DNA of 27,289 nucleotides, taken from positions 1 through 27,289 of IMG/VR virus record IMGVR_UViG_3300020438_000220. One strand, 5' to 3'. Each line of letters opens with the position of its first letter. Within the stretch, counting starts at the first letter, position 1. The position numbers were made by a program, and so were the translations under genes. The notes beneath the pieces were generated by a model that saw nothing but the letters and a program-made list of their open reading frames with translations, searched no databases and was not told where the DNA came from. Below, in pieces: positions 1 through 27,289 of the stretch. Source of the DNA: a virus.

Positions 1-149
1 GGGTTATTTTCTACAATCAAGAACTCTATTTGAGAAAGAAGATCTCTTCTTCCGTTATAAATAAGTTCCTTAACAATGCCTTGAATTGTAAAGTATACCC
101 CGTCATAATCAGAGTAGTGTGCCATTCCTATGGTTAGCTTTTTGTCCAT
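1..149 (-). CDS. Glycosyltransferase family 2, N-terminal fragment (cut by window edge)
   Basis: The minus strand reads from an ATG at 149 and runs off the left edge, giving about 49 residues. The segment LTIGMAHYSDYDGVYFTIQ is typical of the first beta strand and nucleotide-sugar-binding turn of GT-A fold family 2 glycosyltransferases, which move a sugar from a nucleotide donor to an acceptor. A strong ribosome site (AGGAG) lies at 156-160. A GTGTATAAT late promoter motif at 183-191 would give it a leader of about 25 nt, so it may start its own late transcript. It follows the fibre genes, so it could modify virion proteins or a host glycan. The acceptor cannot be judged because the rest of the gene is missing. 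Confidence 0.75.
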   Translation of the reverse strand, partial: MDKKLTIGMAHYSDYDGVYFTIQGIVKELIYNGRRDLLSQIEFLIVENN

Positions 150-182
150 TTTGTTCTCCTAAAGTCCTAGAATTATCAATAT

Positions 183-191
183 ATTATACAC
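183..191 (-). promoter_or_regulatory. Putative late promoter, GTGTATAAT
   Basis: The minus strand reads GTGTATAAT in the 43-bp gap between the Cys-rich fibre gene and the glycosyltransferase. The same 9-mer occurs exactly at 7104-7112, 10240-10248 and 12350-12358. There is no -35 hexamer at the expected distance. Confidence 0.6.
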
Positions 192-192
192 A

Positions 193-2190
193 TTAAGGGG
201 AGTATCCTCCACCAACACCAGAAGAAGGGGCGGGTGTAGTAGTAGTCGTAGCGCTTTCGCCGCCACCGGGATCGCTTGGGTCATCACCACCCGGATCGCC
301 CGGACCTTCTGTGGTGGTTGTGCTATCATCGCCCGGATCGTCCGGACCTTCTGTGGTGGTTGTGTCATCACCGCCCGGATCGTCCGGACCTTCTGTGGTG
401 GTTGTGCTATCATCGCTCGTTCCGCAAGGACTTGAGTCACACGAAACATCTTTGTGCCACTGCGCTTCACAGCCAGCGCCATCAATCATCTCCCAACAAC
501 CTGCTCCACAGTTAGAGTTTGTCACATCGTCAGTGCAACCCCACTCTCCGTATACTGTATTGTCTGGCCACCCGCTGAAACTTCGTACACAGCAAGCTCC
601 GAGTCCCTCACTATTGGCGCAACATGGACAGTCGGTATCAGTTGCTGTAACTGACCACTTTCTGCTTGGAGGCCCGGCACAAGCGCCTAGAGCGTCCGGA
701 TTCTGTGATTCGTCGTTTGTGAAGGTGCCTTGACAAGTCTCAAGAGAATGAGACCAACGTTCAGGATCATCTGCTAACTTAGAGCCATCGCAAGTAATTA
801 TCACCGTCCACTCGTCCCCACACTCAGCAGCTCCCGTTTTTGTGTATGTAACGGTTTGAGTGCAGCTTGTAACATTTTCGTCTGCGGCCACATAGACACC
901 ACCATCGGTAAAAATGTAATCGCAATCACCACTTACACCAAGGCCAAACTTCAAGTACGCTGTGTCTGGACATTGACAAGGGCAAGCTGTAGTAGTAATC
1001 TCAGGAGGGGAGAGGGTAGTAGTAGTCGAGAAAGGAGCAGGAGTCGTAGTTGGGGCCGAAGTAGTAGTCGTTGTCGTTGGGGGAGCCGAAGTAGTTGTAG
1101 TAGTTGTACCTGCGCAAGGTTCATAAAGCTCTGGGCAGCAACAGCAACAGCCAACAGGGGCGTTGCAAAATACCTCTACCACACTGCCATCAAAAGTGCT
1201 ACAGCACTCCAGTCTCTCTCCGGATTCCTCAACCATTTTGCACCCACCAACCTCAAGACAAAAAACATCACCACTGGTTGTTTTTCCACAGTTTTCAAGA
1301 GGTCCATTTAAGCAATCCGGACAGTCTGGGGCTATCGTAGTGGTAGTTGTAGTTGGGGCCGAAGTAGTAGTCGTTGTCGATGAGCAGTCAAGATCACCGC
1401 ATGAAGCGCCTTGATGAAACTTGTGTTCTATATTTTGACACGAACCTCTTGTTCGAGAATCTTCGCAACCTTGATAACCTCCACCGGGGTTGAAGCTACA
1501 ACAGGCTCCTACACATGGACTATTTCCAGCAGCGTTGCAAGATGTTTCTAAACAAACTCCACCAATAGCTTCACAAGAGGCGCAATCTAGAGCGTCAACA
1601 CAATCAGCTCCAAGGCAACAACCAATTGGAGGAAGAGTAGTAGTGGTAGGGCAGGGTAGGGAAACGCATAAATTAGAGCCTAACGCCCAGTCAGAACTTT
1701 CTGTACAATCTCCCTGTACCATGCAGTCAGCAAAGGTCATGTTCTCAACACACCTATAATACTTGCCGTTAGCGCCAGTTCTGCATATACAACATCTTCC
1801 AAGCGGAGCGGAAGTCGTAGTCGCTGCCGGAACGCAGTTAGTGTTACAATCAGCGATATTGCTAAACAAGCTAATAGCATTAGTGCTAGTAAATCCGGCG
1901 GCGATACAATCTTGTAATCTTTCGTCTGGATGACCGTCGTCTACTATACATCCCAGCTTAGTTGATGCGCCTGTAACTGGATTGTCGTATCGGCAGCACA
2001 CGACAGGTTCTGCATCAGGACAAGTAATCTGAGCGCACGTCTGATTAAGAAAAAAACTAGAACATTCTTTTACTAGGCAATCTCCGGGAGTAAGATAATC
2101 TGTGCAGGTAGAGGTGCCGCAATCGTGGCAGCAAGCTCCTGAAGGTGCTGGTGGAGGTGTAACTCCATCGCATTGACAGCACTGTGTCAT
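193..2190 (-). CDS. Cys-rich, Thr-rich modular fibre-like protein
   Basis: 665 residues starting with MTQCCQCDG, with AGGAG about 9 nt upstream of the ATG. The protein alternates small cysteine-dense modules (each opening with a GACC/RCC/GCC-type motif and holding 6-8 cysteines) with threonine-proline linkers such as TTTTTTSAP. The C-terminal 70 residues are a low-complexity tail with repeats of STTTTEGPDDPGGDD type. The modules look disulphide-bonded or metal-binding and the linkers look like extended stalks, so a virion-surface fibre or decoration fits. It lies after two fibre genes in the late block. No enzymatic domain is visible. Similar GACC-type repeats occur in secreted bacterial proteins, including planctomycete ones, but this does not settle the host. 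The structural role is inferred from context and composition. Confidence 0.75.
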   Translation of the reverse strand: MTQCCQCDGVTPPPAPSGACCHDCGTSTCTDYLTPGDCLVKECSSFFLNQTCAQITCPDAEPVVCCRYDNPVTGASTKLGCIVDDGHPDERLQDCIAAGFTSTNAISLFSNIADCNTNCVPAATTTSAPLGRCCICRTGANGKYYRCVENMTFADCMVQGDCTESSDWALGSNLCVSLPCPTTTTLPPIGCCLGADCVDALDCASCEAIGGVCLETSCNAAGNSPCVGACCSFNPGGGYQGCEDSRTRGSCQNIEHKFHQGASCGDLDCSSTTTTTSAPTTTTTTIAPDCPDCLNGPLENCGKTTSGDVFCLEVGGCKMVEESGERLECCSTFDGSVVEVFCNAPVGCCCCCPELYEPCAGTTTTTTSAPPTTTTTTSAPTTTPAPFSTTTTLSPPEITTTACPCQCPDTAYLKFGLGVSGDCDYIFTDGGVYVAADENVTSCTQTVTYTKTGAAECGDEWTVIITCDGSKLADDPERWSHSLETCQGTFTNDESQNPDALGACAGPPSRKWSVTATDTDCPCCANSEGLGACCVRSFSGWPDNTVYGEWGCTDDVTNSNCGAGCWEMIDGAGCEAQWHKDVSCDSSPCGTSDDSTTTTEGPDDPGGDDTTTTEGPDDPGDDSTTTTEGPGDPGGDDPSDPGGGESATTTTTPAPSSGVGGGYSP
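281..409. repeat. Tandem repeat inside the Cys/Thr-rich gene (45/39/45 bp units)
   Basis: Three near-identical units at 281-325, 326-364 and 365-409. Each ends in a block containing CGGACCTTCTGTGGTGGTTG. They encode the acidic STTTTEGPDDPG repeats near the C-terminus. The middle unit is 6 bp shorter but keeps the frame, as expected if unit number changes by slippage or recombination. Confidence 0.9.
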
Positions 2191-2208
2191 TACAAACTCC
2201 TAATGTTG

Positions 2209-4845
2209 TTAAGCCCCAGAGCAACTTACGTAAACAGGTCTATTTTCTCCGTTTACCCTGTTGGTCACAACAAATGCCGCCCCACCAGTAGCTCCTTCAC
2301 CGTGAATGTTTAGTTTTGAGTCTCTGTTTGTTACCCATATCAATGTGTCGGTAGAGAAACCGTTGTCGTAAGTCCTTGTTCTCATTAATCCGCTAGCGGG
2401 GGAAGTGTAACTACTTGGAGCATATATGTAATCAACCATAAATCCTTCATACTGACCAAACCAAGCCTCTGTTCCCTGTTCATCTCTTCTTATATAATCT
2501 CCAGAAGCTGTAGTTCTGGCTACGACCAAATCGTTGTTAGCCCAGCTCTGAACATCCTCCGTGTCTCCGTGTCCAGTTAATCCCGTGTCTCTTCTTACTT
2601 CAAGAGGGGCTTGAGGAGACAGTCTAGCATCTCCTATAGAGATCATTCTTGTACCATGATTACCAGCGATAACATTTTGTATATTTATTCTTGAGTTTAC
2701 ATTTCCACTAGCGTAAAATAGTCTTTGGTTGCTATCCAGACCCGTGACAATTTCTATATTGTTATTACCGTGTAAAGAGTCGTGTCCCGGAGTGTCTTCT
2801 CCATTTAGGGCGTGCTCTCCTATGCCTAAACAGTTTCTATTGCCAGAAGCATTTAGTCCAGCGCTGGAACCTATGAATACGGAGTCAGAAGATGAATCAG
2901 CATTATTACCGGCGTTGGTTCCAATAGAGATAGTGTTTTCTAGACCATCAGCGTCATAACCAGCTCGATAACCAATGAACACAGGGGCGGTATCTGTTGC
3001 TAGGTTTGTGTTAGGAACAGTACTGTAAGCTCCAGCTTCTTGACCTAAGAATACACCGTTTTTCCAACCTGTAGCTTCTACACCTACTCCACATCCAATA
3101 AAGACCATTCCTGAATTATTTACTGTGTCAATATTGATCTCTGAGCCAACGTCTGCGAATAGCATATTGCAATTATCAGCAACACTAGCATAACCGCTAG
3201 AGACATATGCCGCGAGAGAGTCTATACTCATCTTGCCAACAGATCTACTGCTTCCTGAAGGAACTTCTAATGGTAAATAGCTAGCACTGGTATCTATCTG
3301 GGGCGTAAGAGAAGCGGCCATAGAAAGATCTGTGTAGTCTAGCACAAAGTGGGTCTGGGTAGACGAAGTTCTTTTTCCAACTCCGGAGGTAGCTGCTATG
3401 CTTATATCTGAAGCAGAGTCCAAAGCAGTTCCGTTTGCAAACCTGATAGTACCTAAAAGTCTTAAGTCTCCACTTATAGCCACATAAGGAGTGGGGTTTG
3501 TAGGAAGATTCCAAGAAGGAGATATTGTAGGAACTTCTCCGCTAGGAACAAAGTCTACAAGCGATTGACTTGAGCCAAACCTATTTTCAAACCTTAAAGA
3601 AGCCATGCCTTTATGCTGTAGGGAAGAAGCGTTGTCCCTGAATACTATTTGTCCAACATTGGTAGTACCTATATCATAGGTAACTTCTTCCGCCTCTGTC
3701 AAGGCTGTATAAAAAGTATTGTTGCTACTGTTAACCCTTAACATTGCTTGGTGGTTTGATACAGACTTAACGGAAAGGAATCTATTAGATTCTATTGATC
3801 CACCAAGTCCAGCTTGAATTACTGGGTCTTCGCCGTATCCTATCAGCATTCTGTAGTCACTGTCCATCGTATCAAACTCGATGTCTTGACCAATTAATAC
3901 TAAATTGTTATAGGTGTTGCCCTGATGTAATGATTCTCCCGCTTCAGGGGTTATAAGGTTAGAACCAATTAGTATAGAATTACTAGAATCTCTGTGTGTA
4001 AGGTTGCTTTCACCTATAATTACATTTCTTGCACCTGCCTTTAATCCACTACCGGCAGCGTAACCTATTAAGGTGTTCTTCGATCCCGTCGTTAAGTTCC
4101 AACCTCCAGCATATCCGTATATAGTATTATATTGAAGACTAGTGTTTTCTGAGCATGACCATTCAGAAAAAGGCGCAAATCTTCCAGCATAGGTGTTAAA
4201 TCTATCGTCTGTCTCAACAAGGCCTGTCGGATGAGATAAATTGAATTCATTATTTGCGTCGTCTAAGAAGAAGAAACTTTGCCTGTCAGAGCATCCCCTG
4301 TCTGGTCTTGCGTAGATTTTACCAAACCCAAACGTACTAACAGGGCGGGTGGACTGCTCCTTCATGGCTATAGTGCCACTATTTGTAGTACCTTCGTGAA
4401 AAACAGTTAGCGGAGAGTTGGGAGTAAATCTTCTAGAACCCCTAAGCTTTGTCGTTCCGATACCTACAAAGTTATTGCTGGTTACAGACAGAAATCCAGA
4501 CTCTACGCCTCCGCAACCACTTGGTTTCATCGTAGATAAATCTATATAGTTAGTTATCGGAGAATAAGATAACTGTAGTCCGGAAGCTCTAGTATTACCG
4601 TTAGCCAGTATCTGCAAAGAACTTACACTTGAATCTGTACTGGCAAACCTAACGGCAGACTCTCCAGAAGTCTGTATATTAAAGATAGTCTCTGGAAGCA
4701 CCGGATGCTCATTTTCTGCATGGGGGATATTTGTTATACCTACCAAGCCAGATTGAGATCTGGTAAATCCATTCCTCATAACCGTCAGAGCTTCAAGTAT
4801 CTCGCTTTGACCATCATGTACGTGTAGTGAAAATCTATCTTTCAT
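2209..4845 (-). CDS. Large tail fibre / adhesin-like structural protein
   Basis: 878 residues. Two clusters of short repeats of the form NxxxIGxxAG occur. One is near residues 245-330 (NTLIGYAAG, NVIIGESNL, NSILIGSNL, NLVLIGQ). The other is near 585-680 (MVFIGCGVG, GVFLGQEAG, PVFIGYRAG, TISIGTNAG, SVFIGSSAG). Such repeats resemble the stacked turns of beta-roll or beta-helix adhesin heads (YadA-like) and phage fibres, normally trimeric. The rest is rich in Ser, Asn, Gly and Thr with little charge, typical of fibre shafts. It sits between two other fibre-type genes. Translation starts at ATG 4845 behind a modest AAAAAGG site. It probably binds a host surface structure. No C-terminal peptidase-chaperone domain is visible. 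Confidence 0.75.
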   Translation of the reverse strand: MKDRFSLHVHDGQSEILEALTVMRNGFTRSQSGLVGITNIPHAENEHPVLPETIFNIQTSGESAVRFASTDSSVSSLQILANGNTRASGLQLSYSPITNYIDLSTMKPSGCGGVESGFLSVTSNNFVGIGTTKLRGSRRFTPNSPLTVFHEGTTNSGTIAMKEQSTRPVSTFGFGKIYARPDRGCSDRQSFFFLDDANNEFNLSHPTGLVETDDRFNTYAGRFAPFSEWSCSENTSLQYNTIYGYAGGWNLTTGSKNTLIGYAAGSGLKAGARNVIIGESNLTHRDSSNSILIGSNLITPEAGESLHQGNTYNNLVLIGQDIEFDTMDSDYRMLIGYGEDPVIQAGLGGSIESNRFLSVKSVSNHQAMLRVNSSNNTFYTALTEAEEVTYDIGTTNVGQIVFRDNASSLQHKGMASLRFENRFGSSQSLVDFVPSGEVPTISPSWNLPTNPTPYVAISGDLRLLGTIRFANGTALDSASDISIAATSGVGKRTSSTQTHFVLDYTDLSMAASLTPQIDTSASYLPLEVPSGSSRSVGKMSIDSLAAYVSSGYASVADNCNMLFADVGSEINIDTVNNSGMVFIGCGVGVEATGWKNGVFLGQEAGAYSTVPNTNLATDTAPVFIGYRAGYDADGLENTISIGTNAGNNADSSSDSVFIGSSAGLNASGNRNCLGIGEHALNGEDTPGHDSLHGNNNIEIVTGLDSNQRLFYASGNVNSRINIQNVIAGNHGTRMISIGDARLSPQAPLEVRRDTGLTGHGDTEDVQSWANNDLVVARTTASGDYIRRDEQGTEAWFGQYEGFMVDYIYAPSSYTSPASGLMRTRTYDNGFSTDTLIWVTNRDSKLNIHGEGATGGAAFVVTNRVNGENRPVYVSCSGA

Positions 4846-4869
4846 CTAATATACCTTTTTATTATTATC

Positions 4870-6534
4870 CTATGGACTAGCCGAAGGGTCTGAAGAAGTG
4901 TCTGATGGATCAGAAGCTTGAGGAGAGCCGCCATCGTCACAGGTGGTTCCTAGCTTATCCATTTCGTCATGGTAAACCCAGCTAAACCCCCTCAAAGTGG
5001 CACAGCTTTTTACTCTAGAAGCGAACTGGCTTGAAATTTTTACGCCCGAATCTACGCTTCCAAAAAGAACAGATAAATCGTGACCGCTTGGGTTTCCATC
5101 AATCAAATGGTCTCCTGAAGCTGACAGGAAGTCAAAATCTTTATTGCAATAACCGCTGTCTATGATACCTAGAGGGCCAAAGCCTAAGAGGTTTTTTGAA
5201 GTTTGAAAGTCTGTTCTAACGCCAACGCCAAAGCATCCGCTCTGGGTAACTAATGACAGTCTATCTCGTGGCCCTAAGACTCTCTCGGTTTGTACGTGTC
5301 TTCCAGACATTACTTCTAGAGAGACATTTGACTGCCATCTTGCCCTTGAGTAATGATCGTCTACTTCTAAAGCGCAAGACTTTATTGTTGTGTCTGGGTG
5401 TCTGAATAAAAATTTGTAGTCTCTCTGATAATCAGAGCCGCTGGAATGTATTTCAAAACCTCCACCATCAATAGCTTCGTCACTAAGAAAACCGCATAAA
5501 GCATCATTGTGGAAGCCAGAATCGTCCGCATCGCAGAAACCGCTAGTGGCTAAGTGTAAGGTTTTACAGTCGTAAAGACATTCGTTTATATGATTGTAGT
5601 TTACGTCGTTTGCATGAAGCTGTCCGCTAATAACTACGTCGTTAAACCACCCGTCCCATTTAAGATTTCTATGACCTAAAGACCATATGGCGTTTTCATC
5701 TGGGACTACATGACCTTTTATGGTCATTACACCTTGATCTCCAGAAGGGGCTTGTGTATCTACACCAATTTTCCCTCCTGAAAAATGTATAATTTCGTTT
5801 ACAGAACCCCAAGCGTATTTTGAACTTCCAACATTTCCAACACCGCTAATCAAGGGTGTTATATCTCCAGAAACTTGTAGGGTTCCGCCGTCAATATGCG
5901 TAGAAGGAACTGCAACCCCCAGTCTTAGGTTGTCAAGTTCGCCATATAAAAGAGGGTTCTTATTTCCGGAAAGTGAGATGTCGCAAGTATGATCTTGATC
6001 GAATCCCGGATAAGAGCCTAAATAAAACCTATTATTGTTATTTCCTGATGCGTAAAAGGCAGCCCCGTGACCTATAGCTATATTGAAATCGCCATGCTTG
6101 TTGGTCATAAGGGCGAAGTTACCTATGCCTACATTGCCTGAACCATTGACATTTCCTGCTAACGCATTATAACCAACGCTTACATTGTGCGAACCTTGCA
6201 GGTTGCAACCAAGTGCATACGAACCAACAGCAGTATTTCCACTGCTGGAATAGTTAGCCCCTAAAGCATAATAGCCGTAAGCTGTATTGTCAATACTAAG
6301 CCTGTTGGCTAAATTTAATTTACCTAAAGCGGCATCTCCACCCCTAGTAGTCCTGTAATCAGGCGAGGCGAAGTTAGTTGTAGTTATTTTCTTTCCATCC
6401 AAGAATAAATGAACAGAATCTATTAGGTCTACCAAACTCTCTCTAAGATCTTCTGGAGAAATCTGTTGAGTAGAGTTGTCAGGTAATAAACCCTGTATTT
6501 TTGTTAAATACTCAGACTTGGATAAAACAGTCAT
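4870..6534 (-). CDS. Tail fibre protein with NTAxGxxAL repeats
   Basis: 554 residues. The first 50 residues are helical (EYLTKIQGLLPD, LRESLVDLIDSV) and could be the virion-attachment part. Residues 82-162 hold five copies of a repeat of about 20 residues (NTAYGYYALG, NTAVGSYALG, NVSVGYNALAG, NVGIGNFAL, NIAIGHGA), the classic beta-roll repeat of phage fibres and trimeric adhesins. Residues about 200-320 alternate SGDI/SGVGNVG strands as in fibre shafts. The end is a short Asp/Ser/Pro tail resembling that of the Cys-rich fibre. Start: AAAGG 8-9 nt before the ATG. Together with its larger neighbour it forms the host-recognition apparatus. Confidence 0.8.
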   Translation of the reverse strand: MTVLSKSEYLTKIQGLLPDNSTQQISPEDLRESLVDLIDSVHLFLDGKKITTTNFASPDYRTTRGGDAALGKLNLANRLSIDNTAYGYYALGANYSSSGNTAVGSYALGCNLQGSHNVSVGYNALAGNVNGSGNVGIGNFALMTNKHGDFNIAIGHGAAFYASGNNNNRFYLGSYPGFDQDHTCDISLSGNKNPLLYGELDNLRLGVAVPSTHIDGGTLQVSGDITPLISGVGNVGSSKYAWGSVNEIIHFSGGKIGVDTQAPSGDQGVMTIKGHVVPDENAIWSLGHRNLKWDGWFNDVVISGQLHANDVNYNHINECLYDCKTLHLATSGFCDADDSGFHNDALCGFLSDEAIDGGGFEIHSSGSDYQRDYKFLFRHPDTTIKSCALEVDDHYSRARWQSNVSLEVMSGRHVQTERVLGPRDRLSLVTQSGCFGVGVRTDFQTSKNLLGFGPLGIIDSGYCNKDFDFLSASGDHLIDGNPSGHDLSVLFGSVDSGVKISSQFASRVKSCATLRGFSWVYHDEMDKLGTTCDDGGSPQASDPSDTSSDPSASP

Positions 6535-6552
6535 TTAAATAACCTTTATTAT

Positions 6553-7056
6553 TTATTTAAAGCTAATTTGCAAGGTCGATACATCAAACTTAACAGTATC
6601 TCCAGTATATATAACGCGGGGATTGTCAAGCTGGGCGTGCATTAATACATTACCAGTTCCGTATTCACCGGAATCAACAATAGCGATTCCAGATACCCAT
6701 CCCCAATCAACGAGCGCTGGAGAGCCATCGCCAGTATCAAACAAGAATGAATTAGTATTTTTAATTAGTCCGCTGCCTACTGCGTGGTCATCAGCATGAT
6801 ATGTCCAAACACCGTTTCCATCAGTAGAAGGGCTGCCAAGGTTTAGTCGTCTATAACCAGTATCGTTACCGTTAGCATCTCCAGAAGGTAATTCTTGAAA
6901 TGTTCCACCGTTTTTATACTGAGAAACGCCTGTATCTGAGTCGCTTGGAACACCACTGGTCAAAGCAATAGCCAAATTAGTTGGCTTTGCAAAGGTTTCA
7001 CCCCTGAATATATGGTGTAAAAGTCCAGATTCTAAGTAATCTGATAAAGCTGCCAT
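6553..7056 (-). CDS. Small phage tail/fibre-associated structural protein
   Basis: 167 residues. The N-terminus MAALSDYLESGLLHHIFRG followed by PTNLAIALTSG matches a common family of small phage tail or fibre proteins (pattern xxDYLExxLLxHxFR..xYxxPTxxxVAL). The rest is predicted all-beta and ends in DTVKFDVSTLQISFK. It has an AGGAG site before ATG 7056, its own late promoter motif at 7104-7112, and the capsid terminator just upstream. It therefore appears to be the first gene of the tail-fibre transcript. Family membership rests on recognising this N-terminal pattern; the exact position in the virion is inferred. Confidence 0.7.
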   Translation of the reverse strand: MAALSDYLESGLLHHIFRGETFAKPTNLAIALTSGVPSDSDTGVSQYKNGGTFQELPSGDANGNDTGYRRLNLGSPSTDGNGVWTYHADDHAVGSGLIKNTNSFLFDTGDGSPALVDWGWVSGIAIVDSGEYGTGNVLMHAQLDNPRVIYTGDTVKFDVSTLQISFK

Positions 7057-7103
7057 AGTTAAACTCCTAGTAAAGTCCTTAAAACAAGGTTTTATTATAT
7101 ACT

Positions 7104-7112
7104 ATTATACAC
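7104..7112 (-). promoter_or_regulatory. Putative late promoter, GTGTATAAT
   Basis: An exact copy of the 9-mer, directly after the capsid terminator and about 48 nt upstream of the small tail protein start. There is no TTGACA-like box 16-18 bp upstream. Its place just behind a terminator is where a promoter for the fibre unit is needed. Confidence 0.65.
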
Positions 7113-7148
7113 AAAAAAGGGCCACTCTCAAAGAAATGAAAGTGACCC
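7113..7148 (-). terminator. Rho-independent terminator after the capsid gene
   Basis: On the minus strand GGGTCACT pairs with AGTGGCCC (one G-T pair, loop of about 14 nt), followed at once by six T. It lies about 30 bp past the capsid stop and would end the packaging/head transcript. Confidence 0.85.
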
Positions 7149-7179
7149 TCTTATTGTAGCGGTTAGCTTCTAGGTGATA

Positions 7180-8193
7180 CTAGAACGAGCCAAGAATGAC
7201 CCGTCTGTTATCAAGAACGCCAAATCCAAGTTCAGCGAATCCGTAGTAACCAGCTCTCTGCTGACGATGAAGTGTAGGATCTTCAAAGATTTCTACATTC
7301 TGTTTCATTGGCATGATGAAGCTATCATTAGCGCCTTGATCAAGACCAACAACAAGTTCTACGTCAGAACCTTCAAGAGAACCGCCAAGACCGTCTGATG
7401 CTGTGAAGAAAGTCTGGTATTCTTGACCTTCACCAAGCTCATCAAGATCGTGCAAATTCACACCAAAGATACGTGTGATAGGAGCACCACCTTCAGTAGC
7501 GGTGTAGATTTCTCGACGAGTAACTTCGTCAATCTGGTCAAGTCCCCAGTTTCTTACATCCTCAAGAGCCTCTGGAGAGACGTAGAGGTCAGTAAGACGG
7601 CCACGATTGGCTGATCCAGTGTTACCGCCAGCATTTCTGCGCATAACAGTCTGCATCAATGAGACCAATCGCTTGCTAAACATTCCAGCGGTGGCATCGC
7701 CATCGTAAACCAAAATGTTTCGGTCAACGCCTGCTGCAAGAAGTGTGTGCCAACCGTCATCGTTCATTTTCTTAACGAAGCCAGCTTCCAACACCTGCAT
7801 AGCACGACCAACAATATCCCAACGAGCTTCACGAGCATAACGAAGCAAGTAGTCGATGCTACTTGTGATGCTGTAGGTTGGGATCATGACATAGTCGCTT
7901 TCGACCGCACGTTCCGGTACGCGACCATGACCCGGATTGGTGTAAGCTACGTGCTCACCTTCAAGTCCGGGAGAGATCAAGTCAAGAGGGTACTCGGTAG
8001 AGGCTCCCGGCTCGACATTAATCGTTTCAAAAATATTACCAAGAATATTGCCTACGAGAACACCTTTACGTAAAGGTAGCTCAAGAGCTTTGGCAAATTC
8101 TCTTTGGGCAGCATAAGCAACGTTTTGGTCGCTATCGCCCGACTTCTTTAGCAATGAAATGAATTCATCACTAGGTCTTTCTGTAAGTGACAT
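7180..8193 (-). CDS. Major capsid protein (HK97 fold, predicted)
   Basis: 337 residues, close to the usual length of HK97-fold capsid proteins. Position in the order portal, protease-scaffold, decoration, capsid and the single strong terminator behind it support the call. The sequence is soluble, with a helical N-terminal stretch (residues about 5-50, AAQREFAKALELPLRK) and a long central helix (TSSIDYLLRYAREARWDIVGRA, split about residues 108-130). The C-terminal half is strand-rich and ends in a YYGFAELGFGVLDNRRV element that resembles the end of HK97-like capsids. A perfect AGGAGATATTAAC leader precedes the ATG. The short helical N-terminus may act as a delta-like segment removed by the upstream protease; that is an inference. 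Confidence 0.85.
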   Translation of the reverse strand: MSLTERPSDEFISLLKKSGDSDQNVAYAAQREFAKALELPLRKGVLVGNILGNIFETINVEPGASTEYPLDLISPGLEGEHVAYTNPGHGRVPERAVESDYVMIPTYSITSSIDYLLRYAREARWDIVGRAMQVLEAGFVKKMNDDGWHTLLAAGVDRNILVYDGDATAGMFSKRLVSLMQTVMRRNAGGNTGSANRGRLTDLYVSPEALEDVRNWGLDQIDEVTRREIYTATEGGAPITRIFGVNLHDLDELGEGQEYQTFFTASDGLGGSLEGSDVELVVGLDQGANDSFIMPMKQNVEIFEDPTLHRQQRAGYYGFAELGFGVLDNRRVILGSF

Positions 8194-8222
8194 GTTAATA
8201 TCTCCTTTAGGGGTTAGGGCGA

Positions 8223-8729
8223 TTATTGGCCGCGTGCGTTAGGAAGGTTAACGTAAACTTTCGCATAACCGTCAGCGTCTTTGCGGGACATAAAGCGTCC
8301 GATGCAAAGCTCTCCTGAAGCTGCTGCAAAACTGGTAGCATTACAAATGTGACCAGCCGTTCCGTCTACATCTACTGTAGAAGCAAAAGCTTCTTCACCA
8401 GCTTTAGGCGTGCCTTCGATATTACTTGTTACAATCCAACCACGAGTCAGAACGGTGACTTTGCCACCCTTTTGTACTTCGTCTTTGTATTGGTTGAGAT
8501 GGGTTCTAGTCAAATCTTTATTAACGACATCGTTAAGAAGGATACCGACTGGAACATCAGTTGCGGTTGCTTTCGCATATTTTACGAGGTTTTCGCCCTG
8601 ATCCAGTGCTGCACCAGATGCTTGACCTTGATCTGCCAAAACAACAACGCCACCACGAGTAGCTGTTCCTTCGTTATAGAAGAAGGAAATATCTGTTGAT
8701 TCTTCAAATCTATCTGCTTTAAGAGCCAT
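8223..8729 (-). CDS. Head decoration / stabilising protein (predicted)
   Basis: 168 residues, Gly/Ala/Val-rich, predicted mainly beta, without membrane segments. The segment VPVGILLNDVVNKDL followed by GKVTVLTRGWIVT is typical of small capsid-associated proteins encoded next to phage capsid genes. It lies between the protease-scaffold and the major capsid gene, the usual place for a lambda gpD or cement analogue. AGGAGAAT sits 7 nt before the ATG. It probably binds the outer head surface during expansion. The call rests on position and that segment rather than on a catalytic motif. Confidence 0.7.
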   Translation of the reverse strand: MALKADRFEESTDISFFYNEGTATRGGVVVLADQGQASGAALDQGENLVKYAKATATDVPVGILLNDVVNKDLTRTHLNQYKDEVQKGGKVTVLTRGWIVTSNIEGTPKAGEEAFASTVDVDGTAGHICNATSFAAASGELCIGRFMSRKDADGYAKVYVNLPNARGQ

Positions 8730-8748
8730 GATTTATTCTCCTGTTAAA

Positions 8749-9429
8749 TTACTTGTTAAGTACGTTGTTTTCTAACCAGCTAGCAACACTAGCTCTGGTC
8801 GCTTCCAGTTCGTCTACTTCGGCTTCGACCAAAGTTGCTTCCGATGTTTCAACCTCTTCAAATGCTTCCTCGGTGAGTTCAGCTTCAGCTTCATCTGCCT
8901 TAGCTTCCTTCTCCTTTTTTTTCTTTTCGATAGCTTCCTTAAGTTCAGGAGGCATCGCAGCTTCAGCTTCATCTTCTTTTTTCTTATCGTCTTTTGCGTA
9001 CTTCTTTTTCATCAGAGCGATAACAGAATCAAAAGCTTCTTCTTCAAGAGCATCAAAACTGGCTAGAGAATCTTCTACATCTTCTTCGCTGATACCAGCT
9101 TCAACAAGAGCAGCTTTTCTCTTTTCCATCTTCTCTTTCTTTTTCATGTCATCCATGTCTTTCATGGCAACAGTGAGTTCTTCTTGTGACTGAGCAAGAG
9201 CATCTTCTAGTTCAGCAACGCGAGCCTGTGTGCTCTTGATACTTTCTTCTAGTTCAGCAATGCTTGAGTCTTTCTCGGTAATTACGCCTTCATAAGCCTC
9301 TACCTTTGAAGCAAATTCTTTGTCTTTAGCTTCTCCGATTTGGGCTTTGATAGCTTCATTTTCCGCTTTCGATGCAGTAAGTTCAGCTCGAACTTCTTCT
9401 AACTGCTTTTCTAAAACGTTTTCAGCCAT
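8749..9429 (-). CDS. Nested in-frame scaffold protein (internal start)
   Basis: Within the protease-scaffold gene, codon 266 is an ATG (9429-9427) preceded by AGGAG with 8 nt spacing (AGGAGAATTTACA). This is the same ribosome site style as the true starts of neighbouring genes. Initiation here would make a 226-residue protein, MAENVLEKQLEEVRAEL onward: the whole charged coiled-coil scaffold without the protease. Lambda Nu3 inside gene C is the known precedent: many scaffold copies, few protease copies. The match of the internal ribosome site to the exact domain border is the evidence. Expression itself is not shown. Confidence 0.7.
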   Translation of the reverse strand: MAENVLEKQLEEVRAELTASKAENEAIKAQIGEAKDKEFASKVEAYEGVITEKDSSIAELEESIKSTQARVAELEDALAQSQEELTVAMKDMDDMKKKEKMEKRKAALVEAGISEEDVEDSLASFDALEEEAFDSVIALMKKKYAKDDKKKEDEAEAAMPPELKEAIEKKKKEKEAKADEAEAELTEEAFEEVETSEATLVEAEVDELEATRASVASWLENNVLNK

Positions 9430-10224
9430 TGTAAATTCTCCTATAGTAAAATTAGAATTGTGGTCTGTTTCAAACGCGACAGATTTAAGGATAATACTTC
9501 TTGGGTTAGCTGGTTTGGCTACTAAGCCTTTACCTGAAAAAGCGATATTTTTCAAGGCTCTGCCAACCTTGTAACCTTCATATTCACCCTTTCCGCCGTA
9601 AGCCCTGAGATGTTTAGTCAAAAAAGCAGACTGCTCATCTCTAGCTAAAAGTTTGGCGTCACCATCCTCGTTTATTAATGCATAATCAAAACCAGCAAAT
9701 AGACATTCCATAGAAACGTACCATTTGCCTTCTTCGATTTCTGCAAGAATTTTGCTCATTCGCTCTCTATTGTCATCGCCTGTCCAGCTATTGTAGAGAA
9801 CTGCTTGTGTTACGATATCAAAATCTTCTGGCATCGGGCTATCGTCTGCGACAGCCTTTCCTTCTTTTGTTAAAACGTAACTTCCAGTGATATGTCCAAT
9901 AATATCATTTTCATTATGCATAAAATTGAACTGTTTATCTTCTGGTGTATTTCTAGCGTCCCACGTCGCCTCAGCGAGGAAAACGTCGTCATTCTTATTC
10001 CAGCCGCAAGAAACAAGCACAGATTCTAAGTAGTATAGATCAATTTGATCTTTATTTTCAGCAACTACTTTATCTAGAACTTCTTTGTTAGATATAACCT
10101 CTTTGGCTGCGGTGACAAGACCCTTGTTCACTTTTGCCTCAGAGCAGTACGCAACGCTAGCTGTACTCTTTACGAGTTCGCCAACGCCGTCGTCTATTTC
10201 TTTTTGATAAATTTTTATAGTCAT
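8749..10224 (-). CDS. Prohead protease fused to scaffold
   Basis: 491 residues from ATG 10224. Residues 1-250 look like a head maturation serine protease: His103 in HNENDIIGHITG and Ser171 in KWYVSMECLF fit the His...Ser arrangement of the phage prohead protease (S78/assemblin-like) family. Residues 266-490 are a highly charged Glu/Lys/Ala coiled-coil scaffold. The protease would cut scaffold and capsid N-termini in the procapsid. A GTG start at 10248 would add eight residues but lies inside the GTGTATAAT promoter motif; ATG 10224 has GAGG 7-8 nt upstream and is preferred. This resembles the lambda C/Nu3 arrangement, including an internal start described separately. Protease family assignment is moderate, scaffold assignment strong. 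Confidence 0.8.
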   Translation of the reverse strand: MTIKIYQKEIDDGVGELVKSTASVAYCSEAKVNKGLVTAAKEVISNKEVLDKVVAENKDQIDLYYLESVLVSCGWNKNDDVFLAEATWDARNTPEDKQFNFMHNENDIIGHITGSYVLTKEGKAVADDSPMPEDFDIVTQAVLYNSWTGDDNRERMSKILAEIEEGKWYVSMECLFAGFDYALINEDGDAKLLARDEQSAFLTKHLRAYGGKGEYEGYKVGRALKNIAFSGKGLVAKPANPRSIILKSVAFETDHNSNFTIGEFTMAENVLEKQLEEVRAELTASKAENEAIKAQIGEAKDKEFASKVEAYEGVITEKDSSIAELEESIKSTQARVAELEDALAQSQEELTVAMKDMDDMKKKEKMEKRKAALVEAGISEEDVEDSLASFDALEEEAFDSVIALMKKKYAKDDKKKEDEAEAAMPPELKEAIEKKKKEKEAKADEAEAELTEEAFEEVETSEATLVEAEVDELEATRASVASWLENNVLNK

Positions 10225-10239
10225 AATAAACCTCACGAC

Positions 10240-10248
10240 ATTATACAC
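10240..10248 (-). promoter_or_regulatory. Putative late promoter, GTGTATAAT
   Basis: An exact copy in the 57-bp gap between portal and protease-scaffold. A start about 7 nt downstream of the -10 gives a leader just long enough to include the GAGG site of ATG 10224. There is no -35 box upstream. Confidence 0.6.
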
Positions 10249-10281
10249 AAAAAGATGAAGAAAGTTGAAAAAACTCTGTTT

Positions 10282-12300
10282 TTAACCGAGGCAGAACCCG
10301 ACAAACAGGCTAATGACATGTTTTTTGTAAGATTCGACCGTCATCTTATCTGTTGAAACATTTTTAGAAGCCAGTATTTTTCTGAACTTTGGCGGAGTAG
10401 GAGTGTTCTGTGAGAGAACCTTGTGTATTACGCTATCATTAATTTCCTGCATTGGTTCAAGATTGGTTAAAATTGAAAGCTTGAGATCTTCCAGCTCTTT
10501 AAACTGAGCTTTTGTAAGCTGTCTCATGTTGCTTTTACCTTTGACCTGCAAAAAGGCTGTTGATATATCAGATATTCTGTCTATCGCGTCAGATGTCCAA
10601 ATAAACAGCTCTGCAACTCCGGGTTTAGATTTAGGTGTTTCAACCCTTTTCTTTCTTGGGCCTTCATCTGGCTGGAAAGGTGGTCTACCATTATCTTTTG
10701 GTTGCTGCTTCTGCTGTTTTTGCTCTTGATTTTTTGAATTAATATCTCCCTGTTTTTCAAGCTTTTCCAAATCTTTGTTGTGATTTGCGTTGTGGAAAGG
10801 GCTTGCTTTTGGAGGTATTCTTTCTGACTCCCTATCTTTATCTTCTCTTCTCAACCTAACCTTTTCAACCGCTGGTATCTCTTTAAATCTCTCAAGAACT
10901 GTCTCGTGTGAGATTATGTCCCTGTCAGCCAGTTGGATGAGTAGGTTCTTTTCAGAAGCCTCGTCGGACAGACTCATTTGGTCATAGACTATGTGGGCTG
11001 GTTTTCTGAATCCCATAGACTTTCTAACTATTTCCATCTCTGCTTGCCAGAATTTTGATAGCTGGTCTCTTCCGTATTGTAGTCTTTCTACTAAAGTTTT
11101 TAGGGATATGAAATTATTTGTAAACCCTCCGCTTTGTCCAGCCATTCCCGTCAATGTGGGAGGAACGCCAAGGCCTGCATATATACTATTTAATACTGAT
11201 TGATATTTTTCAGACCCTAAGAACTTGTAAACCTGACTGTTGGATTCAGTATAAGAAAGTTCTGGACCCCAGACAAGTTCCATTGTACCTCCGCCAACAT
11301 TGCTAGCAAGAATGTTTCTCAACTTGTTAATTACAGCTTTATTTGGAAGAATCTTGTGATCCAAACTACCAATCGTCCAGAGTCTGATATTTGATATGGC
11401 TCCATCTAGAGCAGAGAGATCAGCGAGCTTCATCTTCTCCAGCATTATGATGTCGTCTAAGATAGCGTAAGTTAGTGGATATGCCCACTGTTGCCAGTCA
11501 TCTTTTTTGTAGTAAAATATAGATAGTCTATCTTCTTCCAGATCTATCTTTCTTTTGCCAGAACTTATAGCTTGTTTTACATTTGGAGGTAATGTCTCTA
11601 GTATTTTTGCAGGAACTGCCCCGTCTTTAAAGTTGTCGAAAAACGAGTTTGCACTTAGCTGATGAGATCTTCTTCCCAAGAACATACTGATATTTCCATC
11701 TTTTACATCAATATTTAAAGGGTTAAAGAAGTTGTATCTCCAAGGTATTACATTGGTTTCCGTTATTGGCACATCAAGTCTTATGTCATGAGCCATAGCT
11801 CTCATGTACTTTTTAATTTCGGGTGTTACACTGGCCGCGCTTCTGTATACAAAAACCTGACCGGTCTTGTAGAGGTTGTTTAGAAATCTTTCTGACCTTT
11901 CTTTTCCTTGAACCTTTTTGAACCACTGCTTGTAAAATTTCTCAACACTCTTGCTTTCATGAACTATGTCTATGCCCTGACAACCAAAATCGCCCATTAG
12001 ATCTATCACATTTCTTACAATGCCAACCTTTTCATAGGCGTCCATACACATCTTTATGGCGCGCTTCTGCTTTCTGGGGGTGGCTTCGTTTGGTCTAAAA
12101 GCGTCATAGTCACTACGTCCAAACTGAGGTCTTACTGACCTGTTAGGTTCTATATCCAAGAAGTCCCTGTGGTAACCTTTTGAGATACCGTCGTAAGACT
12201 CTAATGAATCAGAGAAACTTTCAAAAGCTCTCGCTTTGCTAGTGTGATCTGAGTCGTTCCATGTAATGAAAGGTTCTTCTTTTTTTCTATCTTCTGACAT
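10282..12300 (-). CDS. Portal protein
   Basis: 672 residues from ATG 12300. The core has portal features: an N-terminal alpha/beta part, a central region LGVPPTLTGMAGQSGG, then the long helix YGRDQLSKFWQAEMEIV and SDEASEKNLLIQLADRDIIS, as in phage portal wing and stem regions. The C-terminal 170 residues hold a Gln/Lys/Pro-rich linker (KNQEQKQQKQQPKDNG) and a helical tail, an extended crown-like region. The portal forms the dodecameric DNA gate at one head vertex and docks the terminase encoded just upstream. A TTG codon at 12312 could add four residues, but neither start has a good ribosome site. The late promoter motif at 12350-12358 precedes it. Confidence 0.88.
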   Translation of the reverse strand: MSEDRKKEEPFITWNDSDHTSKARAFESFSDSLESYDGISKGYHRDFLDIEPNRSVRPQFGRSDYDAFRPNEATPRKQKRAIKMCMDAYEKVGIVRNVIDLMGDFGCQGIDIVHESKSVEKFYKQWFKKVQGKERSERFLNNLYKTGQVFVYRSAASVTPEIKKYMRAMAHDIRLDVPITETNVIPWRYNFFNPLNIDVKDGNISMFLGRRSHQLSANSFFDNFKDGAVPAKILETLPPNVKQAISSGKRKIDLEEDRLSIFYYKKDDWQQWAYPLTYAILDDIIMLEKMKLADLSALDGAISNIRLWTIGSLDHKILPNKAVINKLRNILASNVGGGTMELVWGPELSYTESNSQVYKFLGSEKYQSVLNSIYAGLGVPPTLTGMAGQSGGFTNNFISLKTLVERLQYGRDQLSKFWQAEMEIVRKSMGFRKPAHIVYDQMSLSDEASEKNLLIQLADRDIISHETVLERFKEIPAVEKVRLRREDKDRESERIPPKASPFHNANHNKDLEKLEKQGDINSKNQEQKQQKQQPKDNGRPPFQPDEGPRKKRVETPKSKPGVAELFIWTSDAIDRISDISTAFLQVKGKSNMRQLTKAQFKELEDLKLSILTNLEPMQEINDSVIHKVLSQNTPTPPKFRKILASKNVSTDKMTVESYKKHVISLFVGFCLG

Positions 12301-12349
12301 ATTTAAGACCAATGATAAATGAATTGAAATGTAATTGAAATGGTATTAG

Positions 12350-12358
12350 ATTATACAC
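12350..12358 (-). promoter_or_regulatory. Putative late promoter, GTGTATAAT
   Basis: An exact copy in the 61-bp gap between terminase and portal, about 50 nt upstream of the portal ATG. There is no TTGACA-like hexamer upstream, where terminase codons lie. Confidence 0.6.
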
Positions 12359-12361
12359 GGA

Positions 12362-14338
12362 TTAGTATAATTCTTGGGCGCCGTCTGTAAACCAGTTCGG
12401 ACCAGAGTATAGATCTCCTTTTTTATCAGTCTTGTCCACTGTAGCAAAACCTCCATAGAATTTGTACTCTTCTGGACTGGGCATCCTAGCCAAAGTTCTG
12501 GCCGCCATGTTAGCCATGATTAAAGAAGAATAGCGGTCTTTTCTCAACTTACCTTTTTTACCTGTACCTATCACCGTTTCAGGGGTATCCCACTTGTCTC
12601 TTCCTGTGGCGGTCTGTGTTATCTGTATCATAGTTAATTCGTCCTTAAGATCCTCTATCTCCATGACACATTGTTCTAAGGTGTCGTAAGTTCTACCTTT
12701 TAGTCCGTCTTCCGCATTTGCTATACCTAAGCTAACGGTATCAAACATTGGAAAAAGTAAAACCTTGTCTTCAAAGTCCTTTCTTAGACCATGATTGGCC
12801 TCTGCTAACCAGTCATACTTTGAAAACTGACACATTTCTAGAATATGTAGCCCTCTGTGATCATCGGTATCTTTTGCCTTATCATCGTCTATAACTGGCC
12901 ATATTGCGAATTCTCCTTCTTTTATCTTATCTTTATCGTGAAGAGATTCCATGACAGCTATACCACCGCCTCCAGCATCCATAGATATGTGGATACAAGG
13001 GAAAATTCTCATAAGGTCTCTAATTTTTCTAGCGCAATATGCATAAAAATCTGTCTCGCTTGAGTATCCGCTCTTAACCTTTTCTTTGTGTTGTTCACGG
13101 TTTGTTGTCCAGCAATGTACTATTCTTCTGTGGTCTGGATTAACTTCAAGTACTACAATGCTAAAATTATCTACCTCAGACGCTGGGTCAACGCCAAATA
13201 TATACTGCTTCTTAGGATCTCCCCTTAACTGTGCCTGAAAACATATCTCTTTATCATCTGAGTCTTTTAAGTCCCCACCCTCTCTTGTTACACAGCTTTC
13301 AATTAACGTACGCTTAAAGAAGCCCTGAGAATCGCGTGTAAAGCACGCTCCAAACTCCATCTGGTATATTCCAGCGTGGACAGTCGCTTTCGATCTGGCG
13401 ACCTGTGAGGCGTCCATAAAGCCTTCTGGTAGTAACTCGTAAGGAACTCTGATTATTGAGTAGTCTTTCCAGTTAAAGTCTTTTGGCGCGTCCTCTCCAA
13501 ATATCTCTCTTAACCTACTAGCTTTTCCTTGACTTCTAATTATGGACTTCCATTTTTTCCAGTACTCTGCAAAATGGTTAAAATCGTAGTAAGCGGTTCC
13601 AGACAAAATAATTTGGTTGTCTCTCTTTTTTACTATATCTTTGCTTTCTTCTTCAATATCTAGTCCTAGCTCTTTAGCTTTTTTCTTTGCCGCAATTTTC
13701 TTTACGTTTTCTATAGGATCAGAGCTAACAGCAGCAAAACCAGCAACAACTGTTTCAAAGATATCTCTAGGAATAGAAGCAAATTCATCGCTAATAATAT
13801 CATTAGCTCTCTGGCCTCTAATTTTTTGTCCGTCGCCCAGAGGGAGGCAAGTGACGCGAGACTTATTGATACGCATAACGCAGCGGTCAACATCTCTTCT
13901 TGGTCCACTACTTGCATCGCACATACTCCTTAGAATTGGTGCGTTATTCCATATTGTCTCCATGTACTCAAAGAGAACCTTAGATTGTCTAAAGGCAGCT
14001 CCAACAACGACTACTTTTCTTTCTGGTAGAATTAAAGCTCTTATCATGGCATACAGTGAAAGAATAAAAGACTTTCCGAATCCACGACTGGCAATAAGCA
14101 TTGGGAACTTTCTATTCCACATCTCGCATAAAAACAAGGCTTGCGAAGGTAATATATTTATATTAAAAATATGCTTACAAAGGAATGAGAAATATTCAGG
14201 CTTAGTCATTAACCAAAGGACTCTATACTGTACATCGTCCCCATTAAAATTAACAATATCAAAAGGGTTAACTAATTCTGAATCTTCTAGATCGTCTAAG
14301 TTCAACCAAGCTTCATCTAGCTTTTTTAGTTTGCTCAT
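12362..14338 (-). CDS. Terminase large subunit (ATPase and nuclease)
   Basis: 658 residues. Walker A is MLIASRGFGKS (residues 80-90), with the Arg/Gly-rich P-loop typical of terminases. Walker B with the catalytic acid is IISDEFA (Asp184, Glu185). The C-terminal RNase H-like nuclease shows its first acidic strand at IFGVDPASEVDNFSIVVLE and a second at HISMDAGGGG. It packages genomic DNA into proheads with ATP and cuts concatemers. Its ATG overlaps the stop of the ClpP-like gene by 4 bp (ATGA), implying translational coupling. Length fits the family. No intein or frameshift is visible. Confidence 0.93.
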   Translation of the reverse strand: MSKLKKLDEAWLNLDDLEDSELVNPFDIVNFNGDDVQYRVLWLMTKPEYFSFLCKHIFNINILPSQALFLCEMWNRKFPMLIASRGFGKSFILSLYAMIRALILPERKVVVVGAAFRQSKVLFEYMETIWNNAPILRSMCDASSGPRRDVDRCVMRINKSRVTCLPLGDGQKIRGQRANDIISDEFASIPRDIFETVVAGFAAVSSDPIENVKKIAAKKKAKELGLDIEEESKDIVKKRDNQIILSGTAYYDFNHFAEYWKKWKSIIRSQGKASRLREIFGEDAPKDFNWKDYSIIRVPYELLPEGFMDASQVARSKATVHAGIYQMEFGACFTRDSQGFFKRTLIESCVTREGGDLKDSDDKEICFQAQLRGDPKKQYIFGVDPASEVDNFSIVVLEVNPDHRRIVHCWTTNREQHKEKVKSGYSSETDFYAYCARKIRDLMRIFPCIHISMDAGGGGIAVMESLHDKDKIKEGEFAIWPVIDDDKAKDTDDHRGLHILEMCQFSKYDWLAEANHGLRKDFEDKVLLFPMFDTVSLGIANAEDGLKGRTYDTLEQCVMEIEDLKDELTMIQITQTATGRDKWDTPETVIGTGKKGKLRKDRYSSLIMANMAARTLARMPSPEEYKFYGGFATVDKTDKKGDLYSGPNWFTDGAQELY

Positions 14339-14991
14339 GTTTTAAGTTTCTCTATATTTGTACATCTTCTTGTATTTAGAACGCAGTCCGCAAAGCCATA
14401 GAAAACAGACTCGTTTGCGTCTAGATACCAGTCTCCGTCTTTTAGTTTTCTCTTTAAATAATTCTTTACTTTATCGAAAGTTAAATCTGTATACTGCTCT
14501 TTAAAATACTTACCTTCAATAGCAGCGTCGGTATAGATGTCCAACATTGACTCTGTAGCCTTTTTATCAAATGCAGCGCCCTTTTGAACATCTAAATAAT
14601 TTCCTGAATAACCACTAGAACCAAAGTGGCACATAAAATAAGCATTTGGCATCATAGCTCTTTTGTCGGCAGCTTGCAAGACAATGCTACTCATAGACTC
14701 CGCCTGTCCGTATACGACAATGGTGACGTGAGATCCGCATATCTGAATCGCATCGAAGATAGCCATTCCATCATTCCAATTCCCTCCAATACTGTGCATA
14801 TGTACTATTATGGGATCTTTACTTATGGTGTCTAATAGCCGTATGTTTTTATAAAAATTTGCAGCCATCTTATAGTCAACTCCCGGATCTTCATCCGTAT
14901 TCGACACGTAGCTATGTAGGTATATCTCTCTGTTCTTAACGTCTAGTCCATAGCTGTGTATATCAGATATGGTATCTACACTAAGTTGCAT
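14335..14991 (-). CDS. ClpP-like serine protease
   Basis: 218 residues of the ClpP/crotonase fold. The substrate strand IIVHMHSIGGNWNDGMAIFDAI matches the ClpP SxGGxxxxGxAIyD pattern. The nucleophile is Ser99 in GQAESMSS, and the catalytic His is His122 in NAYFMCHFG. A C-terminal DGDWYLDANESVFYGFADCV segment corresponds to the ClpP region holding the acidic residue. Phage ClpP-like proteins often serve in head maturation or in cutting host or phage proteins. Here a separate protease-scaffold also exists, so its substrate is unclear. It overlaps the ERCC4 nuclease by 11 bp and TerL by 4 bp. Start: GGAG 7-8 nt before ATG 14991. Confidence 0.85.
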   Translation of the reverse strand: MQLSVDTISDIHSYGLDVKNREIYLHSYVSNTDEDPGVDYKMAANFYKNIRLLDTISKDPIIVHMHSIGGNWNDGMAIFDAIQICGSHVTIVVYGQAESMSSIVLQAADKRAMMPNAYFMCHFGSSGYSGNYLDVQKGAAFDKKATESMLDIYTDAAIEGKYFKEQYTDLTFDKVKNYLKRKLKDGDWYLDANESVFYGFADCVLNTRRCTNIEKLKT

Positions 14992-15493
14992 TATTTTCTC
15001 CTATGTCATATAGCTCGTTTATTCTTTTAAGAATACTGAGAACCGCCCACTTAGCGTGCTTCTTGCAATCACAAAACATTACATGAATATCATGATGCAT
15101 TTGAAACTCCATTATTCTTCTAAGCATAAATTTGTTGGTGACTTTTAGCTTTCCCCATTCTTCCTCTGGTATGCCAGATCTTTCAGGAAACTCCATTAGG
15201 TCTGATAATGAAAATTCAAACACCATAAATCTATGAGGAAAGGATTTCATTCTCTCTATCTCGTTATTGAATCTTATCATGTCGTGCCCAATATTATTAG
15301 CAAATTCTACTACACTTGCTTTTCTTTCAATACATACTTTGTCTTCTAAACCTTCTAGGCTGTAATCTCCCGTGTCTAGCTTTCTAACAACCATTCCGTT
15401 GCACTTGTGGTATCTAGAACTGCTGGACTCGAAGGTGTATCCCTCTTGTTCTCTACTATCTTTTATTATTGTGAAGGGTTGTATTTTAGGCAT
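14981..15493 (-). CDS. ERCC4-type nuclease
   Basis: 170 residues. The core pattern of the XPF/ERCC4 family is visible: an early acidic strand FTIIKDSREQEG (residues 7-18), GDYSLEG (Asp43) and CIERKAS (Glu56-Arg57-Lys58). The usual ERKxxxD motif ends in Val here rather than Asp, a point to note for activity. Such phage enzymes cut branched or single-strand-flap DNA, so a role in resolving DNA ahead of packaging is plausible since it is encoded two genes upstream of TerL. It overlaps the HNH gene by 8 bp and the ClpP-like gene by 11 bp, so it belongs to the same message. Confidence 0.8.
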   Translation of the reverse strand: MPKIQPFTIIKDSREQEGYTFESSSSRYHKCNGMVVRKLDTGDYSLEGLEDKVCIERKASVVEFANNIGHDMIRFNNEIERMKSFPHRFMVFEFSLSDLMEFPERSGIPEEEWGKLKVTNKFMLRRIMEFQMHHDIHVMFCDCKKHAKWAVLSILKRINELYDIGENNAT

Positions 15494-15752
15494 TTTTTCG
15501 CCTCACTATCTGTGTGAATAAGGGTTCGTAAAAGGATTCGTTGTTGTTGACTTCTTTATGGCATCTTGCACATAGTGTAATTCCGTTGTCTAAATCAAAT
15601 CTAAGTGTAGAAGCGGATGACCATCTTCTAATGTGGTGTACTTGTAAATATTTTTTGTGTTTACATCTAGGCATCTGACATTTGTATCCATCTCTAGTCA
15701 GCACACGCTTTCTCCAGTCTTTGTATACTGGATCGTCATAGTCTCTTCTCAT
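15486..15752 (-). CDS. HNH endonuclease
   Basis: 88 residues. It has a complete HNH motif: a CxxxxC pair (YKCQMPRCKHK), LQVHHIRRW, FDLDNGITLCARCHKE. The four cysteines bind the structural zinc, and the HH and later Asn/His form the metal catalytic site. Small stand-alone HNH proteins encoded near terminase genes assist DNA cleavage during packaging in several phages; a homing nuclease is the other possibility. Its tight overlaps with both neighbours (8 bp and 4 bp) and lack of flanking intron or intein argue for a packaging or DNA-processing role. Confidence 0.87.
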   Translation of the reverse strand: MRRDYDDPVYKDWRKRVLTRDGYKCQMPRCKHKKYLQVHHIRRWSSASTLRFDLDNGITLCARCHKEVNNNESFYEPLFTQIVRRKNA

Positions 15753-15994
15753 TCTGGCACCACTATCTTTGTAATCATAACATCGTGCAGTATATCTTTC
15801 ATCTCTTTAGCCATCTTTGGTTCTTGAGCTAGTATTAAAGACGCAAATTTATAGTGAGCTTTAAAACAAGCATCGTCAGGGTTTTCCGCATCAATAAAGA
15901 CTACGGGTCTTGTGTGATTAAATTCTTTAAGATCGAACTTTTTCAGTCTGGATAAGACGAGGGTTAGATCTAATGTTACTTTATAAATCTTCAT
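15749..15994 (-). CDS. Hypothetical protein, 81 aa
   Basis: Not recognised. 81 residues: an N-terminal strand (MKIYKVTLDLTLVL), basic-hydrophobic LSRLKKFDLKEF, a central VVFIDAENPDDACFKAHYKF followed by helices, and a final strand TKIVVPE. The ENPDDACFKAHYKF segment resembles small phage proteins in which a residue pair introduces a helix that packs on a sheet, but no family can be named. It overlaps HNH and the dehydratase by 4 bp each, so it is certainly translated in the operon. Confidence 0.7.
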   Translation of the reverse strand: MKIYKVTLDLTLVLSRLKKFDLKEFNHTRPVVFIDAENPDDACFKAHYKFASLILAQEPKMAKEMKDILHDVMITKIVVPE

Positions 15995-16992
15995 TCTGAA
16001 GTGTCGTGCTCTACCATCATCTTAACTAAGTCCTCAAAGTTATGTTTCGGTGTCCAACCTAGTTCGTTATTTGCTTTAGAGGAATCTCCTCTTAAATAGT
16101 CTACTTCTGCTGGTCTGTAAAACTCTGGATCTTGTATTACATATTCAGACCAATCTTCTATACCTACATGTTTAAACGCCACGTCTAGGAACTCACGAAT
16201 CGTATGAGTCTCGCCGGTGCAGATAACATAGTCCTCTGGACAATCCTGCTGAAGCATCATCCACATCGCTTCCACGTAATCTCCTGCGTACCCCCAATCT
16301 CGAAATGCTTCTAAGTTGCCTAGACGCAGCTTTGAAAATTCTGGATCTCGTCCGCTTTTTACGAATTCTCCAATCCATTTTGTAATCTTTCTTGTGACAA
16401 ATGTCTCACCTCTCCGTGGCCCTTCATGATTAAACAGAATACCCGCACTGGCATGTAGTCCATAACCTTCTCGAAATAATCTGGTTATATAATGAGCGGC
16501 ACATTTTGCTATGGCGTAAGGGCTTTGAGGCAAAAATTTAGTTTCTTCGTCTTGATATTTTTCTATAGAGGTTAATAAATCTCTAGTATCGTAATTTCTA
16601 CCAAACATTTCTGATGAGCTAGCTTGGTAAAATCTTACATTAACCATTCCAAGGTCGGAAACTGATTGTAAAATATTTAAACAGCCTTTGCCGGTAATGT
16701 CCCATGTTAAAGCTGGCTGCTTAAAAGATACAGCTACATGGCTTTGGGCAGCTAAATTGTAGATTTCATCTACGTCGGCGTGTTCTTTAAGAATGTTATT
16801 TATTGAGTGGGCATCTGTCAGATCGCCCTCAATCAGAGAGAGTCTTTCATTATCAAGAATGTGCTTGATTCTCTGAGTGTTGTCAGTACTTGACCTTCTG
16901 CATACACCTACGACCTCATAATCCTTGTCAAGCAATAGATCTGCTAGGTGGCTTCCGTCTTGTCCTGTTATTCCGAAAATTATAGCTTTCAT
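15991..16992 (-). CDS. gmd: GDP-mannose 4,6-dehydratase
   Basis: 333 residues, the usual length. It is a short-chain dehydrogenase of extended type: the NAD(P)-binding GITGQDGSHLADLLL (residues 7-21), GDLTD, NLAAQSHV, the ASSSEMFG substrate region and catalytic Tyr159-xxx-Lys163 (YAIAK). The diagnostic GMD signatures NHEGPRRGETFVTRKI and GNLEAFRDWGYAGDYVEAMW are intact. It converts GDP-mannose to GDP-4-keto-6-deoxymannose, the precursor of GDP-fucose, GDP-rhamnose or GDP-perosamine. Overlap with the 81-aa gene and a 13-bp gap to the GT29-like gene put it in the late message. No partner reductase is seen in this window, so the host may supply it. Confidence 0.93.
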   Translation of the reverse strand: MKAIIFGITGQDGSHLADLLLDKDYEVVGVCRRSSTDNTQRIKHILDNERLSLIEGDLTDAHSINNILKEHADVDEIYNLAAQSHVAVSFKQPALTWDITGKGCLNILQSVSDLGMVNVRFYQASSSEMFGRNYDTRDLLTSIEKYQDEETKFLPQSPYAIAKCAAHYITRLFREGYGLHASAGILFNHEGPRRGETFVTRKITKWIGEFVKSGRDPEFSKLRLGNLEAFRDWGYAGDYVEAMWMMLQQDCPEDYVICTGETHTIREFLDVAFKHVGIEDWSEYVIQDPEFYRPAEVDYLRGDSSKANNELGWTPKHNFEDLVKMMVEHDTSE

Positions 16993-17005
16993 TTTTATTC
17001 CTTGT

Positions 17006-17524
17006 TTAATCTAAAAATTTGACCTTGTTTTTTTCAACTAGATCTTGTATTATCCTATGTTCTTCTTTTGGATTGTGCAGTGTTCCTCTTGGCTCATTGT
17101 CTCCGTAGTGATGATTGCTTCTGTCCCACCAATCGAATCCAGTTATTGTAACTTTGTCGTATCTTTCAAGCATCATATGTATCGCTATCATACCTGTGCT
17201 TGGTGATCGTAATTTAATTTTTGTTCTTACAAAATTTCCATCTGTCTGCTTGCAGTCGTTTCTTTTTGATATAAAGTCTTGATATATTTTGCATTTTTCT
17301 GAGTCCCATTGCCAACTATGTACTACGACTTCATCAAAAGCATCTATTTGGTTTACATGGGCGTGGTTTACAGTGAACCATATATTTGTTTTAATACCAG
17401 TGTATTCTTCATGACCTTTTATTTTGAAACCATTAAAGCGTAAAACAGTGTCAAAGCTATCTATTTTATTTCCATTAGGCTTGTCTAGTATAGATGTGCC
17501 GTTACCAACAATAATTATGCTCAT
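17006..17524 (-). CDS. GT29 sialyltransferase-like protein
   Basis: 172 residues. The N-terminal IIIVGNGTSILDKPNG, then FDTVLRFNGFKIKGHEEYTG, matches sialylmotif L (nucleotide-sugar binding; Arg29, Phe30, Asn31). SPSTGMIAIHMMLERY plus KVTITGFDWW corresponds to sialylmotif S. HHYGDNEPRGTLH and the following Glu155 correspond to motif VS. Such small GT29-like proteins occur in marine phages and bacteria. It would transfer a sialic-acid-like or other sugar from a CMP donor; donor and acceptor are unproved. It lies beside gmd, suggesting a glycan-modifying pair, and its ATG shares one base with the upstream stop (TAATG). Confidence 0.83.
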   Translation of the reverse strand: MSIIIVGNGTSILDKPNGNKIDSFDTVLRFNGFKIKGHEEYTGIKTNIWFTVNHAHVNQIDAFDEVVVHSWQWDSEKCKIYQDFISKRNDCKQTDGNFVRTKIKLRSPSTGMIAIHMMLERYDKVTITGFDWWDRSNHHYGDNEPRGTLHNPKEEHRIIQDLVEKNKVKFLD

Positions 17525-18339
17525 TAGTCCTGTACTGTATCCGGTGTTAGAAACGGTTGATCTACCATGTCATCTGTATATTTGTGATAGGCGGTAAGTC
17601 TTTCTTGTTCTTTCTTCATTGCCATTCTCATTTTTTCCATCTCAAGACCATAAGATCTTGCCATTTCTGGATTTGCAACTAAATAAGCCATCCACCCAGA
17701 GAAACTGGTTTTGCTATCTTCAAGTCTTTTCACTCTTTGCTCTCTCGTCGCTTTCATTTCTTTAAGCATGGAATTTTTCTTAGTTTGAAGTTCCCTATAG
17801 TCTTTGTTTAGGGATTCCTGTGAGGCTTTCAGAGAGGCTACCTGACGCTCCATGTTAAATATCTGGTCTAGATCCTGTTGATCTGGGTCATGTGCTCTCT
17901 CTTCGCTTATCAGAGCTTGTAAAGCGGCTATCTGTTCTATATTATCTTTATTATGTTTAAGAGATCTGTTCATAAGTAGTTCAAGTTTGATTAAGTCAAC
18001 TACTTGTAGTTCTTCTGTAGGTATAACATCGTCTCTAAACTGAGAAATTATCCTTGCCCAGTGATATTGAAACAATTTTAGCTCGTCTTCAGTGAACTGC
18101 TGCTTTAGTTCAGTCCAGTACGGTCTAAACTGTAAGTCAAATTGGGCTTGTTCCTCTGTTGAGACTTCGTTTTTTAACCAAACAGGGGTTTCAAGCTCCC
18201 CCTTGGACATTTTCTTCTTGATAAAGGTTAAAACACTGTCTGGATGTCGGTCTAGTTCGGTTGCTATTCGGTCTAAACCGAGATCTAAGTTTTCCCTGAT
18301 GACTTTTTCTTCTTTTTTAGAGATTCGTCCGGTTTTCAT
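17524..18339 (-). CDS. Coiled-coil protein, possible terminase small subunit
   Basis: 271 residues from ATG 18339. The N-terminal 45 residues look like a helix-turn-helix (SKKEEKVIRENLDLGLDRI, then ATELDRHPDSVLTFIKKKM). Residues about 140-250 are a charged coiled coil. HTH plus coiled coil, upstream of TerL in the same message, is the layout of a DNA-recognising small terminase, but no specific family is recognised. ATG 18348 gives three more residues, yet the AGGAG lies only 1 nt before it and 10 nt before ATG 18339, so the latter is preferred. It overlaps the sigma-like gene. Confidence 0.6.
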   Translation of the reverse strand: MKTGRISKKEEKVIRENLDLGLDRIATELDRHPDSVLTFIKKKMSKGELETPVWLKNEVSTEEQAQFDLQFRPYWTELKQQFTEDELKLFQYHWARIISQFRDDVIPTEELQVVDLIKLELLMNRSLKHNKDNIEQIAALQALISEERAHDPDQQDLDQIFNMERQVASLKASQESLNKDYRELQTKKNSMLKEMKATREQRVKRLEDSKTSFSGWMAYLVANPEMARSYGLEMEKMRMAMKKEQERLTAYHKYTDDMVDQPFLTPDTVQD

Positions 18340-18841
18340 GGTATCCATGCTCCTCTAATATCTCTGAGATCATATCTATAATTTCTTCTCTCCGCTGTTT
18401 TGTAACATATACGTCATTAATTATCTTAAGATAGTCCATTCTTACTTGTGCTGGTAGGTATTTATTAACTAAATCAACAATATCTTTGTTTTCTATATCA
18501 TTATAAGTGATAGAATATTTTTCATGTTCGTCAATAATAGTATCTTCGTAGTCTAACTGTGCTGGTTTCATGACTTTCACCCTATCTTCATCGGAGCTAG
18601 TCAGAAAATGATTGTCTCTAACGAAGTTTTTGAGTCTGTTGGATAAATTGACACTGAGGAAGTTTTCCAGAGGGCGACCTTCTTCATATCTATTTAGGGC
18701 TTCCATACATATAATAAAAGATTCTTGTTTAATATCACTAACAGTATATCCATAGAAGGTATATCTAGGGGCAATCCTATCACATACTAGTGTTATTGTG
18801 TCTATAACTTCTTGTTCTGTCATTCCTTTTGGTATATTCAT
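18317..18841 (-). CDS. Sigma factor-like protein, T4 gp55-type (late sigma)
   Basis: 174 residues. Residues 27-77 (YTFYGYTVSDIKQESFIICM, then EALNRYEEGRPLENFLSVNL, SNRLKNFVRDN) follow the core pattern of sigma70 region 2. They are closest to the region of T4 gp55 that reads FNFSGYTQSWKQEMI...NFDE...YITQ...FVQRIKKE. Region 2 binds the beta-prime coiled coil and recognises the -10 box. The C-terminal half is short and acidic/basic mixed with no clear region 4, so -35 recognition is not expected. That matches the -10-only GTGTATAAT motif upstream of late genes. GAGG lies 7-8 nt before the ATG. The function is inferred from the local pattern. Confidence 0.7.
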   Translation of the reverse strand: MNIPKGMTEQEVIDTITLVCDRIAPRYTFYGYTVSDIKQESFIICMEALNRYEEGRPLENFLSVNLSNRLKNFVRDNHFLTSSDEDRVKVMKPAQLDYEDTIIDEHEKYSITYNDIENKDIVDLVNKYLPAQVRMDYLKIINDVYVTKQRREEIIDMISEILEEHGYHENRTNL

Positions 18842-18842
18842 A

Positions 18843-19625
18843 TTAGTCCTCTGTTTTTATCTTTCTCCACTTAGCTCCGTCATAAAATTCAAGAGAATTT
18901 GAGGATGAGTTGAAGATTATCGTTCCTTGTTCTTTATTTCTAGGTTTTCTAGGGCTAGCTTTAAGTACAATATGTGATAATAATAGTTTAGATTTACTAT
19001 TTGTTAGTTCAACATAGTCTGAAGATATTAAAATAGGGTCATTATTATTATATAAAGACTTAACAACGTAGTCTGGAGATAGTATAAGAGATATCTCGTC
19101 AGAATTTAGAGACTGAACCTCTCCTTCTAGTCTTCCTAAGAGGGAATTTTCTTCTAGTTCTATAGGTGAGGGCGATAATTCGTCTGTACTACATAAAATA
19201 GAGTGTTTTCTGTAGAATAAATCTATATAATTGGTAGGTATATAAGAACCAATGACAGTATAGGTGTTATCTGGTAGTTCAAAGAAGCCATTTTTATCTA
19301 CTGGTGTTTCCTGACCTTGTTCGTCTGTGGATAGGGCGACTTCTCTGATTAAAATCAGATCCTTTCCTACCTTTTTAACGTGTGCAACGCCTTTTTCTTG
19401 TCTGTTAAGCTTTCTAGAATTTATATCTGTGCTATCGAAAGTTTCTAACGTATAGAAAAAGCTTGTATCTTCATCAAATATACGTCTTAAACTGTCTTCT
19501 TCTTGGATGTATCCCGTAAAGTGACTTCCTGTATGTTTGAATTGATCAACATCAAGAAGTTTTATGACATCGTTATTTGTGACACCGGGGCTTACGACAA
19601 AATTTTTGTTACGTATCTTTGCCAT
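18843..19625 (-). CDS. Structural-type protein with fibre-like C-terminal tag
   Basis: 260 residues, not recognised as a whole. It is mixed beta, with long Ser/Asn/Asp-rich segments and no membrane segment. The C-terminus GTIIFNSSSNSLEFYDGAKW resembles the GTIxYNTTTNxLxxYDGxxW motif seen at the ends of many phage fibre and structural proteins. This suggests a virion or tail-associated protein. Translation starts at ATG 19625 inside the end of the preceding small gene (17-bp overlap). The ribosome site is weak (AGAGGA about 13 nt upstream), so coupling is likely. Confidence 0.6.
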   Translation of the reverse strand: MAKIRNKNFVVSPGVTNNDVIKLLDVDQFKHTGSHFTGYIQEEDSLRRIFDEDTSFFYTLETFDSTDINSRKLNRQEKGVAHVKKVGKDLILIREVALSTDEQGQETPVDKNGFFELPDNTYTVIGSYIPTNYIDLFYRKHSILCSTDELSPSPIELEENSLLGRLEGEVQSLNSDEISLILSPDYVVKSLYNNNDPILISSDYVELTNSKSKLLLSHIVLKASPRKPRNKEQGTIIFNSSSNSLEFYDGAKWRKIKTED

Positions 19626-19797
19626 TATCTAGTAATTCCTCTATTGGTTTATCCTGATCATTCAATTCTTCCTGTACCTCTGCGTTTAGGGCAGCAGTTG
19701 CCTTGCAATCTAGATCTACTTCTATTGTTGTTCCGCTATCACCTTTGGGGTGATGTGATTTTTTTTCTGTTTTTATTTTCTTCCATTGTTCTGACAT
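19609..19797 (-). CDS. Hypothetical protein, 62 aa, first gene of the late block
   Basis: Not recognised. 62 residues, very hydrophilic, with a basic N-terminus MSEQWKKIKTEKKSHHPKG and an acidic C-terminal helix (VQEELNDQDKPIEELLDNG). AAAGGAGAAT precedes the ATG, an excellent ribosome site. A near copy of the late promoter motif (GTGTATTAT, 19826-19834) lies 29 nt upstream, so this is probably the first gene of the long late message. Its first residues QWKKIKTE echo KWRKIKTE at the very end of the next protein. Confidence 0.65.
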   Translation of the reverse strand: MSEQWKKIKTEKKSHHPKGDSGTTIEVDLDCKATAALNAEVQEELNDQDKPIEELLDNGKDT

Positions 19798-19825
19798 TGT
19801 ATTCTCCTTTCACGAGTACACTATA

Positions 19826-19834
19826 TAATACACA
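19826..19834 (-). promoter_or_regulatory. Putative late promoter, GTGTATTAT variant
   Basis: One mismatch from the GTGTATAAT 9-mer (minus strand), 29 nt upstream of the first late gene. It is the only candidate found for the head of the long packaging message. Confidence 0.45.
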
Positions 19835-19861
19835 GCAAGAGCATTTTCTCCAAAAAGTAAT

Positions 19862-19889
19862 TTGAATATTGTGTGAAAACAGCTATAAT
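19862..19889 (+). promoter_or_regulatory. Promoter TTGAAT-N16-TATAAT for a candidate ncRNA
   Basis: TTGAAT at 19862-19867 and a perfect TATAAT at 19884-19889, with a 16-bp spacer. The expected start is A19896, which is also the first base of a perfect AGATTA/TAATCT hairpin. No plus-strand gene follows for about 750 bp. Confidence 0.55.
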
Positions 19890-19895
19890 AAGGGA

Positions 19896-20317
19896 GATTA
19901 ATGGTTGAAAAGTAATCTAATTCAGTGAATATTTGTATAAATCCGTTAAACGGGGCTGTGGTATCGAGTCCAAGTCCAACTGAAAAGTAAGTTACCTGAG
20001 AGTGTCCAAGCGCTCCAAGGTTAGGCAAAATTGAAATCTAGGCAATGTCCCACCATGACAACCTAGTACCTGTGAAGAGCCTGAGAGGGCCAAGTTGTAT
20101 TTTTGAATTATTAGCATTGAAGACCTAACTGCTTACTGACCCAACCAAGTACCTGTTGTATTCTTCACAGGTATAAATGGTCTTGGTCCGTCTATAGGGT
20201 ACGATAGATTCTGTCTGGGGCGATCTACTAATTACATTTTCTTTTTACTAGTGTAGATTAGGTAAGACACCCCTTAGATTTTGTCCGCATTGCGTATGAA
20301 CCACCCTTGCTTTTTTT
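19896..20317 (+). ncRNA. Candidate large structured RNA with pseudoknot
   Basis: About 420 nt without a convincing plus-strand gene. Complementary segments: AGATTA 19896-19901 with TAATCT 19913-19918; TTCAGT 19921-19926 with ACTGAA 19979-19984, enclosing CCGT/ACGG at 19943-19953. Next is a two-part hairpin, CTAGG/CCTAG plus TGTC/GACA, at 20038-20066. A perfect 12-bp helix, TACCTGTGAAGA 20067-20078 with TCTTCACAGGTA 20162-20173, follows without a gap. TCTAT pairs ATAGA at 20191-20208, and GATCTAC 20222-20228 pairs GTAGATT 20253-20259. GGGCCAAG 20087-20094, inside the 12-bp helix loop, can pair with CTTGGTCC 20182-20189 outside it, a pseudoknot. Two helices use G-U pairs that would be A-C on the minus strand, favouring plus. 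A T7 run at 20311-20317 could end it. No known RNA class is recognised. Confidence 0.5.
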
Positions 20318-20385
20318 CTCTGTTCAGTTGAGTTTTTTCGTGAAGATAAAACCCCCACCCTATACAAACGGCATTGGGCTGCCCG

Positions 20386-20426
20386 AATCGCCCTAAGTCG
20401 TTGGTATCAAAGGGTTTACGTCGATT
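20386..20426 (+). repeat. Intergenic hairpin element, copy 1
   Basis: First of five copies. AATCG (20386-20390) pairs with CGATT (20422-20426), enclosing the core CTAAGTC...GGGTTTACG. GGGCTGCC precedes it at 20376-20383 and AAGAGAAAA follows, as in other copies. It lies between the candidate RNA and the first early promoter. Confidence 0.75.
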
Positions 20427-20479
20427 AAGAGAAAAGATAAGAAACTTTCGTAAAATTATAGAATTATAGTATAGTGGGG

Positions 20480-20508
20480 TTGACAAAACAGCCGATATAT
20501 ATTATAAT
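20480..20508 (+). promoter_or_regulatory. Early promoter TTGACA-N17-TATAAT
   Basis: Perfect sigma70 hexamers with GCCGATA in the spacer. It is the first of two tandem promoters before the early block; no gene lies between them. Confidence 0.9.
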
Positions 20509-20586
20509 GGGAAGCAGTTAAGAAGTTAATAACAATCGGCAACAATAACAAGTTAAAAAAACTTTCAGAATAATTAAAGATTGTAC

Positions 20587-20615
20587 TTGACAACAGCCGA
20601 TAAGTATAGTATAAT
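20587..20615 (+). promoter_or_regulatory. Early promoter TTGACA-N17-TATAAT
   Basis: Perfect hexamers, with GCCGATA in the spacer. It is followed by the A/C-rich leader AACAAGTTAACAACACAACG and the 62-aa gene. Confidence 0.9.
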
Positions 20616-20657
20616 AAGAACATAACAAGTTAACAACACAACGAAAGAGAGAATACA

Positions 20658-20846
20658 ATGAACGTTATTAAAATTGGAAACAAGAGCGAAGCTAAACTAA
20701 AGTTGTTCACGATTGATCGTCGTATCGAAAAGAAGATACAACAACACGTTAACGAACTAGGTCAACACAATACAGCTATCGTCGAAGCTGAATTAGAAAA
20801 GCTTTGGGCAATGAAAAGTATTTTGGTTAATTTTATAAATAGTTAA
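20658..20846 (+). CDS. Early hypothetical protein, 62 aa
   Basis: Not recognised. 62 residues, basic (Lys/Arg-rich), mostly helical: IGNKSEAKLKLFTIDRRIEK, then a helix with heptad-like spacing ending in VEAELEKLWAMKSILVNFIN. It is the first gene of the plus-strand block, behind two tandem consensus promoters, so among the first phage products made. GAGAGA lies 5-6 nt before the ATG. Small, charged, strongly transcribed early proteins of phages often bind host enzymes, but nothing in the sequence names a target. Confidence 0.7.
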   Translation: MNVIKIGNKSEAKLKLFTIDRRIEKKIQQHVNELGQHNTAIVEAELEKLWAMKSILVNFINS

Positions 20847-20851
20847 TCATT

Positions 20852-20884
20852 GTGACCTAACGTGTCACTACCATAGACGATAAT
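20852..20884 (+). promoter_or_regulatory. Palindrome-type promoter, copy 1 (operator 20852-20868)
   Basis: GTGACCTAACGTGTCAC, then exactly 10 bp, then GATAAT. There is no TTGACA at -35; the palindrome covers that position. It drives the 53-aa gene. Confidence 0.75.
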
Positions 20885-20923
20885 AATAATATGAGAAACA
20901 ACAACAACAACAAGGTAACAACT

Positions 20924-21085
20924 ATGAAACTTCAAGACAAACAAAAACAATCACGCGAAAACTACTGGATGGGCTGGTTGATCAATCAGATCGTCGCCTA
21001 TGACAACGATAGCCACAACGACGAGTTTCGTCATGCTATCCGCGATGCTGTCAAAGCATTGAGAAACTTGCGAAAGTTTTTCTAA
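20924..21085 (+). CDS. Early hypothetical protein, 53 aa
   Basis: Not recognised. MKLQDKQKQSRENYWMGWLI onward: charged N-terminus, a Trp/Tyr-rich centre (NYWMGWLINQIVAYDND) and a basic C-terminal helix (AIRDAVKALRNLRKFF). ATG 20924 is chosen because AAGG lies 8 nt upstream and the preceding AACAACAACAACAAGG looks like the A/C-rich leaders of sister genes. An in-frame ATG at 20891 would add 11 residues (MRNNNNNKVTT) and lies exactly 7 nt after the -10 box, so a leaderless start is the alternative. Transcription comes from the palindrome-type promoter. Confidence 0.65.
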   Translation: MKLQDKQKQSRENYWMGWLINQIVAYDNDSHNDEFRHAIRDAVKALRNLRKFF

Positions 21086-21098
21086 ATTATTGACAATC

Positions 21099-21131
21099 GT
21101 GACCTAACGTGTCACACACCTATGCTATAAT
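21099..21131 (+). promoter_or_regulatory. Palindrome-type promoter, copy 2 (operator 21099-21115)
   Basis: A perfect GTGACCTAACGTGTCAC, 10 bp, TATAAT at 21126-21131. A TTGACA at 21090-21095 is 30 bp from the -10 and cannot serve as -35. Confidence 0.8.
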
Positions 21132-21141
21132 ACTAATATAA

Positions 21142-21160
21142 GAAGTTAACAGTTAACTTC
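21142..21160 (+). repeat. 19-bp palindrome in the leader of the 78-aa gene
   Basis: GAAGTTAAC-A-GTTAACTTC is a perfect inverted repeat with 9-bp arms. Related leaders have AGAAGTTAAC followed directly by ACAACAC; here AGTTAACTTCAAA is inserted. It could be an mRNA 5' hairpin or an operator half-site pair. Confidence 0.7.
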
Positions 21161-21193
21161 AAAACACAACACGATCTTGAAAGGATCAACATT

Positions 21194-21430
21194 ATGACTA
21201 CTAAACAAAAACAATTTGACGTTACTTACGTAAGCCCATTCAACGGTCGCGAAGTGACCAGCCGTGAGGTTCCTGCCAATTCCATCTATCAGAACGATAG
21301 CGGTGAAATGGTGTACCGTTACAACAACTTCTACCCTGCTTGTGAGGTAATCACAGCTTGTGAGGTTCCACAATCACGCCTAGATGCACAGCTTGCCTAC
21401 TTCACCAAGTACGGCACAGCTAACGAGTAA
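21194..21430 (+). CDS. Early hypothetical protein, 78 aa
   Basis: Not recognised. 78 residues: a beta-rich N-terminal half (QFDVTYVSPFNGREVTSREV, then YQNDSGEMVYRYNNFYPACE) and a C-terminal helix (PQSRLDAQLAYFTKYGTANE). The first half has the look of a small SH3-like or OB-like fold, but that is only a guess from strand spacing. AAAGGA lies 10-11 nt before the ATG. It is behind the second palindrome-type promoter with a longer leader containing the 19-bp palindrome. Confidence 0.75.
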   Translation: MTTKQKQFDVTYVSPFNGREVTSREVPANSIYQNDSGEMVYRYNNFYPACEVITACEVPQSRLDAQLAYFTKYGTANE

Positions 21431-21525
21431 GGGTTTAACCCGCAAGCCTTGCCCTAGTCGCAAGCATAGGTGGCGACCTATTCCAAGATACGCACCATAC
21501 AACTACACTAACGAGGTTATTTATT

Positions 21526-21813
21526 ATGAGAAGTTTTAATCCTATTATCCGATGCGTTGACGGCTTTGAAATGAGCGTACAGGCTCATGATGGTAGCTAC
21601 TGCCAACGTAATACAGATGGTAAGCTAATCACTGTAGAGTGCGGCTTTCCCACCACTACACCTAAGACCGCCGATCTTCGCAACTATGCGGAGTACCGAG
21701 GCGAGATGAAGCCAGACTATACAGAAACGGTTTACCCCTATACGCCGATTGAGGTAGTACGGGCAGAGCTTGACGCTCACGGCGGTGTGACTATCGGATG
21801 CCTACCGTCTTAG
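21526..21813 (+). CDS. Conserved phage protein of unknown function (MxSFNPIIRCVDGFxMSVQA type), 95 aa
   Basis: 95 residues. The pattern FNPIIRCVDGFEMSVQAHDG, then YCxxR/N, VECGFPTTTP, YAEYRGE, TVYPYTPIEVV and a terminal HGGVTIGCLPS is one I recognise from many small phage proteins annotated hypothetical; no function is known. Cys at residues 10, 27, 39 and 92 could bind a metal or be incidental. GAGG lies about 10 nt before the ATG. The 95-bp gap upstream has no promoter, so it probably shares the previous message. It is followed by a GC-rich hairpin and hairpin element copy 2. Confidence 0.8.
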   Translation: MRSFNPIIRCVDGFEMSVQAHDGSYCQRNTDGKLITVECGFPTTTPKTADLRNYAEYRGEMKPDYTETVYPYTPIEVVRAELDAHGGVTIGCLPS

Positions 21814-21832
21814 CTAATCCGGACAGCTAGAA

Positions 21833-21852
21833 GCCCCCCATTAGCAGGGGGC
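21833..21852 (+). terminator. GC-rich hairpin, possible terminator without U-tract
   Basis: GCCCCC (21833-21838) pairs with GGGGGC (21847-21852) over an 8-nt loop, 20 bp after a gene end. No T run follows, so intrinsic termination is doubtful. It may act with the hairpin element starting at 21871. Confidence 0.4.
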
Positions 21853-21870
21853 CGAGGCTGCCGCGCACGC

Positions 21871-21899
21871 CGTAAGTCCTTTGGTAGCAAGGGTTTACG
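21871..21899 (+). repeat. Intergenic hairpin element, copy 2
   Basis: CGTAAGTCCTT (21871-21881) pairs with AAGGGTTTACG (21889-21899) through 11 pairs, two of them G-U, over a 7-nt loop. It follows GGCTGCC and precedes AGAGAAAA, as in other copies. Confidence 0.85.
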
Positions 21900-21939
21900 A
21901 CTATTTAGAGAAAAAAATGGTTTTTAATTAAGTTTACTA

Positions 21940-21968
21940 TTGATTTGTGCCGATATATATAGTATAAA
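21940..21968 (+). promoter_or_regulatory. Weak early promoter TTGATT-N17-TATAAA
   Basis: The spacer carries GCCGATATATATAG as in the strong family, but both hexamers deviate. The ribosome site of the next gene overlaps the -10 box. Confidence 0.6.
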
Positions 21969-21979
21969 GGAGAATGATT

Positions 21980-22048
21980 ATGACGTTTTTTTGTTTACTT
22001 ATCGGTGCTTGTTTGATTGGTCTTTTGGGGGCAGAAGTTTTATCATAA
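21980..22048 (+). CDS. Mini membrane protein, 22 aa
   Basis: MTFFCLLIGACLIGLLGAEV onward is one hydrophobic segment with a small-residue face (GxxxxG), compatible with a single membrane helix. AAGGAG lies 8 nt before the ATG, an ideal ribosome site. It is nearly unseparated from the weak promoter at 21940-21968: the site overlaps the -10 box, so only read-through transcripts would carry it. It is one of five tiny membrane proteins in the block. Function unknown. Confidence 0.55.
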   Translation: MTFFCLLIGACLIGLLGAEVLS

Positions 22049-22064
22049 ATTTCTCAAATACCCC

Positions 22065-22093
22065 TTGACAAGATTAACTTTTTATGGTATAAT
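22065..22093 (+). promoter_or_regulatory. Early promoter TTGACA-N17-TATAAT
   Basis: Perfect hexamers preceded by ACCCC. It is the only early promoter here without the GCCGATA spacer motif. The predicted start falls on the ATG of the next gene. Confidence 0.88.
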
Positions 22094-22099
22094 TACATC

Positions 22100-22312
22100 A
22101 TGTTAGCAATGACAGCAGTCGTTGCGGTTCCTTGTCGGATGTGTCAAGAGACAACAGATTTGAAAGTTAACTTTCAAGGTTTTGTCAATTGGAAATCCGG
22201 CGAGCTTATCCAAGAGGCTCTTCCTGAGCTATCTTGTGATGAGCGGGAGTTACTCATTTCAGGTACTTGCAGTACTTGTTTTGATGAACTTTTTCCTTCC
22301 GAGGATGAGTAA
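22100..22312 (+). CDS. Small zinc-ribbon-like phage protein, 70 aa
   Basis: 70 residues with two CxxC knuckles: CRMC (13-16) near the N-terminus and CSTC (near 58-61) near the C-terminus, around a conserved-looking core (LKVNFQGFVNWKSGELIQEA, then LSCDERELLISGTC). This pattern (VxWxxGxxIQxxLPxLSxxERELLxSGxC) occurs in many small phage proteins of unknown function; a single zinc site is likely. The ATG sits exactly 7 nt after the -10 box, so the transcript would be leaderless; ATG 22109 is the only alternative. No Shine-Dalgarno is present. Confidence 0.8.
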   Translation: MLAMTAVVAVPCRMCQETTDLKVNFQGFVNWKSGELIQEALPELSCDERELLISGTCSTCFDELFPSEDE

Positions 22313-22343
22313 CCGCTAGACCGTCGCCCTTCGGGGTGTGGAG

Positions 22344-22393
22344 TTTGATAAGCTCTGTCGAAATCACTCAATTATCAAAAACTTTGTTTTTTT
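22344..22393 (+). terminator. Possible terminator after the zinc-ribbon-like gene
   Basis: TTTGATAA (22344-22351) pairs perfectly with TTATCAAA (22372-22379) over a 20-nt loop, followed 7 nt later by T7 at 22387-22393. A small CGCCC-TTCG-GGGTG hairpin lies just before. The large loop and A/T-rich stem make it moderate. Confidence 0.45.
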
Positions 22394-22406
22394 CCTAAAG
22401 AACCCC

Positions 22407-22434
22407 TTGACATTCTGCCGATATTATGTATAAT
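22407..22434 (+). promoter_or_regulatory. Early promoter TTGACA-N16-TATAAT
   Basis: Perfect hexamers, AAAGAACCCC upstream, GCCGATA in the spacer, and ATACAACACACAACAC leader downstream. Confidence 0.9.
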
Positions 22435-22472
22435 GGGGTTATACAACACACAACACTTTTTAAGGTTTAACT

Positions 22473-22739
22473 ATGTTTTCAAAATTCGATGTTCAAATTT
22501 CTTCCGAAGAACTCAACACCTACGAGCCTACACAGGCTGATCGTGAGGAGTACCAAGCGTGGTTGGAGGAACAGGAGGCTGGCGAGCCTGAACCCTCTCC
22601 GGAGGACTGGAATGCCTTTGATGGGCATTTGGACTTCTACGCCGACGTAGAGGAGTCCTATGACGACGAGGAGGAGTATGACGAATCCGACCTATATGGT
22701 GCGGAATACGAAAATTTTGCAGTAAGGGAGTGGGACTGA
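22473..22739 (+). CDS. Acidic early protein, 88 aa
   Basis: Not recognised. 88 residues, extremely acidic: EEYQAWLEEQEAGEPEPSPE, then a stretch YADVEESYDDEEEYDESDLY with almost no positive charge. Such strongly acidic phage early proteins are often DNA mimics or inhibitors of nucleic-acid-binding host proteins; that is only a charge-based suggestion. TTAAGG lies 8 nt before the ATG. It is followed after one base by the 36-aa membrane protein gene, so the two are coupled. Confidence 0.75.
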   Translation: MFSKFDVQISSEELNTYEPTQADREEYQAWLEEQEAGEPEPSPEDWNAFDGHLDFYADVEESYDDEEEYDESDLYGAEYENFAVREWD

Positions 22740-22740
22740 T

Positions 22741-22851
22741 ATGAGTAGCGGTATGATTACATTTTGGGAATGGGCGACGGTTGCGGCTGTAACCTTCCCT
22801 ATCTTACTTGGTCTTTACGATGAGTGGTCTTATGGGCGATCCACCCAATAG
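22741..22851 (+). CDS. Small membrane protein, 36 aa
   Basis: MSSGMITFWEWATVAAVTFP, then ILLGLYDEWSYGRS. One central hydrophobic segment (residues 5-26) with a charged C-terminal tail, fitting a single-pass inner-membrane protein. It starts one base after the acidic protein's stop (TGATATG) with GGGAGTGGGA upstream, so it is probably translated by coupling. Function unknown. Confidence 0.65.
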   Translation: MSSGMITFWEWATVAAVTFPILLGLYDEWSYGRSTQ

Positions 22852-22871
22852 GGGGGTCGCGGGGCTGCCAA

Positions 22872-22912
22872 AATTGACGTAAGTCCTTTAGTAGCAAGGG
22901 TTTACGTAAATT
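22872..22912 (+). repeat. Intergenic hairpin element, copy 3
   Basis: ACGTAAGTCCTT (22877-22888) pairs with AAGGGTTTACGT (22896-22907), with outer AATT/AATT at 22872-22875 and 22909-22912. GGGGCTGCC precedes and GAGAGAAAA follows. It lies 20 bp past a gene end. Confidence 0.85.
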
Positions 22913-22952
22913 GAGAGAAAACTTTGGTAAAATATAAAAAAATACGTTGAGA

Positions 22953-22985
22953 GTGACCTAACGTGTCACGGACATAGACGATAAT
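22953..22985 (+). promoter_or_regulatory. Palindrome-type promoter, copy 3 (operator 22953-22969)
   Basis: A perfect GTGACCTAACGTGTCAC, 10 bp, GATAAT. It drives the 34-aa membrane protein through a leader with AGGAGA. Confidence 0.8.
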
Positions 22986-23019
22986 ATATATATAGAAGTT
23001 AATCAAGTTAGGAGAGTTT

Positions 23020-23124
23020 ATGTTTAATGTATCAGATGAGTTTATGATGTTCGTGGTCGTTCCGGCCTTAATGCTACCAGTCGGCTGGGTTGTCTCAAAA
23101 ATATTAAAAACTTTCGATAATTAG
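23020..23124 (+). CDS. Small membrane protein, 34 aa
   Basis: MFNVSDEFMMFVVVPALMLP, then VGWVVSKILKTFDN. One hydrophobic helix (residues 8-27) followed by a short basic amphipathic end, the usual orientation being N-out. AGGAGA lies 5-6 nt before the ATG. It has its own palindrome-type promoter, so it is produced under separate control from its neighbours. Function unknown; holin-like or host-membrane-modifying roles are possible but unsupported. Confidence 0.65.
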   Translation: MFNVSDEFMMFVVVPALMLPVGWVVSKILKTFDN

Positions 23125-23136
23125 TTAAGATACCCC

Positions 23137-23165
23137 TTGACAAATGCCGATAATTATGGTATAAT
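23137..23165 (+). promoter_or_regulatory. Early promoter TTGACA-N17-TATAAT
   Basis: Perfect hexamers, ATACCCC upstream, GCCGATAATTATGG in the spacer, and AGAAGTTAACACAACACAAGG leader: the best single representative of the family. Confidence 0.92.
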
Positions 23166-23203
23166 GGTATTATAAGAAGTTAACACAACACAAGGTTATA
23201 AAG

Positions 23204-23404
23204 ATGTACAGAATCAGAAGAACAAAAGAAACCGCAACCGGCAAACGCTTTTTGGTTGAAAGCTCACGCGGCAAAACCATCATTTGCAGTAGTGTAAGCG
23301 ATGACCGCCGATGCATCAGCAATCCAGAGTGCGAAGGGCAACAATCCTACGTCGTAAAGAAGTGGGAAAAACTTTCCGGAAAACAGAATTTTGTTTGGGA
23401 GTAG
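23204..23404 (+). CDS. Early basic hypothetical protein, 66 aa
   Basis: Not recognised. 66 residues, basic, predicted beta: MYRIRRTKETATGKRFLVES, then SSRGKTIICSSVSDDRRC, with Cys-containing ISNPECEGQ and an end KKWEKLSGKQNFVWE. Small strand-rich basic phage proteins frequently bind nucleic acid, but no motif proves this. AAGG lies about 9 nt before the ATG. Its TAG stop shares its G with the first base of the next palindrome operator (23404). Confidence 0.72.
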   Translation: MYRIRRTKETATGKRFLVESSRGKTIICSSVSDDRRCISNPECEGQQSYVVKKWEKLSGKQNFVWE

Positions 23405-23436
23405 TGACCTAACGTGTCACCACCCTATGCTATAAT
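23404..23436 (+). promoter_or_regulatory. Palindrome-type promoter, copy 4 (operator 23404-23420)
   Basis: A perfect GTGACCTAACGTGTCAC, 10 bp, TATAAT. It overlaps the stop codon of the preceding gene by one base and drives the 85-aa gene. Confidence 0.8.
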
Positions 23437-23474
23437 ATAGATATAAGAAATTAACACAACACAAAGGAAAAATT

Positions 23475-23732
23475 ATGAGAATTTCAGATTTAGAGTTTAC
23501 TACCGAGATGCGACAGAATTCATGGCGTGGCCATAGTGTCGAGACCAAAACGGATTCGCTCCGTATGGTTGCCAATGAGCGACACGCTCAACAGTACATC
23601 GACCAGTTTGGTGATGTCGAGATTGTATTGGATGAAAAATACAATACTTGGAAGGTTCCCGTTTTCGCTGAACAGCGTAAAGAATACTGTGACCTAAAAC
23701 AGGCACACTGTGAACGTTGGGGTTCTGAATAG
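23475..23732 (+). CDS. Early hypothetical protein, 85 aa
   Basis: Not recognised. 85 residues, mixed charge: MRISDLEFTTEMRQNSWRGH, a helical stretch with LRMVANERHAQQYIDQFGDV, a strand VEIVLDEKYNTWKVPVF, and a helix EQRKEYCDLKQAHCERWGSE. AAAGG sits 7 nt upstream of the ATG, in an AGAAATTAACACAACACAAAGG leader. It is the only gene on its transcript before three 29-bp repeats. Confidence 0.72.
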   Translation: MRISDLEFTTEMRQNSWRGHSVETKTDSLRMVANERHAQQYIDQFGDVEIVLDEKYNTWKVPVFAEQRKEYCDLKQAHCERWGSE

Positions 23733-23740
23733 AATCGCCC

Positions 23741-23829
23741 GCTGAAGCTTAACAGCATAACAATAGCACGAGAAGCTGAACTGCGTTAACAACAGCACCT
23801 GAAGCCTAACAGGTAAACAATGGCGGGAC
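23741..23829 (+). repeat. Three degenerate 29-bp tandem repeats
   Basis: Units at 23741-23769, 23770-23798 and 23799-about 23829 share GAAGC-TAACAG-TAACAA-GC features in register. Each has a short internal inverted repeat (for example CCTG/CAGG in the third). They fill the gap between the 85-aa gene and the next promoter. Confidence 0.6.
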
Positions 23830-23834
23830 ACCCC

Positions 23835-23863
23835 TTGACAGACGTTGCCGGTTATGGTAAAAT
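23835..23863 (+). promoter_or_regulatory. Early promoter TTGACA-N17-TAAAAT
   Basis: ACACCCCTTGACA upstream half matches the family; the spacer has the GCCGGTTATGG variant. Leader: TACAAAACACAACACAAAGA. Confidence 0.85.
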
Positions 23864-23900
23864 TAGAGTATACAAAACACAACACAAAGAAAGATTGATT

Positions 23901-24308
23901 ATGAAAACCGTTGAAGAAATGTTAAAAGAATTAGAAGTTGCCGTTCAGGAAATGATCGTCGTTCCGAATAGCTGGTTGCCTGAAGGGTTCCACAATGAAC
24001 GTGATGGCGGTCGCTCGCTTGCTGAACTCAACGCAATGTGCGAAGATATTGCAGACGGTGAAACTGAACACCAAAAGATCAAGTCGATCAAAGCCCGCAA
24101 CATTGAGAAACTGCGAAAGCAAGTTGAAGAAAAATCTATCTTCAACACTCACAAAGGTGGCACAGACTTCGTTGACCTGTCCGGCGAATTAGATTACAGT
24201 GATAACGAAGCCGATGAAATTCAGCTTCACAAAAATATGGCCGCGTTGGTTGGCGGTATGGTAAACGGTGGATTGATTGACGCTGACGACTTGGAGGAAG
24301 AAGTATGA
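23901..24308 (+). CDS. Early hypothetical protein, 135 aa
   Basis: Not recognised. 135 residues from ATG 23901 (MKTVEEMLKELEVAVQEM), the largest complete protein of the early block. Two helical, charged halves: residues 1-75 with MCEDIADGETEHQKIKSIKA, then RNIEKLRKQVEEKS, and an acidic C-terminus with LDYSDNEADEIQLHKNMAAL and DADDLEEEV. An upstream ATG at 23820 would place the start before the promoter and is rejected. AAAGAAAG lies 8-9 nt before the chosen start. It overlaps the next gene by 4 bp. Confidence 0.72.
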   Translation: MKTVEEMLKELEVAVQEMIVVPNSWLPEGFHNERDGGRSLAELNAMCEDIADGETEHQKIKSIKARNIEKLRKQVEEKSIFNTHKGGTDFVDLSGELDYSDNEADEIQLHKNMAALVGGMVNGGLIDADDLEEEV

Positions 24309-24589
24309 ACAACGGAAACATGCCTTACGGTTTAGGTTATATGATTGTAACCCTTTGCAGGATCTTAAAACCTCAAGAAGAATGGGAAGGTAATTCAGCC
24401 GGTGCGATTAGCTCCATGAAAGTTGCAGTTCCTCACGAAGTGATGGAAGAAACCGCTGCAAGTGGCGATCTTGAGTTGCTTGACTTGTGGGTGGAAGATG
24501 AGTTTGGTTTCCCGTGGTTGCTCGCACACGGTGAGAACATGCAATTTATGAGCGAACAAAGTTACAAGGAGTGGTGCAATGAAGTATGA
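24305..24589 (+). CDS. Early hypothetical protein, 94 aa
   Basis: Not recognised. 94 residues, acidic and helical-strand mixed: LGYMIVTLCRILKPQEEW, VPHEVMEETAASGDLELLDL, WVEDEFGFPWLLAHGENMQF, ending SYKEWCNEV. The first stretch is too polar for a true membrane helix. It starts at ATG 24305 in an ATGA overlap with the 135-aa gene, preceded by GGAGGAAG. The next gene begins 11 bp before its stop. Confidence 0.72.
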   Translation: MNNGNMPYGLGYMIVTLCRILKPQEEWEGNSAGAISSMKVAVPHEVMEETAASGDLELLDLWVEDEFGFPWLLAHGENMQFMSEQSYKEWCNEV

Positions 24590-24668
24590 AGAAAGTCAAC
24601 AGGGTGCATTAATGTTTTGTGTTCTATCGTTTATTGTTGGTTGCGTAGTTGTGGGGTTTTTGTTTTGA
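24579..24668 (+). CDS. Mini membrane protein, 29 aa
   Basis: MKYEESQQGALMFCVLSFIV, then GCVVVGFLF. Charged N-terminal tail, then a hydrophobic stretch of about 19 residues reaching the C-terminus, so a tail-anchored single-pass protein is likely. AAGGAG lies 6 nt before the ATG. It overlaps the 94-aa gene's end by 11 bp. Function unknown. Confidence 0.68.
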   Translation: MKYEESQQGALMFCVLSFIVGCVVVGFLF

Positions 24669-24670
24669 GA

Positions 24671-24832
24671 ATGAGAAGAGTACACGCCAACGAGCTGGCA
24701 CGCTATTACCAACGATTAGAAAATATTGAAAAGAGGAAACAGGAAAATGAAAGAAACGCTAAAATCAGTTTTATGGTTCGGGTTGTCCGCCGGTTGGGTT
24801 TGTTTCGCAATTATAATAATGGCCGCGTATAA
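24671..24832 (+). CDS. Hypothetical basic protein, 53 aa
   Basis: Not recognised. MRRVHANELARYYQRLENIE onward, strongly basic, helical (EKRKQENERNAKI), then SFMVRVVRRLGLFRNYNNGRV. It starts two bases after the previous stop without a clear ribosome site, so coupling would be needed. Its 3' half overlaps, in another frame, a 29-codon ORF encoding a better-looking membrane peptide with its own site. One of the two may be spurious; the N-terminal part before the overlap looks more protein-like. Confidence 0.5.
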   Translation: MRRVHANELARYYQRLENIEKRKQENERNAKISFMVRVVRRLGLFRNYNNGRV

Positions 24833-24836
24833 ATAG
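24747..24836 (+). CDS. Mini membrane protein, 29 aa (overlaps the previous ORF)
   Basis: MKETLKSVLWFGLSAGWVCF, then AIIIMAAYK: one uninterrupted membrane helix with Lys at both ends. CAGGAAA lies just before the ATG, a fair ribosome site. It overlaps the 53-aa ORF in the +1 frame. The hydrophobic pattern resembles the other four mini membrane genes in this block, which argues that it is real. Confidence 0.55.
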   Translation: MKETLKSVLWFGLSAGWVCFAIIIMAAYK

Positions 24837-24871
24837 GGGTTGACAAAATCTGGCGGGGCTGCCCCGCGAGC

Positions 24872-24900
24872 CGTAAGTCCTTTAGTAGCAACGACTTACG
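24872..24900 (+). repeat. Intergenic hairpin element, copy 4
   Basis: CGTAAGTC (24872-24879) pairs perfectly with GACTTACG (24893-24900): both wobble pairs of other copies are Watson-Crick here. A GCGGGG/CCCCGC hairpin with a 3-nt loop (24853-24867) containing GGGGCTGCC precedes it. It lies 36 bp past a gene end. Confidence 0.85.
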
Positions 24901-24939
24901 ACAATTTAGAAAAAAAACAAAAAAACATTAAAGAACCCC

Positions 24940-24967
24940 TTGACATCTGGTCGATATATATTATAAT
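24940..24967 (+). promoter_or_regulatory. Early promoter TTGACA-N16-TATAAT
   Basis: Perfect hexamers, AAAGAACCCC upstream, GTCGATA spacer variant. The transcript enters about 250 bp with no convincing gene. Confidence 0.9.
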
Positions 24968-24973
24968 GGAAGA

Positions 24974-25215
24974 GTAAGAGAGACAACATCACAACCCCGT
25001 TAAGGCCTTTGTAGCCATTACGTAAGGACAGAATCGGTAAGACGGTTCAGGGGTGCATCGAGGCGTAAGTCAAATCCGGTTCCTTTGTGAACTTAAAAAT
25101 GGACGCAGCAGACTACGGTGCAGATGGAATGGCCTGCCATCGTGGTGTCTGTCTTATCTTAACAAGGCGAATGGGGTGTTATGGGTACAGCCAGCGAGTT
25201 AGTAAAAAATCCAAA
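24974..25215 (+). ncRNA. Candidate structured RNA behind an early promoter
   Basis: The 301 bp between this promoter and the next gene start hold no ORF with a ribosome site. Clear stems on the plus strand: GAATCG 25031-25036 with CGGTTC 25043-25048 (one U-G pair, 6-nt loop); GTTC/GAAC at 25079-25092; GCAGAC 25108-25113 with GTCTGT 25147-25152 (one G-U), enclosing GATGG/CCATC at 25123-25141. ACCCC at the 5' end can pair with GGGGT near 25050. The wobble pairs favour plus-strand folding. Length about 240 nt. A 41-codon ORF at 25099-25224 lacks a ribosome site and looks random. No known RNA class is recognised; 3' end uncertain. Confidence 0.4.
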
Positions 25216-25234
25216 ATAAATTAAAGTTACCCCC

Positions 25235-25262
25235 TTGACAATGACGATAATAATAGTATAAT
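25235..25262 (+). promoter_or_regulatory. Early promoter TTGACA-N16-TATAAT
   Basis: Perfect hexamers, ACCCCC upstream, GACGATA spacer variant. The predicted start coincides with the ATG of the 49-aa gene. Confidence 0.9.
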
Positions 25263-25268
25263 GATAGT

Positions 25269-25418
25269 ATGAGAAACAACAAGACAATAACCCTGAAGAT
25301 CAAAGTTGGAAAGGTCGCAGTCGGCCATCAGGCTAACAGTCATCAGGTTCATGATAGCCGCCCGAAGCGGCAACGAACACGCCAAGCACAGCGTAGTGCA
25401 TGGCAACGCAACGAGTAA
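25269..25418 (+). CDS. Early basic protein, 49 aa, probably leaderless
   Basis: Not recognised. MRNNKTITLKIKVGKVAVGH, then QANSHQVHDSRPKRQRTRQA, QRSAWQRNE: a short strand followed by a very basic Arg/Lys-rich C-terminus, suited to binding nucleic acid. The ATG lies exactly 7 nt after the -10 box and there is no Shine-Dalgarno, so a leaderless mRNA is implied. A hairpin GCCGC-CCGAA-GCGGC lies within the gene. If the ORF is not translated, this stretch could be another untranslated RNA or leader for the 50-aa gene. Confidence 0.6.
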   Translation: MRNNKTITLKIKVGKVAVGHQANSHQVHDSRPKRQRTRQAQRSAWQRNE

Positions 25419-25437
25419 CATTGAAAGGTAAAAAGTT

Positions 25438-25590
25438 ATGTCTATCAAATTCACCAAAGACAAAGAGACTAAAACCAAGGTTCGCTATGCAGCAACCGGC
25501 GAAGTATCAGGGTCGATCTACATCGACAAAGATTCAGAGCTTGCAAAAGAATCTGAAATTATTCTGGAAATTTCTCAAGTTACCGCTTGA
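25438..25590 (+). CDS. Early hypothetical protein, 50 aa
   Basis: Not recognised. MSIKFTKDKETKTKVRYAAT, then GEVSGSIYIDKDSELAKESE, IILEISQVTA: a small all-beta protein with alternating Lys/Glu, looking like three or four antiparallel strands. AAAGG lies 8-9 nt before the ATG. The TGA stop is inside the TTGACA of the next promoter (25587-25592), so the end of this gene and the -35 box cannot vary independently. Confidence 0.75.
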   Translation: MSIKFTKDKETKTKVRYAATGEVSGSIYIDKDSELAKESEIILEISQVTA

Positions 25591-25614
25591 CAATGCCGAT
25601 AATTATAGTATAAT
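25587..25614 (+). promoter_or_regulatory. Early promoter TTGACA-N16-TATAAT
   Basis: Perfect hexamers with GCCGATAATTATAG spacer. The -35 box contains the stop codon of the preceding gene. Leader: GTAACATCACAACAC. Confidence 0.9.
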
Positions 25615-25651
25615 GAAAGAGTAACATCACAACACTTTTAGGAGGAATCTA

Positions 25652-25888
25652 ATGGAGATTCATAAGAAGATTGTAGTCGGTCAGATTGACCACACTTACC
25701 TGTCGAGCTGGAAGTCAGACAACGAAGTAGAACTTCACAAAGGCAATGACATTGTCATGTTCACAATGACTGAGGAAGTCATGACACAGCTTCACAAGAA
25801 GCTAGGTGACAAGCTGACAAAGATTGCCGCCGAACGTCTTGAACAAGCTAGAGAACTCGCACAGGAGGAGTCATCAGAAGATGAGTAG
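25652..25888 (+). CDS. Early hypothetical protein, 78 aa
   Basis: Not recognised. 78 residues: MEIHKKIVVGQIDHTYLSSW, then beta strands (VELHKGNDIVMFTMTEEVM) and a C-terminal helix rich in Lys/Glu (LHKKLGDKLTKIAAERLEQA, then ELAQEESSEDE). A strong ribosome site, TTAGGAGGAATCTA, precedes the ATG. It is the first of three overlapping genes and shares its last 8 bp with the next one. Confidence 0.77.
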   Translation: MEIHKKIVVGQIDHTYLSSWKSDNEVELHKGNDIVMFTMTEEVMTQLHKKLGDKLTKIAAERLEQARELAQEESSEDE

Positions 25889-26054
25889 TAGTCAAAAACC
25901 TATTGTCGCTGTAGGTACAGTATTAGCGGCTGGCACGGTCAAAGCCATTAACAATGACCACGTTTTGTTAGACACTCAAGAGGGTGTCAAGAGTTTCAGT
26001 TTTCCACAAGTAGAAAGGTTCATCCATGAACAACGATCTTTATCTCAAGCGTAA
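25881..26054 (+). CDS. Early SH3-like hypothetical protein, 57 aa
   Basis: 57 residues from ATG 25881 (MSSSQKPIVAVGTVLAAGTV), with AGGAGGAG starting about 18 nt upstream, inside the previous gene. All-beta: VGTVLAAGTVKAINNDHVLL, DTQEGVKSFSFPQVERF, like a small SH3-type barrel. The GVKSFSFPQV block resembles LHKSFSLSKCV in the next gene, so the two may be divergent paralogues. An upstream ATG at 25824 is rejected because it would lie deep inside the 78-aa gene. Function unknown. Confidence 0.7.
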   Translation: MSSSQKPIVAVGTVLAAGTVKAINNDHVLLDTQEGVKSFSFPQVERFIHEQRSLSQA

Positions 26055-26229
26055 CGAACGCAAAGTTTCTTTCCTGTATCCTAAAAACGGGAATCGTAAC
26101 ATCCTTCGCACCGTCAACGGTGTCAAGGTAAAAAGTTTCACCGGCCCGAACGGGCGCGGAATTACCGTCCGAGAGGACACCGGCTTGCACAAGTCGTTTT
26201 CACTATCAAAGTGCGTGGCGTCACTATAA
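26026..26229 (+). CDS. Early SH3-like hypothetical protein, 67 aa
   Basis: 67 residues: MNNDLYLKRNERKVSFLYPK, then NILRTVNGVKVKSFTGPNGRG, ITVREDTGLHKSFSLSKCVA. All-beta and basic. The FLYPKNGNRNILR...GVKVKSFTGPNGRGITV core resembles small phage proteins with a WYL/SH3-like barrel end, but no family is certain. It overlaps its neighbour by 29 bp in another frame, with AAAGG 8-9 nt upstream. It is the last gene of the unit; a strong terminator follows at 26254-26288. Confidence 0.72.
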   Translation: MNNDLYLKRNERKVSFLYPKNGNRNILRTVNGVKVKSFTGPNGRGITVREDTGLHKSFSLSKCVASL

Positions 26230-26253
26230 TCACGCCGCCTTTCGTGTTGTGGG

Positions 26254-26288
26254 GAGAATGCCACCCTTCGGGGTGGCTTCTCTTTTTT
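26254..26288 (+). terminator. Strong Rho-independent terminator
   Basis: GAGAA-T-GCCACCC pairs with GGGTGGC-TTCTC around a TTCG tetraloop (26267-26270), then TTTTTT at 26283-26288. It ends the unit that starts at 25587. Confidence 0.92.
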
Positions 26289-26293
26289 CTCTA

Positions 26294-26335
26294 AAATCGC
26301 CTAAGTCCTTTAATCATAAGGGTTTACGACGATTT
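26294..26335 (+). repeat. Intergenic hairpin element, copy 5
   Basis: AAATCG (26294-26299) pairs with CGATTT (26330-26335), enclosing CCTAAGTCCTT and AAGGGTTTACG over a TAATCAT loop. Here the GGCTGCC motif lies after the hairpin (26337-26343). It begins 6 bp past the terminator. Confidence 0.85.
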
Positions 26336-26350
26336 TGGCTGCCCGCCGCC

Positions 26351-26383
26351 GTGACACGTTTGGTCACTCAATCGGCATAAAAT
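26351..26383 (+). promoter_or_regulatory. Palindrome-type promoter, copy 5, inverted operator (26351-26367)
   Basis: GTGACACGTTTGGTCAC is the reverse complement of the operator with one mismatch. It lies exactly 10 bp before TAAAAT (26378-26383), as in the other copies. A normal TTGACA promoter follows 38 bp later. Confidence 0.55.
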
Positions 26384-26420
26384 AAAAATAAAATATTACC
26401 ACAAAATACTAAAGTTCCCC

Positions 26421-26448
26421 TTGACAAATAGCCGATATAATATATAAT
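26421..26448 (+). promoter_or_regulatory. Early promoter TTGACA-N16-TATAAT
   Basis: Perfect hexamers, AAAGTTCCCC upstream, GCCGATA in the spacer. It transcribes the tRNA-like candidate RNA. Confidence 0.9.
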
Positions 26449-26454
26449 GGAAGT

Positions 26455-26607
26455 GTTCGGGAAGTGGTCTTGCAAGATGAGACACTGACGAAGAATGTTA
26501 ACTGAACGGCCTGATGGACGCATTAGGAGGGAAGTTACTGGGCAGCTCAAGCCTATTCTAGTTCGGTGCTTGCAAGTGTAGGGTTCGACTCCCTACCCCG
26601 TCCGCCA
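26455..26607 (+). ncRNA. Candidate RNA with a tRNA-like 3' end (T-arm and CCA)
   Basis: A consensus promoter transcribes about 150 nt that ends in a canonical T-arm: TAGGG-TTCGACT-CCCTA (26579-26595), then CCCCGTCC, G and CCA (26605-26607). This is the eight-base acceptor spacing of selenocysteine tRNA rather than the usual seven. Upstream stems: TAACT 26499-26503 with AGTTA 26533-26537, enclosing CCTGAT/ATTAGG (26510-26527, one G-U), and TGGGC/GCCTA (26539-26555, 7-nt loop, one G-U). The loop GGACG (26516-26520) can pair with CGTCC (26599-26603) of the acceptor. There is no canonical D-arm or anticodon arm. A 28-codon ORF (26495-26581) lacks a good ribosome site. It may be a tRNA mimic, a very divergent tRNA or a tRNA relic. 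Confidence 0.5.
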
Positions 26608-26641
26608 TACAAATAAACGGAAATAAATTAAAGATTACCTC

Positions 26642-26669
26642 TTGACATTCCGATAATATATAGTATAAT
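26642..26669 (+). promoter_or_regulatory. Early promoter TTGACA-N16-TATAAT
   Basis: Perfect hexamers with TCCGATA spacer variant. Leader GCAACACACAACACAAGG leads into the GP88-type gene. Confidence 0.9.
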
Positions 26670-26705
26670 AGCACTGTAAGCAACACACAACACAAGGACA
26701 CAAGC

Positions 26706-27289
26706 ATGTTAAAATTCTCACCAGCCAACGCCAAAATCGAAGCCCTCAAAAACGACGCTGAATTATCAGAGTATCTGACAGACAAGCGTAAAGTTTATTC
26801 TCTCGATCTTCTCAGTGGCTATTCTTGCCCATTCGCAGAGGCTTGTTTGTCTAAGGCTGTTGTACAGCCAAACGGTAAACGCAAAATACAAGACGGACAC
26901 AAAACACAATTCCGTTGTTTCTCAGCTTCCCAAGAAGTACAATATAACGGTGTCTACAATCTACGCAAACACAATTTTGACTCACTGCGTAAACTATCAG
27001 CCAACGAGACGATTACCCTAATCAATGACTCGTTGCCCAAAAATGCCGGTATTGTACGGATTCACGTTGCCGGTGATTTCTTCAATCTTGACTATATGCG
27101 AGCGTGGTATTCTGTAGCACTTGCAAATCCAAGCACGCTATTCTATGCTTATACAAAGTCGCTACGATACTGGCATGATATAAACGAAATGCCAACCTTG
27201 CACAATTTTGTTTTGACCGCATCATATGGTGGCCGTGACGATTGGCGTATCGACGAATTTGATTTACGTTTTGCTAAAGTGGTATACAG
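26706..27289 (+). CDS. GP88 family protein, N-terminal part (runs off window)
   Basis: 194 complete codons with no stop. VYSLDLLSGYSCPFAEACLS, then FRCFSASQEVQYNGVYNLRK, IVRIHVAGDFFNLDYMRAW and LFYAYTKSLRYW match the phage 'gene product 88' family, first named in mycobacteriophages. The CPFAEAC pair and the Cys of FRCFSA look like a metal or iron-sulphur ligand set, and the HVAGDFFN segment is the family's most constant part. The activity is unknown. AAGG lies 9-10 nt before ATG 26706 in a typical A/C-rich leader. It is the last gene visible and the first clearly larger than its neighbours, so it may mark the start of a metabolism or replication segment. Confidence 0.82.
   Translation, partial: MLKFSPANAKIEALKNDAELSEYLTDKRKVYSLDLLSGYSCPFAEACLSKAVVQPNGKRKIQDGHKTQFRCFSASQEVQYNGVYNLRKHNFDSLRKLSANETITLINDSLPKNAGIVRIHVAGDFFNLDYMRAWYSVALANPSTLFYAYTKSLRYWHDINEMPTLHNFVLTASYGGRDDWRIDEFDLRFAKVVY

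Follow-up and report, generated by a model that had tools for sequence, protein, structure and literature searches.

A predicted structured RNA of a new family between the late and early genes of uncultured phages

The divergent spacer and its promoter

The window, by which we mean the whole stretch of 27,289 nucleotides analysed here, is a 27.3-kb fragment from the virus record of an uncultured phage. Its late block lies on the minus strand, includes the terminase gene (12362-14338) and starts with an open reading frame (ORF) of 62 amino acids whose start codon is at 19797, while the early genes run on the plus strand from 20658. The divergent spacer that a first-pass annotation had described between these blocks is indeed there (19798-20657), and the promoter that it had named was found within it:

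19862-19889, plus strand: promoter TTGAAT-N16-TATAAT, recognized by sequence match and by the spacing of the -10 box across relatives

In most relatives, the -10 box lies 16-17 nt upstream of an ATGG in the loop of the hairpin H1 (see below), and it is usually accompanied by a TTG-type -35 box. Since the distance from the -10 box to H1 is nearly fixed, transcription is predicted to start at H1.

Several other features were seen on either side of this region. Perfect consensus promoters (TTGACA-N17-TATAAT) are present at 20480-20508 and 20587-20615 and are repeated through the early block; such promoters also occur at many sites in related early regions, and they share the motif GCCGATA inside their spacers. 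Inverted repeats flank ACGACTTACGTC at about 20380-20430 in the window and also in relatives, between the 3′ element described below and the first early promoter, and they are possible candidates for protein-binding or replication sites. In the late block, a protein of 665 amino acids (193-2190, minus strand) carries long Thr/Pro-rich repeats and many cysteines.

Comparative evidence for a structured RNA and the fold of its core

The first-pass annotation had proposed that the spacer harbors a large structured phage RNA, transcribed from the plus strand and outside the standard classes. Folding of the single sequence gave a z score of -1.20 for the plus strand, where 12 of 100 shuffles folded equally well, and of 0.17 for the minus strand. 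The folding energy thus is not unusual, such that one sequence alone could not decide the case.

Relatives were collected by a search of viral contigs with the terminase (TerL) protein, which yielded 80 loci; a neighboring protein of 260 amino acids found no relatives in the same contigs. Comparison of the spacer with the 80 terminase loci gave long matches of 60-77% identity, many of them interrupted by an insertion near window position 20200. Further contigs were recruited with a conserved 19-base motif, and a profile search resulted in 59 loci, of which 39 were distinct. Once sequences of a second, paralogous copy (see below) had been added, 45 sequences were aligned with a covariance model at E values from 2e-15 to 2e-67. 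This model has 282 positions and omits the pseudoknots, a full-length model being too large to calibrate. All relatives belong to a single lineage of uncultured phages. No credible match to the RNA was found in 50,697 GenBank phage records and 72,556 plasmid records, and when 84,980 species genomes of bacteria and archaea were scanned for a motif, the two hits matched the motif only and were judged to be due to chance.

The alignments support a pseudoknotted fold, though it must be kept in mind for the following pair counts that the structure model was derived from the same sequences: a 69-pair model with 36 sequences has 94.4% of its cells paired and two-sided changes in 50 pairs, and a 61-pair model with 45 sequences, paralogues included, has 96.7% of its cells paired and two-sided changes in 47 of the 61 pairs. 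The covariation score of the latter is 0.467, as compared to 0.178 for shuffled sequences and less than 0.08 when the pairing partners are slid. Shared ancestry was controlled for with structure-free alignments simulated on the tree (GTR+G), a procedure that only approximates R-scape. In the 45-sequence set, 19 column pairs exceeded every value in 100 such simulations, and 18 of them are base pairs of the model, the remaining one being an off-by-one neighbor in H5. At the level of whole helices (30-sequence set), H1, H2, Hx, H4, P3b, H6 and PK1 exceeded 60 simulations. The covariation across relatives that had been proposed as a check is strong in every core helix, H5 included, under this phylogenetic null. 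The comparative evidence for an RNA hence lies far beyond chance, unlike that from energy alone, and in most helices the covariation goes beyond phylogeny, as expected of a new conserved structured RNA family.

The choice of strand, which had been read from the wobble pairs of one sequence, holds across the 45 sequences, where G-U occurs in 198 cells and A-C in 15. A protein-coding explanation finds no support: no reading frame is conserved in the spacer, a stop-free frame was found only once when a coding frame was sought in 35 sequences, and the length differences are not multiples of three. With respect to known classes, Rfam 15 gave no match at the gathering level for the window, none in a permissive search of 19600-20700 and none at the loci of the second copy, and neither Rfam nor ARAGORN matched the spacer RNA to tmRNA, RNase P RNA or SRP RNA. 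Literature searches, which reached only a minority of subscription papers and preprints, found no description of it, so that an earlier report is possible. As judged by sequence comparison, then, the spacer encodes a structured RNA of approximately 290 nt that constitutes a new, previously uncatalogued family, and the first-pass proposal is borne out by the covariation, the lack of a conserved frame and the lack of an Rfam match.

We refer to this RNA as type A and to its copy at the late/early junction as copy 1. The predicted elements of its core are as follows, with covariation in each of the helices from PK1 to H6:

19896-20190, plus strand: conserved RNA core of type A copy 1, about 290 nt; the 3′ end is approximate and lies after GGTATAAATGGTCTTGGT
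19896-19917, plus strand: hairpin H1, stem 19896-19900/19913-19917, two-sided changes in five of five pairs
19902-20147, plus strand: pseudoknot PK1, H1 loop 19902-19908 with 20141-20147
19921-19984, plus strand: H2 domain, outer stem 19921-19924/19981-19984 and hairpin 19953-19961/19969-19977
19986-20137, plus strand: helix Hx, 19986-19992/20131-20137, which closes the central domain
20000-20015, plus strand: hairpin H4, 20000-20004/20011-20015
20019-20130, plus strand: helix P3b, 20019-20025/20124-20130, nested in Hx
20038-20066, plus strand: hairpin H5, 20038-20042/20062-20066, inner stem 20046-20049/20057-20060
20067-20173, plus strand: helix H6, 20067-20078/20162-20173, a long-range pseudoknot that crosses Hx and P3b
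20079-20090, plus strand: variable hairpin directly 3′ of the 5′ strand of H6, with a GNRA loop in the window and about one third of relatives

From 5′ to 3′, the core thus consists of H1, the H2 domain, Hx with H4 and P3b inside, H5, the 5′ strand of H6 and the variable hairpin, followed by the 3′ strands of P3b and Hx, the partner of PK1, the 3′ strand of H6 and the nearly invariant GGTATAAATGGTCTTGGT; the core of the paralogue ends in a similar way. Many unpaired bases are invariant. The PK1 pairing is GGUUG/CAACC in the window and GGUUAU/AUAACC or GGUAGU/ACUACC in others. The perfect 12-bp helix with an 83-nt interior that had been picked out from the single sequence is genuine and corresponds to H6, whereas the 8-bp pseudoknot proposed at 20087-20094/20182-20189 is confined to the window: its 5′ strand overlaps the variable hairpin, and the complementarity is lost in relatives. 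PK1 and Hx had not been on that first list. A further candidate helix, H7 (20120-20123/20181-20184), was rejected, as it is nearly invariant in copy 1 and lost in the second copy.

The insertion site, the 3′ element and other RNAs of the lineage

Two further features follow the core:

20191-20260, plus strand: variable insertion site 3′ of the core, 59-1466 nt in relatives and often occupied by a cargo ORF on the plus strand that has a Shine-Dalgarno sequence
20261-20352, no strand assigned: separate conserved 3′ element, composed of GGTAAGACA (20261-20269), GAACCACC (20298-20305), 36 variable nt and GAAGATAAAAC (20342-20352)

In most relatives that lack cargo, the site measures 59-116 nt, and elsewhere it can reach 1466 nt; the window copy has no cargo ORF. 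The cargo encodes endonuclease VII/HNH-like nucleases, UDP-glucose dehydrogenases, a KdsB-like protein (CMP-KDO synthetase-like cytidylyltransferase) or an acetyltransferase (loci L004, L016, L104, L075, L106, L092, L026, L018, L024, L100, L123, L098, L073 and L040), and insertions of nuclease and other genes are tolerated at this position behind copy 1. The presence of a KdsB-like enzyme is suggestive of a Gram-negative host. At L040, a decayed nuclease fragment has apparently been retained.

In the 3′ element, the 36-nt spacing of GAACCACC-N36-GAAGATAAAAC is kept in nearly all cases, while the sequence in between varies. The run of seven T residues that had been noted at the end is present at 20311-20317, but it lies in the 36 variable nt of this separate element, which is also found without the RNA. 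A hairpin in the element was considered, but it has mismatches in the window and displays no covariation. Candidates for the role of the element are a DNA site (packaging or origin) and an RNA terminator-like structure.

The 3′ element was found in 40 viral contigs (e.g., loci L143-L170), many of them without type A RNA. Such loci have either no RNA, with the start of the late gene about 240-350 nt away, or a type B RNA. Type B is a different conserved structured RNA of about 430 nt at the same locus, with 130 predicted pairs and two-sided changes in 35 pairs among eight sequences (on the minus strand of L048:1750-2100, L059:1130-1500, L034:2040-2440, L079, L158 and others). It has no match in Rfam, its search of GenBank phages gave one short and weak match, and type A genomes were not found to contain it as an additional RNA.

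A second copy of the type A RNA was found in each of the four records that extend far enough downstream (G002, G003, G007 and G013), in the same orientation as the first and 20-28 kb from it. Copy 2 is a downstream paralogue that forms a separate branch of the tree and retains H1, PK1 (GGUAGU/ACUACC), Hx, P3b and H6, in which compensating changes are seen. Of its six occurrences, four start 3-80 nt past a tRNA-Leu(UAA) gene; the fifth is located in a tRNA/tmRNA island, and the sixth (L141) has no tRNA nearby. No tRNA was found near copy 1. At the copy 2 loci that were read, neither a cargo ORF nor the 3′ element lies directly behind the RNA, and the following gene is preceded by a promoter of its own. 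In 14 records without copy 1 (type B, RNA-less or chance-match; fragments of up to 136 kb), no copy was found. The tRNA islands that hold copy 2 include tmRNA genes at L135:5585-5901 and L137:9712-10033 (both minus strand), and the one in L135 matches the permuted tmRNA family.

Possible functions and relation to known RNAs

We consider it likely that the spacer RNA represents a new family of structured RNAs that stand alone and act in trans. A discrete RNA acting in trans provides the best fit, because it has its own promoter, a complex fold and a tRNA-linked paralogue, but no fixed downstream gene. The host sigma-70-type RNA polymerase would transcribe it rightward from the promoter at 19862-19889, and the core of about 290 nt would fold compactly into a doubly pseudoknotted structure, with the H1 loop pairing to 20141-20147 and H6 reaching across Hx and P3b. 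The RNA may then accumulate as a discrete species during infection and act in trans, either by itself or in a particle with protein, with translation or host takeover as its probable field of action. This field is suggested by the position of copy 2 behind tRNA-Leu, within islands that contain tRNAs and, in some cases, a tmRNA. More tentatively, and with a good deal less confidence, one could envisage that the two paralogues, of which copy 1 lies at the late/early junction under its own promoter and copy 2 next to tRNA-Leu, assemble jointly or singly into a particle that acts on the host translation machinery, and that they are replaceable at the same locus by a type B RNA with an equivalent job; copy 2 would then probably be matured from the tRNA-Leu transcript in some genomes.

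By context and style, GOLLD and ROOL are the nearest analogues of the spacer RNA. These are large, multiply pseudoknotted RNAs of phages and prophages that are often found near tRNA genes and that form RNA-only cages of unknown function (PMC12286853; PMC7567579). The spacer RNA likewise is phage-encoded and pseudoknotted, and five of the six instances of its copy 2 are adjacent to tRNA-Leu or part of a tRNA island. However, GOLLD and ROOL measure 600-800 nt or more, as compared to the core of about 290 nt, and the spacer RNA has two paralogues per genome and a cargo site behind copy 1. Membership in either family was rejected, since their covariance models match neither the window, nor 19600-20700 under permissive settings, nor the copy 2 loci. 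Another comparison is offered by the abundant noncoding RNA of phage ICP1, which is about 800 nt long, whose expression was measured by RNA-seq and which resembles our case as a long ORF-less phage region adjoining a functional gene cluster (PMC7567579). Among the GenBank phages, the spacer RNA had no match.

An alternative that we regard as unlikely is a cis-acting leader, i.e., a riboswitch or attenuator that controls the gene directly downstream. The cargo ORFs, many of which have a Shine-Dalgarno sequence, share the strand of the core and begin about 20-60 nt past it, and the transcript of copy 1 could continue into them. Furthermore, a middle strand at about 20150-20156 may compete with the 5′ strand of H6 for the same 3′ strand in a switch-like manner; the competing local hairpin beats shuffles in 12 of 45 sequences at the 5% level, which is only suggestive, given that it is weak (median rank 0.095) and that the sequences are related. 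A role in cis is less likely because the cargo genes are mutually unrelated or missing, and the genes after copy 2 differ and carry their own promoters.

Still less probable is a ribozyme, or what is left of a self-splicing intron that carried a homing-endonuclease ORF in one of its loops, even though the double pseudoknot, the many invariant unpaired bases and the HNH/endonuclease VII-like ORFs at one site would be in keeping with it. Phage group I introns are similar in that a structured, pseudoknotted RNA is joined to nuclease ORFs located at a single tolerant site, but the spacer RNA has no exons, its cargo commonly is not a nuclease (KdsB-like, UDP-glucose dehydrogenase and acetyltransferase genes) and copy 2 has no ORF. 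The promoter directly precedes the first hairpin, which leaves no room for a 5′ exon, and the permissive Rfam search returned no ribozyme or intron. The HEARO/IscB omega RNAs also have an HNH-nuclease ORF downstream of a structured RNA, as do some relatives here, but the nuclease cargo of the spacer RNA is endonuclease VII/HNH-like and is exchangeable with metabolic genes or absent; no Rfam match and no IscB-type protein were found.

We give little credence to a packaging or motor RNA like the pRNA of phi29. The RNA does adjoin the late block with its packaging and structural genes, and the neighboring 3′ element with its rigid geometry could be a packaging site, but a second copy lies 20-28 kb away, and relatives that lack the RNA, or carry another one, share both the terminase family and the 3′ element. 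That the region is a conserved DNA element (origin, regulatory or recombination region) rather than an RNA is hardly credible, despite its location between divergent blocks and a neighboring 3′ element that behaves like a spaced DNA motif, in view of compensatory changes in a pseudoknotted pairing, the large excess of G-U over A-C and the paralogue behind a tRNA.

The trans-acting RNA that we favor bears on a long-standing puzzle, namely that GOLLD and ROOL are elaborate, sometimes abundant phage RNAs without a known job. To these, the new family adds a smaller core, strong covariation, a clear strand and a likely start site, and its two paralogues per long-enough record, one of them usually tRNA-linked, offer a tangible starting point for work on function. 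A natural comparison set is available in the relatives, some of which have the RNA, some another RNA in its place and some no RNA. On the terminase tree, these three locus states require 3 changes, as compared to 15.7 with shuffled labels, which argues for predominantly vertical inheritance of the RNA, with a few instances of replacement or loss.

Follow-up and report, generated by a model that had tools for sequence, protein, structure and literature searches.

A paired-dyad element at the borders of early gene units in uncultured phages, possibly a protein-bound DNA boundary

Integron attC sites are palindromes located between the genes of an array and are served by the tyrosine recombinase IntI, and REP/BIME elements are dispersed, extragenic paired palindromes with a spacer, which are associated with a Y1 (RAYT) transposase. 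The promoter-early stem-loop (PeSL) cassettes of T4-type phages were reportedly described by Arbiol in 2010 and Comeau in 2014. In these cassettes, which are discussed in a text citing this work (PMC4503421), a repeated palindrome is combined with a strong early sigma-70-type promoter at the borders of small genes that change fast; modules are shuffled at such borders, and the stem-loop is described as a terminator. The stoperators of L5-type mycobacteriophages are 13-bp asymmetric monomer sites, found across the genome and oriented with transcription, for which the repressor is known and which are proposed to halt transcription (PMC9283540).

The element considered here was found in an IMG/VR virus record of 27,289 bp (the window, that is, the whole stretch of DNA analysed) and in its relatives. 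As in the PeSL cassettes, a repeated palindrome and strong early promoters mark the borders of small, fast-changing genes, and modules may be shuffled there, the gaps with a promoter alone breaking equally often; unlike in the cassettes, two dyads flank a spacer of fixed pitch, the arms do not covary, U-tracts are lacking and the phage clade is probably a different one. The likeness to stoperators is that many DNA sites, predicted here to bind protein, occupy short intergenic spaces of one phage, but the sites are symmetric dyads, mostly paired and confined to one array, and no repressor was found, which led to the rejection of a stoperator (PMC9283540). PeSL appears to be the closest concept and stoperators the closest protein-binding analogue. 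The element, which lacks some defining features of each, may be regarded as a variant with the working of a boundary cassette that belongs to neither group. The copies are interpreted below as parts of a composite DNA boundary element between early units, predicted to be bound by protein, for which the chances are judged to be about even.

Five copies in the window and the complete element in relatives

The minus-strand block of the window contains the terminase and other virion-type genes, and the plus-strand block contains small genes with many strong TTGACA/TATAAT promoters. Five 25-nt cores, all on the plus strand, start at 20394, 21873, 22880, 24874 and 26302, and the family pattern matches all five exactly, whereas dinucleotide shuffling of the window leaves 0.14 matches on average even with three mismatches allowed. 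The five copies of the sequence-only reading are therefore real, far above chance and located where it placed them, and the arm and loop sequences that it gave are correct. An Rfam search of the window gave no match above the gathering score and no family that overlaps the copies, and none of the five overlaps a tRNA called by ARAGORN. Further downstream, positions 26570-26608 resemble the 3' half of a tRNA (GGTTCGACTCCCTACCCCGTCCGCCA), where ARAGORN calls no tRNA.

In the relatives, the complete element consists of two dyads, H1 and H2, around a block of ~28 bp that is mostly G+C-rich, a few spacers being not strikingly so. The dyads are built from the half-site CG-TAAGTC(C/G)TT, with 9-bp arms and 7 bp between them. 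The H1-H2 pitch is near-constant within a genome, most often at 53 bp (8/8, 7/7, 8/8, 13/13 and 13/13 elements in individual genomes), in others at 52 bp (6/6), 50-51, 48 or 41-42 bp, and the sequence of the spacer varies despite this constancy. A conserved hairpin was not detected in the G+C-rich block, which folds no better than its composition predicts, and the arms of H1 show no excess of cross-pairing with those of H2. By comparison with these elements, the window copies are worn half-elements, of which copies 1-4 keep the block and H2, and copy 5 keeps H1 and the block. The features of the window are as follows.

20376..20384, unstranded: remnant of the G+C-rich block of copy 1, GGGCTGCCC, from comparison with the full elements of relatives
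20386..20426 (core 20394-20418), plus strand: copy 1 dyad, H2-type, between the divergent gene blocks and the first early promoter
20480..20508, plus strand: early promoter after copy 1, TTGACA-17-TATAAT
21847..21868, unstranded: G+C-rich block of copy 2
21865..21905 (core 21873-21897), plus strand: copy 2 dyad, H2-type
22851..22869, unstranded: G+C-rich block of copy 3
22872..22912 (core 22880-22904), plus strand: copy 3 dyad, H2-type
24852..24867, unstranded: G+C-rich block of copy 4, GGCGGGGCTGCCCCGC
24866..24906 (core 24874-24898), plus strand: copy 4 dyad, H2-type, arms Watson-Crick save for a C.C mismatch at arm position 7
24940..24967, plus strand: early promoter that follows copy 4 at 41 bp from the core of the dyad
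26260..26287, plus strand: canonical intrinsic terminator, GCCACCCTTCGGGGTGGC with a T-rich tail, just 5' of copy 5
26294..26334 (core 26302-26326), plus strand: copy 5 dyad, H1-type, 5' of the G+C-rich block
26337..26351, unstranded: G+C-rich block of copy 5, GGCTGCCCGCCGCCG
26351..26367, unstranded: a different palindrome, GTGACACGTTTGGTCAC, at the expected position of H2 (26302 + 53)
26421..26448, plus strand: early promoter 3' of copy 5; its distance from the end of the expected H2 slot would be 41 bp, the same as at copy 4

The motif GGCTGCC, which had been placed beside every copy, does lie 5' of copies 1-4, but it is found 3' of copy 5. Similarly, the 3' flank thought to be shared is AGAGAAAA after copies 1-3, whereas copy 4 has AGAAAAAA and the A/T-rich flank of copy 5 is on the opposite side. 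The flipped flank order of copy 5 follows from its being H1 plus block, where copies 1-4 are block plus H2.

Several other sequences accompany these features. An operator-like palindrome, GTGACCTAACGTGTCAC, is present at 20852, 21099, 22953 and 23405 and inverted at 26351-26367; it belongs to a second promoter class without TTGACA and also occurs in contigs G006 and G007. GCCGATA or GACGATA between the hexamers is common to many early promoters of the window (20480-26669) and of its relatives. Between the divergent blocks, ~750 bp without a clear gene (19626-20385) may hold a control region or an RNA, and this gap is conserved in G006 (75.6% identity over 17524-20435).

Distribution among phages

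A scan of viral contigs with a degenerate pattern returned at least 120 stretches, from which 18 contigs were taken by length or copy number, so that the sample is not random. A terminase related to that of the window is encoded by 15 of the 18; identity is at least 53% in eleven of these and 24-31% in the other four, which could reflect generic terminase similarity. In every array-bearing contig, including those of 88-233 kb, the clustered copies are confined to a single array, for example in G008 (173.8 kb) at 26.2-35.7 kb, in G013 (148.8 kb) at 101.6-112.4 kb and in G015 (232.7 kb) at 20-39.5 kb; reversed sequences, used as a control, gave 0-5 matches per contig.

In a phage collection, the best listed matches of the window's TerL are Microcystis phage MaeS, Bacillus Slash/Stahl-type and SPbeta-type phages, at 22-25% identity, with no T4-type record among the matches listed. 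No named isolate with an array was found, MaeS itself being without the element, and two Bacteroides phages gave lone weak matches only; these similar dyads, in BT498P1 and BT638P6 (L380:21698 and L381:531-620), lie in long intergenic gaps. A cellular carrier was rejected, as the multi-copy matches in the genome collection are mostly short contigs in unrelated bins and are probably misbinned phage. Separately, an uncultured Verrucomicrobiae chromosome, OX638380 (L208 and other loci), contains six near-identical palindromes of the type TAAGTCGTTGATTACCAACGACTTA. The element is real and widespread in a large family of uncultured phages, and in the literature searched no description of it and no paper on these oligomers was found.

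Paired palindromes that are dispersed and alike within a genome could also represent a non-coding mobile repeat of the REP/MITE kind, which has multiplied in phage genomes and come to occupy intergenic positions. The confinement to one array even in genomes above 100 kb, the placement ahead of promoters and the absence of a Y1 (RAYT) transposase (PF01797) from 19 records, with positive control genomes, make this very improbable. REP/BIME, which the element resembles in its extragenic paired palindromes with a spacer, was rejected on the same differences: copies restricted to one region, ahead of promoters, and no PF01797.

Promoters, terminators and gene shuffling at unit borders

Genomic context was assessed for 141 elements on promoter-oriented contigs. 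Intergenic positions account for 125 of them, against ~35% expected, the median interval between elements is ~1.2 kb, most often two to four genes, and a promoter lies within 250 bp downstream of 82 elements and upstream of 6. These figures support the earlier view of the elements as unit boundaries ahead of promoters. The further statement that all of them follow the last gene of a unit fails at copy 1, which lies between the divergent blocks and 5' of the first rightward gene of the window and thus cannot end an upstream rightward unit. Two observations count against a boundary role, namely that only about one in three of the window's promoters has an element upstream, most promoters inside units being without one, and that several distant arrays (G020, G014 and G021) have no sigma-70-type promoters by the pattern used.

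The strong bias towards downstream promoters, together with the presence of an element before the first unit as well, is also what would be seen if a regulator at H2 (or at H1 and H2) controlled the early promoter ~40 bp downstream, with no insulation. Such an operator is unlikely, given that the distance from element to -35 is variable (10th-90th percentile, 30-129 bp), that the element is absent from most within-unit promoters and that some arrays have no recognisable promoters. An intrinsic terminator, that is, a G+C-rich stem followed by a T-tract, was ruled out, since a U-tract is found 3' of 0/141 elements; here the sequence-only reading, which held a classic terminator to be unlikely for want of a U-tract, was right. 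Canonical terminators do occur within 200 bp upstream of 10 of the 141, including copy 5.

Contig G007 (166.8 kb), the terminase of which is 86% identical, has no array of these elements. At its borders TTGACA is followed after about ten bases by CCGGGCGGCCCCGGCCGGG or a similar sequence, in several cases with T-rich sequence thereafter, and one such border element follows the same gene as copy 5 of the window, so there is more than one way to build a boundary. These repeated, G+C-rich border elements of G007 (L297) are found at reverse-complement 52163-63299, and L149 (G005) has both kinds.

Gene adjacency is kept in a relative across 10 of 40 gaps with the element versus 35 of 57 gaps without it (p = 4.6e-4, an indicative value, as the phage pairs are not independent). 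Promoter gaps without the element keep adjacency in 2/9 cases; they break as often, which argues that shuffling goes with unit borders generally and not with the element specifically.

Cassette-like arrays whose unit order differs between relatives, and inverted arms with a 7-bp centre that resemble tyrosine recombinase core sites, would be consistent with a site-specific recombination site that bounds gene cassettes in an integron-like manner and is used by a host or unrecognised recombinase. This is quite improbable, because promoter-only gaps break equally often, and because neither tyrosine recombinase (PF00589) nor serine recombinase (PF00239), nor the Y1 transposase, was found in the 19 records, several of them fragments, while the control genomes were positive. 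An integron attC site, which likewise divides an array of small genes by palindromes, was rejected on the absence of PF00589 from these records, and differs further in that many units here have their own promoters and the spacer length is fixed; a resolvase res site was rejected on the absence of PF00239.

Arms as RNA pairs or DNA half-sites, and the proposed boundary module

Pairing was analysed in 355 copies from 24 contigs, the arms of which were selected separately, with pairing not a criterion; since the search demanded TAA and TTA at the ends, conservation at those positions was built in. The copies of one genome are related, and a few distant arrays are of uncertain strand, which does not affect this analysis. 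At arm positions 4-8, 972 Watson-Crick pairs were observed versus 1021 +/- 11 after shuffling of right arms within genome and class, and the matches between arms are at or below independence at nearly every arm position. The hairpin of the window had been called covarying and taken as evidence of selection on plus-strand RNA structure; in this larger alignment, a check that the sequence-only reading had itself named as a possible refutation, the arms vary without compensation and pair less than within-genome shuffles, and neither claim holds. The change on which it had drawn, the switch of copy 4 to GACTTACG, is real, but the same copy also gains the C.C mismatch.

Among copies of clear orientation, A.C mismatches are commoner than G.U wobbles on the transcribed strand (~59 versus 34, from base frequencies). 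The commonest variant half, TAAAC, faces a consensus TAAGT half in 50/52 left-hand and 17/23 right-hand cases and is never opposite another TAAAC (AC/AC, 0/355), and half-site scores correlate negatively, significantly so only at positions 4-6. This pattern fits a putative site for a protein dimer to which one weak half is acceptable, and avoidance of perfect palindromes would also fit.

Copies 2-5 can fold, copy 1 does not fold as the hairpin (MFE z +1.0), and in copies 4 and 5 the minus-strand fold is the more stable. In the relatives, the plus-strand fold of H1 is better than that of shuffled sequences (mean z -2.05), and H2 folds better on the minus strand. That RNA folding would still be possible for many copies, and most of all for H1, counts against a DNA site and favours an RNA element, in which transcript hairpins serve non-canonical termination, RNase processing or 3'-end protection, as does the scarcity of canonical terminators upstream (10/141), since something else may end transcripts. 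Against it are the lack of covariation, pairing below shuffles, the preponderance of A.C over G.U, the strand preference of H2, the failure of copy 1 to form the hairpin, the lack of U-tracts and the element 5' of the first unit, which has no rightward gene upstream. An RNA role is therefore considered unlikely, and a structured RNA with a covarying hairpin was rejected, as the 355 copies show no compensatory base-pair changes. The dyads have the appearance of DNA sites at which a protein docks, not of RNA hairpins, and protein binding, listed earlier as one option, is now the favoured reading, at the level of DNA instead of RNA.

For the composite DNA boundary element, the sequences show its anatomy and location, the fixed pitch, arms that vary independently, the absence of U-tracts and the shuffling that goes with unit borders, and from these we infer protein binding and an insulating or roadblock action. 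Each dyad would most likely be bound by a symmetric DNA-binding protein, and the fixed pitch of H1 and H2 would allow the two bound units to act together. The elements would separate small early-gene modules of ~1.2 kb, mostly upstream of a strong sigma-70-type promoter, as a protein-bound roadblock or insulator between early units, and the repeated module ends may also permit reshuffling of modules, as in PeSL cassettes. Among the widely conserved genes listed for the element-bearing phages, none is missing from G007, which lacks the element, so no conserved phage gene tracks it; the predicted binder is possibly encoded by the host, or by a phage gene that evolves fast. A more far-reaching proposal, which is put forward tentatively and is rather doubtful, is that of a dedicated phage insulator with two protein-bound dyads at fixed pitch, which makes early modules independent and exchangeable and which, in a deep clade of large uncultured phages, is conserved except in some close relatives that have a different element in its place.

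To conclude, a few copies of a sequence can suggest RNA covariation that vanishes in a larger sample, and the rigid two-dyad anatomy offers a direct handle for finding the predicted binding protein. If the proposed boundary is correct, large phages would carry insulator-like DNA boundaries that partition their early genes into modules, and transcription control would be linked to the rapid swapping of genes in early regions.
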